From NCBI RefSeq assembly GCF_022761035.1, contig NZ_JAKWJP010000002.1, positions 372,001-436,000 on the forward strand: a stretch of DNA of 64,000 nucleotides. Reading direction: 5' to 3'. The notes under the pieces are model-generated. The model was not told the DNA's origin. It searched no databases and was given only the letters and a program-made list of their open reading frames with translations. Positions 1 to 64,000 of the stretch are shown piece by piece. Numbering within the stretch: position 1 is the first letter of the stretch; each line of letters opens with the position of its first letter. The translations under genes and the position numbers were made by a program. The stretch comes from Microbacterium sp. SS28 (GTDB lineage: Bacteria > Actinomycetota > Actinomycetes > Actinomycetales > Microbacteriaceae).

Positions 1-375
1 ATCACGGGCAGCAACCCCAAGGCCAAGCGTCTCGAGTTCCGCGCTCCGGATGCCTCGGGCAACCCCTACCTCGCCTTCGCGGCGCAGCTCATGGCGGGCC
101 TCGACGGCATCAAGAACCGCATCGAGCCCCACGAGCCGGTCGACAAGGACCTCTACGAGCTGCCGCCCGAGGAGGCGAAGGGAATCCCCCAGGTTCCGAA
201 CTCGCTGCAGGACTCGCTCGACGCGCTCGCGGCCGACCACCAGTTCCTCCTCGAGGGCGGCGTCTTCACGCCCGAGCTCATCGAGACCTGGATCGACTAC
301 AAGATCGAGAACGAGATCAAGCCGATCGCGCAGCGACCGCACCCGTTCGAGTTCGAGCTGTACTACGGCGTCTGA
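1..375 (+). CDS. glnA: Glutamine synthetase type I (GlnA1), C-terminal part, cut by window edge
   Basis: The reading frame is open from the first base and ends at TGA 373-375, leaving the last 124 residues. It makes glutamine from glutamate, ammonia and ATP in the cytoplasm. The fragment contains [17 protein letters not shown], which matches the loop of GSI-beta enzymes holding the tyrosine that GlnE adenylylates (E. coli Tyr397), and ends in the family-typical [13 protein letters not shown]. The enzyme should therefore be switched off by adenylylation, and glnE lies a few kilobases downstream on the opposite strand. A strong terminator follows at 464-503. The catalytic domain start lies outside the window. 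Confidence 0.95.
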
Positions 376-463
376 TCCAAACTGCAACTGACCAGGGGAT
401 CTTGTTCGACTGAGAACGGCTCCGACCGCACTCAGTCCACAGAATTCCGGCTCCACTGAAAGG

Positions 464-503
464 GGGCGGCTCTCCCGTGTTCGCGGGAGGGCCGTCCTCT
501 TTG
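464..503 (+). terminator. Rho-independent terminator of glnA1
   Basis: A GC-rich hairpin at 464-497 has arms GGGCGGCTCTCCCG and CGGGAGGGCCGTCC with a short TGTTCG-type loop, one mismatch and one G-U pair. It is followed by CTCTTT. It lies 89 bases after the glnA1 stop codon. The rest of 376-657 holds nothing I can support as a gene. Confidence 0.8.
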
Positions 504-657
504 TGCATCGAGCCCGCGAACTCTTCTGGGGGCGGGCGGCATGCTCGGCGGCCGGGATACGGGGACCCGACTCGGCCGCGTTTACAGATCCCGACCCGAG
601 GCGGAGTTCATGCGTGCTGTTCGATCAGTCGTTGCGCAGTCCCGCGTGGAGGCGTTG

Positions 658-1272
658 TTAGGGGCAGGCGACGAGGTTAGCGGCCGGCTCGGAGACTGAG
701 CTCGGATCTCCCATCACCACACGAGAGCGTGAGTAGTGCCTTCCGATGGAGTCAGCGACAACTTGGGGTGTGCACTGTGGGGGCGTTATGTAGATCGGCG
801 CGCCGGGTCGACCGGCCACAGCGGCGGCCGCCAGCGCATCCGGTAAATTGGTGCCGTTCGTCACGAACAAGGCATCGGTCTGGTAGTGGAAGTAGGCATC
901 GTCTATGAGGACCGCCGTTTCGTAGCGTCCTGCGCCGCCATATCGATTCACCGAGAATCCGAGGCACTCGAGCTGCGTCTGCATCGTCCCGGAGACGGAG
1001 TTCTCGTCGCCCACGATCGAGATCGTCTGAACGCCCAGCCGGGTAGTTCGGCGATGGTTGGTTCGGGTACCGATGGTGATGTCGGGGTTCCATCCCAGTT
1101 AGCGAGTTACGGTCGCTTCACCGTTGGCGAATGTGAAGGAGAACTGCGTGGGGTCGGCGTCGCTGGCTGCGTGCGCGGGACCCACCGAACGGCGTTGCGG
1201 CCGCGGCGCCAGCAATCGTGGCTGCCAGTGCCACTCCGACGCGGAGCCCACGCGCAGTTGCGGACTACCATC
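658..1272 (-). pseudogene. Decayed tandem copy of a secreted cell-wall-binding repeat 2 (CWB2) protein
   Basis: A minus-strand remnant lies directly after the 711-residue CWB2 protein gene; its would-be ATG overlaps that gene's stop as TGATG (1268-1273). Three pieces sit in different frames: a signal-peptide-like stretch (RVGVALAATIAGAAAA), then TQFSFTFANGEATVTR ending at a TAA near 1097, then a CWB2 repeat open to the TAA at 658. That last piece (RYGGAGRYETA, YFHYQTDALFVTNG, ARVVMGD-like end) closely resembles the third CWB2 repeat of the upstream gene. At least one frameshift and one nonsense codon separate the parts, so I call it a pseudogene formed by tandem duplication. A truncated expressed protein from an internal GTG at 1014 cannot be excluded. 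Confidence 0.7.
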
Positions 1273-3406
1273 AGCGGAGGGACTTGCGGTAGCCGGCGGC
1301 GACTGCCGCCGATTCGGTGCTGAAGCACTCTTCAGGGTTGGTGGCGTCGTAGAACTGGCCGCCGGGCATGTGGTAGATCATCGAGTCGGCGTTGCCCTTG
1401 ATCGGTGCCCATGCAGGGCAGTTCCACGTTCCCGTGATGGGTTTGGTGCGGCTGGGGTATCCGACAGCGCCGGTTGCCGCGGAGGTGGCGGACGCTCCGA
1501 GGTAGCCGGTCGCGGAGCCGGTGACTTGGACGGCGATGCTCTTGCCCGCGAGTGCCGAGGTGAGGAGGAGGGTGCTACCCGTGCCGGAGACCGGCGATCC
1601 GTTGGCATACCACTGATATGAGAACTGGGTGCCGGCGGTCCACGGACCCGGGTTCGCCGAGAGAGTGCTGTTCACTGTCGTCGTGCCACTTATCGTGGGC
1701 TGGCCGACGGTCATGCAGCCGAGGTTGGCGGCGGCGGCATCACCGACCGACTTCGTGTCCCCCATCACGACCCGGGCCGAGCCGCCGACCCGGTTCAGCG
1801 AGACGTGCACGGCTTCCGGAACACACGGCTGGGCAGTGATGTAGAGCGGGGCGCGCAGGTAACCGGCCAGTGCCGCCGCGGAGAGCGCGTCGGGGAAGTT
1901 CGACCCTGCAGCCACGAACGCGGTACTGACGGCGCCCGGGAAGTAGGCGTCGTTGATCATCGCCGCGGTTTCGTAGCGTCCTGCTCCCCCGTAGCGCGTC
2001 ACCGATCCGATGGCGCTGCGAAGCTGCGACTCTATTCCCGCGGAAACCGACTTCTGGTCGCCGACGATGGACAGCGACGTGACGCCGAGCTGGGCCAACA
2101 TGCCAAGCGTCTCCGGCGGCACCGTTGCCGCGGCTCCTTCGACGAGGACCACCGGAGCCTGGCGAGACCCTGCCGCGCCTGTGGCTGCGAGCGCGTCGGG
2201 GAAATTTCTACCGTTCGCAATGATCGCGTGGGAGGACGCCGTAAAGGCGGTGTTGACGATGATCCGGCCGGTTTCGAAACGGTCCGCGCCCCCGAGTCGC
2301 GTGGTGGGCGCGACCGTGCGAAGCGCCTGAACGACCGACTCGCTGATCGATCGCGCGTCGCCCGTGACATAGATCTGCTTTGGCGCAAGGCGGATCACCT
2401 CGCTCAAGGTCGACGGCTGAATCGTGTCACCAGTCGTGGTCAGCAGGGGGCCGCCGAGGACCGCTGCCGCCGAAGCGGCGGAAAGAGCATCAGGGAAGTT
2501 GCTTCCCAACGCAACGAACAGAACCGGAACGCCGGGAGCGTACCGCTGAGATGTCGCGATGGACGTGGCGTATCGATCGATGCCGGCCAAGCGAGTCGTG
2601 GTGTCAGGCGCGAAGGGCGCGATCACGGTCTCACCGGGCGCGGTCTCACCAGGCACCGGCTCACCAGGCACCGTTTCACCAGGAACTGTCTCACCGGGCA
2701 CCGTCTGATCGGGCACCGTTTCATCAGGGTCGGTTTCCGTCGACGTGATCATCACGGTCGGAAGCGTGACCTCCGTGTCGCCACAATCACCCGAAAGCAC
2801 CGACTTCAGCGCCGCCTGCTCTGCAGCGTCAGTGGTAAGTGACCAGCGGTACTTGATCGTCGCCCAGGAGGTGACGTATTCGCAGGTGTTGGCCGTGTTC
2901 GGCGGCAGCCACTCGGCCGGGTCCTTGTCCGACTTCGACTGATTGGATGCCGACGAGGCGGCGGTGAGTGCGTAGGGGACGTCGAGGTCGTTAGCGAAGG
3001 AACGTCGCTGCTCGTCGGTCCATCCTGACGCGCCTGAACGCCATGCCTCGGCGAGAGCGACGACGTGGTCGATCTCGATCCCACTTGGCGATGTTGCGGT
3101 CGCACCGTCATAGGGCGACACCCATGTTCCATTGGTCAGGTAGCATCCCGCACCCACCGAGAGGGAAGTAGTCGATTCCTCGATCAGAACCTCGTACCGG
3201 GTGTTGCACCCGTCACCGTCGACGTCGATCCAGTGTTCGAACCGGTCACGGTCGTACGCGGGCGACGTTGTTTCGTCGGCGACCTTGAGCAGCCCCGGGA
3301 GCTGCGACGCGGTGTTCGTTGCGGCTGCTGCGGGCTGGACTGCGACGACCATAGACAAAAGAATTGATGCGCCGGCGAGAATGGCGATGCGCGCTCGAAT
3401 AGACAC
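1271..3406 (-). CDS. Secreted HNH-nuclease-like protein with three CWB2 repeats and a C-terminal sunset-like domain
   Basis: 711 residues. An export signal (1-28, ending AAAA) is followed by a GmrSD/DUF1524-type HNH region (about 100-170) with EIDHVV (Asp113-His114), then NQSKSDKDPAEWLPP (155-169). A Thr/Pro/Glu linker of five-residue VPGET repeats spans 228-261. Three cell-wall-binding repeat 2 modules follow (about 270-360, 365-455, 462-560; each with a GSNFPDAL-like core), then an Ig-like region (570-645) with FSYQWYANGSPV. The last 50 residues (CPAWAPIKGN, MIYHMPGG, PEECFSTE, AGYRKS) resemble the sunset domain of actinobacterial surface proteins. I infer a nuclease held on the cell surface. 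Its substrate is unknown; nutrient scavenging or defence against free DNA are guesses. No sortase motif is seen. Start at the ATG giving a complete signal peptide. Confidence 0.85.
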   Translation of the reverse strand: MSIRARIAILAGASILLSMVVAVQPAAAATNTASQLPGLLKVADETTSPAYDRDRFEHWIDVDGDGCNTRYEVLIEESTTSLSVGAGCYLTNGTWVSPYDGATATSPSGIEIDHVVALAEAWRSGASGWTDEQRRSFANDLDVPYALTAASSASNQSKSDKDPAEWLPPNTANTCEYVTSWATIKYRWSLTTDAAEQAALKSVLSGDCGDTEVTLPTVMITSTETDPDETVPDQTVPGETVPGETVPGEPVPGETAPGETVIAPFAPDTTTRLAGIDRYATSIATSQRYAPGVPVLFVALGSNFPDALSAASAAAVLGGPLLTTTGDTIQPSTLSEVIRLAPKQIYVTGDARSISESVVQALRTVAPTTRLGGADRFETGRIIVNTAFTASSHAIIANGRNFPDALAATGAAGSRQAPVVLVEGAAATVPPETLGMLAQLGVTSLSIVGDQKSVSAGIESQLRSAIGSVTRYGGAGRYETAAMINDAYFPGAVSTAFVAAGSNFPDALSAAALAGYLRAPLYITAQPCVPEAVHVSLNRVGGSARVVMGDTKSVGDAAAANLGCMTVGQPTISGTTTVNSTLSANPGPWTAGTQFSYQWYANGSPVSGTGSTLLLTSALAGKSIAVQVTGSATGYLGASATSAATGAVGYPSRTKPITGTWNCPAWAPIKGNADSMIYHMPGGQFYDATNPEECFSTESAAVAAGYRKSLR
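2629..2728 (-). repeat. 15-bp tandem repeats coding a VPGET-type linker
   Basis: About six imperfect 15-base units (caccaggcaccgg-like on the plus strand) encode the repeats VPDQT, VPGET, VPGET, VPGEP, VPGET, APGET. They join the nuclease-like domain to the wall-binding repeats. Such units readily change number by slippage, so linker length may vary between strains. Confidence 0.75.
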
Positions 3407-3825
3407 GACGAACGTGACCTTTCCTTGGAGATACGGCCCCAGGACCGCACTCCTCAGACTAGCTCAACGAACCAATAGAATCCTGATAGACACTGCATAA
3501 AGGGGTTCGTCACGCGCCGGGTTGGGTCCGCTCAGGGCACGCGGATGGCGTCGGCTCCCCGAGCCGACAGCCCAGTCACCACGGTCTCTCCCGACCTGGC
3601 GGAGTGAACGCGTCCCCGACCAGCCCCCTGATCAGCGCCCCTTCCACCAAGGTCACCCACCCAATCTGCTCTGGTTGTCTTTGAGGCTTGTTTCGGCCGG
3701 GTTCTCGAGTCTGACTGACAGAGTCGCCGCCCCGAACGATCAGGTCGCAAGGGCGGCTGCCACTCGCGGAAGTGCGAGCGCATTGCGGCTTCTGATCTAT
3801 CCGCCCCATGGGAGCGTCCGGATGC
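3407..3825. other. Intergenic region, no supported gene
   Basis: 419 bases lie between the CWB2 gene start and the endolysin-like gene end. Open frames here have arginine- and serine-rich shadow composition and no credible start. A perfect 8-bp inverted repeat with a CCC loop (GTCGGCTC / GAGCCGAC, 3550-3568) lacks a T tract on either side. Base composition is locally less GC-rich around 3400-3500, fitting a promoter for the CWB2 gene, but I cannot place -35 and -10 boxes with confidence. Confidence 0.5.
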
Positions 3826-4632
3826 CTAACGAGGAGTCGGCCCGAGGCGGTTGTCGAGTGCGCCCTGCCCTTGATTGGCGACCACACTCGAGTTTTCCAG
3901 GAGGGCAGCATTCACCAAATCATTCGCCGCGTCACCGCTGACGTCCTGAGTAATCCTGGCGAGCGCATCGGCGATCGCCTGCGCGTCCACGATCACATCG
4001 GGCGGGGGGTTGATCGCCGTGAGGTAGCCGCGCACGATGTCGAGCTCGGCCTGCAGCATCTCATCGTCGTTCTCGTTCTTGCGCACTCGCTGCAGAAGGG
4101 TCACATGAAACGGGGAGCCTATCCGCACGCGTGTGCCCGTCACCAGCGAAATGACATCGATCTCGTCGGTGTTGGCCAGCGGGATGATCGTGTAGGACAT
4201 GTTCTTCTCCTTTGGAGCTGGCGGCGCTAGAAGGCCCTGTACGGCATTGATTCGGGCACCGAGGATGGTCTCAGTCCAGCCGAGATAGGTTCGCCCGATC
4301 TGCCGCTGGCGCGCAGCCAGGGTCGTCTCACTGATGACACCGAAATTGGGAAAGTCCGTCGCGACGACTCGGCCGTTGCCGAGGCTGATGACTACGTCGC
4401 CCGCGGTATTGCCCGGCCTCTCGCCCCACCACACAGGAACACCAGGGGGGGGATTGCGATCGTCCCGGTGTTTTCCGTCGCTACCCTCCCAGCCCGCGAG
4501 AGCGGTCCCGAATGTGCCCCGTGCTCTCGCCCCGTTCGCCCAATACGCGAGCCAAACGTAGTGAAGGCACATACCGTGCGAGCACGTGCGGTAGGAGAGA
4601 AGTGTCTGCGCGGCAGCATTGCCGTCGACCAT
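3826..4632 (-). CDS. Phage-endolysin-like (CHAP-type) protein fused in frame to a phage-like C-terminal module
   Basis: 268 residues from ATG 4632. Residues 1-135 resemble actinophage CHAP/NlpC-type peptidases: a Cys in GMCLHYVWLAYW, then PPPGVPVWWG, GDVVISLGNGRVVATD and a closing GRTYLGWTETILGARI. Such enzymes cut peptidoglycan. No signal peptide or membrane segment is visible, as in holin-dependent lysins. Residue 145 is a second ATG (4200) preceded by a strong AAGGAG at ideal spacing, so the last 124 residues (MSYTIIPLAN...) may be made separately; no stop codon separates the two parts. It sits downstream of glnE with no other phage gene, suggesting a domesticated or stranded phage fragment. 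The long open frame upstream, inside glnE, is a shadow. Confidence 0.65.
   Translation of the reverse strand: MVDGNAAAQTLLSYRTCSHGMCLHYVWLAYWANGARARGTFGTALAGWEGSDGKHRDDRNPPPGVPVWWGERPGNTAGDVVISLGNGRVVATDFPNFGVISETTLAARQRQIGRTYLGWTETILGARINAVQGLLAPPAPKEKNMSYTIIPLANTDEIDVISLVTGTRVRIGSPFHVTLLQRVRKNENDDEMLQAELDIVRGYLTAINPPPDVIVDAQAIADALARITQDVSGDAANDLVNAALLENSSVVANQGQGALDNRLGPTPR
4195..4213 (-). promoter_or_regulatory. Internal ribosome binding site inside the endolysin-like frame
   Basis: On the minus strand, AAAGGAGAAGAACATG places a consensus Shine-Dalgarno six bases before the in-frame ATG at 4200. It is much stronger than anything before the upstream ATG at 4632, so a separate 124-residue product is likely. 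Confidence 0.6.
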
Positions 4633-4717
4633 GGCGCACCCCGTCCGAAGTCGGATCAAATGCGGTGCAAATGGTACTCCTAAGCGGAGACCACCAAAAG
4701 GGCCGGGCGGAGCGGGC

Positions 4718-7717
4718 TCAGCCGTAGAAGTTCTTCTCGAAGACCCGTCGCGCGCGGCGCGTCGCGGCGAGGTAGTCCTCCTCGACCTGTGTCGCCGAGC
4801 GAGGCGGATACTCGAGCAGACGCCCGATGCCGTCGAGCCGCTTGCGGTCGACGGGGAGGACATCGCTCGTCTGGCCCGACAGCAGCGTATTCGCCGAGCG
4901 CAGACGGCTCGCGAGGCGCCACGCCTCGGCGAGACGATCGGCGGAAGCCTCAGGGAGGAGCCCGCCCGCGGCGGCGGCGCGCAGCGCGGTGATGGTCGAG
5001 GTGGTCCGCAGCTCCGGCAGCCGATGCGAATGCTGGAGCTGAAGCAGCTGGACGAGCCACTCGACATCGCTGAGCGATCCCGGTCCGAGTTTGAGGTGGC
5101 GTGCGGGATCGACCCCCTGCGGCAGACGCTCGCTCTCGACCCTCGCCTTGATCCGCTTGATCTCGCGCACCGCCTGCGGATCGACGGACGCCGGGTACCG
5201 CACGTCGTCCGCGAGCGCCATGAAGTCGCGGATCAGCTTGACGCTGCCGGCGACGCCGCGCGCCCGCAGGAGCGCCTGAGCCTCCCACGAGAGCGACCAG
5301 CGCCGGTAGTACTCGGCGTAGGCCTCGAGCGAGCGGGCGAGCGGTCCGTTGCGGCCCTCGGGCCGCAGATCGGCGTCGAGGTCCAGCGGCACTCGGTGGT
5401 CTTCCGAGTGCTTGCGCAGGGCGGCCACCAGCTGGAGCGCAAGCGCGTGCGCGCGCTGCGGATCGACGCCGTTCGCGCGGTAGACGTACATGACGTCGGC
5501 GTCCGAGCCGAACCCCAGCTCGGCACCGCCGAACCGCCCCATCGCTATGACCGAGAAGTCCAGCGCGGCGTCCTCCGCGGGCACGACCTCGCGCCACACG
5601 GCGCGCAGCGTCGCCTGGATGGTCACCTCGGTGATCGTCGTGAGCGACTCGGCGAGCTCTTCTACCGTGATCGCGCCCAGGATCGCCGCCATGGCGGTCC
5701 GCAGCAGCTCGCGGCGACGCAGGGCCCGGACGGAGCGCATGGCGTCCTCGATCGTCGCGTGCCGAGTCTGGATGGCGCGGGCCTCCTGCTGCAGGGCGAC
5801 GCCCGAGCGGGGCGTGAGCAGGTCGTGGTCGTCGAGCCACGCTGCGGACTCCGGCGTCCACTCCATGAGCTCGGCCACGTACTTCGAGCCCGAGAGCACG
5901 CGTGTGAGGCTCTCCGCCGCGGCCGACGAGTCGCGCAGCATCCGCAGGAACCAGGGGCTGTCTCCCAGCCGCTCGCTGATCCGCCGGAAGGCGAGGAGCC
6001 CGTAGTCGGGGTCGACCCCGTCGGCGAACCAGCGGATCATGACGGGCATGAGGTGACGCTGGATCGTCGACTTGCGGCTGAGGCCGCTCGTGAGGGCCGC
6101 GATGTGCCGCAGAGCACCCGCCGGGTCGGCGAACCCGATCGCCGCGAGCCGGTCGTGCGCCTGCGCCGTCGACAGCGCCCTCTCCTCCGCAGGCAGAGCC
6201 GCGACCGCCGACAACAGCGGACGATAGAAGAGGCGGACATGGATGTCGCGGACCTCGCGCTTCACCGACTCCCACACCTCCCACACGCCGGGGCCGGTCT
6301 CGGCGAGCCGCGACGCGCGCGCGAGCACACGCAGCTCGTCGGGGCGCGACGGCATGAGGTGCGTGCGCCGCAGCTGGCGCAGCTGCATCCGGTGCTCGAG
6401 CACTCTGAGGACGCGGTAGTCCCTCGAGAAGGTCGCCGCCTCGGCGCGGCCGATGTACCCCTCGGCGACGAGGGCGTCGAGGGCCTCGAGCGTGCCGCGC
6501 TGCCGGATGCGGTCATCGCTCAGGCCGTGCACGAGCTGCAGGAGCTGCACCGTGAACTCGATGTCCCGGATGCCGCCGGGGCCGAGCTTGATCTGCTGGG
6601 CGACCTCCGCGGCCGGGATGTGCTCGGTGACGCGCTCGCGCATGCGCTGGACGCTGTCGACGAAGTTCTCGCGCGCGGCGCTCGACCACACCTTGGGCTG
6701 CACCGCGCCGACATAGGCCGCGCCGAGCTCGGCGTCGCCCGCGATGGGCCGGGCCTTCAAGAGTGCCTGGAACTCCCAGCTCTTGGCCCATCGGTCGTAG
6801 TAGGACATGTGCGAGTCAAGGGTCCGCACGAGCGCGCCCTGCTTGCCCTCGGGCCGCAGATTCGCGTCGACCTCCCACAGGGCGGGCTCGATCTCGGCAC
6901 CCGAGACGCCACGCATCATCTGCACCGCGAGGCGCGTCGCGATGTCCACGATGCGGCTCTCGCCGACCTCCTCGAGGAGGTCGTCCGCTCCCCCGGCGAC
7001 GAAGATGACATCGACGTCGCTCACGTAGTTGAGCTCGCGCGCGCCCGTCTTGCCCATTCCGATCACGGCGAGCTTCGTGCGCGCGACCTGATCTCGCGGG
7101 AACAGGCCCGGTCCCACGCCCCCTGCGATCTTGGTGCGGGCGACGCACAGCGACGCCTCGAGGGCGGCGCCCGCGGCATCCGCGAGCCTTCCGGCGACGG
7201 CGGCGAGTTCGTCGACGGGGCTCGGCGTCAGGAGGTCGAACGCCGCGATCCGTGCGAGCAGGGTGCGGTAGCGCACGCGGAGGGCGATCCACGCCTCCTC
7301 GTCGCCGCGCTCCGCGAACCCGTCCTGCGCGCCGACGGCCGCGAGCAGCTCCGACTGCAGGTCGTGAGTGGACGGCAGCACTGCGCCGGCTCCGACGAGC
7401 CCCACGAGCTCCTCCGGGTGCCGCAGGTAGAAGTCGCCGAAGCCGGAAGACGCCCCCAGCAGCGCCCACAGCGCGCGCCAGCCCCGCGGATCGGTCCGCA
7501 GCGCGCGCACGGGAGCGGCATCCCGACGCACGATGCGCGAGAGCGCCACGAGCGCGGCATCCGGATCCGCGGCGACCGCGATCGAATCCGTCAGCTCATC
7601 GCGTTCCAGCCCGAGCGCCTGCTCGAGCTCGACGAGGAGGTCTTCGGCGCCCGCGAGGTCGCCGAAGCCGAGCCTCGCAAGCCCTGTGAGGGCGGTGGAC
7701 CTTTCGGGTGTGGACAT
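4718..7717 (-). CDS. glnE: Bifunctional glutamine synthetase adenylyltransferase / adenylyl-removing enzyme
   Basis: 999 residues, the usual size. GlnE adds AMP to, or phosphorolytically removes it from, the regulatory tyrosine of GlnA1, tuning glutamine synthesis to nitrogen supply. The two nucleotidyltransferase halves are both visible. The N-terminal deadenylase core is at about 218-240 (VIGMGKTGARELNYVSDVD). The C-terminal adenylylation core is at about 721-746 (AMGRFGGAELGFGSDADVMY). Both keep the paired aspartates that bind metal. The gene starts 16 bases after the glnA2 stop, so they are probably cotranscribed. The arrangement glnA1 / glnE / glnA2 is the one seen in Mycobacterium and other actinobacteria. 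Confidence 0.97.
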   Translation of the reverse strand: MSTPERSTALTGLARLGFGDLAGAEDLLVELEQALGLERDELTDSIAVAADPDAALVALSRIVRRDAAPVRALRTDPRGWRALWALLGASSGFGDFYLRHPEELVGLVGAGAVLPSTHDLQSELLAAVGAQDGFAERGDEEAWIALRVRYRTLLARIAAFDLLTPSPVDELAAVAGRLADAAGAALEASLCVARTKIAGGVGPGLFPRDQVARTKLAVIGMGKTGARELNYVSDVDVIFVAGGADDLLEEVGESRIVDIATRLAVQMMRGVSGAEIEPALWEVDANLRPEGKQGALVRTLDSHMSYYDRWAKSWEFQALLKARPIAGDAELGAAYVGAVQPKVWSSAARENFVDSVQRMRERVTEHIPAAEVAQQIKLGPGGIRDIEFTVQLLQLVHGLSDDRIRQRGTLEALDALVAEGYIGRAEAATFSRDYRVLRVLEHRMQLRQLRRTHLMPSRPDELRVLARASRLAETGPGVWEVWESVKREVRDIHVRLFYRPLLSAVAALPAEERALSTAQAHDRLAAIGFADPAGALRHIAALTSGLSRKSTIQRHLMPVMIRWFADGVDPDYGLLAFRRISERLGDSPWFLRMLRDSSAAAESLTRVLSGSKYVAELMEWTPESAAWLDDHDLLTPRSGVALQQEARAIQTRHATIEDAMRSVRALRRRELLRTAMAAILGAITVEELAESLTTITEVTIQATLRAVWREVVPAEDAALDFSVIAMGRFGGAELGFGSDADVMYVYRANGVDPQRAHALALQLVAALRKHSEDHRVPLDLDADLRPEGRNGPLARSLEAYAEYYRRWSLSWEAQALLRARGVAGSVKLIRDFMALADDVRYPASVDPQAVREIKRIKARVESERLPQGVDPARHLKLGPGSLSDVEWLVQLLQLQHSHRLPELRTTSTITALRAAAAGGLLPEASADRLAEAWRLASRLRSANTLLSGQTSDVLPVDRKRLDGIGRLLEYPPRSATQVEEDYLAATRRARRVFEKNFYG

Positions 7718-7733
7718 CGTCTCGCGAGCGAGA

Positions 7734-9071
7734 TCAGAGCATCTCGAGGTTGCTCTTCAGCTCGAACGGCGTGACCTGCGTGCGGTAGTCCTGCCACTCC
7801 GTGCGCTTGTTGAGCAGGACGTAGTTGAACACCTGTTCGCCGAGCGTCTCGGCGACGAGCTCCGACTCCTCCATGTACTCGAGGGCGTGGTCGAGGCTCG
7901 CGGGCAGCGGCGCATAGCCGAGCGCGCGACGCTCGGAGTCGGTGAGCGACCACACGTTGTCTTCCGCCTCGGGCGGGAGCTCGTACTCCTCCTCGATGCC
8001 CTTGAGACCCGCCGCGAGCATGAGCGCATAGGCGAGGTAGGGGTTGGCCGCCGAGTCGAGGGCACGGTACTCGACGCGCGAGGACTGGCCCTTGTTGGGC
8101 TTGTAGAGCGGCACGCGCACGAGCGCGGAGCGGTTGTTGTGACCCCAGCAGATGAAGCTCGGCGCCTCGTCGCCACCCCAGAGGCGCTTGTACGAGTTGA
8201 CGAACTGGTTCGTGACGGCCGAGATCTCGTTCGCGTGGCGCAGGAGGCCCGCGATGAAGTGCCGTCCGACCTTCGAGAGCTGGTACTGCGCGCCCTCTTC
8301 GTAGAAAGCGTTGACATCGCCCTCGAAGAGGGACATGTGCGTGTGCATGCCGCTGCCGGGCTTACCGCTGAGCGGCTTGGGCATGAACGTCGCGTAGACG
8401 CCCTGCTCGATCGCGACCTCTTTGATGACGGTGCGGAAGGTCATGATGTTGTCGGCCGTCGCGAGGGCGTCCGCGTAGCGCAGGTCGATCTCGTTCTGGC
8501 CGGGCCCGCCCTCGTGGTGGCTGAACTCGACCGAGATGCCGAGGTCCTCGAGCATGCGCACGGAGCGCCGGCGGAAGTCGTGCGCCGTGCCGCCGGGGAC
8601 GTTGTCGAAGTAGCCGGCCGAGTCGACGGGCTCGGGGCCGTCGGTGCCGAACGACGAGGACTTCAGCAGATAGAACTCGATCTCGGGGTGCGTGTAGAAC
8701 GTGAACCCCGCGTCGGCGGCCTTCGCGAGCGCGCGCTTGAGGACATGCCGCGGATCGGCGACGGCGGGCTGGCCGTCGGGCGTCGTGATGTCGCAGAACA
8801 TGCGCGCCGTCGGGTCGATCTCACCGCGCCAGGGCAGCGTCTGGAACGTCGTGGGGTCGGGATGCGCCAGCAGATCCGACTCGTACGACCGGGTGAGACC
8901 CTCGATCGCCGACCCGTCGAATCCGAGGCCCTCGCTGAAGGCTCCCTCGACCTCGGCCGGTGCGATCGCCACCGACTTCAGGGTGCCGATGACGTCGGTG
9001 AACCACAGGCGGACGAACTTGACACCCCGTTCCTCGATCGTGCGCAGAACGAAGTCACGCTGCTTGTCCAT
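7734..9071 (-). CDS. glnA2: Glutamine synthetase GlnA2 (type I, probably not adenylylated)
   Basis: 445 residues from ATG 9071, with GGGAGAGG eight bases upstream; the open frame runs 33 codons further but without family similarity. It has the GS N-terminal beta-grasp (FVRLWFTDVIG), the catalytic GSAIEGL and HHEGGPGQNEIDLRY regions, and FMPKPLSGKPGSGMHTH. At the position matching the adenylylated tyrosine of GlnA1 it has Trp (NVWSLTDSE), so GlnE should not regulate it this way. Actinobacterial GlnA2 homologues are usually dispensable, and some make other glutamine-like products; true substrate here is an inference. It lies between the SPOR-like gene (29-base gap) and glnE. Confidence 0.93.
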   Translation of the reverse strand: MDKQRDFVLRTIEERGVKFVRLWFTDVIGTLKSVAIAPAEVEGAFSEGLGFDGSAIEGLTRSYESDLLAHPDPTTFQTLPWRGEIDPTARMFCDITTPDGQPAVADPRHVLKRALAKAADAGFTFYTHPEIEFYLLKSSSFGTDGPEPVDSAGYFDNVPGGTAHDFRRRSVRMLEDLGISVEFSHHEGGPGQNEIDLRYADALATADNIMTFRTVIKEVAIEQGVYATFMPKPLSGKPGSGMHTHMSLFEGDVNAFYEEGAQYQLSKVGRHFIAGLLRHANEISAVTNQFVNSYKRLWGGDEAPSFICWGHNNRSALVRVPLYKPNKGQSSRVEYRALDSAANPYLAYALMLAAGLKGIEEEYELPPEAEDNVWSLTDSERRALGYAPLPASLDHALEYMEESELVAETLGEQVFNYVLLNKRTEWQDYRTQVTPFELKSNLEML

Positions 9072-9100
9072 CTGATCCTCTCCCGGCCGTGACGGCCAGA

Positions 9101-9322
9101 CTATCCGGCGTTCTCGTCGGTCTCGGAGGACGAGCCCCACGCGTCGTCGCGTGCTTCGTCCTCGCTCCACGCGCGCGAACGCTCGCGGAGGACCTCGGGG
9201 GCGCCTGCGGCCTCCTCGGGGGTGTCGAAAGGACCGGCTCGATCGACGGAAGGAGACTCGAAGCCCTTCTCGACCTTGCCGGTCTTGAGGTTGTACCAGT
9301 ACTTCTCTTCGCCGTCCGTCAC
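9101..9322 (-). CDS. Small SPOR-like conserved protein
   Basis: 73 residues from GTG 9322, which follows AGGGGAGG at good spacing. The sequence YWYNLKTGKVEKGFES then GPFDTPEEAAGAPEVL matches short conserved proteins of Microbacteriaceae that are commonly labelled SPOR-domain-containing. There is no membrane segment or signal peptide. The acidic C-terminal tail (WSEDEARDDAWGSSSE) is probably disordered. It stands 29 bases before glnA2 and is likely its operon partner. Function unknown; binding to denuded glycan, as for SPOR domains of division proteins, is not supported without an export signal. Confidence 0.75.
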   Translation of the reverse strand: MTDGEEKYWYNLKTGKVEKGFESPSVDRAGPFDTPEEAAGAPEVLRERSRAWSEDEARDDAWGSSSETDENAG

Positions 9323-9389
9323 GGTGCCTCCCCTTCGATCCTGCCTCGATCCTACTGATCGCTCACGTGCCGCTGGATAGGCTGGGCCC

Positions 9390-10154
9390 ATGGGAGCGAA
9401 CGCGAGACGTGCGGTGGGCGTCGACATCGGCGGAACGGGCATCAAAGCGGGGATCGTCGATCTCGACGAGGGGGTGCTCGCGAGCGATCGCGTCAAGGTG
9501 CCGACCCCGGCGGGCGCCGAACCTGCGGACGTCCTCGCGGCCGTCCGCACGGTGCTGGACACGCTCGGCGTCGCCGACGACCACAGCGTGCACCTCGGTG
9601 TCGCCTTCCCCGCGATCGTGAAGGGCGGCCGCACGCTGTCGGCCGCCAACGTCTCGGACAAATGGATCGGATTCGAGGCCGAGAAGTTCTTCGAGGACGG
9701 CCTGGGACGCGGCATCCACTTCGCCAATGACGCGGATGTCGCCGGGGTCGCCGAGGTCCGCTACGGCGCCGCGCGCGGCCGCGAGGGGCTCGTCGTCCTC
9801 ACGACGCTCGGCACGGGCATCGGCTCGGCCCTCATCTACAACGGAGTCCTCGTACCCAACAGCGAGCTCGGGCACCTGCAGCGGGCGAAGCAGAAGGGCG
9901 ACGCCGAGACCTACGCCGCGTACTCCGCGATGGAGCGTGAAGAGCTCTCGTGGGAGGAGTGGGCGGAGCGCCTGCAGTGGTACTACAGCCACGTCGAGTT
10001 CCTCTTCAGCCCCGACCTGTTCATCGTCGGCGGCGGCGTGTCGAAGCACAGCGACCAGTTCCTGCCGCTGCTCGACATCAAGACGCCGATCGTGCCGGCC
10101 GTGCACCGCAACAACGCGGGGATCATAGGGGCAGCGGCTTTGGCGCTCGGCTGA
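9390..10154 (+). CDS. ppgK: Polyphosphate glucokinase
   Basis: 254 residues, typical for PpgK of the ROK family. It phosphorylates glucose to glucose-6-phosphate using inorganic polyphosphate (and usually ATP). The phosphate-binding loop is GVDIGGTGIKAGIVDLD near the N terminus. The catalytic aspartate motif is FANDADVAG, then LTTLGTGIGSALIYNG and VPNSELGHL, and the second nucleotide region is FIVGGGVSKHSDQFLP. It stands alone, diverging from the glnA2 cluster. The last 21 bases of the gene lie inside the first of two copies of a 33-bp repeat, so the C terminus AALALG is repeated just downstream as non-coding DNA. Confidence 0.95.
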   Translation: MGANARRAVGVDIGGTGIKAGIVDLDEGVLASDRVKVPTPAGAEPADVLAAVRTVLDTLGVADDHSVHLGVAFPAIVKGGRTLSAANVSDKWIGFEAEKFFEDGLGRGIHFANDADVAGVAEVRYGAARGREGLVVLTTLGTGIGSALIYNGVLVPNSELGHLQRAKQKGDAETYAAYSAMEREELSWEEWAERLQWYYSHVEFLFSPDLFIVGGGVSKHSDQFLPLLDIKTPIVPAVHRNNAGIIGAAALALG

Positions 10155-10166
10155 CGAAGTCAGCCC
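10134..10166. repeat. 33-bp direct repeat, copy 1 (overlaps ppgK stop)
   Basis: This 33-base stretch is identical to 10205-10237. It holds the last codons of ppgK, its stop, and a perfect hairpin GGCTGAC-GAA-GTCAGCC. The hairpin may act as a weak transcript end between the convergent ppgK and rnpB. Confidence 0.85.
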
Positions 10167-10186
10167 TCGCGGGGAATTCCCCGCGA
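10167..10186. repeat. Perfect 20-bp palindrome
   Basis: TCGCGGGGAATTCCCCGCGA is its own reverse complement and lies exactly between the two 33-bp repeat copies. It may add to a bidirectional transcription stop or be a protein-binding site. No T tract is present. Confidence 0.8.
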
Positions 10187-10204
10187 TCTCATGAACACAG
10201 CGCT

Positions 10205-10237
10205 GCGGCTTTGGCGCTCGGCTGACGAAGTCAGCCC
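10205..10237. repeat. 33-bp direct repeat, copy 2
   Basis: Identical to 10134-10166, including the GGCTGAC/GTCAGCC hairpin, and ends 12 bases from the 3' end of rnpB. The copy translates as AAALALG-stop like the ppgK end, which shows it arose by local duplication of the gene tail. Confidence 0.85.
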
Positions 10238-10249
10238 GGCCTGAGGTGC

Positions 10250-10616
10250 GAATGGGCCGGCCTGTACGCCGGGTTCTGTCCGGGGGCGTGAGCCCCGTGG
10301 ACGGTCATCTCTCTCGGCGACACGTTGCCGTGCCGCTCCAGCGGCCTACCCGAGGACTCGGCGAGCCGCGTCAGCATCCTCTGTCTGGCCTTGCTCCGGG
10401 CGAGGTTTACCTTGCGGGCCGTGTCACCACGACCCCGGTGGTCTCTTACACCGCCGTTTCACCCTTACCCCGGCCGAGGCCGAGGCGGTCTGTTCTCTGT
10501 GGCACTGTCTCGCGGATCACTCCGGGTGGGTGTTACCCACCGCCCTGCCCTGTGGAGCCCGGACGTTCCTCGGCGCGGGCGAACCCGCGACGCGACCGTC
10601 CAGCCGACCCATTCGC
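10250..10616 (-). ncRNA. rnpB: RNase P RNA (bacterial type A)
   Basis: The catalytic RNA of ribonuclease P, which trims the 5' leader of tRNA precursors. On the minus strand the 5' region has the conserved GAGGAACGTCCGGGCTCC (P4 half) and the mid region CCGGGGTAAGGGTGAAACGG-like core. The 3' end has GACAGAACCCGGCGTA and GGCCGGCCCATTCGC, pairing with the 5' GAATGGGTCGGCTGG. Ends are placed from this terminal helix and are good to a few bases. A clear -10 box lies at 10624-10629. The open frames across this region are shadows of the RNA gene. Confidence 0.95.
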
Positions 10617-10623
10617 ATCCTCG

Positions 10624-10629
10624 ATTTTA
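10624..10629 (-). promoter_or_regulatory. -10 box of rnpB
   Basis: On the minus strand TAAAAT lies seven bases before the expected 5' end of the RNA, which is the normal distance. The -35 region is not a clear match. The box is between the PolA-like gene stop (10658) and rnpB, so rnpB has its own promoter. Confidence 0.6.
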
Positions 10630-10657
10630 GACGCACGCGCTGAGTGCGACCTCGCGG

Positions 10658-12391
10658 TCAGTCCTTGTCGGCGGTCTGCGCGATCTTGAGATCGAGGGGG
10701 AAGTCCAGCGGGAACTCTCCGAAGAGCAGACGACCCGCGGATGCCGCAGACCCGCGCACAGCGTCGGCGACGGCGACGGCGAGGGCGATCGGGGTGTGCA
10801 CGATGATCTCGTCGTGCAGGAAGAAGGCGATGTGCGGCGAGGCCGCGAAGACCGGGCCGGAGCGCGGCGCGGCATCCGTCGGAACCGGAGGGAGTGCCGC
10901 GAGCCGGCCCCGCAGATCGGCGAGCCACGCGAGCGCCCATTCGGCCGCCGTGCCCTGCACGACGAAGTTGCGCGTGAACCGGCCTCGATCGCGGGCCCAT
11001 CGGCGGGCCTGCGTCTCGTCGGCTCCGGATGCCTCGGCCTCGGTCGCCCGCGACTGGGAGTCCCGCCAGCCCGAGGACGGCGCAGGCGAACTGCGGCCGA
11101 GCCAAGTCGTGACGACCCCGCCTTCCTCGCCGACGCGCGCCGCGTCGTCGACGAGCGCCATCGCGCGGGGGTACTGCCGACGCAGGCGCGGCACGAGCCG
11201 GCCGCTCTCGCCGGTCGTCGCCCCGTACATCGCGCCGAGGATCGCGATCTTCGCCTCGCTGCGCGTAGCGACAGTCCCGCTCTCGACGATGCCCGAGTAG
11301 AGATCCCGCCCGCGGGCGGCATCCGCGAGTCGCTCGTCCCGCGACATCGCGGCCAGCACCCGCGGCTCGAGCTGTGCGACGTCGGCGACCACGAGCGTCC
11401 AGCCGGGGTCCGCGCGAACGGCGGTGCGCAGCTGCCTCGGCAGCTGCAGCGCTCCCCCGCCGGACGAGGCCCACCGGCCGGTCACGACGCCGCCGGGGAT
11501 GTAGACCGGGCGGAAGCGCCCGTCGCGCACCCATTCGTCCAGCCACGTCCAGCCGTTCGCACTCAGGAGGCGCGAGAGCTTCTTGTACTGGATGAGCGGT
11601 TCGATGACGGGATGCTCGTGCTCGGCGAGCTCCCACCTGCTGGTCGATTCGACGAGGATCCCGACACGGTGCAGCGATCGCAGCAGCTTGGGCTGCGAAT
11701 CGAGACTCGCCGCCGGGTCGCCGAGCTCGCGGCGCACACGGTCGGCGAGCTCTTGGAGGTGCGCCGGCTGCCCGCCACCCGCGCGGCGGGGGCCGAGGAC
11801 CTCGGTGAGCAGCGCGTCGTGGACGGCGGCGTCCCAGGGCAGTCCCGCGGCGCGCAGCTCCGCCGCGACGAGCGCGCCCGCCGACTCCGCCGCGATGAGG
11901 AGCCGGAGGCGTCCGGGGTCCGAGGAGCCGGAAACGGCGGCGCGCTGACGGGCGAACTCCGCGAGGGCGGCGTCGAGGCCACCCGGCGGACCCACCGGCG
12001 TCGCGACCTCGTCGAGGTCGAACAGCGCGGCCGACTGCTCCGGCGCCGCGACGCCCGCGACATCCCACGCCGTCGCGGCACGCAGCTCGTCTGCCGCGGT
12101 GACGAGAGCCGAGTCGCGCAGGATGGCGTGGCACAGGCGCAGATCGTGGCAGCGCGCCACGCGCACTCCCGCGGCGAGCAGGCCCGGGTACCACGACGTC
12201 GCGTCGCTCCAGACCCACCGCGGTGCATCGACGGCCTCACGATCCGCGATCCAGGCCGCGGCATCCGTCGCCGTCAGCGTCTCCCGCGCGCATTCGCGCC
12301 CCACCGCGTCGAGCGTTGCCGCGACGACATCGCCTCCCGCGCGCCCGAGGACGATCCACGCGACGACGTCGGCAGGGTCGGCCCCCGTCAC
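10658..12391 (-). CDS. PolA-like bifunctional 3'-5' exonuclease/DNA polymerase
   Basis: 577 residues from GTG 12391, close to the roughly 560 usual for this actinobacterial family. The polymerase core is complete: motif A DVAQLEPRVLAAMS, the O-helix RSEAKIAILGAMYG, and motif C FFLHDEIIVHTP. The N-terminal third aligns with a reduced DnaQ-like 3'-5' exonuclease fold without obvious intact acidic motifs. A 5'-3' nuclease domain, as in true PolA, is absent, so this is an auxiliary repair-type enzyme; its exact role is not settled. It follows the zinc-ribbon gene by 19 bases and is likely cotranscribed. The upstream part of the open frame lies inside that gene and was left out. Confidence 0.88.
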   Translation of the reverse strand: MTGADPADVVAWIVLGRAGGDVVAATLDAVGRECARETLTATDAAAWIADREAVDAPRWVWSDATSWYPGLLAAGVRVARCHDLRLCHAILRDSALVTAADELRAATAWDVAGVAAPEQSAALFDLDEVATPVGPPGGLDAALAEFARQRAAVSGSSDPGRLRLLIAAESAGALVAAELRAAGLPWDAAVHDALLTEVLGPRRAGGGQPAHLQELADRVRRELGDPAASLDSQPKLLRSLHRVGILVESTSRWELAEHEHPVIEPLIQYKKLSRLLSANGWTWLDEWVRDGRFRPVYIPGGVVTGRWASSGGGALQLPRQLRTAVRADPGWTLVVADVAQLEPRVLAAMSRDERLADAARGRDLYSGIVESGTVATRSEAKIAILGAMYGATTGESGRLVPRLRRQYPRAMALVDDAARVGEEGGVVTTWLGRSSPAPSSGWRDSQSRATEAEASGADETQARRWARDRGRFTRNFVVQGTAAEWALAWLADLRGRLAALPPVPTDAAPRSGPVFAASPHIAFFLHDEIIVHTPIALAVAVADAVRGSAASAGRLLFGEFPLDFPLDLKIAQTADKD

Positions 12392-12410
12392 CGTCGTACG
12401 GCGGGCTGCG

Positions 12411-13142
12411 TCACAGCCCGGACTCCTCCGTGCGCACGAGGATCCCGCCGCATTCGGGGCAGTGGACGACGGCGTCGGTCTGCGCCTGGCGGATCGCCTG
12501 GAGATCGGTGCCGGAGAGCACCATGTTGCAGCCCTCGCATGTCGCGCGGCGCAGGAGCCCCGCCGCGACACCGCGCTTCGCGAGACGGTCGTAGAGGGCG
12601 ACGAGGTCGGCGGCGATGCTCGCCGCGACCGCCTCGCGGTCGCGCGTGGCCTGCTCGAAGTTCGTCGTCGCCTCGCCGATCGCCTGCTTCGCCTCGGCGC
12701 TCAGGCGGGAGCCCTCGGCGTTCGTCTCGGCGATGAGCGCCTCCTGCTCGGCCACGGCGGCGTCGGCCTGCTCGAGGCGCTCCATGATCTCGAGCTCGGC
12801 GTCCTCGAGGTCTCCCTTGCGGCGCGCGAGCGAGGCGAGCTCGCTCTCGAGTCCCTGCGCCTCTTTCGGGTTCGTGGATGTCGCGAGCCGCTCCGCGTCG
12901 CGGGCCCTGCGCGCGTCGACGACGGCGACATCGGACTCGATGCGGGCGAGCTCCGTGCGGAGGTCGTCGCGCGCTCCGAGCCGGGTCGACAGCTCCTGGC
13001 TCAGTCCCTGCCGCTGCGCGAGAAGCTCGCTCACGCGCGCCGCCTGAGGCGGGTTCGCGCGAGCGGCTTCGGCGCGCCGGATGCGCGTGTCGAGCTCGGC
13101 GAGGTCGAGGAGACGGCGCTGGTCTGCGGGGGATGCGATCAC
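12411..13142 (-). CDS. Coiled-coil protein with C-terminal C4 zinc ribbon
   Basis: 243 residues. Residues 5-185 form long antiparallel coiled-coil stretches rich in Ala, Glu and Arg. Residues 195-240 hold a zinc ribbon with two Cys pairs (CEGCNMVL and HCPECGGIL). This is the conserved bacterial DUF164/zf-RING_7 family. Its function is not established, although related proteins have been linked to export and nucleic-acid binding. It sits just upstream of the PolA-like gene. Start at ATG 13142; the divergent permease gene begins 83 bases away. Confidence 0.9.
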   Translation of the reverse strand: MIASPADQRRLLDLAELDTRIRRAEAARANPPQAARVSELLAQRQGLSQELSTRLGARDDLRTELARIESDVAVVDARRARDAERLATSTNPKEAQGLESELASLARRKGDLEDAELEIMERLEQADAAVAEQEALIAETNAEGSRLSAEAKQAIGEATTNFEQATRDREAVAASIAADLVALYDRLAKRGVAAGLLRRATCEGCNMVLSGTDLQAIRQAQTDAVVHCPECGGILVRTEESGL

Positions 13143-13225
13143 GCTCCCAACCTACCGCGGGGCGTCGACGCGAGCTCCCGGCGGCCACTACCATGCAACG
13201 ACCGGTGCATCGAAGGAGACGTCAC

Positions 13226-14749
13226 ATGAACGTTCTGCGCACGAAGTCGGTCGAGCAGTCCCTCGCCGACACGGACGAACCGGAGTTCCGCCTCAAGAAA
13301 TCGCTCACAGCTCTCGATCTCACCGTCTTCGGCGTGGGCGTCGTGATCGGCGCCGGCATCTTCACGCTGACGGGACGGGCAGCGCACGAGGTCGCAGGCC
13401 CAGCGATCGTCATCAGCTTCGTCGTGGCGGCGATCGCCTGCGCGCTCGCGGCCATCTGCTACGCCGAGTTCGCCTCGACCGTCCCGGTCTCGGGCTCGGC
13501 GTACACGTTCTCGTACTCGTCGCTCGGCGAGCTGTTCGCGTGGATCATCGGCTGGGACCTCATCCTCGAGATGTTCCTCGGCGCGAGCGTCGTGGCGCAG
13601 GGCTGGAGCGCCTACTTCGGAACGCTCATGGATCAGCTCGGGGCACCCGTCCCCGAGGCGATCGGATACGGCGGGACCGTCGACCTGATGGCGATCCTGC
13701 TCGTTCTCGTCCTCGGCGGACTCATGACCTTCGGCATCAAGGAGTCCCTGCGGGTCAACCTCGTGCTGGTCGCGGTCAAGCTCTTCGTCGTGCTGTTCGT
13801 CATCGTCGCGGGCCTGCTCTTCGTCGATCCGGCGAACTGGACGCCGTTCATCCCCGAGGCGACGGCGCGCGAGACTGCGACGGGGCTCAGCCAGCCGCTC
13901 CTCCAGTTCCTCTCGGGCGTCGAGCCCGTCGCCTTCGGCGTCGGCGGCATCTTCGCGGGCGCCGCTCTGGTGTTCTTCGCCTACATCGGCTTCGACGTCG
14001 TCGCCACGACGGCGGAGGAGACGCGCAACCCGCAGCGGGACCTGCCCATCGGCATCATCGCGTCGCTCGTGATCTGCACGATCCTCTACTGCGCCGTGGC
14101 GCTCGTCGTGACGGGCATGGTGCCCTACCAGGACCTCGACCCGGCGGCCGCGCTCGCCTTCGCCTTCGCCTTCCACGGGCAGGCGTGGATGGCGACCCTC
14201 ATCTCGGCGGGCGCCGTGGCGGGTCTGACCACGGTGGTGCTGACCCTCCTCATCGGCGCGACGCGCATCATCTTCGCGATGTCGCGCGACGCCCTCCTGC
14301 CGATCGCGCTCGCCAAGGTGCACCCGAAGTTCCGGACGCCGTGGGTCATCTCGATCATCGTCACCGTGATCGTCGCGGTGGTCGCAGGGTTCACCCCCAT
14401 CGGCCTCCTCGAGGAGATGGTGAACATCGGCACCCTGTCGGCGTTCGTGCTCGTGGCCGTCGGGATCATCGTCCTGCGCCGCAAGCGCCCCGACCTGCCC
14501 CGGCCCTTCCGCGTGCCGCTGAGCCCGTGGCTGCCCGCGCTGTCGGCGGCCCTGAGCCTCTACCTCATGCTCAACCTCACGGTGGAGACGTGGCTGAGAT
14601 TCCTCATCTGGCTCGTGATCGGGTTCATCATCTACTTCGCCTACGCGAGCCGTCACTCGCGCATCGGGCAGCCCGGCTACACCGACTTCTCATTGCCGCA
14701 CATCGTGTCGCACACGCGGGACGACAGCGACGACGACCCGCGCTCGTGA
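13226..14749 (+). CDS. APC-superfamily cationic amino-acid permease
   Basis: 507 residues from ATG 13226, preceded by AAGGAGA. About 12 membrane segments are visible. The first is LTVFGVGVVIGAGIFTLTG with the glycine-rich loop of the amino acid-polyamine-organocation family, followed by GPAIVISFVVAAIACALAAICYAEF. It resembles CAT/YfnA-type transporters that take up amino acids by proton symport. The N-terminal RTKSVEQSLADTDEPEFRLKKSL is the usual cytoplasmic leader of this subgroup. Substrate (perhaps lysine, arginine or a neutral amino acid) cannot be read from sequence. Monocistronic; its end converges on tRNA-Val. Confidence 0.9.
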   Translation: MNVLRTKSVEQSLADTDEPEFRLKKSLTALDLTVFGVGVVIGAGIFTLTGRAAHEVAGPAIVISFVVAAIACALAAICYAEFASTVPVSGSAYTFSYSSLGELFAWIIGWDLILEMFLGASVVAQGWSAYFGTLMDQLGAPVPEAIGYGGTVDLMAILLVLVLGGLMTFGIKESLRVNLVLVAVKLFVVLFVIVAGLLFVDPANWTPFIPEATARETATGLSQPLLQFLSGVEPVAFGVGGIFAGAALVFFAYIGFDVVATTAEETRNPQRDLPIGIIASLVICTILYCAVALVVTGMVPYQDLDPAAALAFAFAFHGQAWMATLISAGAVAGLTTVVLTLLIGATRIIFAMSRDALLPIALAKVHPKFRTPWVISIIVTVIVAVVAGFTPIGLLEEMVNIGTLSAFVLVAVGIIVLRRKRPDLPRPFRVPLSPWLPALSAALSLYLMLNLTVETWLRFLIWLVIGFIIYFAYASRHSRIGQPGYTDFSLPHIVSHTRDDSDDDPRS

Positions 14750-14777
14750 GGCGCCGGGCGGAAGACTGTGCGAGAAG

Positions 14778-14850
14778 TGGGCCCTGCCGGGATCGAACCG
14801 ACGACATCCACGGTGTAAACGTGGCGCTCTACCAGCTGAGCTAAAGGCCC
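14778..14850 (-). tRNA. tRNA-Val (UAC)
   Basis: 73 bases on the minus strand fold as a cloverleaf: acceptor GGGCCTT/AGGGCCC, D arm AGCTCAGCTGGTAGAGC, anticodon stem CCACG/CGTGG around TTTACAC (anticodon TAC), and T arm GTCGG-TTCGATC-CCGGC. The discriminator is A, and CCA is not encoded. Confidence 0.95.
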
Positions 14851-15007
14851 CTCCCGTCAGTCTACGGACAGCACCCGGCCCGATTCGACGTCGAAGGTTC
14901 CCTGAATCGCTAGGCTGGTCAGCGGTGTGCTGTCCGAAGCCGACAAAGCCGGCAGCATCCGTATGCCGAATTCCTGGCATGACCTGCCAGATGACGAAAG
15001 GTCCCTT

Positions 15008-17737
15008 GTGACTGTCAACGATCAGGATCCGTACTCCCAGGGACCGCTGGACAGCGATCCGGAAGAGACCTCCGAGTGGCAGGAATCCCTGCAGCAGCTC
15101 GTGCAGGCAAAGGGATCGGGCCGCGGCCGCGAGATCATGCTGAGCCTCCTGCAGACCTCGCATGAGCTGCAGCTCAACGTGCCGCAAGTGCCGACGACCG
15201 ACTACATCAACACGATCGCGCCCGAGAACGAGCCCGAGTTCCCCGGTGACGAAGAGCTCGAGCGGCGCTACCGCCGCTGGATCCGTTGGAACGCCGCACT
15301 CACGGTGCACCGCGCGCAGCGGCCCGGAATCGGCGTCGGCGGGCACATCTCGACCTACGCGTCGTCCGCATCGCTCTACGAAGTCGGCTTCAACCACTTC
15401 TTCCGCGGGCTCGACGACCCGAGCGGCGGCGACCAGATCTTCATCCAGGGCCACGCCTCCCCCGGCATCTACGCCCGCTCGTTCCTCGAGGGCCGGCTTT
15501 CGGCCGAGCAGCTCGACGGCTTCCGTCAGGAGAAGTCGAAGGCTCCCCTCGGCATCCCGTCCTATCCGCACCCGCGGCTCATGCCGGACTACTGGCAGTT
15601 CCCGACCGTCTCGATGGGCCTCGGTCCCATCAACGCCATCTACCAGGCGATGACGAACAAGTACCTCACCAACCGCGGCGTCAAGGACCTCACGAACTCG
15701 CACGTGTGGGCGTTCCTGGGCGACGGCGAGATGGACGAGGTCGAGAGCCGCGGTCAGCTGCAGGTCGCCGCGAACGAGGGGCTCGACAACCTCACGTTCG
15801 TCGTCAACTGCAACCTGCAGCGCCTCGACGGACCCGTGCGCGGCAACGGCAAGATCATCCAGGAGCTCGAGAGCTTCTTCCGCGGCGCCGGCTGGAACGT
15901 CATCAAGGTCGTCTGGGGCCGTGGCTGGGACGAGCTGCTCGCGACGCAGGATGCCGCAGCCCTCGTGCACCTCATGAACACGACGCCCGACGGCGACTTC
16001 CAGACGTACCGCGCCGAGGACGGCAAGTTCATCCGCGACCACTTCTTCGGGCGCGACGAGCGCACGGCGTCGATGGTGCAGGACTGGTCCGACGACGACA
16101 TCTGGGGCAAGCTGCGCCGCGGCGGCCTGGACTACACGAAGGTCTACGCCGCGTACAAGGCCGCGACCGAGCACAAGGGCCAGCCCACCGTCATCCTCGC
16201 CAAGACGATCAAGGGCTACGGCCTGGGTCACCACTTCGAGGGCCGCAACGCGACCCACCAGATGAAGAAGATGACGCTCGAGGACCTCAAGCACTTCCGC
16301 GACTCGATGCGCATCCCGATCACGGACGCGCAGCTCGAGGAGAACCCCTACGCCCCGCCCTACTTCCACCCGGGCAACGAGGACGAGACGATCCAGTACA
16401 TGGTCGAGCGCCGCCGCGCGCTCGGCGGCTTCCTCCCGGAGCGCCGCTCGCACCACGTGCCGATCCAGCTCCCCGGCGACGCGTCCTACGCCCTGCCCAA
16501 GAAGGGCTCGGGCACGCAGGAGATCGCGACGACGATGGCCTTCGTCCGGCTCCTGAAGGACCTCCTCCGCGCGAAGGACTTCGGTCACCGGATCGTGCCG
16601 ATCATCCCCGACGAGGCCCGCACGTTCGGCATGGACGCGTACTTCCCGACGGCGAAGATCTACAACCCGAACGGCCAGAACTACACGTCGGTCGACCGCG
16701 AGCTGCTCCTCGCCTACAAGGAGAGCCCGCAGGGCCAGATCATCCACGTCGGCATCAACGAGGCGGGCGCCGTCGCGGCGTTCACCGCGACGGGCACGTC
16801 GTACTCGACGCACGGCGAGCCGCTCATCCCGGTCTACGTCTTCTACTCGATGTTCGGCTTCCAGCGCACGGGCGACGCCCAGTGGGCGGCCGGCGACCAG
16901 ATGGCGCGCGGCTTCATCATCGGCGCGACGGCGGGACGCACGACGCTCACGGGCGAAGGCCTGCAGCACGCCGACGGCCACTCGCAGCTGCTCGCCTCGA
17001 CGAACCCCGCGACTGTCGCGTACGACCCTGCGTACGGCTACGAGATCGCGCACATCGTCCGTTCGGGCCTCGACCGCATGTACGGCGGCAACCACCCCGA
17101 CCCGAACGTCATGTACTACATGACCGTCTACAACGAGCCGCTCGTGCAGCCCGCCGAGCCGGAGAACGTCGACGTCGAGGGCATCGTGCGCGGCATCCAC
17201 CGCATCTCGGTCGCCGAGGGAGAGGGCCCGCGCGCCCAGATCCTCGCATCGGGCGTCGGCGTTCTCTGGGCCTACGAAGCACAGCGGCTGCTGCGCGACG
17301 ACTGGGGCGTCCAGGCGGACGTCTGGTCGGTCACGTCGTGGTCGGAGCTGCGTCGCGACGGTCTCGCGGCCGACCAGCACAACTTCCTGTACCCCGACGA
17401 AGAGCCGCACACGGCGTACATCACCGAGAAGCTGCGCGACACCCCCGGCCCCGTCATCGCGGTGAGCGACTGGATGCACGCCGTGCAGGACCAGATCCGC
17501 CCGTGGGTGCAGCACCGCTACGCCACGCTCGGCGCCGACGGCTTCGGCTTCTCGGACACGCGTGCGGCCGCCCGTCGCTTCTTCAAGATCGACGGCCCGT
17601 CGGTCGTCGTGCGCACGCTGCAGGCGCTGGCCGAGGACGGCGTCGTCGACCGCGGCCTCGCGGCCCAGGCGATCGAGAAGTACCGCCTGCACGACGTGAC
17701 AGCCGGCACGAGCGGCAACGCCGGCGGCGAGAGCTGA
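15008..17737 (+). CDS. aceE: Pyruvate dehydrogenase E1 component (homodimeric)
   Basis: 909 residues from GTG 15008, preceded by GAAAGG; related proteins start at the same [20 protein letters not shown]. The open frame extends 27 codons upstream without support. E1 decarboxylates pyruvate with thiamine diphosphate and acetylates the lipoyl arm of E2, the first step to acetyl-CoA. The diphosphate-binding motif is FLGDGEMDE...NCNLQ, and the sequence [24 protein letters not shown] and [15 protein letters not shown] regions follow the AceE pattern. Fusion-type E2 partners are not in this window. The next gene starts eight bases later, so aceE may be cotranscribed with fasR and the fab genes. Confidence 0.96.
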
Positions 17738-17745
17738 CCGAGGGG

Positions 17746-18969
17746 ATGGCTGAGGGTCGCCCGCAGATGGACAAGACCGAGACACTCGCGTGGCTTCGTC
17801 GCATCTCGGGCGACCTCGCTTCCGCCACGATCAAGCGGCTCGAGGAGACGCTGACGTGGTACTCCGACATGCCCCCCGCGCGGCGGTCTGCCGTCGGGCT
17901 CGTTGCACAGGCCGGCATCTCGTCCTTCATCCAGTGGTACGAGGACCCGCGCTCGACACCCGCGATCGCGGCCGACATCTTCGCCGCGGCGCCGCGTGAG
18001 CTGCTGCGCAGCGTGAGTCTGCAGCAGACGCTGCAGCTCGTGCGCGTCACGGTCGAAGTGACCGAGGAGCGGGTCGCGTCCAAGGGCGAGCACGTGCGCG
18101 AAGCGATCCTGCTCTACTCGCGCGAAGTCGCATTCGCCGCGGCCGACGTCTACGCGCGCGCCGCCGAGACGCGGGGCCTGTGGGACGCGCGGCTCGAGGC
18201 GCTCGTCGTCGACTCGATCCTGACGGGCGAGGCCGACGAGGAGCTGCCGAGCCGCATCGCGGCCCTCGGCTGGCACGGCCACGGCGAGGTGTCGGTGCTC
18301 GTGGGCACGACTCCCCCGCTGCTCGACGTCGACCAGCTGCGCCGGACGGCGCGCAAGCTCGGCGTCGACGTGCTGATCGGCGTGCAGGGCTCGCGCCTCG
18401 TGCTCGTGATCGGGCGCGCCGAGCTGCCGGCGCGCACCGAAGAGCTCCCCGCAGAACTGCCCTTCCCCGAGATCGCCCGCCGCCTCGAGCCGGGCTTCGG
18501 AGCCGGCCACCTCGTCGTCGGCCCCGCAGTGCCGGCGCTCGTCGAGGCGAGCCAGAGCGCGCGTGCGGCGCTCGCGGGGTTCGCCGTGGCGCGCGCATGG
18601 CGCCACGCGCCGCGACCCGTGGAGGCCGACGACCTGCTGCCCGAGCGGGCGCTCGCGGGCGATCCGCTCGCGAAGCAGACGCTCGTCGAGAAGATCTACC
18701 GGCCGCTGCACACCCACAGCACCGACCTCGTCGCGACGCTCTGGAGCTACCTCGACAACGGCCGTTCGCTCGAAGCGACGGCCCGCGAGCTGTTCGTCCA
18801 CCCGAACACCGTGCGGTACCGGCTCAAGCGCGTCTCCGAGGTCATCGGATGGGATGCGACGGGCCCGCGCGAAGCGCTCATCCTGCAGACCGCCCTCGTG
18901 CTCGGCTCGATCGGCACCGACGCGACGCGTCGTCGAGCGCCCTCCTCATCGCGCCGACTCAACGGATGA
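17746..18969 (+). CDS. fasR: PucR-type regulator of fatty-acid synthesis (FasR-like)
   Basis: 407 residues. The C terminus has a PucR/CdaR helix-turn-helix (about 350-385: RSLEATARELFVHPNTVRYRLKRV). The N-terminal half has no enzymatic motif and fits the ligand-sensing region. In Streptomyces and mycobacteria the homologue FasR sits immediately before fabD and activates the fabD-fabH-acpP-fabF operon, responding to long-chain acyl-CoA; the context here is identical, so I infer the same role. Start is uncertain: ATG 17746 directly abuts GAGGGG, while ATG 17767 has GAGGG at a better spacing and would give 400 residues. Confidence 0.85.
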   Translation: MAEGRPQMDKTETLAWLRRISGDLASATIKRLEETLTWYSDMPPARRSAVGLVAQAGISSFIQWYEDPRSTPAIAADIFAAAPRELLRSVSLQQTLQLVRVTVEVTEERVASKGEHVREAILLYSREVAFAAADVYARAAETRGLWDARLEALVVDSILTGEADEELPSRIAALGWHGHGEVSVLVGTTPPLLDVDQLRRTARKLGVDVLIGVQGSRLVLVIGRAELPARTEELPAELPFPEIARRLEPGFGAGHLVVGPAVPALVEASQSARAALAGFAVARAWRHAPRPVEADDLLPERALAGDPLAKQTLVEKIYRPLHTHSTDLVATLWSYLDNGRSLEATARELFVHPNTVRYRLKRVSEVIGWDATGPREALILQTALVLGSIGTDATRRRAPSSSRRLNG

Positions 18970-19054
18970 CGCTGTACGACAACGACAAACGATTCGCGGA
19001 ATTCTGTGCGTCCACCGCCAGAAGACCGGATTCGATCCTTGGAAGGATGGATAG

Positions 19055-19969
19055 GTGATCATCGCGGTCTTCCCCGGACAGGGCTCTCAGTCCCCCGGGT
19101 TCCTCACCCCCTGGCTCGAGCGAGACGGCGCTGCCGACCGCCTCGCGGCCTACTCAGAGTGGGCCGGCGTCGATCTCGTCGCGGCAGGCACCGAATGGGA
19201 CGCCGACCGCATCCGCGACACGAAGGTCGCCCAGCCCCTCATCGTCGCCGCGAGCCTCCTGTCGTGGAACGCCCTCGAGGACCGCAGCGCCGTCGCCGGC
19301 GTCGCGGGCCACTCGGTCGGCGAGTTCGCGGCCGCTGCTGCGGCGGGCATCCTGAGCGAAGAGGACGCCCTGCGGCTCGTGGGACTGCGCGGTCGTGCCA
19401 TGGCGGATGCCGCAGCCGCGGCCGAGACCGGCATGAGCGCCGTCATCGGCGGGGACGAAGCATCCGTCGTCTCGCGTCTCGAAGAGCTCGACCTGACCCC
19501 CGCGAACTACAACGGAGGCGGACAGCTCGTCGCAGCGGGGGCCATCGCGGACCTCCAGCGACTCTCGGCCGAGCCCGTCGCCGGCACGCGGGTCATCCCG
19601 CTGCAGGTCGCCGGCGCGTTCCACACGCGCTTCATGGCACCCGCCGTCGACGCGCTGCGCGCCGCCGCGACCGATGTGGCGACGGGCGACCCCGCTGTGC
19701 GGGTGTGGACCAACCGCGACGGCTCGACGGTCGACTCGGGCGCCGCCTTCCGCGACCTGCTCGTCGACCAGGTCGCCTCGCCCGTCCGCTGGGACCTCTG
19801 CATGGCAGCCTTCGCCGACGCGGGAGTCACCGGAATCGTCGAGCTCAGCCCCGCCGGCACACTCATCGGCCTCGCCAAGCGCGCGCTGCGCGGCGTCCCC
19901 GGTGTCGCCGTCAAGACCCCCGACGACCTCGAAGCCGCCTCCGCGCTGCTGAACGGAGCATCCGCATGA
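19055..19969 (+). CDS. fabD: Malonyl-CoA:ACP transacylase
   Basis: 304 residues, GTG start after TGGAAGGATGGATAG. FabD loads malonyl groups from CoA onto ACP for fatty-acid elongation. The N terminus AVFPGQGSQSPGF and the nucleophile elbow GHSVGEFAAA are diagnostic; the second catalytic residue lies in GAFHTRFM. It overlaps fabH by four bases (ATGA), so translation is coupled. The 85 bases between fasR and fabD contain no terminator and could hold a FasR-controlled promoter, though I cannot define the operator. Confidence 0.96.
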   Translation: MIIAVFPGQGSQSPGFLTPWLERDGAADRLAAYSEWAGVDLVAAGTEWDADRIRDTKVAQPLIVAASLLSWNALEDRSAVAGVAGHSVGEFAAAAAAGILSEEDALRLVGLRGRAMADAAAAAETGMSAVIGGDEASVVSRLEELDLTPANYNGGGQLVAAGAIADLQRLSAEPVAGTRVIPLQVAGAFHTRFMAPAVDALRAAATDVATGDPAVRVWTNRDGSTVDSGAAFRDLLVDQVASPVRWDLCMAAFADAGVTGIVELSPAGTLIGLAKRALRGVPGVAVKTPDDLEAASALLNGASA

Positions 19970-20967
19970 GCCGTCCGCTCGCACAGCCCACCGGCGTCGC
20001 GCACACCCGCATCTACTCGTACGGCGCGGCGCGCGGCGAGATCGCGGTGCCCAACGCCGACATCATCGGCCCCATCGACTCGAGCGACGAGTGGATCCGC
20101 CAGCGCACCGGGATCGTGACGCGCACGCGCGCCGTCGCCGGGACGGATGCCATCGATCTGGCGACGGATGCTGCGCGCGAGGCGATCGAGCGCTCGGGTG
20201 TCGCGGCATCCGATGTCGACGCCGTCATCGTCGCGACGATCAGCAATCCCAAGCAGTCGCCCTCGGTCTCGGCGATCGTGGCCGACCGCGTAGGTGCGAA
20301 CCCCGCCGCCGCCTACGACCTCAACGCCGCGTGCGCGGGCTTCGCGTACGGCGTGGCACAGGCCGATGCCCTCATCCGCGGCGGCATCGCGAAGTACGTC
20401 GTAGTCGTCGGCGCCGAGAAGCTGAGCGACATCGTCGACCCCGCCGACCGCAGCATCTCGTTCCTGCTCGGCGACGGAGCGGGCGCGGTCGTCGTCGGCC
20501 CGAGCGACACGCCGGGCATCGGCCCGACGGTATGGGGCTCGGACGGCTCGAAGTCCGAAGCGGTCGGCATGAACCACACGCTGACGGACTTCCGCGACGG
20601 CACGGCGCCCTGGCCGACCCTGCGCCAGGAGGGCCCCACGGTCTTCCGCTGGGCCGTCTGGGAGATGGTCAAGGTCGCCCGCCAGGCGCTCGAGGCCGCG
20701 GGCATCGAAGCATCCGATCTCGCCGCCTTCGTCCCCCACCAGGCGAACATGCGCATCATCGACGAGTTCGCCAAGCAGCTCGGACTCCCCGAGACGGTGC
20801 TCGTGGGCCGCGACATCGAGACGACCGGCAACACGTCGGCCGCATCGATCCCGCTCGCGACGCACCGCCTGCTCGAGGAGCACCCCGAGCTGAGCGGCGG
20901 ACTCGCGCTGCAGATCGGCTTCGGCGCCGGACTCGTGTTCGCCGCCCAGGTCGTCGTCCTCCCGTAG
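19966..20967 (+). CDS. fabH: 3-oxoacyl-ACP synthase III
   Basis: 333 residues from ATG 19966, overlapping the fabD stop. FabH starts fatty-acid chains by condensing acetyl-CoA or branched acyl-CoA with malonyl-ACP. In actinobacteria it favours branched primers, in keeping with iso/anteiso lipids. The catalytic triad is visible: Cys in NAACAGFAYG, His in VPHQANMRI and Asn in TGNTSAASIP. The first 20 residues extend beyond the shortest FabH proteins, but no better start with a ribosome site is seen. Acyl carrier protein follows after 75 bases. Confidence 0.96.
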   Translation: MSRPLAQPTGVAHTRIYSYGAARGEIAVPNADIIGPIDSSDEWIRQRTGIVTRTRAVAGTDAIDLATDAAREAIERSGVAASDVDAVIVATISNPKQSPSVSAIVADRVGANPAAAYDLNAACAGFAYGVAQADALIRGGIAKYVVVVGAEKLSDIVDPADRSISFLLGDGAGAVVVGPSDTPGIGPTVWGSDGSKSEAVGMNHTLTDFRDGTAPWPTLRQEGPTVFRWAVWEMVKVARQALEAAGIEASDLAAFVPHQANMRIIDEFAKQLGLPETVLVGRDIETTGNTSAASIPLATHRLLEEHPELSGGLALQIGFGAGLVFAAQVVVLP

Positions 20968-21042
20968 CCGCAGATCACCCGACCCTAGACTGTCAACGGC
21001 CCGAAACCGGGCCCGCGAACCCCGAAGAAAACAGGAGAAACC

Positions 21043-21291
21043 ATGGCATTCAGCAGCGAAGAGGTCCTCGCTGGGCTCGCCGAGCTCATCACCGACGAGA
21101 CCGGCATCTCGGCCGACGAGGTCGCGCTCGAGAAGTCGTTCACGGACGACCTCGACATCGACTCGATCTCGATGATGACGATCGTCGTCAACGCCGAGGA
21201 GAAGTTCGGCGTGACGATCCCCGACGACGAGGTCAAGAACCTCAAGACCGTCGGCGACGCCGTCTCGTACATCTCGTCGAACCAGGCCTGA
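21043..21291 (+). CDS. acpP: Acyl carrier protein
   Basis: 82 residues. It carries growing acyl chains on a phosphopantetheine arm attached to the Ser in DDLDIDSISMM. The acidic helix II/III (VVNAEEKFGVTIPDDEVKNL) is typical. The ribosome site ACAGGAGA precedes the ATG. It sits between fabH and fabF, the universal actinobacterial order. A perfect 13-bp hairpin directly after its stop may set the higher acpP mRNA level usual in such operons. Confidence 0.97.
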   Translation: MAFSSEEVLAGLAELITDETGISADEVALEKSFTDDLDIDSISMMTIVVNAEEKFGVTIPDDEVKNLKTVGDAVSYISSNQA

Positions 21292-21300
21292 GCCCACCTC

Positions 21301-21329
21301 CCGGTGGGGACGCGACGCGTCCCCACCGG
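21301..21329 (+). other. Perfect hairpin between acpP and fabF
   Basis: A 13-bp inverted repeat with a three-base loop (CCGGTGGGGACGC-GAC-GCGTCCCCACCGG) starts 10 bases after the acpP stop. It has no T tract, so it is more likely an RNA-processing or stability element, or a partial terminator, than a full stop. fabF begins 22 bases later. Confidence 0.75.
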
Positions 21330-21350
21330 CTCCCCCGCACGAGGATTCCC

Positions 21351-22589
21351 ATGAGCACACCCCGCATCGTCGTCACCGGCATCGGCGCTTCCACGCCGCT
21401 CGCCGGCACCGCCTCTGAGACCTGGGCAGCGCTGCTCGACGGCGCCTCCGGCGCCCGCACCCTCGAACACGAGTGGGTGGCGAAGTACTCACTCCCCGTC
21501 ACGTTCGCGGCCGAGGCCGCCGTCCGTGCCGACTCCGTGCTCGAGCGCCCCGTCGCCAACCGCCTCGACCCCTCGGCGCAGTTCGCGCTCGTCGCGGCGC
21601 GCGCCGCGTGGGAGGACGCCGGCGCCCCCGACGTCGACCCCGAGCGGCTCGGAGTGGACTTCGCGACCGGCATCGGCGGCCTGCAGACCACCCTCGCGGG
21701 CTGGGACACGCTCAAGGAGAAGGGCCCGCGCCGCGTCATGCCCATGAGCGTCCCGATGCTCATGCCCAACGCGCCCGCCGCCGCCGTCTCGATGCACCTC
21801 AACGCGCGCGCCTACGCCCGCACCGTGGCGTCCGCCTGCGCCTCGAGCACCGAGTCGCTCATCAACGCGTTCGACTCGCTGCGCCTCGGTCGCGCCGACG
21901 TCGTCATCGCGGGCGGCTCCGAGGCCGTCATCCACGGCCTCACGATCGCGGCCTTCTCGGCGATGCAGGCGCTCTCGAAGCGCAACGACTCCCCCGAGAC
22001 CGCCTCGCGGCCATACAGCATCGACCGCGACGGCTTCGTCATGGGCGAGGGCGCCGCGGCGCTCGTGCTCGAGACGGAGGAGCACGCCAAGGCGCGCGGC
22101 GCCAAGATCTACGCCGAGGTCGTCGGCGGCGGCGTCACGGCCGATTCGTACCACATCACGGCCCCCGAGCCCGAGGGACTCGGTGCATCGCGCGCCGTGC
22201 GCGCGGCGCTCAAGGAGGCCGGCGCGACGCCCGACGACGTGACCCACATCAACGCCCACGCGACCTCGACCCCGACGGGCGACATCGCCGAGTACAAGGC
22301 GCTGCACAGCGTCTTCGGCGACCGCGTGCACGAGATCCCGGTCTCGGCGACGAAGGCTTCGACGGGTCACCTGCTCGGCGGGACGGGCGCGCTCGAAGCG
22401 ATCTTCACGATCCTCGCGATCCAGGACCGTCAGGCTCCGCCCACGATCAACCTGACGACGCAGGACCCCGAGATCCCGCTGCGCATCTCGGGCTCGACGA
22501 TCCCGCTCGGCGACGGCCCGCAGCTCGCGATCAGCAACTCGTTCGGCTTCGGCGGCCACAACGCCGTCGTCGCGTTCCGCTCGGTCTGA
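21351..22589 (+). CDS. fabF: 3-oxoacyl-ACP synthase II
   Basis: 412 residues from ATG 21351, preceded by GAGGATTCCC. FabF elongates acyl-ACP by condensation with malonyl-ACP. The catalytic Cys lies in VASACASSTESL, with two His in INAHATSTPTGD and KASTGHLLGGTGALEA, and the closing glycine-rich loop is SNSFGFGGHNAVV. It is the last gene of the fab operon and is followed by a strong terminator 10 bases later. A starting frame much longer upstream overlaps fabH and acpP and is not real. Confidence 0.97.
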   Translation: MSTPRIVVTGIGASTPLAGTASETWAALLDGASGARTLEHEWVAKYSLPVTFAAEAAVRADSVLERPVANRLDPSAQFALVAARAAWEDAGAPDVDPERLGVDFATGIGGLQTTLAGWDTLKEKGPRRVMPMSVPMLMPNAPAAAVSMHLNARAYARTVASACASSTESLINAFDSLRLGRADVVIAGGSEAVIHGLTIAAFSAMQALSKRNDSPETASRPYSIDRDGFVMGEGAAALVLETEEHAKARGAKIYAEVVGGGVTADSYHITAPEPEGLGASRAVRAALKEAGATPDDVTHINAHATSTPTGDIAEYKALHSVFGDRVHEIPVSATKASTGHLLGGTGALEAIFTILAIQDRQAPPTINLTTQDPEIPLRISGSTIPLGDGPQLAISNSFGFGGHNAVVAFRSV

Positions 22590-22598
22590 CACGCACGA

Positions 22599-22638
22599 GA
22601 CGCCCCCGCGCTCCGCAGGAGCGCGGGGGCGTCTTTCG
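22599..22638 (+). terminator. Strong terminator of the fab operon
   Basis: A perfect 15-bp stem (GACGCCCCCGCGCTC / GAGCGCGGGGGCGTC, 22599-22633) with loop CGCAG is followed by TTTCGT. It closes the aceE/fasR-fab transcription unit. Confidence 0.9.
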
Positions 22639-22720
22639 TGTCAGCGGTGATTCGCGTTCTCGGTCTCCGGGATTCTCTGCCTCCGACCACCGTTAGTTGC
22701 GCCTCCACCGCCTTCCCGCG

Positions 22721-22741
22721 CCCGCCGGCCTCACCGGCGGG
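22721..22741 (-). terminator. Possible terminator of the DUF3145 gene
   Basis: A perfect 8-bp stem (CCCGCCGG / CCGGCGGG, loop CCTCA) begins 10 bases beyond the stop of the DUF3145 gene on the minus strand. It has no T tract. Confidence 0.4.
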
Positions 22742-22750
22742 AAGCTGTCG

Positions 22751-23254
22751 TCAGCCGACCTTGTGCAGCCAGACGACGGGTGCGTCGTCGCTCGCGTGCC
22801 GGAACGGCTCGAGCTCTTCGTCCCACGCCGCGCCGAGCGCCACCTCGAGCTCGCGCTGGAGCTCGACCGGGTCGCCCGCCGCGACTTCCAGCGCGTACCG
22901 CACGCGGTCCTCGCCGATGACGACGTTGCCCGCCGTGTCGGTCTGCGCATAGTGGATGCCGAGACCCGGCGTGTGCATCCACCGTCCGCCGTCGCTGCGG
23001 GGCGTGGGGTCCTCGCTCACCTCGAAGCGCAGGTGCTCCCACCCGCGCATCGCGGTCGCGAGTGCCGCGCCCATGCCGGCGTGGCCCTCCCAGTAGAACT
23101 CCGCGCGTCTGCTCCCCGAGAGGATCGGCTGTTCGCACCAGTCGAAGTTGACCGCCCGCCCGAGGGCGCGGCCTACCGCCCACTCGAGGTGGGGGCACAG
23201 TGCACGTGGCGCGGAATGGATGAAGATCGCTCCGCGCGCTTGTGAAGACGCCAT
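22751..23254 (-). CDS. DUF3145 family protein
   Basis: 167 residues from ATG 23254; the open frame extends upstream, but similarity starts at MASSQARGAIFIHSAPRAL. The sequence contains CPHLEWAVGRALG, NFDWCEQP and YWEGHAGMGAALA, matching DUF3145, a protein conserved across actinobacteria and consistently near the fab operon. No enzymatic motif, signal peptide or membrane segment is visible, so it is cytoplasmic. Function unknown; its location and conservation suggest a link with fatty-acid or envelope synthesis, but this is only an inference from neighbourhood. It is convergent with fabF. Confidence 0.88.
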   Translation of the reverse strand: MASSQARGAIFIHSAPRALCPHLEWAVGRALGRAVNFDWCEQPILSGSRRAEFYWEGHAGMGAALATAMRGWEHLRFEVSEDPTPRSDGGRWMHTPGLGIHYAQTDTAGNVVIGEDRVRYALEVAAGDPVELQRELEVALGAAWDEELEPFRHASDDAPVVWLHKVG

Positions 23255-23410
23255 GGTCGCTCCGTTTCCTTCAGGTACGTCTTCCCCAACGACCTGAACA
23301 CGGATGCCACAGCATTCTGTTGTGGGGCCATTATCGCTCAGTGGCCCGAGGAACCACAAGCGTGTCATTCGGACGGCCTGTAGGCTCGGAGGGCCCCCTC
23401 GGGGGTGCAG

Positions 23411-23484
23411 GGGGCGGTGGCCAAGCTGGTGAAGGCAGCGGGCTCATAACCCGACGATCGTGGGTTCAAGTCCCACCCGCCCTA
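23411..23484 (+). tRNA. tRNA-Met (CAU)
   Basis: 74 bases fold as a cloverleaf: acceptor GGGGCGG/CCGCCCT, anticodon loop CTCATAA (anticodon CAT), T arm GTGGG-TTCAAGT-CCCAC, discriminator A, CCA not encoded. The anticodon stem has three consecutive G-C pairs next to the loop (GGG/CCC), an initiator-like feature, and pair 1-72 is G-U rather than Watson-Crick. Whether it is initiator or elongator is left open. Confidence 0.92.
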
Positions 23485-23485
23485 C

Positions 23486-23773
23486 ATGGATCCCCTCGCG
23501 TGGACGATCTTGAGCATCGCGCTCGCTGCGGTCGCGTCCCTGATCGTGGCCGCGCCGGCACTCAAGCGCGACCAGCGCAAGCGCCAGCTCGAGGGCAAGG
23601 CGCCGTCCGGAGGACTCGGATCGGGCATGGACGCCGTGTGGCGTCCCTCCGCCGAGGATGCGCACGCGGACTGGGAGTCGCAGCTGGAGCTGCCCGCACC
23701 GGCGCCCTCACCGGGTGACGGTGGCCGTATCGAGGAGGGGCGGCTCGTGATCGAGGTTCCGCCGGAGTCCTGA
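23486..23773 (+). CDS. Small single-span membrane protein of unknown function
   Basis: 95 residues. An N-terminal hydrophobic helix (WTILSIALAAVASLIVAAPAL, residues 6-26) is followed by a basic stretch (KRDQRKRQLEGK) and an acidic/proline-rich tail, giving a signal-anchor topology with the tail inside. I recognise no domain. The ATG is the second base after the 3' end of tRNA-Met, so there is no room for a ribosome binding site. Translation would have to begin on a nearly leaderless mRNA created when the tRNA is trimmed. Amino-acid composition looks coding rather than shadow, but confidence is moderate. Confidence 0.6.
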   Translation: MDPLAWTILSIALAAVASLIVAAPALKRDQRKRQLEGKAPSGGLGSGMDAVWRPSAEDAHADWESQLELPAPAPSPGDGGRIEEGRLVIEVPPES

Positions 23774-23788
23774 CGCGGCATCCGCCGC

Positions 23789-24793
23789 TCAGTGGGTGTG
23801 ATCGTCCTCGGGATCGGAAGCCGGCGTGCTTCCGCGCTTGATCGGGATCTCCTGGCTCTCGGACTTCATCTGCGGGTGGTAGCGCGCGAGCGTGAAGACA
23901 CCCGTGATCGCGATGGCACCCGCGATCGCGAACCCGAAGAAGGCCCACAGGGGCGCGTTCGCCGCCTCCTGCAGGATCGTGAGGCCGATGAGGACGGCGA
24001 CGATCGGGTCGACGACGGTGAGACCCGCGATGACGAGGTCGGGAGGCCCGACGGCGTACGCGGTCTGCACGAAGTACGCGCCGATCGTGACGGCCGCGAC
24101 CATCGCGATGAGGCTGAGGATCGTGAGCCAGTCGAAGTCGTTCGCCTTGACCCGTTCGATGACGACCTTCGCGAGAGTCGCGACGAAGCCGTAGATCATG
24201 CCCGCCGCGACGATGTAGAACAGCGGGAGGCCGCGCTGGCGGAGCCACAGCCACACTCCGCCGAGCAGGACCAGCAGCACCGCGAGGAGCGAGAGGATGA
24301 TGATCGTCTCACGCTCCGTCACGGGGTTCTCGGTCGCGAAGAACGCGGCGATCGTGACGAAGATGAAGACGCCGCCGACGCACGCGATGATCGCGGCGAT
24401 CGACTGCCTCGTCGGACGGATGCCCGTCACGCGCGCGTTGAGAAGCGTCGTGATGACGAGCGAGATGGCCCCGATCGGCTGCACGATGATGAGCGGGGCG
24501 AAGGCGAGCGCCACGAGCTGACAGCCGATCGCGAGGCCCAGCATGACCGTGCCGCTCACCCACGAGGGGCGCGTCAAGAGGCTCAGGAGCTGGCGGCCGC
24601 TGAGTCCCGCCTTGCCTGAAAGGCCGCTGAGGCGCTCGACCTTCGTGACACCGCGATGCTGGTACTGCGCGCCGAACGACATGAAGACGGCGCCGAGCAG
24701 AGCGAGCGGAATGCCGAAGAGGATCGCCGGGTCGCGGAAGAAACCGATGAGCTCATCCGTCACCGCGTCGATCGACAACTCCGCCCACAGCAC
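23789..24793 (-). CDS. DMT-superfamily membrane transporter
   Basis: 334 residues with about nine or ten membrane helices (for example AILFGIPLALLGAVFMSFGAQ, APLIIVQPIGAISLVITTLLNA and ITGVFTLARY). It has the two-repeat arrangement of the drug/metabolite transporter superfamily, and resembles a widespread actinobacterial DMT permease distantly related to NIPA magnesium transporters. The tail is acidic and histidine-containing (DPEDDHTH). Substrate unknown. Start GTG 24793 directly abuts GGAGG, so a slightly later GTG is possible. It is divergent from def with a 42-base gap. Confidence 0.85.
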   Translation of the reverse strand: MLWAELSIDAVTDELIGFFRDPAILFGIPLALLGAVFMSFGAQYQHRGVTKVERLSGLSGKAGLSGRQLLSLLTRPSWVSGTVMLGLAIGCQLVALAFAPLIIVQPIGAISLVITTLLNARVTGIRPTRQSIAAIIACVGGVFIFVTIAAFFATENPVTERETIIILSLLAVLLVLLGGVWLWLRQRGLPLFYIVAAGMIYGFVATLAKVVIERVKANDFDWLTILSLIAMVAAVTIGAYFVQTAYAVGPPDLVIAGLTVVDPIVAVLIGLTILQEAANAPLWAFFGFAIAGAIAITGVFTLARYHPQMKSESQEIPIKRGSTPASDPEDDHTH

Positions 24794-24835
24794 CCTCCGA
24801 CACTAACCGCACGGATGCCTCGATAGGCTCAAGGC

Positions 24836-25402
24836 GTGGCTGTTCTGTCGATTCGCATCATGGGCGACCCCGTCCTCCACGCCCCCGCCGCGGCGGTCGA
24901 AGAGATCACGGACGAGGTCCGCACGCTCGTGGCCGACATGTTCGAGACGATGGATGCCGCGCCCGGCGTGGGTCTCGCGGCACCCCAGGTCGGGGTCGGG
25001 CTGCGGATCTTCACGTACTCGTACCAGGACGACGACGGCGGCCCCTGGCGCGGCGTCATCATCAACCCCGAGCTGTGGATGCACCCCCTCGAGCCCGGCG
25101 CCCCCGACCCGGACGATGAGTCCGAGGGATGCCTCTCGTTCCCCGGCGAACGGTTCCCGCTGCGCCGCTCCGAGCGCGTGCTCGTCACCGGCACCGACCT
25201 CGAGGGCGCGCCCGTGCGCATCGAGGTCGACGGCTGGCGCGCACGCATCCTGCAGCACGAGTTCGACCACCTCGACGGCATCCTGTACATCGATCGCCTC
25301 GATGACGGCGACTGGAAGACGACGCAGAAGATCGCCCGCAAGCGCGGCTGGGGCAAGCCGGGCAGCTCGTGGATGCCGGGCGTCGACGACATCGACGCCT
25401 GA
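24836..25402 (+). CDS. def: Peptide deformylase
   Basis: 188 residues from GTG 24836. It removes the formyl group from the first methionine of new proteins. All three metal-site motifs are present: GVGLAAPQVG, EGCLSFPG and ILQHEFDHLDG, giving the Cys and two His ligands plus the catalytic Glu. The C-terminal tail GWGKPGSSWMPGVDDIDA is somewhat longer than in E. coli, as usual for actinobacterial forms. No fmt partner is adjacent. Confidence 0.96.
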   Translation: MAVLSIRIMGDPVLHAPAAAVEEITDEVRTLVADMFETMDAAPGVGLAAPQVGVGLRIFTYSYQDDDGGPWRGVIINPELWMHPLEPGAPDPDDESEGCLSFPGERFPLRRSERVLVTGTDLEGAPVRIEVDGWRARILQHEFDHLDGILYIDRLDDGDWKTTQKIARKRGWGKPGSSWMPGVDDIDA

Positions 25403-25472
25403 TCCCGCCCGGTTCACGGCCGCTGATCGAGGCCGGCGGAGGCGCGGCATCCGTCGCCTTGTCGGCGACCCC

Positions 25473-25510
25473 GGAAATGAAGAACGGCCCGAGGGTGGAG
25501 CCCCGGGCCG
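25473..25510 (-). terminator. Terminator of tRNA-Asn
   Basis: On the minus strand, just after the tRNA, CGGCCCGGGGCTCCACCCTCGGGCCG-type arms (25485-25510) form a hairpin followed by TTCTTCATTT. This is a classical intrinsic terminator. Confidence 0.75.
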
Positions 25511-25515
25511 AACCG

Positions 25516-25588
25516 CTCCCCCACTTGGACTCGAACCAAGAACCTATCGGTTAACAGCCGATTGCTCTGCCAATTGAGCTATGGAGGA
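25516..25588 (-). tRNA. tRNA-Asn (GUU)
   Basis: 73 bases: acceptor TCCTCCA/TGGGGGA, D arm GCTCAATTGGCAGAGC, anticodon stem ATCGG/CCGAT around CTGTTAA (anticodon GTT), T arm CTTGG-TTCGAGT-CCAAG, discriminator G. CCA is not encoded. Confidence 0.96.
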
Positions 25589-25644
25589 TCACCCTGCGCT
25601 CTCGCGCGGGCAACTAGACAATCCTAGCAAACCCGAAGGCATGC

Positions 25645-26427
25645 TCACGACGCGACGAGGCGATGATCCGCCGACGAACTCGGCGTCCAGAGCAGGTGCT
25701 CCGTCCCCCGGCCATAGGCGACCGTGTGCCCCGCGCGCAGCACGAGGACGTCCGCGTCGAGCTCGCGCACGACGTCTGCCTCGTTCGTCACGATGAGCGT
25801 CGACATGCCGCGGGCCCGCCGCCGGATGATCGCATCCCTTGCCGCGCGCCGGACTTCCACATCGAGATTCGCGAAGGGATCGTCGGCGATGAGCACGCGA
25901 GGCTCGAGCACGAGCGTCCGCGCGAACGCGACGCGCTGGCGCATGCCGGCGCTCAGCTCGTACGGGTACTTCGCGCTCGCGCCGAGCGGGAGCATGAGCT
26001 CGTCGAGGAGCGTCGCGACGCGCACGGCGAGAGCACGCTGGTTGACGCGTCGGTCACGGCTCGTGATGGGCTCGCCGATGACCTCGCCGACCGTCATGCG
26101 CGAGGGCAGGCTCGCCCCCGCCCGCTGCTCGAGATAGCCCGTGAAGTACGTCAGCTCACGGCGCGCGCGGCCGGGGCGACGCACCGGGATGCCGCCGACC
26201 CACGCATCGCCGCCGACGACGGCGACGCCGGAGGCCTCGGTGCCTGCGAGCACCGCCGCGAGACTCGACTTGCCGGCGCCCGTGGGACCCATGACGGCGA
26301 GGGTGGCGCCGTGCGGCAGGACGAAGGACACGCCGTCCACGACGCGCACATCGCCGCCGCGCGACGCGCGCAGCAGCGAGAGGTCGGTCGCGCGGATCGC
26401 GACGTCGGCGTCACGACGGCGGGGCAT
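25645..26427 (-). CDS. Stand-alone ABC transporter ATP-binding protein
   Basis: 260 residues from ATG 26427, with AGGAT upstream; a GTG two codons earlier is also possible. The Walker A motif is GPTGAGKSS, the signature ELSAGMRQR and Walker B VLIADDP. It resembles ATPases of oligopeptide/nickel-type importers. Two usual residues differ: the catalytic Glu after Walker B is Asp, and the switch His is replaced (IVTNEADV rather than VTHD), which suggests slow or regulatory ATP use. No permease or binding protein lies nearby, so its partner is elsewhere or it acts alone. It follows dnaG by 45 bases on the same strand. Confidence 0.85.
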   Translation of the reverse strand: MPRRRDADVAIRATDLSLLRASRGGDVRVVDGVSFVLPHGATLAVMGPTGAGKSSLAAVLAGTEASGVAVVGGDAWVGGIPVRRPGRARRELTYFTGYLEQRAGASLPSRMTVGEVIGEPITSRDRRVNQRALAVRVATLLDELMLPLGASAKYPYELSAGMRQRVAFARTLVLEPRVLIADDPFANLDVEVRRAARDAIIRRRARGMSTLIVTNEADVVRELDADVLVLRAGHTVAYGRGTEHLLWTPSSSADHRLVAS

Positions 26428-26472
26428 GACCACATCCTGCCGCCTCGCGACGCGCGGCGCCAGCCGAGGAGA

Positions 26473-28323
26473 TCAGCCGTCCTCGACGAGGCGGCGCTGC
26501 AGATCGAGCTCGCGCAGGCGGAGACGGATGCTGCGGCCGTCCTCGGAGTCGACGGGGACCCGCTGGATCGCCCCGAGCATCTCGGACTTCTCGCGATCGA
26601 GGGCGCGCACGATGAGCCGCCGGCACATGGCGGAGGCGGAGGCGACGGCGACCTCATCCGTCTGCGCCGGGAAGTCCGAGGTCAGCAGCTCCGCAGCGAG
26701 CGAGCGGAACGGCTCGCGCACCGACCCGACGGCGTCGGCGGCCCACCCGATGCGGTCGAAGTCCGTGACGGGTGCGACGCCGGCACGGACGGCGTCGAGC
26801 CCGGGATGCACGAAGGGCAGGCTCAGCGCCCGGGCGCGCAGGTCGGGATCGATGCGGTGGCCGAACTGCAGGAGGCCCATGAGCGCGTCGCGCTCGAGCG
26901 CGATGTCGGCGGTGCGCGGCAGCGACGCGAGCGTCACGCGGACGGCGGGCTCGGCATCCGTCTCGGACGCGCGCGCCTGGTCGACGCCGCGGTCGGGGGC
27001 CTTCTCGCCGCGCGCCGCACGCTCGACCTCGCGCCGGACGTCCTCGGTGTCCATGCCGAGGCGGCGGGCGAGCACCCGGACGTACTCGGGCTGCAGGAGC
27101 GGATCGCGGAGCTCCGCGACGACGGGCGCGGAGGCGCGCAGAGCGCCGATGCGCCCCTCGACCGTCGCGAGGTCGAACCCCTGGATGCGCTGGTCGAGGA
27201 CGAACTCGACCATAGGGGCCTTGTCGTCCATGAGGGCGCGCACGGCGCCGTCGCCGCGTGCGAGGCGCAGGTCGCACGGGTCGAGGCCATCGGGCCCCAC
27301 GGCGACGTAGGTCTGCGCGTTGAAGCGCTTGGCGTCGGCGAACGCGCGGAGGGCGGCCTTCTGGCCCGCGGCATCCGGATCGAACGTGAAGACGACCTCG
27401 CCCGCGGTCGAGTCGTCGCCCATCACGCGACGGAGGACCGTGATGTGGTCGGAGCCGAAGGCCGTGCCGCAGGTGGCGATCGCGGTTGTGACGCCCGCGA
27501 GATGGCACGCCATGACGTCGGTGTACCCCTCGACGACGACGACGCGGTGGCTGCGGGCGACGTCGCGCTTGGCGAGGTCGAGCCCGTAGAGCACCTGCGC
27601 CTTCTTGTAGATCGTCGTCTCGGGCGTGTTGAGGTACTTGGGCCCGTTGTCGTCGTCGAACAGGCGCCGCGCGCCGAAGCCGAGCACCTGGCCCGTCACG
27701 TCGCGGATGGGCCACACGACCCGGCCGCGGAAGCGGTCGTAGACGCCGCGCTGCCCCTGCGACACGAGGCCTGAACTCGTGAGCTCGTCGGTCGAGAACC
27801 CCTGCGCGCTGAGCGCGTCCAGCATGCCCGACCAGCCCTTCGGGGCGTACCCGACCCCGAAGTGCGCCGCGGCCCCCGCGTCGAAGCCGCGTTCGCCGAG
27901 GAAGCGGCGCGCGATGTCGGCGTCGGGCGACGCGAGCCGGCTGCGGAAGAACTCGGCAGCCGCCGCGTTCGCGGCGTACAGGCGGGCGCGTCCCGACGTC
28001 TCGGGACCGGCTCCCCCGTCCTCGTAGTGGAGCGTGACGCCGATGCGCGCCGCGAGGCGTTCGACGGCCTCGGTGAACGAGAGGTGGTCGAGGTTGCGCA
28101 GGAACGAGTAGACGTCGCCCGATTCGCCGCACCCGAAGCAGTGGTAGAAGCCGGCCTGCGGGCGCACGTTGAAGCTCGGGCTGCGCTCGTCGTGGAAGGG
28201 GCACAGGCCCTTGAGCGCGCCGACCCCCGCGGACTTGAGCGCGACGCGCTCGCCGATGATGTCGGCGATGTTCGTGCGCGCCTTGACCTCGTCGACATCC
28301 GCCTGCAGGATGCGTCCGGGCAT
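26473..28323 (-). CDS. dnaG: DNA primase
   Basis: 616 residues. It makes RNA primers for replication. The N-terminal CHC2 zinc site is CPFHDERSPSFN then YHCFGCGESG. The TOPRIM catalytic region is VVVVEGYTDVMACHLAG, then VFTFDPDAAGQKAALRAF with the metal-binding aspartates. The C-terminal DnaB-binding region follows. Its ATG overlaps the dgt stop by one base (in TGATG order), so dgt and dnaG are translationally coupled, the usual actinobacterial order. Confidence 0.97.
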   Translation of the reverse strand: MPGRILQADVDEVKARTNIADIIGERVALKSAGVGALKGLCPFHDERSPSFNVRPQAGFYHCFGCGESGDVYSFLRNLDHLSFTEAVERLAARIGVTLHYEDGGAGPETSGRARLYAANAAAAEFFRSRLASPDADIARRFLGERGFDAGAAAHFGVGYAPKGWSGMLDALSAQGFSTDELTSSGLVSQGQRGVYDRFRGRVVWPIRDVTGQVLGFGARRLFDDDNGPKYLNTPETTIYKKAQVLYGLDLAKRDVARSHRVVVVEGYTDVMACHLAGVTTAIATCGTAFGSDHITVLRRVMGDDSTAGEVVFTFDPDAAGQKAALRAFADAKRFNAQTYVAVGPDGLDPCDLRLARGDGAVRALMDDKAPMVEFVLDQRIQGFDLATVEGRIGALRASAPVVAELRDPLLQPEYVRVLARRLGMDTEDVRREVERAARGEKAPDRGVDQARASETDAEPAVRVTLASLPRTADIALERDALMGLLQFGHRIDPDLRARALSLPFVHPGLDAVRAGVAPVTDFDRIGWAADAVGSVREPFRSLAAELLTSDFPAQTDEVAVASASAMCRRLIVRALDREKSEMLGAIQRVPVDSEDGRSIRLRLRELDLQRRLVEDG

Positions 28324-29690
28324 CAGAGACCCTCGAGCGGCTCGGGCAGCGCGTACTCCGTCGAGGCGACGATGCGGCTGCCCGGGACCCAGATGCCGAT
28401 GCTCTCGAGGTCGACCGAGCCGACGAGGCGCGAGTGCCACGAGATCGCGAAGCGATCGGTGAGGCTCGCGACCTGGTCGACGATGACGCGACGGCGCGCG
28501 GCATCCGTCTCGGCGCGCGAGAAGTCTTCGGCGTGGATGCTGTCGAGGTGACGCGGCTGCTCCCACAGTGCCGTCGCGAGGCGTTTGAGGATGCGGCGCT
28601 GCTCCTTGTAGAGCCCCTTGCGACCCTCGACAGAGACGATGAAGGCGCCGATCGTGCCCTTGAGCACGGCCATCTCGGCTTCGATGACGCGCGGGACGAC
28701 CACGTGGCCACGGTAGCGCGTGAGCGCGGGCGCGTCGTAGTGCTCGCGGGTCGCCGCCGTCGCGGCGCGCGCGAAGCGGCCGATGAGGTCGGACGTCAGG
28801 TTCTTGAGGCGGGCGTGGGCCGCGCGCGTGCCGTCGAAGGACGTGATCCACTCGGGCATGCGCATGAGCCGGTAGAGGGCGTCGTCGAGCTCGTCGCGCG
28901 CGAAGTCGTAGCCGACCCACGCCTGGATCGCCGTGAGCAGCGCCTCGCGTTCCCGCACGTCGGCGAGGCGCGCGGGATCGATGTAGCCGTTGACGACGGC
29001 GTCCTCGAAGTCGTGCACCGAGTAGGCGATGTCGTCGGAGAGGTCCATGACCTCGGCCTCGATGCAGCGCACGCGACCCGGAGCGCCCTCGCGCAGCCAG
29101 CGGAACACTCCCTCGTCCTCGGGGTAGACGCCGAACTTGAGGCGGCCGCCGGGGTCGGGAACGGGATGATCCGCTGTCCAGGGGTACTTGCAGCTCGCGT
29201 CGAGGCTCGCGCGCGTGAGGTTGAGCCCGAAGGATGCGCCGTCGTCGTCGACCACCTTGGGTTCGAGGCGCGACAGGATCCGCAGCGTCTGCGCGTTGCC
29301 CTCGAATCCGCCGATGTCGGCCGACCAGTCGTTGAGCGCACGCTCACCGTTGTGACCGAACGGCGGGTGGCCCAGGTCGTGGCTCAGGCACGCCGTGTCG
29401 ACGACGTCGGGCGAGAGCCGCAGCTCGATCGCGAGCTCGCGGCCGACCTGCGCGACCTCGAGCGAGTGCGTCAGGCGGTTGCGCGCGAAGTCGGCGGGGC
29501 TCGCGGGGCTCAGCACCTGCGTCTTGGCGGCGAGGCGGCGGAGTGCCGCCGAGTGCAGCACGCGGGCGCGATCGCGCGCGAACGCGTCGCGCTGCGAGCG
29601 GTGGAGCTCGGGGTGGAAGCGCTCGGCGTCATGATCGGCGTAGCCCGCGGGCCGTCCGGCCGAGACGCCGACGGCGCCGTCAGCCGCCAC
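28323..29690 (-). CDS. dgt: dGTPase-like deoxynucleoside triphosphate triphosphohydrolase
   Basis: 455 residues from GTG 29690, overlapping the end of dusB by 11 bases; the longer upstream open frame lies inside dusB. The HD phosphohydrolase metal site is visible: RLTHSLEVAQ, then CLSHDLGHPPFGHNGE and, further on, VMDLSDDIAYSVHDFED. It hydrolyses dNTPs to nucleoside and tripolyphosphate, trimming nucleotide pools. In actinobacteria it lies next to dnaG, fitting a link to replication. The exact dNTP preference is not readable. Confidence 0.92.
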   Translation of the reverse strand: MAADGAVGVSAGRPAGYADHDAERFHPELHRSQRDAFARDRARVLHSAALRRLAAKTQVLSPASPADFARNRLTHSLEVAQVGRELAIELRLSPDVVDTACLSHDLGHPPFGHNGERALNDWSADIGGFEGNAQTLRILSRLEPKVVDDDGASFGLNLTRASLDASCKYPWTADHPVPDPGGRLKFGVYPEDEGVFRWLREGAPGRVRCIEAEVMDLSDDIAYSVHDFEDAVVNGYIDPARLADVREREALLTAIQAWVGYDFARDELDDALYRLMRMPEWITSFDGTRAAHARLKNLTSDLIGRFARAATAATREHYDAPALTRYRGHVVVPRVIEAEMAVLKGTIGAFIVSVEGRKGLYKEQRRILKRLATALWEQPRHLDSIHAEDFSRAETDAARRRVIVDQVASLTDRFAISWHSRLVGSVDLESIGIWVPGSRIVASTEYALPEPLEGL

Positions 29691-30846
29691 TGTGGTCGAG
29701 TTCCGCTTCGGCGAGGGCGCTGGATGCCTCGGCACCGAGCTCTCGCGAGTCGAGCCAGCCGTCCGGCAGTGCAGGCCGCTTGGGGGTGCCGGCCCGGCCG
29801 CGCTGGCCCTCGGCCGCGGCGCCCGGGTAGGGCGCGTCGAGTTCGAGGGTCGCGAGCAGCTCGTCGATCTCGGCGAGGCTCGAGGCCGTCGCGAGGCGCG
29901 CACGCGTGTCACCGCCCACGGGGTAGCCCTTGAAGTACCACGCGACGTGCTTGCGAATGTCGCGGCATCCGCGGTCCTCGTCCTCCAGGAACTCCACGAG
30001 CAGCTCGGCATGACGCCGGAATGCCTGCGCGACGAAGCCCAGGGTTGCGTCGACGGGTGCGCCCGCCGCGGCGCCGGGCGCACCGAGGGCGCGCGCGAGG
30101 TCGCCGAAGAGCCACGGCCGGCCGAGGCATCCACGTCCCACGACGACACCGTCGCAGCCCGTCTCGCGCATCATGCGGGCGGCGTCGTCGGCTGACCAGA
30201 TGTCGCCGTTGCCGAGCACGGGGACGCTCGTGACGGTCTCTTTGAGCTTCGTGATCGCCGACCAGTCGGCCTGGCCCGAGTAGAACTCGGCTGCCGTTCG
30301 CGCGTGCAGCGCGACGGCGGCGACGCCGGCGTCCTCGGCGATGCGGCCGGCCTCCAGGTAGGTCAGGTGGTTGGAGTCGATGCCCTTGCGCATCTTGATC
30401 GTGAGCGGGATATCGCCCGCCGAGCGCACGGCGCCCGTCACGATGTCGCGGAACAGCTCGCGCTTCCAGGGGAGCGCCGCTCCCCCGCCCTTGCGGGTGA
30501 CCTTGGGGACGGGGCATCCGAAATTCAGATCGATGTGGTCCGCACGATCTTCCGCGACGAGGACGCGGACGGCTTCGGCGACGGTCTTGGGGTCCACACC
30601 GTACAGCTGGATCGAGCGCGGCGTCTCGGACTCGTGGTGCGTGATGAGCCGCATCGTCGTCGCGTTGCGCTCGACCAGCGCGCGCGACGTGATCATCTCG
30701 CTCACGTACAGGCCCGCGCCGTACTCGCGGCAGAGTCGCCGGAACGCCGTGTTGGTGATGCCCGCCATGGGGGCCAGCACGACGGGGGCGTCGAGCTCTA
30801 TGGGCCCGATGCGCAGTGCGCGCGCAGGGGCGAGGGCGGTCGTCAT
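29680..30846 (-). CDS. dusB: tRNA-dihydrouridine synthase
   Basis: 388 residues. A flavin enzyme that reduces uridines in the tRNA D loop. The N-terminal barrel holds VVLAPMAGITNTAFRRLCRE; the catalytic Cys lies in LNFGCPVPKVTRKGGG; the RNA-binding lysine region is IKMRKGID; and FMN phosphate binding fits LGNGDI...GCDGVVVGRGCLGRPWLF. The C-terminal 60 residues are an actinobacterial extension. First gene of a dusB-dgt-dnaG-ABC unit, with its ATG 61 bases from the divergent glutathione peroxidase gene. Confidence 0.95.
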   Translation of the reverse strand: MTTALAPARALRIGPIELDAPVVLAPMAGITNTAFRRLCREYGAGLYVSEMITSRALVERNATTMRLITHHESETPRSIQLYGVDPKTVAEAVRVLVAEDRADHIDLNFGCPVPKVTRKGGGAALPWKRELFRDIVTGAVRSAGDIPLTIKMRKGIDSNHLTYLEAGRIAEDAGVAAVALHARTAAEFYSGQADWSAITKLKETVTSVPVLGNGDIWSADDAARMMRETGCDGVVVGRGCLGRPWLFGDLARALGAPGAAAGAPVDATLGFVAQAFRRHAELLVEFLEDEDRGCRDIRKHVAWYFKGYPVGGDTRARLATASSLAEIDELLATLELDAPYPGAAAEGQRGRAGTPKRPALPDGWLDSRELGAEASSALAEAELDHSGG

Positions 30847-30907
30847 CCTGTCATTCTCCCAGACGAAACTTCAGCCTCTCCCGGAAACGGGGCCTTAGCC
30901 TGAGAAC

Positions 30908-31411
30908 ATGACACAGGCCATCGACACCGCCCTCCGCGACATCCCGTTCCAGACCGCCGACGGCGGGACTCAGACGCTCGCGGATTACGGTGAGAAGGTC
31001 CTCCTCGTCGTCAACGTCGCCTCGAAGTGCGGTCTCACGCCGCAGTACGAGCAGCTCGAGCAGCTGCAGAAGGCCTACGCGGACCGCGGCTTCACCGTCG
31101 TGGGGTTCCCCTGCAACCAGTTCGCGGGACAGGAGCCGGGCGGCATCGACGAGATCCTCGACTACTGCGCCATGACGTGGGGCGTCACGTTCCCCGTCGC
31201 CGACAAGGTCAAGGTCAACGGGGGCAAGGCCGCACCGCTCTTCAAGGCGCTCAAGAAGACCCGGGATGCCGAGGGCAAGCGCGGGCCCGTGATCTGGAAC
31301 TTCGAGAAGTTCGTGCTGACGCCCTCGGGCGATCTGCACCGGTTCCGTCCGAACGTCAAGCCCGACGACCCCGCGATCGTCGAGGTCATCGAGCGGAACC
31401 TTCCCGCCTGA
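30908..31411 (+). CDS. Glutathione peroxidase family protein
   Basis: 167 residues. The peroxidatic Cys is in NVASKCGLTPQYEQLE, the conserved Gln/Pro region is VGFPCNQFAGQEPG, and the Trp-Asn pair is in VIWNFEKF, giving the catalytic tetrad. Bacteria of this group use thioredoxin or mycothiol rather than glutathione, so it probably reduces lipid or hydrogen peroxides with those donors. A further Cys (LDYCAMTWG) may be the resolving residue. No signal peptide. It is monocistronic and converges with the DsbA-family gene over a hairpin at 31418-31443. Confidence 0.92.
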   Translation: MTQAIDTALRDIPFQTADGGTQTLADYGEKVLLVVNVASKCGLTPQYEQLEQLQKAYADRGFTVVGFPCNQFAGQEPGGIDEILDYCAMTWGVTFPVADKVKVNGGKAAPLFKALKKTRDAEGKRGPVIWNFEKFVLTPSGDLHRFRPNVKPDDPAIVEVIERNLPA

Positions 31412-31417
31412 CCGGCC

Positions 31418-31443
31418 GGCGCCGCGGCTCGCGTCGCGGCGCC
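31418..31443. terminator. Possible bidirectional terminator
   Basis: A perfect 9-bp stem (GGCGCCGCG / CGCGGCGCC) lies between the convergent peroxidase and DsbA-family genes. There is no clear T tract on either side. Confidence 0.45.
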
Positions 31444-31451
31444 CCCGCGGA

Positions 31452-32186
31452 TCAGGCCGCGGCGTCCTCGTCGCCCTCGGCTCGCTCGGCCCAGACCTGC
31501 CGCGCGATCTGCGCGAAGGCCTCGGCGGGCTGGGCGCCCGAGACGCCGTACTTGCCGTCGATGACGAAGAACGGCACGCCGTTGATGCCGTAGGCCTGCG
31601 CCTGCGCCTGGTCGGCGCGCACCGCGGCGAGGTAGCGCCCGCTCTGCAGCGCCTCGAGCGCGGCATCCCGATCCAGCCCCGCATCGGCGGCGAGATCGGC
31701 GAGCTCGTCCTCGAGGCCCAGGTTGCGACCCTCGGTGAAGTAGGCCGACATGAGGCGCTCGGCGAGCTCGAGCTGGCGGCCCTGCTCCTTCGCGAAGTGC
31801 AGGAGCTCGTGCGCCTTCACCGTGTTGGTGTGCTTGAGCAGGTCGAACCGGTACTCGAGACCCGCCTCGGCGGCGACGCCCGTGACGCGCTCGAGCATCT
31901 GCTGCGCCTGGTCGCGCGAGATGCCCTTGTGGGTCGCGAGGTAGTCGGCCTCACCGCCGGCGAAGTCGACCGGGGTGTCGGGAGAGAGCTCGAACGAGTG
32001 GTACGTCACCTCGACGACCGGGGCGTCGGCGTCGGTCGACACGTCGGCGAGGCCGTTCTCGAGGTTGCGCTTGCCGATGTAGCACCACGGGCAGGCGATG
32101 TCGCTCCAGACGTCGATGCGGATGGGCGCGGGCGCGGCGGAAGTCGTGTCGGGCATATCAGGGGCAACCCATGCCGCGGGCGTCAT
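31452..32186 (-). CDS. DsbA-family (FrnE-like) oxidoreductase
   Basis: 244 residues from ATG 32186, which overlaps the upstream stop as ATGA; a second ATG at 32156 gives 234 residues. The thioredoxin-fold active site is DIACPWCYIGKRNLE, with cis-Pro later in NGVPFFVIDGKYGVSGAQ. No signal peptide, so it acts in the cytoplasm like 2-hydroxychromene-isomerase/FrnE relatives implicated in polyketide or stress redox chemistry. It is the last gene of the gadB-YrhK-DsbA unit; a role in acid or oxidative stress is inferred from that. Confidence 0.85.
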   Translation of the reverse strand: MTPAAWVAPDMPDTTSAAPAPIRIDVWSDIACPWCYIGKRNLENGLADVSTDADAPVVEVTYHSFELSPDTPVDFAGGEADYLATHKGISRDQAQQMLERVTGVAAEAGLEYRFDLLKHTNTVKAHELLHFAKEQGRQLELAERLMSAYFTEGRNLGLEDELADLAADAGLDRDAALEALQSGRYLAAVRADQAQAQAYGINGVPFFVIDGKYGVSGAQPAEAFAQIARQVWAERAEGDEDAAA

Positions 32187-32812
32187 ATTCCCCGGCGCGA
32201 GAGTGCCGCGGCGATGAAGAAGCAGACGGCCCCGAGGAACGTGCCGAGGTTCATCCACCGCACGTCGACGAAGTCGCCGGTCGCGGGCAGGACGTAGGCG
32301 CCCACGGCCGAGATGCCGAACGCGACGGATCCCGCCATGTTGAGCCACGTGCCGCGCCACGTGCGGGCGTCCGGATCCCACAGCTCGTGCCGCCGACCCG
32401 CCGCGAACAGCGCGAGCGTGCTCGAGATGAGGAACGCCGCCGAGCCCCACGCGTCCGGGGTCCAGCCGGCTGTGGGGTCCTCGAGCTCACGCGAGGCCGC
32501 GAGCACGACGGCGAACGTGCTGACGTTGAACAGGAGGGTGCCCACGAACTGGATCGCAGCGGCCCACCAGTCGTACGCGTCGGCCGTCGTCGCCCCGCGC
32601 AGAGGCGGCCTGCGACCACTGAGCAGGAGCTGGATGAGCCCGGCCAGCGTGAAGAAGATCGACCCGACGAAGAACGTCAGGGCGCCCCACACGGGACCGA
32701 CGGCCGAGGCGTACCAGGGGATGGCGCCCAGCGCGAAGAAGGCGGAGCCGACCATGAAGCCCCACGCCTCGCGGCGGAGGCGCACGCTGCGCGATGGAGA
32801 GGTCCTCGCCAT
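32183..32812 (-). CDS. YrhK-like integral membrane protein
   Basis: 209 residues with six likely membrane helices (for example FMVGSAFFALGAIPWYASAVG, LTFFVGSIFFTLAGLIQLLL and NLGTFLGAVCFFIAAAL) and the basic N terminus MARTSPSRSVRLRREAW. It matches the YrhK-domain proteins of unknown function. The gene begins one base after the gadB stop and overlaps the DsbA-family gene start, so the three are a coupled operon. I cannot assign a substrate or activity. Confidence 0.75.
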   Translation of the reverse strand: MARTSPSRSVRLRREAWGFMVGSAFFALGAIPWYASAVGPVWGALTFFVGSIFFTLAGLIQLLLSGRRPPLRGATTADAYDWWAAAIQFVGTLLFNVSTFAVVLAASRELEDPTAGWTPDAWGSAAFLISSTLALFAAGRRHELWDPDARTWRGTWLNMAGSVAFGISAVGAYVLPATGDFVDVRWMNLGTFLGAVCFFIAAALSRRGI

Positions 32813-32813
32813 G

Positions 32814-34208
32814 TCAGTGATGGAACGCGCCGGCCTCTTCCTCGGTCATGGACACCGTGATGGGGTGCTTGTCGAAGTGCGCGATCGCGTTCCGGTAGTC
32901 GTCCATGAGCAGTGCGGCCTCGTCGCGGCCGAACCCGGCACGCACGAGGATGCGCTGGATCGGCAGGTCCTCCCGCTCCGGGGGCATCGTGTACGCGGGC
33001 ACCTGCCATCCCCGGGTGCGGAGGCGGTCTGCGAGGTCGAAGAGGGTGAAGGGGTGCTCGACGCCGTCCTTGAGCTTCCACGAGACGGCCGGGATGCCCT
33101 CGTCGGGACGCCCGGAGTTGATGATGTCGAAGTGGCCGAGCTTCTCGATCTCGGCGGCGAGATACATCGCCGTGTCGTAGCAGGACTGGTGGACCTTGCG
33201 GTACCCCTCACGCCCGAGCCGCAGGAAGTTGTAGTACTGGACGACGATCTGGCCGCCGGGGCGGGAGAAGTTCAGGGCGAAGGTCGGCATGTTGCCGCCG
33301 AGGTAGTTGACGTTGAAGATGAGGTCCTCGGGAAGATCGGCGGCATCGCGCCATACGATCCATCCGACGCCGAGCGGGGCGAGCCCGAACTTGTGCCCCG
33401 ACGTGTTGATCGACTTGACCCGCGGCAGGCGGAAGTCCCACACGAGGTCGGCAGCGGTGAACGGCGCGAGGAAGCCGCCGCTCGCGCCGTCGACGTGGAT
33501 CGGGATGTCGAGGCCGCTCTCGGCCTGCAGCCCGTCGAGCGCCTCGCTCACGGCCTTGACCGGCTCGAAGCCGCCCGTGAAGGTCACGCCGAGGGTCGGG
33601 ACGACGCCGATCGTGTTCTCGTCGACGCGGGCCAGCACCTCTTCCGGCGTCATGAGGAAGCGGTCGCCCTGCATCGGGATCTCGCGCAGCTCGACATCCC
33701 AGTAGCGCGCGAACTTGTGCCAGCACACCTGCACGGGACCCGTGATGAGGTTGGGCTTGTCGGTCGGCAGGCCCGCCGCACGTCGCCGCGCGCGCCAGTT
33801 CCACAAGAGCGCCATCCCGCCCAGCATCGCGGCTTCACTCGAGCCCGTCGTCGAGGTGCCGAGGGTGTTCTCGGCGTCGGGCGAGTGCCAGAGATCCGCG
33901 AGGATGTGCACGCAGCGCGCCTCGATCTCGGCGGTCTGCGGGTACTCGTCCTTGTCGACCATGTTCTTGTCGAGCGTCTCGGCCATGAGCGAGCGCACTT
34001 CGGGCTCGAGCCACGTCTGGCAGAACGTCGCGAGGTTCTGGCGCGAATTGCCGTCGAGGAGGAGCTCGTCCGAGACGACTTGGTACGCGTGCCGCGCGAG
34101 GTGCTCCTTCTCGGGGATGCGGTACTTGGGCATCGCAACGGAGAGATCCGTCGAGGCGAACACCTCGTCGAGGATCTCGTCGCGGATGTTGTCGCGGTGG
34201 TGCAGCAT
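32814..34208 (-). CDS. gadB: Glutamate decarboxylase
   Basis: 464 residues, the normal length. It converts glutamate to GABA and CO2 with PLP, consuming a proton. The PLP lysine is in [17 protein letters not shown]; the aspartate that holds the ring is in [13 protein letters not shown]; the N-terminal [24 protein letters not shown] is typical. The ribosome site GGAGGGGG precedes ATG 34208, and a good promoter lies at 34273-34302. The C-terminal [21 protein letters not shown] has the histidine tail that plugs the active site at neutral pH in GadB enzymes. No glutamate/GABA antiporter is seen nearby. Confidence 0.95.
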
Positions 34209-34272
34209 GGTGGGCCCCCTCCATCGGTCGCCGGCGAGCCCAGGCGAGGGAGCGGCGGCGAGTACTCCCCCG

Positions 34273-34302
34273 GGTCTATCGGCTCGCGGCGGGGACTGTC
34301 AA
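34273..34302 (-). promoter_or_regulatory. Sigma-70-type promoter of gadB operon, with palindrome
   Basis: On the minus strand TTGACA (34297-34302), an 18-base spacer and TAGACC (34273-34278) lie about 65 bases before the gadB start. A near-palindrome GGCGGGACATTGACAGTCCC (34288-34311) spans the -35 box and could be an operator. Confidence 0.6.
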
Positions 34303-34323
34303 TGTCCCGCCGATGAACGTTCG

Positions 34324-35133
34324 CTACCGCGCGGCGTCCGGCTGGTCGACCGCGCCGCCGAACCGGCGATCACGCGCGACGTACAGCTCGATCGCCCGCC
34401 ACAGATCGGCGCGACCGAAGTCCGGCCAGAGCGTGTCGAGGAAGACGAACTCGGCATATGCGGACTCCCACAGCAGGAAGTTCGACGTCCGCTGCTCGCC
34501 GCTCGAACGCACGAACAGGTCGACGTCGGGCATCTCGGGGATGTACAGGCGGCGCTGGATGAGCTTCTCGGAGACGGCGCTCGCGCGCAGGCGCCCCGCC
34601 GCGACGTCGTCGGCGATCGAGCGCACGGCGTCGACGAGCTCGACCCGGCCGCCGTAGTTGACGCACATCGTGAGGGTCAGCACGTCGTTGCCCGCCGTGA
34701 GCTGCTCGGCGTACTGCAGCTCCTTGATGACCGAGCCCCACAGGCGCGGCTTGCGCCCCGCCCACCGCACCCGCACGCCCCACTCGTTGAGCTGGTCGCG
34801 GCGACGGTGCAGGACGTCGCGGTTGAAGCCCATGAGGAAGCGCACCTCGTCGGGCGAGCGCGACCAGTTCTCGGTCGAGAAGGCGTAGACCGAGACGTGT
34901 TTGACGCCCGCCTGGATCGCGCCCGCGACGACGTCGAGCAGCGCCGCCTCGCCCGCCTTGTGCCCCTCGACGCGGGTGAGTCCGCGACGATTGGCCCAGC
35001 GGCCGTTGCCGTCCATCACGATCGCGACGTGCTGCGGCACCGAGCCCTTCGGGAACGCCGGCGGGTAGACCCCCGTCCAGTCGACGGGGCGGTACGGCAC
35101 GGCGTCGCGGTGCGTGTAGGGCTTCGGGGTCAC
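34324..35133 (-). CDS. uppS: Isoprenyl transferase (Z-polyprenyl diphosphate synthase)
   Basis: 269 residues from GTG 35133, which overlaps the recO stop (GTGA). It extends isoprenyl diphosphates with cis units to make the lipid carrier for peptidoglycan. The catalytic Asp is in [18 protein letters not shown], then [23 protein letters not shown] and the closing [18 protein letters not shown]. The larger upstream frame lies in recO. Confidence 0.96.
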
Positions 35134-35873
35134 CGGGCGGCCTCCCAGGGCGAGGATTCGACGTGCGAAAGAGAACGGATGCCGCGCTCGAGGTGCCACT
35201 GCGCGTACGCGGCGATGAGCCCCGACACCGAGGCCGTGTCTCGGGGAGATGCCGCGTCGACGGCATCCCACTCACCGGCCATGAGCGACTGCAGCAGCAC
35301 CGCGGCCTCGGGGGCGACGCGGGCGGAGCCGGCGGGCGCGCAGTCGCGGCAGATCATGCCGCCCAGCTGCGCGACGAACGTCTCGTGCGGACCGGGCGCA
35401 CCGCAGCGGGCGCAGTCGTCGAGCCCCGGCGCCCAGCCGGACAGCGCCATGGCACGCAGCAGATAGGAGTCCAGGATGCTGCGCGACGCGTGCTCGCCCT
35501 TCGCGAGTGCACGCAGCCCGCCGACGAGCAGGAGGTACTGCTGCGGCGTCGCCTCGGCCTCGTTGAGGCGATCGGCGGCCTCGACCATCGCGCTCGCCGA
35601 GGTATAGCGGTCGTAGTGCACGGCGATGTCGGCGCCGTAGGTGCCGAGCGACTCCGCCTGCTGCACGATGTCGAGCGAGCGGCCCTGGTACAGGAGGACG
35701 TCGGCGACCATGAACGGCTCGAGCCTCGACCCGAAGCGCGACGACGTGCGGCGCACGCCCTTCGCCACAGCGCGGAGCTTGCCGTGGCGCCGGCTCAGCA
35801 TCGTCACGATCCTGTCGGCCTCACCCAGCTTGTGGGTGCGCAGGACCACGACCTCGTCGCGATAAGTGGGCAC
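35130..35873 (-). CDS. recO: DNA repair protein RecO
   Basis: 247 residues. RecO loads RecA on SSB-coated DNA and anneals strands. The N-terminal OB fold begins with [47 protein letters not shown] follows. The zinc site is CARCGAPGP...[10 protein letters not shown], with four cysteines. Cotranslated with uppS. The start lies 36 bases from the divergent TRIC-like gene, so both promoters are within or overlap this short gap. Confidence 0.95.
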
Positions 35874-35909
35874 GGATCAATTATCCCGGGGTGCCCCCAC
35901 AATGGACGT

Positions 35910-36614
35910 GTGAACGAGCCGCTCTTCGTCATCCCGCTGTGGGCCGATCTCATCGCCGTCGGACTCGGCGGCGTGCAGGGCGCGCTGTTCGCCTCCGGAT
36001 TCCAGGGCGAGCGCCGCCTCGACCTGCTGGGCGTCGCGATCATCGGCGTCGTCATGGGGATGGGTGGCGGTCTCATCCGCGACCTGCTCCTGGACGTCCC
36101 ACTGGTGACGCTCCAGAGCAACTGGTACCTGCTGACGGCGACGCTCGCGGCGCTGATCGGAATGCTGCTGGCCAACCTCTTCCAGCGCGCCAACCGCGTC
36201 ATCGTCGGGCTCGACGCCATCGTGATCGGCCTGTTCGGCGCCTTCGGCACGAGCAAGGCGCTGGCCCTCGGGCTGCCGCTCGTGCCGGCGGTCTTCATCG
36301 GGGTGTGCTCCGCGGTCGGCGGCGGCATCCTCCGCGACATCATCATGGGGCTGCCCGTCGCGATCATGCACGTGGGCTCGTTGTACGCTGTCGCCGCGGC
36401 GGCCGGATGTCTCGTGCTGGCGGTGGCGGATGCGCTCGGCGCGCCGCTCGTGGCGGCGGCTGCCGTGGGGATCGTCGTGACCTTCGTGATCCGGCTTCTG
36501 GCCGTGATCTTCGATCTGTCACTCCCCGAGCAGCGCATGCTGTATCGACGGAAGGTCGCGGTGGAGACCTCCGCCGTGCCGATCATCCGACCGCGCGGCG
36601 ACAGCGTGGCGTGA
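35910..36614 (+). CDS. TRIC-type trimeric intracellular cation channel family protein
   Basis: 234 residues from GTG 35910. Seven membrane helices and the two-fold repeat of the UPF0126/TRIC family are visible, each with a GxGGxxRD motif: GMGGGLIRDLLLD and VGGGILRDIIMG. Prokaryotic TRIC proteins form potassium- or cation-permeable trimers; others of the family may carry other small substrates. The stop lies one base from the leuA stop, so the two genes converge tightly with no space for a terminator. Confidence 0.88.
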   Translation: MNEPLFVIPLWADLIAVGLGGVQGALFASGFQGERRLDLLGVAIIGVVMGMGGGLIRDLLLDVPLVTLQSNWYLLTATLAALIGMLLANLFQRANRVIVGLDAIVIGLFGAFGTSKALALGLPLVPAVFIGVCSAVGGGILRDIIMGLPVAIMHVGSLYAVAAAAGCLVLAVADALGAPLVAAAAVGIVVTFVIRLLAVIFDLSLPEQRMLYRRKVAVETSAVPIIRPRGDSVA

Positions 36615-36615
36615 G

Positions 36616-38495
<1,880 letters not shown>

Positions 38496-38501
38496 GGAGT
38501 C

Positions 38502-38507
38502 AGGGTA
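38502..38507 (-). promoter_or_regulatory. -10 box of the leuL-leuA transcript
   Basis: Minus-strand TGTACCCT gives an extended -10 (TACCCT), six bases before the leader ATG. A weak -35 (TTCGCG) lies 18 bases further upstream. Confidence 0.45.
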
Positions 38508-38650
38508 CACCCGCGCGATGGGCGTCGCGAAATGACGAGACACGCGCGGCCGCGCGTGCCATGATGTGCCCAGGCTCGTCGTGCCGGGCCTGTGGCGCCC
38601 GTTCGGGGGAATGCGCGCCGCGTCGACGCAGACGCCGCCGGGGGGCAGCC

Positions 38651-40174
38651 ATGGTGTACCGCCGTTCGTCCGATCGTTCCCGCCGCTTCCCGGTCGCCCT
38701 TGCCGTGGGCGCCGCAGCGGCCCTCCTGCTCTCCGGATGCGGAGCAGCAGGCGAAGAGCCCGAGAGCGGGCCTGATCCCGCCGGCTTCGACGACCTTCAG
38801 TCGGCGACCGTCTACATCAAGGGGCAGGGCACCTTCATCGACCCCGGCTCGCTCGATCCCGCCGAGGGCCGCTGGATCGGCTCGGGCTTCGTCGTGAGCG
38901 ACGAAGGACGCGTCATCACGAACAACCACGTCGTGACGGGAGCCGGCACCCTCGACGTGCTGCTCGGGGGCGAGGACGAAGTGGGCGCCGAAGTGCTCGG
39001 CGCCTCGGAATGCCTCGACCTCGCCGTCTTGCAGCTCGACGAGGGCGAGTACCCGTTCCTCGCGTGGCACGACGGCGAGATCAAGACGGGCCTCGACGTC
39101 TACTCGGCGGGCTACCCGCTCGGCGCGGCGGAGGAGTTCACCCTGACGCGGGGCATCGTGTCCAAGGACGACTTCCCGCTCGACACGCAGTGGGCCTCAC
39201 TCGAGCACGTCATCGAGCACGACGCGCGCATCCGCGGCGGCAACTCGGGCGGACCGCTCGTCGACGAGAACGGCGCCGTCGTCGGCGTCAACTATGCGGG
39301 AGACGACTCGCTCGACTACAACTTCGCGATCCACCGGGATGTCGCAGAAGAGAACATCGACGCCATCGCGTCGGGCGAGCGGGTGCTCTCGATCGGCATC
39401 AACGCGCAGGGCTGGTCGAACGAGGACGACTCGCTGTTCGGCATCTGGGTGCAGTCGGTCGAAGCCGGAGGGCCGGCGGATGCCGCGGGCATAGAGCCCG
39501 GAGACCTCATCTTCTCGCTCGCCGGCGTCACGGTCGGCGACGACGGAACGCTGGGCACGTACTGCGAGGTGCTCGACACGCAGGGCAGCGACGCGACGAT
39601 CGACATCGAGGTCTACCGCCCCGGGACCGACGAGCTGCTCGAAGGCCAGATCAACGGCGATGAGCTCGCCGTGAAGCAGTCCGGCTACCTCGGAGGGTCG
39701 GTTCCCGACGACGGCGGCTTCCAGAGCGTGACGGATGACGCGGGCGTGCTGAGCGTCTCGGTGCCGGCCGATTGGGCCGAGGTGGACGGAGCCGGCTTCA
39801 CCGACGGGTCGGGCACGTCGTGGTACGCGCTCTCGGCCGCCCCCGTGCTCGAGTCGTTCTGGGGGACCTTCACGGGCTCCGGCGTGCAGTTCATGGGATC
39901 GACCGAAGCGGGCCAGTCCGCGGCGGATCTGCTCACCTCCCTCTCGGGCACCTACGACTCGGAGTGCAGTCCGGTCGAGACGGCCGAGTCGTACGACGAC
40001 GGCTATTACACCGGCGTCTACTCCGAGTGGGACTGCTCGGGAACCTCGGGAATCGTGCTGTCGGCGATCGACGCGGGCGGCAACAACGTCGTGCTGCTGC
40101 TTCAGCTCAACTCCGACTACGAGAAGACGGATGCGCTGACCGAGATCATCTCGACCTTCTACGCGGACTTCTGA
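38651..40174 (+). CDS. Lipid-anchored trypsin-like (S1C/HtrA-type) serine protease with PDZ domain
   Basis: 507 residues from ATG 38651; a longer frame from 38561 would bury the signal. The lipoprotein signal ends in LLLSGC with Cys30. The protease triad is His93 (TNNHVVTG), Asp123 (ECLDLAVLQL) and Ser199 (RGGNSGGPLV). A PDZ-like domain follows (about 280-345; GIWVQSVEAGGPADAAGIEPGD), then a beta-rich C-terminal domain (about 375-507) with no recognised name. It should act on the outer face of the membrane, degrading or cutting proteins in the envelope, like HtrA. It stands divergently from leuA and 46 bases before another lipoprotein gene. Confidence 0.88.
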   Translation: MVYRRSSDRSRRFPVALAVGAAAALLLSGCGAAGEEPESGPDPAGFDDLQSATVYIKGQGTFIDPGSLDPAEGRWIGSGFVVSDEGRVITNNHVVTGAGTLDVLLGGEDEVGAEVLGASECLDLAVLQLDEGEYPFLAWHDGEIKTGLDVYSAGYPLGAAEEFTLTRGIVSKDDFPLDTQWASLEHVIEHDARIRGGNSGGPLVDENGAVVGVNYAGDDSLDYNFAIHRDVAEENIDAIASGERVLSIGINAQGWSNEDDSLFGIWVQSVEAGGPADAAGIEPGDLIFSLAGVTVGDDGTLGTYCEVLDTQGSDATIDIEVYRPGTDELLEGQINGDELAVKQSGYLGGSVPDDGGFQSVTDDAGVLSVSVPADWAEVDGAGFTDGSGTSWYALSAAPVLESFWGTFTGSGVQFMGSTEAGQSAADLLTSLSGTYDSECSPVETAESYDDGYYTGVYSEWDCSGTSGIVLSAIDAGGNNVVLLLQLNSDYEKTDALTEIISTFYADF

Positions 40175-40220
40175 TCCGAGCCGGGTGAGACGAACGCGGG
40201 CGGCGAGACACCTGAAGGGT

Positions 40221-40835
40221 ATGAACCGAGTTCGTCGCGCATTCGCCGCGGCCGCGGGAGCGGCATCCGTCCTCGTCCTCGCCGGGTGCGCGACTGCGTC
40301 CGGCACGGGCGGCGTGCCGTTGGGCGACGCCTACCCCGCCGCGCCGTCGGGCGAGGTCGTCGGGCAGGGCACCGTCATGGATGTCGGCGGCGAGGCCGAG
40401 CTGTGCCTCGGGCCGGTCGCGGAGTCGTATCCGCCGCAGTGCTCGGGCATCCCGCTCGAGGGCTGGTCGTGGGACGGCGTCGAGGGCAGCGAGACCTCGG
40501 ACGACGTGCAGTGGGGCGCCTACGCCGTGCAGGGCACGTACGACGGTGAGGTGTTCGCCGTGACGGCTCCCCCGATCATGCTCGCGCTCTACGACCCGAT
40601 GCCCTTCCCCGACCCCACGGGCGGCGAAGCAGGCGAGGGCGACGAGGCGACGCTCGTCGCTCTGCAGGACGAGCTGCCCGATCGGCTGGGCACGCAGTAC
40701 CTGTCGTCGTCGATCGAGAACGGCTACCTGTGGATCGACGTCGTCTGGGACGACGGCACGCTTCAGGATGCCGCCGATGCCGAGTTCGGTGAGGACGCCG
40801 TCGTGGTCCGCTCGGCCCTGCGCGAGGTCTCGTAG
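40221..40835 (+). CDS. Predicted lipoprotein of unknown function
   Basis: 204 residues from ATG 40221, with GAAGGGT upstream. The signal peptide ends in VLVLAGC with Cys23 as the lipid site. The mature part has two Cys (LCLGPVAESYPPQC) that may form a disulfide, and many acidic residues. It lies 46 bases after the serine protease gene, so the two may be one operon and meet on the cell surface. I recognise no domain. Confidence 0.78.
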   Translation: MNRVRRAFAAAAGAASVLVLAGCATASGTGGVPLGDAYPAAPSGEVVGQGTVMDVGGEAELCLGPVAESYPPQCSGIPLEGWSWDGVEGSETSDDVQWGAYAVQGTYDGEVFAVTAPPIMLALYDPMPFPDPTGGEAGEGDEATLVALQDELPDRLGTQYLSSSIENGYLWIDVVWDDGTLQDAADAEFGEDAVVVRSALREVS

Positions 40836-40922
40836 CGCGTCTGGTGCACGGTGCTCACGCGGGTCTAGTGTGAGCGACGGGCGCCCTCTCCGGCGCCGAC
40901 CGGGACGCATTGCGGGGCGACG

Positions 40923-43184
40923 ATGAGTGCCAGCGAAGAGCGCGCGTTCGAGGCGGTCGTCCTCGCGAACTCCTTCACGCAGCCGAGAGGCCGCGCCTAC
41001 GTCGTGGAGTTCTTCCCCGCGTCGGTCGTCGCGCTGTACGACGCCGTCGTGGCGCGGCCGGACTGGCAGAACGCGCAGACGCTGACCGAGCGCGCGCTCG
41101 CCGTGGCCGCCGCGCTGGATGAGGACTCCGAGCTCGACGCGCGGTACCGCGCCGACGTCGAGGCGGGACGGCTGGGCTTCGGCGCGGGCGAGGACGAGGA
41201 GATCGACCGGGCCATCGGCGAAGTGTCCGAGGCGCTCGGGGGACGCGTCCTGCACGCGGGCCCGCCCGAGGAGGCGATGGAGGCCGAGGCTCCGGCGGAG
41301 GCCGGTGTCGAGTCGCCGGCGGCGGAGATGCCCGACTACGCAGCGGAGGCCGAGCCGCCGATGGCGGAGATGCCGGAGGCACCCGCGGAGGCCGGGATGG
41401 TCGATGAGGCCGTCGAGGCGGGGCCGCCGGATGACGGACTCCTCGGCGGCGGGGCGACCGAGGAGTGGTCGCCGGAGACGCCGAGCATGGTGCCGCCTGC
41501 CGCGGACGAGTCGACGATGGAGCCGCCCCTCATCGCAGGGGGCGATGGTGCTCCGGGCGGCGCGACCGCGAACGGCGGAGGCGGCTCGGGGGGCGGGGGC
41601 TCAGGTGGCGAACCCGCGGCCGAGACAGTCCAGACCTGGCTCAACGCCGAGGTGCAGGGCGACGACGACGTGCTGAGCGTCGCGACGGAATACGTGCTCG
41701 CCGTGTTCTTCGGTGAGAAGAGCGAGGCGGCCGCCGGCGCAGCGCCGACCGCGATCGCGTTCGCCACCGGGCAGAGCGCCGTCGATGTCACTGTGCAGCT
41801 CGTGAGCACGGACTTCACGGTTCCGCCGTTCCCGCAGCAGCTGCGCGTCGGACGCGACGGCGCGTCCAAGGGCCGTGCGCTCTTCCCCGTGACACCGCTG
41901 CACGGCGGGGCGTCGACCCTGAGCATCCTCGTGGACGTGCAGGGCAACTTCCTGCAGCGACTCGAGCTCTCATTCGACGTCGGCTCGTCCGCCGGCGTCG
42001 AGACCAAGAGCTTCGGCAGGCCGGCGGGCGCCGCCGTCGCCATGGAGCCGCGCACCGCGTCGATGCAGTTCATGCCGGCGACAGGCGGATACGAGCTCTT
42101 CGTCAAAGGCGTCACTGATCAGCAAGTGTTCGTGCAGCTCACGCAGGACGAGCTCGCGGCCCGCATCGGCGACGTCCGCGAGGCCCTGCTGAAGACCGTC
42201 AAGGATCCGACGTTCGCGCTCGAACTCGACATCCCGCCCGACCTCGGGGCCGCGGCGCTCAAGGAGCTCGCCTTCGCGGGCTTCCGGCTCTACCAGGCGA
42301 TCTTCGCGGGGCCGTTCGCCTCGGAGGAGCTCAAGCGCGTCGGCCGTTGGCTGCGCGAGAGTCTGGCAGACGACGTTGCGACGCTGCAGGTCGTCTCGCG
42401 CGGGTTCCCCGTGCCGTGGGCGCTCATGTACCTCACGGACCGCTTCTCGAACACGGCACTCGACTGGCACGACTTCATCGGCATGCGCCACGTGGTCGAG
42501 CAGATCCCGATGCGCGAGATCTCGGCGATGCCGCCCGTCACGACGATCGCATCGACGCCCGACTTGAGCGTGCGGGTGCTCTTCAACGACGGCATCGACG
42601 CGCAGATGCCCTCGCATCCCGTTGCGGCGCAGCGCGCGTACTGGAACGCGCGCGGTGTTGCTCTCGGCGTCGGCACCAAGGTCGACGACCTCGTGACGGG
42701 CGCCCTCGCGACGGGGGCGACCGACAAGGTGCTCTACCTCTACTGTCACGCCGTCGCCTCGGACAAGGACTCGGATGACTCGTACCTCGTCCTCTCGGGC
42801 GACGAGCGGATCTCGCTCGGCCAGCTGGCGGTGTACGCCCCCATCGAGGACCAGCTGCCGGCGCATCCGCTCATCGTCGTGAACGCGTGCGAGTCGGGCG
42901 ATCTGTCGCCCAACTTCTACGACGGCTTCGTGCCGTACTTCCTCGCGAAGGGCGCGCGCGGAGTCGTGGGCACCGAGTGCAAGACGCCGGGCCGCTTCGC
43001 GAGCGAATGGGCCATCGCGTTCTTCGACCGGTTCTTCAGCGGCGAGCCGCTCGGCGCCGCCGTCCTCGGAATCCGCCGGGAGTTCCTCGAGAAGCACGGC
43101 AATCCGCTCGGGCTGCTCTACGGCGTGCACTGCGACACCGACACGCGCGTGGATCCCGCGCTCGCGGCATCCGTCAGTCCCTAG
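40923..43184 (+). CDS. CHAT-domain (caspase-like) peptidase with N-terminal helical and low-complexity regions
   Basis: 753 residues. The C-terminal third is a clan-CD CHAT peptidase: the catalytic His609 lies in VLYLYCHAVAS and Cys656 in IVVNACESGD, followed by GARGVVGTECKTP. Residues 1-100 are mostly helical, resembling the small adaptor-like domains often placed before such effectors. Residues 105-230 are low-complexity (Glu, Pro, Ala) with a Gly4Ser-like linker at 216-229. Residues 235-370 look beta-rich. No signal or membrane helix: cytoplasmic. CHAT proteases occur in bacterial defence and cell-death modules and often cut a neighbouring protein. The next gene, an alpha/beta hydrolase, shares a DDGLLGGG motif with it (168-177 here), so I infer the two act together; substrate and trigger are unknown. 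Confidence 0.85.
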   Translation: MSASEERAFEAVVLANSFTQPRGRAYVVEFFPASVVALYDAVVARPDWQNAQTLTERALAVAAALDEDSELDARYRADVEAGRLGFGAGEDEEIDRAIGEVSEALGGRVLHAGPPEEAMEAEAPAEAGVESPAAEMPDYAAEAEPPMAEMPEAPAEAGMVDEAVEAGPPDDGLLGGGATEEWSPETPSMVPPAADESTMEPPLIAGGDGAPGGATANGGGGSGGGGSGGEPAAETVQTWLNAEVQGDDDVLSVATEYVLAVFFGEKSEAAAGAAPTAIAFATGQSAVDVTVQLVSTDFTVPPFPQQLRVGRDGASKGRALFPVTPLHGGASTLSILVDVQGNFLQRLELSFDVGSSAGVETKSFGRPAGAAVAMEPRTASMQFMPATGGYELFVKGVTDQQVFVQLTQDELAARIGDVREALLKTVKDPTFALELDIPPDLGAAALKELAFAGFRLYQAIFAGPFASEELKRVGRWLRESLADDVATLQVVSRGFPVPWALMYLTDRFSNTALDWHDFIGMRHVVEQIPMREISAMPPVTTIASTPDLSVRVLFNDGIDAQMPSHPVAAQRAYWNARGVALGVGTKVDDLVTGALATGATDKVLYLYCHAVASDKDSDDSYLVLSGDERISLGQLAVYAPIEDQLPAHPLIVVNACESGDLSPNFYDGFVPYFLAKGARGVVGTECKTPGRFASEWAIAFFDRFFSGEPLGAAVLGIRREFLEKHGNPLGLLYGVHCDTDTRVDPALAASVSP

Positions 43185-43211
43185 AAAGCGTTCACGAGAA
43201 ACGGAGCGTTC

Positions 43212-44552
43212 ATGTCTCTTCGGCGCATACCCGGTCGTTCGCAGTCGTATCACCTCATCAGCTACGACCGGAAGGGTCGCGAGCAGCGCGACGAGGACGG
43301 CGGAGTCGCGAGCGAAGCGGCGCTCGCCGCGATCGCCGCTCCGGGAGTGACCGACGTCTTCGTGCTGAGCCACGGGTGGCAAGGCGACCATGCCGACGCC
43401 ATCTCGCAGTACGACCACTGGATCGGCGCGGCCGATCCCGATGCAGACGCCGACGGCGTCAGTCCCGTCGTCATCGGTCTGCACTGGCCGAGCAAGGCCT
43501 GGAGCGATCGGGAGCTGAAGGATGCTCCATCCGGCCTGCTCGGAGACGAGCCGACCGGCGACGGCGTCACGGTCGACGAGGCCGTCGAGGAGTTCGCGGC
43601 GCAGCTCGGAGACGACCCCGCGACGAGGGAGGCTCTGCGGGAGGTGCTCGCGTATGCGGCATCCGTCCCCGTCGACCAGGAGGCCTCCGACGCGGATGAG
43701 CTGCCTGCGGGGGTTGCCGAGGCCTACCGCACACTCGTCGCCCGGCTCGGCGCGTCGGCAGACGACGGGGGCCTGCTCGGCGGCGGCTGGGATCCCGATG
43801 CCGTGTTCGCCGAGTCGCTCACGACGGAGGCGGATGACGGATTGCTCGGCGACGGATGGTTCAGCCGGCTGCGGGAGGCCGTGCTCACTCCCCTGCGCCA
43901 GCTGACGTTCTGGAACAGCAAGAACCACGCACGCGAGTTCGGCGAGGGCGCTGCCGCGGATCTCGTCCGCAAGATCATTCGGACGGCGGACGTGCGCGTT
44001 CACCTCATGGGCCACAGCTTCGGCACGATCGTCGTCTCGAGTGCCGTGCGGGGCGCGAACGGAAGCCCGAAGCCTCCGGCGAGACCCGTCTCGTCGCTCT
44101 TCCTCGTGCAAGGGGCAGTATCGCTGTGGGCGTTCGCCGAGGAGGTGCCCGAGAAGTTCGGCGGCGGCCGTGGCTACCTCGCCGACGTCGTGCGACCGGA
44201 GTTCGTGTCGGGGCCGATCGTCGTCACACGCTCCAAGTGGGACTACGCCGTCGGCAAGTTCTATCCCCTCGCGGTGCGCCTCGCGGGCCAGTATCTGCTG
44301 GGCGACGACGAGGCGCCGAAGTACGGCGGCATCGGATCGTTCGGAGCACACGGCGTCGCGGGATCGGTCGAGCTTCCTGCGCTGGCTGCCGGCGCGCGGC
44401 AGGACCCCGGGCTCGAGGCCGGGACCCTGTACAACATCGACGCGAGCAAGGTCATCGCGAAGCTCGACGGCGCCTCGGGCGCGCACAGCGACATCGGGCA
44501 CGCCGAGCTCTCGTGGCTCGCGTGGAACGCGGCGCGCGCGTCGGCTCGCTGA
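43212..44552 (+). CDS. Alpha/beta hydrolase, likely partner of the CHAT peptidase
   Basis: 446 residues from ATG 43212, with a GGAG site. The nucleophile elbow is MGHSFGTIV (Ser269), the oxyanion region is VFVLSHGWQGDH (residues 49-60), and His425 or His430 near the C terminus may complete the triad. The segment 100-245 is an insertion over the core fold. It contains SGLLGDE (107-113), ADDGGLLGGG (183-192) and ADDGLLGDG (207-215), close to the motif in the CHAT protein. No signal peptide. Family membership is clear; esterase, lipase or other activity is not. A lid-like insertion with cleavable sites would allow activation by the protease, which is a hypothesis. Confidence 0.82.
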   Translation: MSLRRIPGRSQSYHLISYDRKGREQRDEDGGVASEAALAAIAAPGVTDVFVLSHGWQGDHADAISQYDHWIGAADPDADADGVSPVVIGLHWPSKAWSDRELKDAPSGLLGDEPTGDGVTVDEAVEEFAAQLGDDPATREALREVLAYAASVPVDQEASDADELPAGVAEAYRTLVARLGASADDGGLLGGGWDPDAVFAESLTTEADDGLLGDGWFSRLREAVLTPLRQLTFWNSKNHAREFGEGAAADLVRKIIRTADVRVHLMGHSFGTIVVSSAVRGANGSPKPPARPVSSLFLVQGAVSLWAFAEEVPEKFGGGRGYLADVVRPEFVSGPIVVTRSKWDYAVGKFYPLAVRLAGQYLLGDDEAPKYGGIGSFGAHGVAGSVELPALAAGARQDPGLEAGTLYNIDASKVIAKLDGASGAHSDIGHAELSWLAWNAARASAR

Positions 44553-44960
44553 CCCTCCCTATCGAGCCTCGAACGGAGCGAGACGAAGCGCGAATGTGGC
44601 AGAGAAACCAATCCTCACCAGGCTAAAACCAGGCTCCAATGTCGGAACCCCAGGGCAGAATGGGGGCTATGAAGCACTCGATCGCCGCCCTCCGCGACAC
44701 GGTCGAGCAGCTTCGCGGGCTTGCCGCGGAGGCGGTCGGGGGTGGTGCGATGCGGGGCGCGTCCGACACCGACCTGGCGGACGCGACGGTGCTGATCGGG
44801 GAGCTCGGGGGACCTCATCGGCCGGCGGACATGAACAGATGACCGGGCTGCTGGGACTGTCCCGATGCAGATCCACGACGTCACCCGCGAACGCCTCACA
44901 GCCGACGCGTCTGCTGAAGTCTGAAGCCCCACGGGCGCGCCGCCTGGAAGACTGGCGAGC
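44553..44960. other. Intergenic region with a gene remnant
   Basis: 408 bases between the hydrolase and the deaminase/ASCH gene. They contain the short DUF222-like piece at 44669-44842; otherwise I find no gene, repeat or clear promoter. There is no terminator-like hairpin after the hydrolase stop. Confidence 0.5.
44669..44842 (+). pseudogene. N-terminal remnant of a DUF222 (13E12-type) HNH-endonuclease-like gene
   Basis: 57 codons start MKHSIAALRDTVEQLRGLAAE and include ASDTDLADATVLIGELGG, which resembles the N-terminal helices of DUF222/13E12 proteins, usually 400-500 residues with a C-terminal HNH domain. The frame ends at 44842 and nothing of the rest is present. It may also be a small unrelated orphan. 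Confidence 0.35.
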
Positions 44961-45665
44961 ATGGAACCACTCCCCTCGGAGCTGCGCGTGATCGAAGAGG
45001 CGGAGGCGCTCGCACGAACGCTCGGCGACGATCCGAACCATACAGTCGCGGCCGTCGCGTTGGACGCGTGGGGGCGGCTGCACCACGCCGTCAACGTCTT
45101 CCACTTCACCGGCGGTCCGTGTGCAGAACTCGTCGCACTCGGCGCTGCGGCAACGGCCGGGGCCGGGCCGCTCGTTGCCATCGCCGCCGCCGGTGACCGC
45201 GGACGGGGGCTGATCCCGCCCTGCGGCCGATGTCGACAGGTGATGCTCGACCATCACCCGGACTTTCTTGTGGCGGTTCCCACGGAGGACGGCCCGCGCA
45301 TGCGACCGATCACGAAGCTCCTGCCGGATGCCTACGTCTTTCCGGATGCCGATGCAGTTCGCCTTTTCCGGCTGAACAAGCGGTACCGCCACTCGGTCGA
45401 GAACGGAACCAAGACGTCATCGGTGCGGTGGGACGAGTCGTGGTCGACGGGCCGCGTCGTCATCTACTTCGAGGACGACGGCGGCGCTCCTCTGCCTGCG
45501 GAGATCACGGGCGTCCATCGATATCGACTCGATGAGCTCACCCCGGATCGGCTGCGAATCCGCGCGGACACGTCCGTCGACGAATACATCGCGGGCCTGC
45601 GCCGGCACTATCCCGCGATGCCGGAGGCCGCCTGGGTGGATGTCGTCGACTTCTCGATCGACTGA
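44961..45665 (+). CDS. Cytidine-deaminase-like domain fused to an ASCH domain
   Basis: 234 residues. Residues 1-110 hold the zinc deaminase signature: CAE (Cys54, Glu56) and PPCGRC (Cys88, Cys91), close to cytidine and blasticidin-S deaminases. Residues 133-234 look like an ASCH domain: RHSVENGTKTSSVRWDES carries the lysine-threonine pattern used by E. coli YqfB, an ASCH enzyme that removes acetyl from N4-acetylcytidine. I infer a two-step nucleoside salvage, ac4C to cytidine to uridine, or a deaminase with an ASCH RNA-binding module. It stands alone after the CHAT island. Confidence 0.75.
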   Translation: MEPLPSELRVIEEAEALARTLGDDPNHTVAAVALDAWGRLHHAVNVFHFTGGPCAELVALGAAATAGAGPLVAIAAAGDRGRGLIPPCGRCRQVMLDHHPDFLVAVPTEDGPRMRPITKLLPDAYVFPDADAVRLFRLNKRYRHSVENGTKTSSVRWDESWSTGRVVIYFEDDGGAPLPAEITGVHRYRLDELTPDRLRIRADTSVDEYIAGLRRHYPAMPEAAWVDVVDFSID

Positions 45666-45735
45666 CCTGCCGGGGCGAAACGCGCCGACGTGCGGTCGGA
45701 TCGCAAGGTGCTTCAGCGGCACCCTCGACCGCGGG

Positions 45736-46668
45736 TCAGAACCCGAGGCGGCCGAGCTGCTTCGGGTCGCGCTGCCATTCCTTCGCGACGCGGACGTGGA
45801 GCTTGAGGAACACCTTCGTGCCGACGAGCGGCTCGATCTGCGCGCGGGCGCGGGTGCCGACATCCCGAAGCCTCGAACCCTTGTGGCCGATGATGATGGC
45901 CTTCTGGCTGTCGCGCTCGACGACGATGTTCGCGTGGATGTCGGTCATGGAGCCGGTCTCGCGCTCGGCGATGTCTTCGATCGTGACGGCGATCGAGTGC
46001 GGGAGCTCGTCGCGCACGCCGTCGAGGGCGGCCTCACGGATGATCTCGGCGATGCGGTCCTCGGTCGACTCGTCGGTGACGACGCCGTCCGGGTACAGCT
46101 GAGGCCCCTTCGGCATGAGGGCGAGCAGCTCGTCCGTGAGCACGTCGAGCTGCTCGCGCGTGAGCGCCGAGAGCGGGATGACGGCGGCCCAGTCCTCGCG
46201 CAGGCTGTCGACCTCGAGCAGGCGCTCGGTGATCTGCTCGCGGGACGCGGCATCCGTCTTCGTGACGATCGCGACCTTCTTCGCGCGACCGTAGCCCGAC
46301 AGCGACTCGGCGATGCGGCGGTCTCCCGGTCCGACCTTCTCGGTCGCAGGCACGCAGAAGCCGATGACGTCGACGTCGCCGAGCACCTGCTCGACGAGAT
46401 GGTTCAGTCGCTCTCCGAGCAGCGTCCGGGGCTTGTGCAGACCCGGCGTGTCGACGATCACGAGCTGCCCTGCGGGGCGGTTCAGGATGCCGCGGATCGC
46501 GCGACGCGTCGTCTGCGGCTTGTCGCTCGTGATGGCCACCTTTTCGCCGACGAGGGCGTTGGTGAGGGTCGACTTGCCGACGTTCGGCCGCCCGACGAAT
46601 GTCACGAAGCCCGATCGCCCCTGAGCGACCTCCGCCGCCTCGGGGGCGGAACTCGATTCCTCAGCCAT
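45736..46668 (-). CDS. era: GTPase Era
   Basis: 310 residues. Era binds the 3' end of 16S rRNA and helps assemble the small ribosomal subunit. GTPase motifs are FVGRPNVGKSTL, VIVDTPGLHKP and VTKTDA. The KH domain near residue 230 has IIGHKGSRLRDVGTRARAQIE, with EPLVGTKVFLKLHVRV at the end. Final gene of the minus-strand cluster; it overlaps the hemolysin C-like gene by eight bases. Confidence 0.96.
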   Translation of the reverse strand: MAEESSSAPEAAEVAQGRSGFVTFVGRPNVGKSTLTNALVGEKVAITSDKPQTTRRAIRGILNRPAGQLVIVDTPGLHKPRTLLGERLNHLVEQVLGDVDVIGFCVPATEKVGPGDRRIAESLSGYGRAKKVAIVTKTDAASREQITERLLEVDSLREDWAAVIPLSALTREQLDVLTDELLALMPKGPQLYPDGVVTDESTEDRIAEIIREAALDGVRDELPHSIAVTIEDIAERETGSMTDIHANIVVERDSQKAIIIGHKGSRLRDVGTRARAQIEPLVGTKVFLKLHVRVAKEWQRDPKQLGRLGF

Positions 46669-48070
46669 TTCGCTCCTTCTTCGACTTGGTCTTCTGCCCC
46701 GCGGCCGGCGTCTCGCCGGTCACCGGCACGATCACGATGGGCTCGGTCCGCGGGCGGGCATGGCGCACTTCGCCCGTGCGCGGGCGCGAGCCGAAGGCGT
46801 CCTCGGCCGCTTCGAGCGACTCGGCGCGCTCGACGAAGATCGTCGCGAGCCCGCGCCCGCGGCCGCGCGAGGCGCCTCCGGTCATGACGAGACCACCGAA
46901 CTCCGCCATGGCACCCGGCTGCGGAATGCGCCCGAGCGCCTTGCCCAGCAGACCGCCGATCGAGTCGACGTCCTCATCGTCCAGTTCGAGTCCGAAGAGG
47001 TCGCCGACCTCATCGAGGCCGAGGCGCGCGCTGACCTTGTAGCGGCCGGGCTCGAGCTCGACGGCGTCCTCGACGCGGGGGTCGTACTCGTCGGCGATCT
47101 CGCCCACGAGCTCCTCGATGAGGTCCTCGAGAGTGACGAGCCCCGCGACCCCGCCGTACTCGTCCACGACGAGGCACACGTGCACGGCGTCGCGCTTCAT
47201 CTGCTGCAGGAGCGACTCGGCCTTCATCGACTCGGGGACGAAGACGGCCCGTCGGGCGATGCGCGAGACCGGCGCGTCGCGCCATCCCCTCTCGTCGCGG
47301 AAGCCGAACTGCACGAGATCCTTGAGGTACAGCATCCCGACGACGTCATCCGCGTCGTCGTCGACGATCGGCACGCGCGAGACGCCCTTGTCGAGGAACA
47401 CTCCCATCGCCTCGCGGGTCGAGGCAGCGGCATCCACCGTCACCATGTCGATGCGCGGAACCATGACCTCGCGCACGATCGTGTCGGTGAACTCGAAGAC
47501 GGAGTGGATGAGGTCGCGGTCGTCCGCCTCGATGAGGTCCTGCGACGCGGCTTCGTCGACCATGTCGAGCAGCTGCTCCTCGGACGCGAACGACGCGCCG
47601 CGCGCGACGCCCGGGGTCACGCGGTTGCCGAGCGCGACGAGCCCGTGCGCGAGGGGGCCCAGGATGATCCGCACACCGCGGACGACGGGCGCGGCAGCGA
47701 CGAGGAGCCGCTTGGCGTGCTGGCGGCCCCACGTGCGCGGGCTCGCCCCGACGAGGACGAACGAGATGCCCGTCATGATGACGGCGGACGCGAGCATCGC
47801 CCACCAGATGCTGTCGAACAGGAGCATGAGCGAGACGGTGACGAGCACGGCGGCCGTCGTCTCGGCCAGGATGCGCATGAACACGACGGCGTTCGAGTGC
47901 ACTTCGGGATCGTCGGCGATGCGGCGCAGCGAGTCGGCGCTGCGCCCGCCCATCGCGAGTTCGGCGAGTCCCTGTCTCGACGTCACGCCGAGGGCTGCGT
48001 CGAGGGCGGCCATGAGACCGCCGAACGCGACGAGCAGCACCGCCGCGAGCAGCAGGAGGAACGGCGTCAT
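46661..48070 (-). CDS. HlyC/CorC-type membrane protein with CBS domains
   Basis: 469 residues from ATG 48070, which overlaps the ybeY stop (ATGA). The N-terminal DUF21/CNNM domain has three or four helices (FLLLLAAVLLVAFGGLMAALD, FVLVGAS), followed by two CBS domains (for example MVPRIDMVTVDAAAS, GMLYLKDLVQFG, CLVVDEYGGVAGLVTLEDLIEELVGEIADE), then a CorC/HlyC C-terminal domain. Such proteins transport or sense divalent cations, notably Mg2+. The order phoH-ybeY-corC-era is highly conserved. Confidence 0.93.
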   Translation of the reverse strand: MTPFLLLLAAVLLVAFGGLMAALDAALGVTSRQGLAELAMGGRSADSLRRIADDPEVHSNAVVFMRILAETTAAVLVTVSLMLLFDSIWWAMLASAVIMTGISFVLVGASPRTWGRQHAKRLLVAAAPVVRGVRIILGPLAHGLVALGNRVTPGVARGASFASEEQLLDMVDEAASQDLIEADDRDLIHSVFEFTDTIVREVMVPRIDMVTVDAAASTREAMGVFLDKGVSRVPIVDDDADDVVGMLYLKDLVQFGFRDERGWRDAPVSRIARRAVFVPESMKAESLLQQMKRDAVHVCLVVDEYGGVAGLVTLEDLIEELVGEIADEYDPRVEDAVELEPGRYKVSARLGLDEVGDLFGLELDDEDVDSIGGLLGKALGRIPQPGAMAEFGGLVMTGGASRGRGRGLATIFVERAESLEAAEDAFGSRPRTGEVRHARPRTEPIVIVPVTGETPAAGQKTKSKKERNG

Positions 48071-48537
48071 GCGCGGCTTCGTCGACGTTCGGAATGCTGG
48101 AACCCGACGATCAGCTCCTTCTGCAGTCCGAACATCTCGCGCTCCTCCTCGGGCTCTGCGTGGTCGAAGCCCAGCAGGTGCAGGAGCCCGTGCGTCGTCA
48201 GGAGGATGAGCTCGTCCATCGTCGAGTGCTTGGCCGCGACGGCCTGCGTCTCGGCGACCTGCGGGCACAGCACGATGTCACCGAGGAGGCCCGCGGGCGT
48301 CGGCATGTCATCGGTGCCGGGGCGCAGCTCGTCCATCGGGAAGCTCAGGACGTCGGTGGGGCCGGGCTCGTCCATCCACTGCACGTGCAGGGCCTCCATG
48401 GCCCCCTCGTCGACGAGCACGATCGCGACGTCGGCGTCGGCGCTCACGTGGAGCTCGGCGAGGTTGTACTCGGTGAGGCGCAGCAGCACCGTCTCGTCGA
48501 TCGGGATGGCGGACTCGTTGTTGATCTCGATCGTCAT
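48067..48537 (-). CDS. ybeY: rRNA maturation endoribonuclease YbeY
   Basis: 156 residues. A zinc-dependent RNase that helps process the 16S rRNA 3' end and in ribosome quality control. The metal-binding motif is HGLLHLLGFDHAEPEEE. The core also has MDEPGPTDVLSFPMDE. It overlaps the stop of phoH (ATGA) and the start of the CorC-like gene, so expression is coupled across all three. Confidence 0.96.
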   Translation of the reverse strand: MTIEINNESAIPIDETVLLRLTEYNLAELHVSADADVAIVLVDEGAMEALHVQWMDEPGPTDVLSFPMDELRPGTDDMPTPAGLLGDIVLCPQVAETQAVAAKHSTMDELILLTTHGLLHLLGFDHAEPEEEREMFGLQKELIVGFQHSERRRSRA

Positions 48538-49616
48538 GAGCGGCCTCGCTTGGGAAGGTGGTCACGGGGTCCCGACGAGCGCGGGGCCGCCGAGCGGCGC
48601 TCGGCCCGGTTGGCGAACTCGGAAGCCTCGTCGCGCTCCCGGCGGGCGGCGAGGCGACGCTCGTCGTACTCGGTGTACGCGTCGACGATGCGGCCCACGA
48701 GCGAGTGGCGCACGACGTCGTCGCTCGTGAGGTACGAGAAGTGGATGTCGTCGATCCTGTCCAGCACCCGGGTCACGAGCCGCAGCCCCGACGCGCCCTG
48801 CGGCAGGTCGATCTGCGTGATGTCGCCCGTCACGACCATGCGCGTACCGAAGCCGAGTCGCGTGAGGAACATCTTCATCTGCTCGGGCGTCGTGTTCTGG
48901 GCCTCGTCGAGCACGACGAAGGAGTCGTTGAGCGTGCGCCCGCGCATGTAGGCGAGCGGCGCGACCTCGATCGTGCCCGAGGCCATCAGCTTGGGCACGA
49001 GCTCGGGGTCCAGCATCTCGTTGAGCGCGTCGTACAGCGGACGCAGGTAGGGGTCGATCTTGTCGTTCAGCGTGCCCGGCAGGAATCCGAGCCGCTCCCC
49101 CGCCTCGACCGCCGGTCGCGTCAGGATGATGCGGCTGACCTCTTTGCGCTGCAGCGCCTGCACGGCCTTGGCCATCGCGAGGTACGTCTTTCCGGTGCCC
49201 GCGGGACCGATCCCGAAGACGATCGTGTGCTCCTCGATCGCGTCGACGTACGCCTTCTGGCCGAGGGTCTTGGGACGGATCACCTTGCCCCGCGACGACA
49301 GGATCGCCTCGCCGAGCACTTCGGACGGGCGCGGGCCGCCTTCGGCCTGCAGGATGCGGTTGGACGACGCGACATCGACGGGCGCGAGGTCGTGCCCCGC
49401 CTTCGTCATGGCGAGCAGCTCGTCGACGAGCGACCGCGCGGCGGCGACGGCAGCCGCCTCGCCGGTCAGCGTGATCTCGTTGCCGCGGACGTGGACATCG
49501 ACGCCGGGATGCTCCTTCTCGACGACGCGCAGGAGCCTGTCCTGCGGTCCCAGGAGCTGCACCATCGCGACGCCGTCGGCGTAGACGCGGTCGACCGTGG
49601 GCGTATCGTCAGGCAC
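48534..49616 (-). CDS. phoH: PhoH-family ATPase
   Basis: 360 residues from GTG 49616, overlapping the HIT gene by eight bases; the longer frame upstream is inside HIT. Walker A is FGIGPAGTGKTYLA, Walker B FVVLDEAQNTTPEQ, and the third motif VVTGDITQIDLP. A cytoplasmic ATPase conserved beside ybeY, believed to act in RNA metabolism with YbeY; the exact substrate is not settled. The N-terminal 90 residues form a KH-like domain (VQLLGPQDRLLRVVE...). The C-terminal tail is basic and probably unstructured. Confidence 0.93.
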   Translation of the reverse strand: MPDDTPTVDRVYADGVAMVQLLGPQDRLLRVVEKEHPGVDVHVRGNEITLTGEAAAVAAARSLVDELLAMTKAGHDLAPVDVASSNRILQAEGGPRPSEVLGEAILSSRGKVIRPKTLGQKAYVDAIEEHTIVFGIGPAGTGKTYLAMAKAVQALQRKEVSRIILTRPAVEAGERLGFLPGTLNDKIDPYLRPLYDALNEMLDPELVPKLMASGTIEVAPLAYMRGRTLNDSFVVLDEAQNTTPEQMKMFLTRLGFGTRMVVTGDITQIDLPQGASGLRLVTRVLDRIDDIHFSYLTSDDVVRHSLVGRIVDAYTEYDERRLAARRERDEASEFANRAERRSAAPRSSGPRDHLPKRGRS

Positions 49617-49956
49617 CGAGAGTCTTCTCCTCGAGTCCGCCGGCGAGGACGTGGGCGTGTACATGGAACACGGTCTGGCCGGCGTGAGGGCCCGTGTTGA
49701 AGATGAGACGGAAGTCGCCGTCGGCGTGCTCGGCCGCGAGCGTGTTGGCGAGGCCGATGAGCTCGCCGAGCAGGTCGGGGTCGCCCGCCGCGAGCTCGAC
49801 GACGTTGCGGTATTCCTCGGTCTTGGGGATGACGAGGAGGTGCACGGGCGCCTGTGGATGGATGTCGCGGATCGCGAAGGCGTTCTCGGTCTCCGCGATG
49901 ATCTCGGACGGGATCTCACCCGCGTAGATACGCGTGAAGATCGAGGTTTCGCTCAT
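49609..49956 (-). CDS. HIT-family protein (HINT-like purine nucleoside phosphoramidase)
   Basis: 115 residues. The histidine triad is TVFHVHAHVLAG, preceded by AGQ; the N terminus SIFTRIYAGEIPSEIIAETE is typical. HINT enzymes hydrolyse AMP-lysine and AMP-NH2-type compounds. It is one of the conserved genes between rsmE and phoH in actinobacteria. Start ATG 49956, with a 23-base gap after rsmE. Confidence 0.93.
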   Translation of the reverse strand: MSETSIFTRIYAGEIPSEIIAETENAFAIRDIHPQAPVHLLVIPKTEEYRNVVELAAGDPDLLGELIGLANTLAAEHADGDFRLIFNTGPHAGQTVFHVHAHVLAGGLEEKTLGA

Positions 49957-49979
49957 TCCGCCAGTCTACCGGCGGGGCC

Positions 49980-50801
49980 TCACCAGCGGCCGAGGCCCGC
50001 GCTCGCGACCGCGATCGCCGCGGGTCCCGCCGTCGAGGTGCGCAGTACCGTCTCGCCGAGGCGCACGCGCGTCGCACCGGCCTGCGCGAAGCGCTCGAGC
50101 TCGTCGGGCGCGATGCCGCCCTCGGGACCGACGATCAGCACGAGATCGCGGTCGTCCGATACCTCGAAGTCGAGCCCTGTCAGACGGTCGTCCGCGGTCG
50201 GCTCGAGGACGAGCAGACGCGCCTCGCCGGCGCGGCGGATCAGGTCGGCGGTCGAGACGAGCGCAGACACCGTCGGCAGCCACGCGCGGTGGGCCTGCTT
50301 TCCGGCCTCGCGCGCGATCGTCTCCCAGCGCGCCCGGCCCTTCTCGGCCTTCGCGTCCCAGCGCGAGACGCTGCGGGACGCCTGCCACGGCACGATCTCG
50401 TCGACGCCGAGCTCGGTCGCCGCCTGCACGGCGAGCTCGTCGCGGTCGCCCTTCGCGAGCGCCTGCACGAGCACGAGCCGGGGAGAGGCGGGCGGGATGT
50501 CGGTGCGCCGCGTGATGCGCACGACGACCTCCTTCGGCTGCACGTGCTCCACGATCCCGTCGAGCCACACGCCCTGGCCGTCGCCGACGGTCACCTCCTC
50601 GTCGATGCGCACGCGCCGGACGACGGCGGCGTGGTGCGCCTCCGCCCCCCGCAGCACGAGACGGTCGCCGGCGCGCGCGTCGGCCGGGGTCGACACGAGC
50701 GCCGCGGCGGCCTGCTCGTGGAGCGAGCCGTCAGGACGCGACACGGTCGCGGAGTCGACGACGGCGCCCGCGGCCCCATCGAGCAGGAAGTGCAGCGGCA
50801 T
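49980..50801 (-). CDS. rsmE: 16S rRNA m3U1498 methyltransferase
   Basis: 273 residues. It methylates U1498 of 16S rRNA. The SPOUT knot is IVGPEGGIAPDELERF and RLGETVLRTSTAGPAAIA, which binds AdoMet. The N-terminal 70 residues, with RAGDRLVLRGAEAHHAAVVRRVR, form the PUA-like RNA domain. It starts 3 bases after the dnaJ stop, so they are cotranscribed. An actinobacterial N-terminal extension is present. Confidence 0.95.
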   Translation of the reverse strand: MPLHFLLDGAAGAVVDSATVSRPDGSLHEQAAAALVSTPADARAGDRLVLRGAEAHHAAVVRRVRIDEEVTVGDGQGVWLDGIVEHVQPKEVVVRITRRTDIPPASPRLVLVQALAKGDRDELAVQAATELGVDEIVPWQASRSVSRWDAKAEKGRARWETIAREAGKQAHRAWLPTVSALVSTADLIRRAGEARLLVLEPTADDRLTGLDFEVSDDRDLVLIVGPEGGIAPDELERFAQAGATRVRLGETVLRTSTAGPAAIAVASAGLGRW

Positions 50802-50804
50802 CCG

Positions 50805-51920
50805 TCAGCCCCGGAATCGGTCGCGCAGCTTCGCGAACAGACCCTGGTGGAACTCGGAGAGGCGGGGCGCGGGGGCCTTCGTCCTGCGCGCGAACTCCTC
50901 GATGAGCTGCCGCTCCTTGTGGTCGAGGCGCGTCGGCGTCACGACGTGCACGCCGACGCGGAGGTCTCCGCGCTGCGTGCCCCGCAGCGGCGTGATGCCG
51001 CGGCCCTTGATCGTGAGGACGTCGCCGGCCTGCACCCCCGCGCGCACCTCGAGGTCGACGGGGCCGTCGAGCGACTCGATCGTCGTGGTCGTGCCGAGGA
51101 TCGCGTCGGGCATCGAGACCTCGAGCGTCGCGAGCAGGTCGTCGCCGTCGCGGCTGAAGACCTCGTGAGGCTGCACGGAGACCTCGATGTAGAGATCGCC
51201 GTTGGGGCCGCCGGCGGGACCGACCTCGCCCGAGCCGGGGAGCTGCAGGCGCAGGCCCGTCTCGACGCCGGCGGGGATGTCGATCGCGACGGTCCGGCGG
51301 GCGCGCACACGACCCTGGCCCTGGCACGTCGCGCAGGGGTACGGGATGGTCGTGCCGTATCCCTGGCAGACGTTGCACGGCTGGCTCGTGACGACGTTGC
51401 CGAGCAGGCTGCGCACTTGGCGCTGCACGTGCCCCGACCCGTGGCAGATCTCGCACGTGACGGGCGAGGTGCCGGGCTGGCAGCACGAGCCCGTGCACGT
51501 CTCGCAGAGCACCGCCGTGTCGACCTCGAGGTCGCGGTGGGCGCCGAAGACGACGTCTTTGAGCTCGAGCGTCACGCGCACGAGCGCATCCTGGCCGCGC
51601 TCGCGACGCGACCGGGGTCGGCCGGCTCGTCCGCCGCCGCCCGCCGCGCCGAAGAATGTCTCGAAGATGTCGCCGAACCCGCTGAAGTTGCCGCCGCCGC
51701 CGCCGAAGGGCGAGTCGCTGCCGCCCATGTCGTAGCGGGCCCGCTGCTCGGTGTCGCTCAGCACGTCGTAGGCGTGCGTCACGAGCTTGAACCGCTCGGA
51801 CGCCTCCTCGCCGGGGTTGACGTCCGGGTGCAGCTCGCGCGCGAGCCGTCGGTACGCCTTCTTGATCTCGTCGAGCGTCGCGTCCCTCGACACACCGAGG
51901 ACCTCGTAATGGTCAGCCAC
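50805..51920 (-). CDS. dnaJ: Chaperone DnaJ (DnaJ2 type)
   Basis: 371 residues. It delivers unfolded proteins to DnaK and stimulates its ATPase. The J domain has [10 protein letters not shown] (His-Pro-Asp). The Gly/Phe-rich stretch [19 protein letters not shown] follows. The zinc domain has four CxxCxG motifs, starting [12 protein letters not shown], where a Cys replaces the glycine usually found as GSGC. It is expressed with hrcA, 47 bases downstream of it, and under CIRCE control through that operon. Confidence 0.95.
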
Positions 51921-51967
51921 AATCGCCTTCCCTCCCGCGCCGTGCGCGGGACGTGTCTTTCACGCCG

Positions 51968-53005
51968 TCAGCGGGCGTTCTCGTCGTCGTCGAGCATCCG
52001 GCTGAGGTAGCGGGCGACCGCCCGCACCGCCGCGAGATTGCTCGGGTAGTCCATGCGCGTCGGGCCGAGCAGCCCCACGCGGGCGCGCGATCCCGTCGCG
52101 TCGTAGTCGCTCGCGACAACGGATGCCTCGGCCAGGCCGAACGCCTCGTTCTCGCGGCCGATGCTCGTCGCGAGGCCGTGCTCGTCGGCGACCATCTCGC
52201 TCATCAGGCGCAGGAGGGTCACCTGCTCCTCGATGGCCTCCAGGAGCGGGTAGATGCTCCCCCGGAAGTCGGATTCGCGCCGCGCGAGGTTCGCGGCGCC
52301 CGCCATGACGAGGCGGTCCTGCCGGAACTCCTCCAGCTCCTCCGCGACGATGCGCACGATCGCGACAGTCGCGGCGGCGATGCCGGGCGCGTCCGGGGCG
52401 GCTGCGAGGTACTCGTCGATGCGCTGCGCGCCCTCGCGCACGGCGCGTCCGACGATGAGGTCGGCCACGACCCGGCGCGCGTGCGTCATCGACGCCTCGT
52501 CGAGCTCGATGCGCGCCGACACGAGCCGCTGCGACACGCGCCCCGTGTCGGTCACGAGGATCACGATGAGCCGCCCGCCTTCGAGCGGGACGAGCTCGAC
52601 ATGCGAGACGCTCGCGCGCGCGAAAGACGGATACTGCACGATCGCGACTTGGCCCGTGAGCTGCGTGAGCCCGCGCACCGTGCGCACGAGCAGGTCGTCG
52701 AGGTCGTCGGGTCCGTCGAGGAAGGACGTGATCGCGTGGCGCTGGGCAGGAGTGAGGGGCCTCAGCTCGGCGAGATGGTCGACGAAGACGCGGTAGCCCT
52801 TGTCGGTCGGCACGCGTCCCGACGACGTGTGCGGAGCCGCGATGAGCTCTTCGTCTTCGAGGAGCGCCATGTCGTTGCGGATCGTCGCGGCCGAGACCCC
52901 GAACGAGTGGCGCTCGACGATCGACTTGCTGCCGACCGGCTCGTGCGTGTCGACGTAGTCCTGCACGATGGCCCGCAGCACTTGAAGTCCTCGATCGGTG
53001 ACCAT
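51968..53005 (-). CDS. hrcA: Heat-inducible transcription repressor HrcA
   Basis: 345 residues from ATG 53005, with GAGGAGGG before it. HrcA binds CIRCE operators and represses chaperone genes until unfolded protein titrates GroEL. The winged helix is residues 1-90 (GLQVLRAIVQDYVDTHEPVG, GVSAATIRNDMALLEDEEL, HTSSGRVPTDKGYRVFVD). The dimerisation and GroEL-interacting parts follow. A perfect CIRCE and a -10 box lie just upstream, so HrcA controls itself together with dnaJ. Confidence 0.96.
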   Translation of the reverse strand: MVTDRGLQVLRAIVQDYVDTHEPVGSKSIVERHSFGVSAATIRNDMALLEDEELIAAPHTSSGRVPTDKGYRVFVDHLAELRPLTPAQRHAITSFLDGPDDLDDLLVRTVRGLTQLTGQVAIVQYPSFARASVSHVELVPLEGGRLIVILVTDTGRVSQRLVSARIELDEASMTHARRVVADLIVGRAVREGAQRIDEYLAAAPDAPGIAAATVAIVRIVAEELEEFRQDRLVMAGAANLARRESDFRGSIYPLLEAIEEQVTLLRLMSEMVADEHGLATSIGRENEAFGLAEASVVASDYDATGSRARVGLLGPTRMDYPSNLAAVRAVARYLSRMLDDDENAR

Positions 53006-53035
53006 TACGCCCTCCTCACGCCCGCTCCGCCTAGG

Positions 53036-53062
53036 TTGGCACTCCCCTGACTTGAGTGCCAA
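53036..53062. promoter_or_regulatory. CIRCE operator for HrcA
   Basis: TTGGCACTC, nine bases, GAGTGCCAA: a perfect 9-bp inverted repeat with the usual spacer, one base per arm away from the consensus TTAGCACTC. It lies 31 bases before the hrcA start. Confidence 0.93.
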
Positions 53063-53067
53063 TTCTA
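53062..53067 (-). promoter_or_regulatory. -10 box of hrcA
   Basis: Minus-strand TAGAAT directly abuts CIRCE, so the operator covers the transcription start, fitting repression by blocking RNA polymerase. No clear -35 is seen. Confidence 0.6.
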
Positions 53068-53099
53068 TCGGATCGCGGTGGCGTGCTCCCGGAGGCGCG

Positions 53100-54317
53100 T
53101 CAGTCGGTGAGGGCGCGGACGACGGCGTCGGCGAGCAGACGGCCGCGTCGCGTCAGGACGATGCGGCCGTGCAGGGCCGCAGGACCCTCGACGAGACCAT
53201 CGGCGATGAGGGCGGCGACGGCGTGGCGCCCCTCCCCCAGGAGCTCCGAGACGGGCAGGCCCTCACGTATGCGCGTGCGCAGCAGGATGCCCTCGAGGGC
53301 GCGGGCCGCGGCATCCGGTCGCTCCCGTCCTGCCGCAGGCGACTCGCCCGCTGCGAGGCGCTGGGCGTACGCGGCGGGGTGCTTGACGTTCCAGAACCGC
53401 ACGCCCGCGATGTGGCTGTGGGCACCAGGACCGAAGCCCCACCAGTCGTGGCCCTGCCAGTAGGCGAGGTTGTGCCGCGAGCGGTGGTCGCCGGGGCGCG
53501 CCCAGTTCGACACTTCGTACCAGTCGTAGCCGGATGCCGCGAGCAGGTCGTCCGCGAGCTCGTACATATCGGCCTGCAGGTCGTCGTCGGGCGCGACGAC
53601 CTCGCCGCGGCGGATCTGCCGCGCGAGCTTCGTGCCGTCCTCGATGATGAGCGCGTAGGCCGAGACGTGGTCGGGTCCGAGGCCGACGGCCGTCTCGACC
53701 GAGCGGCGCCAGTCGTCGAGGGACTCCCCCGGCGCGCCGTAGATGAGGTCGAGGCTCACGTCGAGTCCCGCTCCGCGCGCCGCCGCGACGGCGCTCGCGA
53801 CGTTCGCGGGGTCGTGCGTGCGGTCGAGCGCCGCGAGGACGTGCGGGACGGCGGACTGCATGCCGATCGACAGGCGCGTGACACCGGATGCCGCGAGCTC
53901 GCGGGCCGTGGCATCCGTCACCGTGTCGGGGTTCGCCTCGACAGTGACCTCGGCGCCGTCGGCGATGCCGAACGTCGTGCGCACGCCGTCGAGCATGCGC
54001 GCGAGGTCGCCGGGCGGGAGGAGCGTCGGGGTGCCCCCGCCGAAGAAGACGGTCGTCGCGGGGCGCACCGGGCCTGCGTCGGCGAGGACGCCGCGCGCGA
54101 GGTCGATCTCGCGCAGCAGCGTGTCGGCGTACTGGTCCTGCCGGGCGCCGCGCAGCTCGTCCGACGTATAGGTGTTGAAGTCGCAGTATCCGCAGCGGAC
54201 GCGGCAGAACGGCACGTGCAGGTACACGCCGAACGGCGTTGCGGGATCGGCCACGGCATCCGGCGGAAGCGCTCCGTCCGCCGGCGCCGGCTCGCCGAGC
54301 GGAAGCGCGGCACCCAT
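53100..54317 (-). CDS. hemW: Heme chaperone HemW (radical SAM)
   Basis: 405 residues from ATG 54317, overlapping the DUF1990 stop by one base; the larger upstream frame is inside that gene. The 4Fe-4S site is PFCRVRCGYCDF (CxxxCxxC), followed by FFGGGTPTLLPP and EANPDTVTDA. HemW relatives were once called oxygen-independent coproporphyrinogen oxidases, but this subgroup transfers heme. Position between lepA and hrcA is conserved. Confidence 0.94.
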   Translation of the reverse strand: MGAALPLGEPAPADGALPPDAVADPATPFGVYLHVPFCRVRCGYCDFNTYTSDELRGARQDQYADTLLREIDLARGVLADAGPVRPATTVFFGGGTPTLLPPGDLARMLDGVRTTFGIADGAEVTVEANPDTVTDATARELAASGVTRLSIGMQSAVPHVLAALDRTHDPANVASAVAAARGAGLDVSLDLIYGAPGESLDDWRRSVETAVGLGPDHVSAYALIIEDGTKLARQIRRGEVVAPDDDLQADMYELADDLLAASGYDWYEVSNWARPGDHRSRHNLAYWQGHDWWGFGPGAHSHIAGVRFWNVKHPAAYAQRLAAGESPAAGRERPDAAARALEGILLRTRIREGLPVSELLGEGRHAVAALIADGLVEGPAALHGRIVLTRRGRLLADAVVRALTD

Positions 54318-54967
54318 CAGGCGGGGGTCGTGTAGAGGGGCGAGATCGCCCGGAGGTAGCCCGTGAACAGCTCGCGACGGCGACGGCGCGTGAGCGTCGG
54401 AAGCATCCGGTAGAGCAGCGAGACGGGGCGGTCGAAGGCGCGCACGGTGAACCACACCTCGTCGTTCTCGTGCCACTCGAGCATGAACGACTCCTCGCCG
54501 CTCACGACCGAGCCGTCCACAGTGCCGAGGGCGAAGCCGACGCGGCGGGGCTCTTCGATCGCGAAGATGACGCGCAGCTCGCCGTCGACGTTGTACATCT
54601 TGACGCGGCCCTCGACCGTGATCGTCGTGCCGGCCGCGACGTACGGCGTGCCGTCGGAGTCGAAGCGCTGCTCGGTCTCGCTGCGGCTCGGCGCGACGGG
54701 ATTGCCCTCGGCGTCGAAGCTCACACCCGAGTACATGGGCCCGGCCGCCGGACGCACGTCCTTGAGCTCGAGGCCGGCACCGCGCTGCGCGCCCCACGAG
54801 AGGAGCGCCTCGCTCGCCGTCTCGAAGCGCGCGTCTCCGCTGCCGACGCGCCATGACTCCTCGGCCGGGATGCTGCGCTCCGGCGGATACTGCATGAGGT
54901 CCGGAGCCTGCGTCGCCCCGACGGCGGCGTAGTCGACGGTCTCGTCCTTGAACGTCCCGCGGCGCAT
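54317..54967 (-). CDS. DUF1990 family protein
   Basis: 216 residues from ATG 54967. The sequence contains YAAVGATQAPDLMQYPPE, then VGFALGTVDGSVVSGEESF and TRRRRRELFTGYLRAI, matching DUF1990, a conserved actinobacterial and plant family of unknown function. No signal peptide or membrane helix. It lies 10 bases after the lepA stop and before hemW, as in many relatives, suggesting cotranscription. Confidence 0.88.
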   Translation of the reverse strand: MRRGTFKDETVDYAAVGATQAPDLMQYPPERSIPAEESWRVGSGDARFETASEALLSWGAQRGAGLELKDVRPAAGPMYSGVSFDAEGNPVAPSRSETEQRFDSDGTPYVAAGTTITVEGRVKMYNVDGELRVIFAIEEPRRVGFALGTVDGSVVSGEESFMLEWHENDEVWFTVRAFDRPVSLLYRMLPTLTRRRRRELFTGYLRAISPLYTTPA

Positions 54968-54977
54968 GGGTTCCAGC

Positions 54978-56825
54978 CTACTTCTGCTTGCCCTCGACAT
55001 CCCCTGAGAGCGCGGCGATGAACGCCTCCTGGGGGACCTCGACGCGACCGACCATCTTCATGCGCTTCTTGCCCTCCTTCTGCTTCTCGAGAAGCTTGCG
55101 CTTGCGCGTGATGTCGCCGCCGTAGCACTTGGCCAGGACGTCCTTGCGCATCGCGCGGATCGACTCGCGCGCGATGATGCGCGCGCCGATCGCAGCCTGG
55201 ATGGGGACTTCGAACTGCTGGCGGGGAATGAGCTTGCGCAGGCGCTCGGTCATCATCGTGCCGTAGGCGTAGGCCTTCTCGCGGTGCACGATCGAGCTGA
55301 ACGCGTCGACCTTGTCGCCCTGCAGGAGGATGTCGACCTTGACGAGGTCGGACTCCTGCTGTCCGCTCGGCTCGTAGTCGAGGCTCGCGTAGCCCTGCGT
55401 ACGGCTCTTGAGCTGGTCGAAGAAGTCGAACACGATCTCGCCGAGCGGCATGTTGTAGCGGAGCTCGACGCGCTCCTCGCTGAAGTACTCCATGCCGAGC
55501 AGCGTGCCGCGGCGGCCCTGGCAGAGCTCCATGACGGTGCCGACGTAGTCCTTCGGCAGCAGGATCGCGGCCTTGACCATGGGCTCGGTGACCGAGGCCA
55601 CCTTGCCGTCCGGGTACTCGCTCGGGTTGGTCACCGTGATGTGCTTGCCGGCATCCGTCATCACTTCGTAGATGACGCTCGGCGCCGTCGTGATGAGGTC
55701 GAGGTCGAACTCGCGCGCGAGGCGCTCCGTGATGATCTCGAGGTGCAGGAGGCCGAGGAACCCGCAGCGGAATCCGAAGCCGAGCGCGACCGAGGTCTCG
55801 GGCTCGTACTGCAGCGAGGCGTCCGAGAGCTTGAGCTTGTCGAGCGCGTCGCGCAGGTCGGGGTAATCGCTGCCGTCGATCGGGTAGATGCCCGAGAAGA
55901 CCATCGGCTTGGGGTCGGTGTAGCCCGGCAGCGGCTCGGACGCAGGCTTGCGGAGGTTCGTGATCGTGTCGCCGACCTTCGACTGGCGCACGTCCTTCAC
56001 GCCCGTGATGAGGTAGCCGACCTCGCCGACGCCGAGACCCTTGGACGGGGTCGGCTCGGGGCTCGACACGCCGATCTCGAGCAGCTCGTGGGCCGCCTTC
56101 GTCGACATCATCTGGATGCGCTCGCGCGGCTCGAGCTTGCCGTCGATCATGCGGACGTACGTCACGACGCCGCGGTAGGCGTCGTACACGGAGTCGAAGA
56201 TGACGGCGCGCGCCGGGGCGTCCGCATCGCCCTTCGGGGCGGGGATGTCGCGCACGAGGCGGTCGAGGAGCTCTTCGACGCCCTGGCCCGTCTTGCCGCT
56301 GACGCGGAGCACGTCGTCGGGGTCGCCGCCGATGAGGTTCGCGAGCTCGAGCGCGAACTTCTCGGGGTCGGCGGCGGGCAGATCGATCTTGTTGAGCACC
56401 GGGATGATCTGCAGATCGTTCTCGAGCGCGAGGTAGAGGTTCGCGAGAGTCTGGGCCTCGATGCCCTGGGCCGCGTCGACGAGGAGGATCGCGCCCTCGC
56501 ACGCGGCGAGACTGCGCGACACCTCGTACGTGAAGTCGACGTGGCCGGGCGTGTCGATCATGTTGAGCGCGAAGGTCTGGCCGCCGGACGCCCACGGCAT
56601 CCGGACGGCCTGGCTCTTGATCGTGATGCCGCGCTCGCGCTCGATGTCCATGCGGTCGAGGTACTGCGCGCGCATGTCACGGTCGGAGACGACGCCCGTG
56701 ATCTGGAGCATGCGGTCGGCGAGGGTCGACTTGCCGTGGTCGATGTGGGCGATGATGCAGAAATTGCGGATCGCCTCGGGAGCCGTGAGGGACGGCTCGA
56801 GGGACTTCAGGGCACGCGGGGACAT
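54978..56825 (-). CDS. lepA: Elongation factor 4 (LepA)
   Basis: 615 residues. A ribosomal GTPase that helps in translation initiation/back-translocation, especially in stress. Motifs: [37 protein letters not shown]4-specific C-terminal domain with [23 protein letters not shown], which ends shortly before the stop. Start ATG 56825. First gene of the long minus-strand cluster through era, whose downstream part has its own HrcA-controlled promoter. Confidence 0.97.
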
Positions 56826-56848
56826 ATCCGCCCTAGTCTACCGGCGGG

Positions 56849-58012
56849 TCAGACGGCGCCCGCGCCCCGCACCCCCGGGGCCGGGAGCCGGCGCAGGCCC
56901 TCGAGCAGATCGTCCCGCCGCGCGGCGCAGCACACGCGGATCCAGCCCTCTCCCGTCCCTCCGAACGCACTCCCGGGGGCCACGGCCACCCGCTGCTCGT
57001 GCAGGAAGCGCTCGGCCCAGGCCGCGACATCCCCTCCCGTCGCGTGCGAGAGGTCGATCCACAGGTAGAACGCACCCGTCGGGGTGAGGTAGGTCAGGCC
57101 TCGCTCGTCGAGGAGGCGCGTCGCGGCGGCGAGGTTGTCGCGATAGTGGACGGCGGCGTCGCGCACGGCGTCCTGCGGGCCCGAGATCGCGGCGAGCGCG
57201 GCATGCTGCGCGGGCATGTCGACGCACGAGATCGCCGACTCCTGCACGCGCAGCATCGTCGCCGTGAAGCCCTTCGGCGTCACGAGCCAGCCGACGCGGG
57301 CGCCCGTCATGGCGTACGTCTTGGACGTCGAGAACACCGAGAGCACGCGATCGTCGGCGTCGAGCGACGCGGGGCTCACGTGCGGAATGCCGTACGTGAA
57401 CGCCTCGTAGCACTCGTCGCTCAGCACCCACAGGTCGTGGCGAGCCGCGAACGCGAGGAGGTCGCGGATCGTGTCGGGCTCGAACGTCGAGCCGAGCGGA
57501 TTGGACGGCGAGTTGACGATGAGCAGCCGCGTGCGGTCGGTCACGAGCGCCTCGAGCTGCGCGAGGTCGGGCTGGAAGCCCTTCGCGGGGCTGAGCGTGT
57601 ACGGCACCGCGACGGCCGAGAGCATGTGCGCGTTCATCGTGAACGTCGTATACCCGGGATCGGGCACGAGCACCTCGTCGCCGGGCGCGAGCGTGAGCGA
57701 CATCGCCTGATGCAGCGCCTGGGTCGCGCCGACCGTGACCCAGACCTGCTCGACGTCGACGTGCACGTCGTTGACGGCGGCGAGCTTGTCGACGATCGCC
57801 TCGCGAAGGGCCGGGATGCCGCCGTTCGGCGCGTAGCGGATGAGCCCCTGCTCCCACGCCTGCGCCGCGGCCGTGCGGATGGCAGGCGTCGCGAGCTCGC
57901 CCGGCTCGCCGACGGCGAGGATGATCGCGTCGTCGAGGCGCAGCGCCTGCTCGAGGATGTGCCGCACTCCCGAGCCGGGCATGCCGAGGATGTGGTCCGC
58001 GAGGCGAGGCAT
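56849..58012 (-). CDS. Class I/II PLP aminotransferase
   Basis: 387 residues. Fold-type I aminotransferase: PLP lysine in FSTSKTYAMTGARVGWLV, Asn in IVNSPSNPLGS, Asp/Tyr in LWVLSDECYEAFTYG, and the carboxylate-binding Arg in GWIRVCCAARRDDL. It belongs to the aspartate/aromatic subgroup, but the amino acid used cannot be read from sequence. Not obviously part of an operon: it starts 23 bases before lepA, and the divergent hydrolase begins 65 bases away. Confidence 0.9.
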   Translation of the reverse strand: MPRLADHILGMPGSGVRHILEQALRLDDAIILAVGEPGELATPAIRTAAAQAWEQGLIRYAPNGGIPALREAIVDKLAAVNDVHVDVEQVWVTVGATQALHQAMSLTLAPGDEVLVPDPGYTTFTMNAHMLSAVAVPYTLSPAKGFQPDLAQLEALVTDRTRLLIVNSPSNPLGSTFEPDTIRDLLAFAARHDLWVLSDECYEAFTYGIPHVSPASLDADDRVLSVFSTSKTYAMTGARVGWLVTPKGFTATMLRVQESAISCVDMPAQHAALAAISGPQDAVRDAAVHYRDNLAAATRLLDERGLTYLTPTGAFYLWIDLSHATGGDVAAWAERFLHEQRVAVAPGSAFGGTGEGWIRVCCAARRDDLLEGLRRLPAPGVRGAGAV

Positions 58013-58077
58013 GCGGTCAGCCTACGTGCGCCGCGTCGTCGCGCCCTGCGGGCCGTGCCCGCTCCTACGCTGGCACC

Positions 58078-58803
58078 ATGACGGTTCAGGTGGTGCTCGT
58101 GCACGGCATCCGGACCTCGGCGACGATGTGGCGCGCCCAGGTCGAGCACCTCGAGGCGCGAGGCAACCCCGTCACGGCGGTCGATCTGCCGGGACACGGG
58201 AGCCGGATGAGCGAGGAGTTCACCCTCGCGGGCGCCTTCGCCACGATCGACGAGGCCGTGCGCCGCGCTGCCCAGAAGGGTCCCGTGCTGCTCTCGGGGC
58301 ACTCGATGGGCGGGCTGCTGTGCATCGAATACGTGGGCGCCGAAGACCGTCCGCCTGTCGCGGGCTTCATCGCGGCATCCTGCACCGCGATCCCCCGGGG
58401 CGTCGCCCTGCAGACGTATCGCCTGCTCGCACGGGGCTTCGACGCGCTTCCGGACCGCGGGATGTGGCTCACCGACCGCATGCTCGACCGCATCCTGCCG
58501 GCCGAGACGCGTGCCGACTTCGGCGCCGGCGGCTATGCGCTGGACGCGCAGGACACCGCGCTGCGCAGCCTGTCGGTGCTCGATCTGCTCGCGGCGCTCC
58601 GTCGCATCGACGTTCCGCTGTGGTTCCTCAACGGGCAGTACGACCAGCTGCGCGTCAACGAGCGACTCTTCCTCGCCACGGCTCCGCACGCCGAGCTCAT
58701 CGTCGTCCCCCGGACGACGCACCACGTGACCGTGATGCGCCCCGAGGTCGCAGACGCCCTGATCGACCTCGCGATCGCGACGATCGACGCGTCAGACGTG
58801 TGA
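58078..58803 (+). CDS. Alpha/beta hydrolase
   Basis: 241 residues. The nucleophile is in LSGHSMGGLLCIEY, the oxyanion region in VLVHGIRTSATMW, and the catalytic His in RTTHHVTVM near the C terminus; the acid is probably Asp in NGQYDQLRV. No signal peptide, so it is cytoplasmic. Substrate unknown (ester or lactone hydrolase). Its end overlaps the convergent MFS gene by 12 bases. Confidence 0.85.
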   Translation: MTVQVVLVHGIRTSATMWRAQVEHLEARGNPVTAVDLPGHGSRMSEEFTLAGAFATIDEAVRRAAQKGPVLLSGHSMGGLLCIEYVGAEDRPPVAGFIAASCTAIPRGVALQTYRLLARGFDALPDRGMWLTDRMLDRILPAETRADFGAGGYALDAQDTALRSLSVLDLLAALRRIDVPLWFLNGQYDQLRVNERLFLATAPHAELIVVPRTTHHVTVMRPEVADALIDLAIATIDASDV

Positions 58804-60039
58804 GGGGGCCGGCGTCCGCCGGCGGATCGCGAGCGTCATCGCGCCGCCCGCGAACGACAGGATCCCGCCGACCAGGAACATCAGCCAGAACCCGCCGATG
58901 AGCGCGACGAGCCCCGCGCCGATGAGCGGGCCGAGCAGCTGCCCGAGGCTCGCCGAGACGTTGACGAAGCCGAGGTCGCGCGCGTGGTCCTCGGGGAACG
59001 GCAGCAGGTCGGTGCCGAGCGCGAGGCCGACCGACATGTACGCGCCGTAGCCGACGCCGAGCAGCGCCGCCGCGACGATCGTCGTCTCGAACGACGGGAG
59101 GAAGGCGATGAGGACGGATGCCGCGCCCTGCACGAGCGCCGAACCCACGACGATCCCGATCCGCTTCCCTGTGCGGTCGGAGATGCGCCCCGACACGATC
59201 GAGGACACGACGACGAAGAGCGTGTAGACGAGGATCAGCAGCAGCAGTTCGTCCTCGGCCCCCGCCGCGTCGCGGTGCAGGCCGTAGAGCAGGAAGAAGA
59301 GCAGCAGCCCCGTGCCGAGCGCGTTGCCGATGTTGACGGTGAGTCGCCCCGCGAGCATCCACGCGAAGTCGTGATCGCGCAGCGCCGCGAGCCGCTCCCC
59401 GACGGTGCGCGCCTCACGCGCGACCGCCGATTCGGCGGGGGCGGGCGGGTCGGGCAGCAGAAGGGCTCCCGCGGTGCCGACGACGGCGAGGAACGCCGCG
59501 AGTACGAGGTAGCCCGTCACGACGCCGAGCTCGAGCAGCACGATGACCCCGACGCCGACCACGATCCCGAGCGCCTGCGACGACGAGACAGCCGCCGAGG
59601 CCGCGCCGCGCTGCGTCGTGAGCTGATCGGCGATGAGCGCCGTGAACGCGGCCGAGGCCACCGCCGTGCCGATCGACACGCCGACCCACGCGAGGCCGAT
59701 CCCCCACGGGCCCTCGGCGAACGAGATGCCCACGAGCGACACCGTCGCCATCGCGATGCCCGCGAGCGCCCACGGGCGGCGACGACCGCGCCGCCCCCGT
59801 GTGCGGTCCGAGAGGGCACCCGCGAGCGGCCCCGCGATGACGCCCGCGATGCCGCCGGCGGCCAGCACGAGACCCGACGAGACGACGCCCGAGACCCAGC
59901 CCGCGGCATCGTCCGGCGTGTCGAGCTGCAGCGGGATGAGCAGCTGGAGCGGCGTCAGCTGCACCGTCCACAGAGCGAGCCACGCGAGCGTGAACAGGAC
60001 GAACCACGACGCGCCGACGCGTCCCTGCGTGCGAGTCAT
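58792..60039 (-). CDS. MFS sugar-type transporter
   Basis: 415 residues from ATG 60039, which overlaps the beta-glucosidase stop (ATGA); the longer frame is inside that gene. About 12 membrane helices are visible (FVLFTLAWLALWTVQLTPLQL, MATVSLVGISFAEGPWGI, FLLYGLHRDAAGA and others). The family loop is GPLAGALSDRTRGRRGRRRP. Coupling to a GH1 glycosidase suggests uptake of beta-glucosides or the released sugar, but this is an inference. Confidence 0.87.
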   Translation of the reverse strand: MTRTQGRVGASWFVLFTLAWLALWTVQLTPLQLLIPLQLDTPDDAAGWVSGVVSSGLVLAAGGIAGVIAGPLAGALSDRTRGRRGRRRPWALAGIAMATVSLVGISFAEGPWGIGLAWVGVSIGTAVASAAFTALIADQLTTQRGAASAAVSSSQALGIVVGVGVIVLLELGVVTGYLVLAAFLAVVGTAGALLLPDPPAPAESAVAREARTVGERLAALRDHDFAWMLAGRLTVNIGNALGTGLLLFFLLYGLHRDAAGAEDELLLLILVYTLFVVVSSIVSGRISDRTGKRIGIVVGSALVQGAASVLIAFLPSFETTIVAAALLGVGYGAYMSVGLALGTDLLPFPEDHARDLGFVNVSASLGQLLGPLIGAGLVALIGGFWLMFLVGGILSFAGGAMTLAIRRRTPAPSHV

Positions 60040-61385
60040 GCGCGCGCCTCCTCGATGAGCGATCGGTACCAGTCGAACGATGCCTTCGGCGTGCGCTCCC
60101 CCGTGTCGTGGTCGACATGGACGAGCCCGAACCGCTGCGTGAAGCCGTCGGCCCACTCGAAGTTGTCGAGCAGCGACCACACGGTGTACTCCTCGACGCG
60201 CACCCCGCTCTCGCGGGCGCGGCCGATCGCCGCGATGTGCCCCGCGAGGTAGTCGATGCGGTCGGTGTCGTCGATCGGCGCGTCGGCGTGGTCGGGTTCG
60301 GGGAAGGATGCCCCGTTCTCGGCGATCACGATGGGCGGGAGCGCGGCGCCGTAGTGCGCGTCGAACTGGACGAGCAGCTCGGTGAGCGCCTCGGGCACGA
60401 TGGGCCACAGCTCGCCGAAGCCCGTGTGCGAAGCGCCGGGCGTGGGCACGATCTCGAACGGGACGGGGCTCTCGTCCGGCGCAGCGGCGACGGTCGTCGG
60501 GTTGTAGTAGTTGAGGCCGTAGACGTCGATCGCCGCGCCGATCGCCTCGAGGTCGCCGTCCTGGACGGGCATCGGCGGGATGCCGAGGACCTCGAGATGG
60601 GGATAGGCGCCGAGCAGGACGGGGTCGGCGAAGATGCGGTTGTGCACGACGTCGTAGACGTGCGCGGCGACGAGGTCGGCCTCGGCATCCGTCGCCGGCT
60701 GCACGAGCGTGTGGTTGTTGACGATGCCGACCGTCTCGGCGCCGTGCGCGCGGAGGATCGCGGTCGCGCGCCCGTGCGCGAGCAGCTGGTGGTGCGCCGT
60801 CGGGAGCGAGTCGAACAGGAGCGTCCGGCCCGGGGCGAGCTCGCCGATGGCGTAGCCCTGCAGCGACGTCGAGACGGGCTCGTTGATCGTGTACCAGTGC
60901 TTCACGCGATCGCCGAGGGCGGATGCCACGAGCTCCGCGTAGTCGCCGAACGCCTCGGCCGTCGCTCGGTCGAGCCAGCCCCCTTCGGCCTCGAGGGTCG
61001 AGGGGAGGTCCCAGTGGTACAGCGTCGGCAGCGGCGTGACACCTGCCGCGAGCAGGTCGTCGACGAGCCGGTCGTAGTACGCGAGCCCCGCGGCGTTGGC
61101 GGGGCCCCGCCCGTCGGGCTGCACGCGCACCCACGAGACCGAGAAGCGGTAGCGATCGACGCCGAGTGCGCGCACGAGTGCGACGTCGTCGGCGTGCCGT
61201 CGATAGCTGTCGGGACCCGGCTCCGCCGTCGAGCCGTCGCGCACGGCGCCCGGCGTCTCGACGAAGTCGTCCCAGATGGAGCGCCCGCGGCCGTCGGCGT
61301 CGCGCGCGCCCTCGATCTGGAAGGCGGCGGTCGCGACCGACCAGCGGACTCCGCTCAGAGCGGCGGTATCGGGGCGTGCAGGCAT
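60036..61385 (-). CDS. Glycoside hydrolase family 1 beta-glucosidase
   Basis: 449 residues from ATG 61385. Retaining GH1 hydrolase: the acid/base Glu lies in YTINEPVSTSLQGY and the nucleophile in IVIAENGASFPEP. Other features are GVRWSVATAAFQIEG (N-terminal barrel), RFSVSWVRV, and the C-terminal LLDNFEWADGFTQRFGL. No signal peptide, so it cuts beta-glucosides after import. It is coupled to the MFS gene. Confidence 0.95.
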   Translation of the reverse strand: MPARPDTAALSGVRWSVATAAFQIEGARDADGRGRSIWDDFVETPGAVRDGSTAEPGPDSYRRHADDVALVRALGVDRYRFSVSWVRVQPDGRGPANAAGLAYYDRLVDDLLAAGVTPLPTLYHWDLPSTLEAEGGWLDRATAEAFGDYAELVASALGDRVKHWYTINEPVSTSLQGYAIGELAPGRTLLFDSLPTAHHQLLAHGRATAILRAHGAETVGIVNNHTLVQPATDAEADLVAAHVYDVVHNRIFADPVLLGAYPHLEVLGIPPMPVQDGDLEAIGAAIDVYGLNYYNPTTVAAAPDESPVPFEIVPTPGASHTGFGELWPIVPEALTELLVQFDAHYGAALPPIVIAENGASFPEPDHADAPIDDTDRIDYLAGHIAAIGRARESGVRVEEYTVWSLLDNFEWADGFTQRFGLVHVDHDTGERTPKASFDWYRSLIEEARA

Positions 61386-61521
61386 GGCGGAGCTCCTTCG
61401 CTCTCGGCGTCGTCCGGGGGCACGACGCCTCCGATCATCCCTCATGACGGGCCATCCCGGCGACGGCGATCCACAGGGACACGCGCCGTGCCGCCGAATC
61501 GAGCCATCGAAGCGAACCTGG

Positions 61522-61527
61522 TAGACT
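61522..61527 (+). promoter_or_regulatory. Possible -10 box for rpsT
   Basis: TAGACT, with a weak TCGAGC 17 bases upstream. It would give a long leader of about 100 bases before the rpsT GTG, where autoregulation could act. Confidence 0.35.
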
Positions 61528-61633
61528 CGGTGATTGGCTTGCGTGTGGGTCCCACCCTGCACGCCGCCGGAGGCGCCCCTCTACCGCTCACCGGCAATCA
61601 ACCGATTCACTCCGAACGAAAGAACGTCGACAC

Positions 61634-61894
61634 GTGGCTAACATCAAGTCGCAGATCAAGCGCAACAAGACCAACGACAAGGCGCACGAGCGCAACAAGG
61701 CTGTCAAGAGCGAGCTCCGCACCGCCGTGCGTCGCACGCGCGAGGCCGTCGTCGCGGGCGACAAGGTCGCTGCTGAGAAGGCTCTCGGCACCGCGACCAA
61801 GAAGCTCGACAAGGCCGTGAGCAAGGGCGTCATCCACCAGAACCAGGCGGCGAACCGCAAGTCGGCCATCGCCAAGCAGGTCGCCGCTCTCTGA
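61634..61894 (+). CDS. rpsT: Ribosomal protein S20
   Basis: 86 residues, GTG start. Binds 16S rRNA early in assembly. It is lysine-rich: [55 protein letters not shown] hairpin terminator follows 11 bases after the stop. It lies between comEC-holA and lepA as is usual. Confidence 0.98.
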
Positions 61895-61905
61895 GCCGAC
61901 TTCTC

Positions 61906-61937
61906 ACGAAGGCCCGTCCCGCTGGGGCGGGCCTTCG
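61906..61937 (+). terminator. Terminator after rpsT
   Basis: A 14-bp stem CGAAGGCCCGTCCC / GGGGCGGGCCTTCG with loop GCT and one G-U pair, followed by TCGTTC. It may serve holA in the opposite direction too. Confidence 0.8.
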
Positions 61938-62023
61938 TCGTTCACGCCGCGCTGTTCGCTCGCCTGCGGCATGCGCGGGTGCTCGTGCGCGGGACCCGCA
62001 CTCTGCCGCAGGCGAAGAGAGGC

Positions 62024-63061
62024 TCAGGACGCGAAGGGCGCGCGCGTCGCGATGACCGTGACGAGACGCTCGAGCGCGAACACGGAGTCGCGCGACGCGC
62101 CCTTGACCTCGGCATCGGCGCGCGCGGCCGCCTGGATCGCCATGCCGAGCGTCGCCTCCGACCACCCCTGCAGATCGCGCCGCGCGCGGTCGACCTGCCA
62201 GTCCTTGAGCCCGAGCCGGGCGGCGAGGGCGGCCGAGTGCTCGCGCTGGCCGGCGACACGCGCCATCGTGCGCAGCTTGGAGGCGATCGCCGCGACCATC
62301 GGGACGGGGTCGGCGCCCGAGGCGAGGGCGTGGCGCAGCGCGATGAGCGCCTCGCCGTAGCGGCCCGCGATCGCCGTGTCGGCGACCGTGAACGCCGACG
62401 TCTCGACGCGGCCGCCGTAGTATCGCTCGACGATCTGATCAGTGATGTCGCCCGGGACGTCGGCGATGAGCTGCTGGCATGCCGCCGCGAGCTCGGTGAG
62501 GTCATCGGCGAACGCCGAGACGAGCGCGCGCAGCGCCGTCGGGGTGATGCGCTTCTTCGCCGCCTGGAACTCGCCCGCGGCGAAGTCGAAGCGGTCGCCG
62601 TCGCGCTTGACGGCGGGACACGGCACCTCGACGCCGCCGCCCTCGCCCGCGCGGATCGCGTCGAGCAGCTTCTTGCCGCGCACGCTCGCGCCCGTGTGGC
62701 GCAGGACGACCGTGGCGCCGTCCTGCGGCGCCGCGAGGTATGAGAGCGCCTCGGCCAGGAACGCATCCGAGCACTTCTCGACGCCGGAGACGCGCACGAG
62801 GCGCGGCTCGCCGAAGAGCGACGGCGACGTGACGGCGAGGAGCGTGCCCTGCGAATAGTCGTCGGCCCGGACGTCCGTCACCTCGAGGCTCGGATCCTCG
62901 GCGCGCAGGAAGTCCCGCACGGCGGCGGTCGCCCGCTCGGCGCACACTTCTTCGGGCCCGGAGACGAGCACGATGGGCGCGGGCTGCGGGTCGCGCCACG
63001 ACAGCTGCGGGATGGCGCTGCGCGACTTCGCGGGAGCGGTGCGTCGCGGGGTCGGTGCCAT
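62024..63061 (-). CDS. holA: DNA polymerase III subunit delta
   Basis: 345 residues. It opens the sliding clamp in the clamp loader. The N-terminal half (IVLVSGPEEVCAERATAAVRDF) is an AAA+-like fold without ATP motifs, as in HolA; VSGVEKCSDAFLAEALSYL and WQVDRARRDLQGWSEATL are family-typical. It starts nine bases from the comEC stop. Confidence 0.93.
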   Translation of the reverse strand: MAPTPRRTAPAKSRSAIPQLSWRDPQPAPIVLVSGPEEVCAERATAAVRDFLRAEDPSLEVTDVRADDYSQGTLLAVTSPSLFGEPRLVRVSGVEKCSDAFLAEALSYLAAPQDGATVVLRHTGASVRGKKLLDAIRAGEGGGVEVPCPAVKRDGDRFDFAAGEFQAAKKRITPTALRALVSAFADDLTELAAACQQLIADVPGDITDQIVERYYGGRVETSAFTVADTAIAGRYGEALIALRHALASGADPVPMVAAIASKLRTMARVAGQREHSAALAARLGLKDWQVDRARRDLQGWSEATLGMAIQAAARADAEVKGASRDSVFALERLVTVIATRAPFAS

Positions 63062-63070
63062 GCGTCCAGC

Positions 63071-64000
63071 CTAGCCAGCGGGTCCGACCCCGACGGCCCG
63101 CTCGCGCCACACCTGGAGCGACCCCGCACCGATCCAGACCGCGACGACGCCCTGCCGATCCGTGCGCGCGACTACCGCGCCGAGCTCGCTCAGCACGTCG
63201 AGGATCTCCTGGCGTGGATGCCCGTAGTCGTTGCCGAGCCCGACCGTCACGAGGGCGACGGCCGGCCGCGCCGCCCGGTAGAGCTCGGGCTCCTGGTCGG
63301 CGCTTCCGTGGTGCGCGACCTTGACGACGTCGTACGGCGGAGCGAGCGCACCCGATGCCTCGATGGCCCGCTGCGGCGAGGCCGACAGGTCGCCGAGGAA
63401 CAGGGCGGGAGGGATGCCGCCGCCGCGGATCTCGACGACGACGCTCGCATCGTTCCCCGGTGGATACGCGCGGCTCTCGGCACGCGGCCACACGACGCGG
63501 TAGGCCGCCGCGCCCAGCTCGCCCTCGAGCCCCGTGCGCGCCGCGACGAGCGTGGCCCCGCCCCGCGCGAGCGCGTCGAGGACGTGCTCGTGCGCGTCGG
63601 ACCCGGGAGGACCGTGGAGGACTTGGTCGACGCGGCCGACGACCGCATCGACACCGCCCGAGTGGTCGGCGTCGAAGTGCGTCAGCACGAGCAGGTCGAG
63701 GTGTCCGACGCCGGCGCGGGTGAGACATGACTCGAGCGCGCCGGGATCGGGGCCCGTGTCGACGAGGGCCACCTCCCCCGCGGAGCGGACGAGGACGGCG
63801 TCGCCCTGCCCGACATCGCACACGAGGATCGCCCACGCGGGCGGCAGCGTCAGAGGCCCTGCCAGCCCTGCGAGGGCCGCTCCGCCCGCGACGCCGCCCA
63901 CGACGACCGCGACGAGCGCACCGGCGACGGCTCGGACGACCCTCGTGCGATGCGATCGCGGCCCGAGGAGGACGATGACCGCCGCTCCGAGCACCGTGAG
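63071..64000 (-). CDS. comEC: ComEC-type competence protein, C-terminal part, cut by window edge
   Basis: The reading frame is open to the edge (63997-64000 are coding). The 310 visible residues are a transmembrane end (AVAGALVAVVVGGVAGGAALAGL) and a metallo-beta-lactamase domain: HFDADHSGGVD, DTGPDPGALESCL, VAHHGSADQ. In competent bacteria ComEC is the DNA channel and the MBL part may degrade the second strand. Whether this bacterium takes up DNA is unknown. Confidence 0.9.
   Translation of the reverse strand, partial: LTVLGAAVIVLLGPRSHRTRVVRAVAGALVAVVVGGVAGGAALAGLAGPLTLPPAWAILVCDVGQGDAVLVRSAGEVALVDTGPDPGALESCLTRAGVGHLDLLVLTHFDADHSGGVDAVVGRVDQVLHGPPGSDAHEHVLDALARGGATLVAARTGLEGELGAAAYRVVWPRAESRAYPPGNDASVVVEIRGGGIPPALFLGDLSASPQRAIEASGALAPPYDVVKVAHHGSADQEPELYRAARPAVALVTVGLGNDYGHPRQEILDVLSELGAVVARTDRQGVVAVWIGAGSLQVWRERAVGVGPAG

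Follow-up and report, generated by a model that had tools for sequence, protein, structure and literature searches.

We describe a 234-residue protein of Microbacterium sp. SS28 in which a deaminase half resembling blasticidin S deaminase (BSD) is joined to a C-terminal ASCH half resembling YqfB, the N4-acetylcytidine (ac4C) amidohydrolase. Judged by its sequences, the fusion is a real family and its reading frame is not a product of chance, as both halves look constrained and 45 distinct fused relatives were found. We give about an even chance to the reading that the family is a horizontally spread, resistance-type detoxifier of cytosine-containing nucleoside antibiotics, whose substrates we infer. 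Sequence and predicted structure both point this way: the deaminase half lies closer to BSD than to cytidine deaminase (CDA), misses the CDA cut-offs and has the Glu of the NVEN motif replaced, and the distribution of the fusion is patchy and appears mobile. The disarming of an antibiotic is a more likely role than the recycling of a modified RNA building block, and drug resistance, offered as an alternative in the earlier note on this DNA, appears to fit the sequences better than the ac4C salvage proposed there.

Gene layout and predicted structure

The window, the whole stretch of DNA analyzed, is 64,000 nucleotides long, and its relevant features are collected in Table 1. The fusion gene opens with ATG, ends with a stop codon at 45663–45665 and has a G+C content of 67.4% (window, 70.0%). 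Promoter and terminator scans of 44500–45000 found none. The protein is the sole ASCH match of its own genome, scoring above the Pfam cut-off of 21.2 bits over residues 139–228, whereas the general deaminase model PF00383 reached 23.5 bits, narrowly below its cut-off of 25. Four of five fused relatives passed the latter (L006 29.1, L021 29.4, L032 34.3, L049 36.3) and L055 failed it (21.8). With a complete deaminase site and an ASCH domain above cut-off, the protein does combine a CAE...PCGRC site with an ASCH domain, as the earlier note had claimed.

Table 1. Features of the fusion gene and its surroundings, in window coordinates
Feature	Position	Strand	Basis
Flanking alpha/beta-hydrolase-like gene, outside the system	43212..44552	+	Weak DUF900, below cut-off
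Segment between hydrolase and era carrying the fusion	44553..45735	.	In L121, 6 bases separate the hydrolase and era alignments
57-aa remnant	44669..44842	+	First 47 aa 85% identical to the beginning of a DUF222-containing frame found elsewhere in the genome
ORF, BSD-like deaminase/ASCH fusion, 234 aa	44961..45665	+	ORF, Pfam, PDB sequence search, predicted structure
Deaminase half, residues 1–130, predicted BSD fold	44961..45350	+	Z 22.8, rmsd 1.5 (127–128 residues); E 1.3e-31
Cys54-Ala-Glu56, zinc ligand and catalytic Glu	45120..45128	+	Cys54 in 46/46, Glu56 in 45/46 fused proteins including the window protein
Cys88-Gly-Arg-Cys91, zinc ligands	45222..45233	+	Cys88 in 46/46; position 91 Cys in 39/46, Asp in 7/46
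ASCH half, residues 133–234, YqfB-like	45357..45662	+	9kyf Z 12.5 (residues 133–234); PF04266 29.5 bits
Lys151, Ser154, Arg156, aligned with YqfB Lys21, Thr24, Arg26	45411..45428	+	Lys in 46/46, Thr in 43 and Ser in 3, Arg in 46/46
Arg201 codon, aligned with YqfB catalytic Glu74	45561..45563	+	Acid in 29/46 fused proteins
Flanking era-like GTPase, outside the system	45736..46668	-	MMR_HSR1 and KH_2

The predicted structure (AlphaFold2, built on an alignment of 41 fused proteins) had a mean pLDDT of 93.0 and a pTM of 0.88. Searched against the PDB by sequence, the N-terminal half matched BSD (1wn5, E = 1.3e-31; 3oj6, E = 5.1e-29) far ahead of the best CDA in the same search (E = 1.3e-11), and in model comparison residues 1–128 superposed on BSD with Z 22.8 and rmsd 1.5 over 127–128 residues, against Z of at most 16.4 for CDAs. 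The deaminase half is thus nearer to BSD than to CDA by sequence and predicted fold, and the closeness to BSD noted earlier holds. Identity to the BSDs of Aspergillus terreus (1wn5/1wn6) and Coccidioides immitis (3oj6) is 41–48% over the domain, and the zinc ligands, the catalytic Glu and the HFxGGPCAE signature are common to all; the solved enzymes, however, have 130–158 residues and no ASCH half. Tetrameric CDA shares the deaminase superfamily fold and the CAE...PCxxC arrangement, but the fusion fell below the cut-offs of every CDA equivalog model that it matched (48.6 and 40.8 bits, against NCBIfam cut-offs of 74 and 113.65). A separate CDA of the same genome passed both (180.2 and 117.6 bits).

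The C-terminal half superposed best on YqfB crystal structures (9kyf, Z 12.5, rmsd 2.3, 96 residues; 9kyh, Z 12.4, rmsd 2.2, 98 residues), followed by 1t62, 2z0t and 3s9x at Z 9.8, 9.5 and 8.9. The window ASCH half alone matched no chain in a PDB sequence search; a profile of the fused family recovered YqfB (E = 3.8e-8, profile positions 133–221). The description of this half as a YqfB-like ASCH domain is therefore upheld, as is the ASCH fold itself in the predicted structure. YqfB (1te7, 9kyf, 9kyh) shares 21% identity with it and is, in contrast, a standalone enzyme.

The gene lies in a 1.2 kb segment between the hydrolase gene (ending at 44552) and the GTPase gene (ending at 45736), which we take to be era from its pair of MMR_HSR1 and KH_2; in the era–leuA stretch fetched from 12 congeners, the fusion was present at this place in none. 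The era–leuA interval (window 38422–45735) is variable in the genus, ranging from ~0.1 to 8.3 kb with contents that differ among the 12 relatives. Positions 38561–44552 of the window are occupied by consecutive genes for a trypsin-PDZ protein, a 216-aa product that Pfam leaves unmatched, a CHAT-domain protein and the alpha/beta-hydrolase-like protein; the CHAT and hydrolase pair was found again in two congeners (L121, L122).

Distribution, evolution and mobility of the family

Whole-genome searches covered the phylum of the host in samples of 396–398 genomes. Within the same family, 11 of 398 genomes carried the full-length fusion, and a twelfth (G295) matched over residues 71–201 only. In the genus, one genome of nine (G000) has the full-length fusion, the other eight giving E values of 3.5e-12 or higher, such as an ordinary CDA would give. 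In the order, 40/396 genomes matched at E ≤ 1e-30, 31 of them across both halves (start at profile position ≤44 and end ≥232, as read from the table), and in the phylum 8/396 matched at E ≤ 1e-22, two at full length. Twenty plasmid records matched, six over at least 80% of the query, and carriers by name are Brevibacterium, a Propionibacteriaceae bacterium, Streptomyces, Curtobacterium and Rhodococcus. The search outside the phylum consisted of one single-sequence scan of genome contigs (three loci) together with plasmid, phage and viral collections, so an ‘actinobacterial’ limit is not proven. The phage records searched with the fusion gave no match, and none of 11 viral-contig stretches that fitted a pattern was confirmed, so that a viral or phage origin was set aside. 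In a partial literature coverage, outside which most subscription journals fall, no title or abstract opening described a deaminase/ASCH fusion.

For residue counts, 49 fused rows were extracted and reduced to 46 (the window protein and 45 relatives) by dropping two query copies and one protein identical to L032; L071, which starts late, was classed as partial and excluded, as were fused matches whose locus had not been fetched. In the deaminase tree (127 columns, many open forks), fused and standalone forms interleave, and several lineages have the deaminase without ASCH. The fused state requires nine changes, at least four of them forced by well-supported branches. We take the interleaving to mean that the ASCH half was probably lost or exchanged repeatedly, with no direction implied. 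A tblastn search for ASCH remnants in the short flanks behind standalone deaminases gave clear matches only for L071 and L078, both of which already have an ASCH half. In three genomes of genus g35 (G356, G329, G259; L138–L140 with L014, L012, L018), the two halves are encoded far apart, one gene specifying a BSD-like deaminase on its own and another an ASCH protein, likewise standalone, of the form without acid described below. Across 13 pairs of fused genes, dN/dS was 0.06–0.20 for the deaminase half and 0.06–0.33 for the ASCH half, values that are rough since many dS exceed 1; in 10 of the 13 the ASCH half had the higher value. Constraint seems to act on both halves and to be weaker on the ASCH half.

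The settings of the fused genes are diverse. Five of the six full-length plasmid copies were examined: one is bracketed by IS3 and IS5 transposase genes, another is two genes away from an IS630 transposase gene, and the remaining three have no annotated transposase gene within 8 kb, of which one adjoins a MarR gene, one stands downstream of a MerR gene and one has neither. In a further plasmid record, IS256 separates individual deaminase and ASCH genes. The six plasmid genes (Streptomyces, Curtobacterium, Rhodococcus) are homologous over at least 80% of the fusion, but are annotated ‘ASCH domain-containing protein’, a label that names the ASCH half only and assigns no function. Among 20 proteins picked by eye from chromosomal neighborhoods, Pfam identified two PemK/MazF proteins, a Schlafen AlbA protein, a second ASCH protein, an MFS transporter, NUDIX, IstB and ordinary metabolic and regulatory genes, with four unmatched. 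This second ASCH protein stands directly upstream of a fused gene, in L083:5794-7709, together with a protein of 509 aa that Pfam leaves unmatched and that by eye may resemble the PIN-GNAT-EVE type. A search for operon partners in 27 loci and the window relied on a rough gene caller that recovered the fusion in 26 of 28 (L087 and L096 were missed). Across the 26 loci it found no recurring partner gene, save among five that share one chromosomal place (L032, L094, L095, L097, L098); every gene family other than the fusion that was present in at least three loci came from these five, and a conserved operon partner was rejected. No neighboring gene points to a particular antibiotic, and PADLOC matched none of the fusion, CHAT and hydrolase proteins, which speaks against a defence system. 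Taken together, distribution and settings look like those of mobile cargo, not of housekeeping salvage.

Active-site residues and an ASCH subgroup without the acid

The deaminase site is nearly invariant (Table 1). The single exception at Glu56 is a fused protein with Lys in its place (L055:1492-2193), whose deaminase half is probably dead and whose ASCH core and acid are intact. Seven fused proteins (L037, L059, L067, L070, L072, L075, L076) carry Asp for the third zinc-ligand Cys of PCGRC, giving CGRD, a variant also seen by eye in 10 standalone BSD-like proteins (L020, L022–L030); most CGRD proteins fall in one clade and possibly have an Asp-ligated zinc site. In CDA, the Glu of the NVEN motif contacts the ribose. 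This position is Phe47 in the window protein and Glu in the CDA of the same genome; none of the 46 fused proteins has Glu there, and one has Asp.

In the ASCH half, Lys151, Ser154 and Arg156 are joined by Tyr217, which aligns with YqfB Tyr89, whereas YqfB Asp27, His70 and Glu74 are replaced by Trp157, Arg197 and Arg201. The alignment to the catalytic set of YqfB, in which Thr24 is the nucleophile and Glu74 the general acid, thus leaves the window protein with a base, a hydroxyl (Ser for Thr) and an Arg, without the acid. The naming of Glu56 and Lys151 as catalytic positions in the earlier note agrees with this alignment and with the 46 fused proteins. YqfB Lys21Ala, Thr24Ala and Arg26Ala are inactive, and Glu74Ala lowers kcat on ac4C ~1000-fold, with a Km that is also lower and kcat/Km down ~70-fold (PMC6972931). 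Given this loss and the Arg at the Glu74 position, the window ASCH half may lack amidohydrolase activity. Across the family, the position is non-acidic in 17/46 proteins, including one without the loop (L033), as read from an alignment that is gappy around it; L006 is among the relatives that keep the acid.

The loss of the acid is not scattered. An ASCH tree was built from the 46 fused proteins, 13 standalone-frame ASCH sequences and YqfB, with L142 dropped for its broken frame. Among rows with Trp at the Asp27 position, 23/25 are without acid, compared with 5/35 of the rows without Trp; two changes suffice for Trp and six for the acid. In this tree, which rests on 104 columns and leaves many forks open, all Trp rows fall within a 29-member group (support 87), and as this group also contains standalone ASCH proteins, the Trp/no-acid form appears to be kept without a deaminase partner. 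By sequence, the no-acid form is a coherent subgroup marked by Trp157 and not random decay, under modest tree support. The invariant Lys, Ser/Thr and Arg core and the presence of the Trp/no-acid form in standalone ASCH proteins weaken the reading that the ASCH half is degenerate.

Candidate roles of the fusion

In the detoxification that we favor, the deaminase half would replace the C4 amino group of blasticidin S-like and related cytosine nucleosides, ending their action, and the ASCH half would act on this nitrogen as well. Most family members would use the ASCH half to cut N4-acyl groups of the amicetin type, leaving a base that the deaminase can accept; in the Trp157/no-acid subgroup of the window protein, the ASCH half may hydrolyze N4-acylcytosines more weakly or in an altered way, or may serve for binding. 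This unmasking or holding of an N4-acyl cytosine by the acid-less window protein is the weakest step of the proposal. In its most specific form, which we hold tentatively as a possibility, one mobile polypeptide would inactivate amicetin-class antibiotics irreversibly in two steps, removal of the N4 acyl arm by the ASCH half and deamination of the exposed cytosine by the BSD-like half, with blasticidin S also covered; it would be carried on actinobacterial plasmids, with the Trp/no-acid subgroup having a rearranged active site. We know of no resistance mechanism that couples an N4-acyl cut to deamination in this way.

Several published observations bear on this chemistry. BSD turns blasticidin S into a non-toxic deaminohydroxy form (PMC4664946). 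Amicetin bears a para-aminobenzoate arm that the authors of PMC12856912 reproduce on the blasticidin S C4 amine, and both antibiotics occupy a common cytosine site on the ribosome (PMC12856912). YqfB cuts para-substituted N4-benzoyl substrates, namely the N4-(4-acetyl-benzoyl) and N4-(4-benzoyl-benzoyl) deoxycytidines, but leaves ortho-substituted N4-benzoyl substrates and a sugar-acetylated ac4C uncut (PMC6972931). With N4-acyl cleavage by YqfB and a common pocket for amicetin and blasticidin S, both halves could work on one and the same atom in two antibiotics with a common target. Against this, YqfB-type enzymes are slow on acetyl-benzoyl substrates, much of which remains uncut after 24 h (PMC9599836); together with the uncut sugar-acetylated ac4C, this suggests that amicetin, being bulky, may be a poor fit. 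Nor is a separate acyl hydrolase strictly required, as cytidine deaminases are able to convert N4-acylcytidines without one (PMC9897663). Also against the detoxifier, several deaminase lineages lack ASCH, and the window ASCH half may be inactive with Arg at the Glu74 position.

The protein might instead be a plain BSD whose ASCH half, in the window subgroup, is a non-catalytic accessory to folding, oligomer formation or substrate capture, a reading that we consider possible but unlikely. The missing Glu74, His70 and Asp27, the interleaving of standalone deaminases in the tree and the higher dN/dS of the ASCH half in 10/13 pairs would all suit it; the Lys, Ser/Thr and Arg kept in 46/46 fused proteins would not, nor would the occurrence of the Trp/no-acid form as a standalone ASCH protein, conserved without a deaminase. 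In another reading, the PUA-like fold of the ASCH half would bind RNA in which the deaminase edits cytidine, as a toxin or defence effector. PUA and ASCH domains are often RNA-binding, and ASCH recurs in toxin–antitoxin and restriction settings (PMC7641849); some neighbors of the fusion are toxin- or defence-like genes. Yet PADLOC was negative, no partner gene recurs, the closest fold is that of BSD, an enzyme of a free nucleoside, and PMC9599836 reports no nucleic acid binding for four YqfB homologues, which makes RNA editing very improbable.

The earlier note had proposed that one polypeptide converts ac4C to uridine, salvaging the nucleoside from RNA decay. YqfB is indeed the best solved match of the C-terminal half, the two reactions would take place on one atom in sequence, and ac4C could come from the environment or from an unknown writer. 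However, PF05636 (TmcAL) and PF13718 (the acetyltransferase domain of TmcA/NAT10), taken as stand-ins for the known ac4C writers, were each found in 0/44 fusion-carrying genomes, with the positive controls B. subtilis and E. coli matched, respectively; two of the 44, G902 and G1040, were included on fusion matches beginning at profile positions 60 and 75. The genome of the window protein also has no TmcA_N (PF08351). That genome has a separate true CDA, so the fused deaminase should not be needed for the cytidine step, and the replaced NVEN Glu, the substitutions by Arg201, Arg197 and Trp157 at the YqfB Glu74, His70 and Asp27 positions and the patchy distribution, like that of mobile cargo, weaken the proposal further. 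Salvage of ac4C from RNA decay is thus poorly supported and largely set aside; we regard it as improbable.

Detoxification of cytosine antibiotics remains our preferred reading of the family. The six plasmid records name the protein by its ASCH half only, and a BSD relative has thereby been overlooked in actinobacteria of the environment. Successive action of the two halves on one C4 nitrogen would, if true, explain why a YqfB-like domain is retained on mobile DNA in genomes where the search found no known ac4C writer, and ASCH amidohydrolases would then gain a role beyond RNA catabolism.
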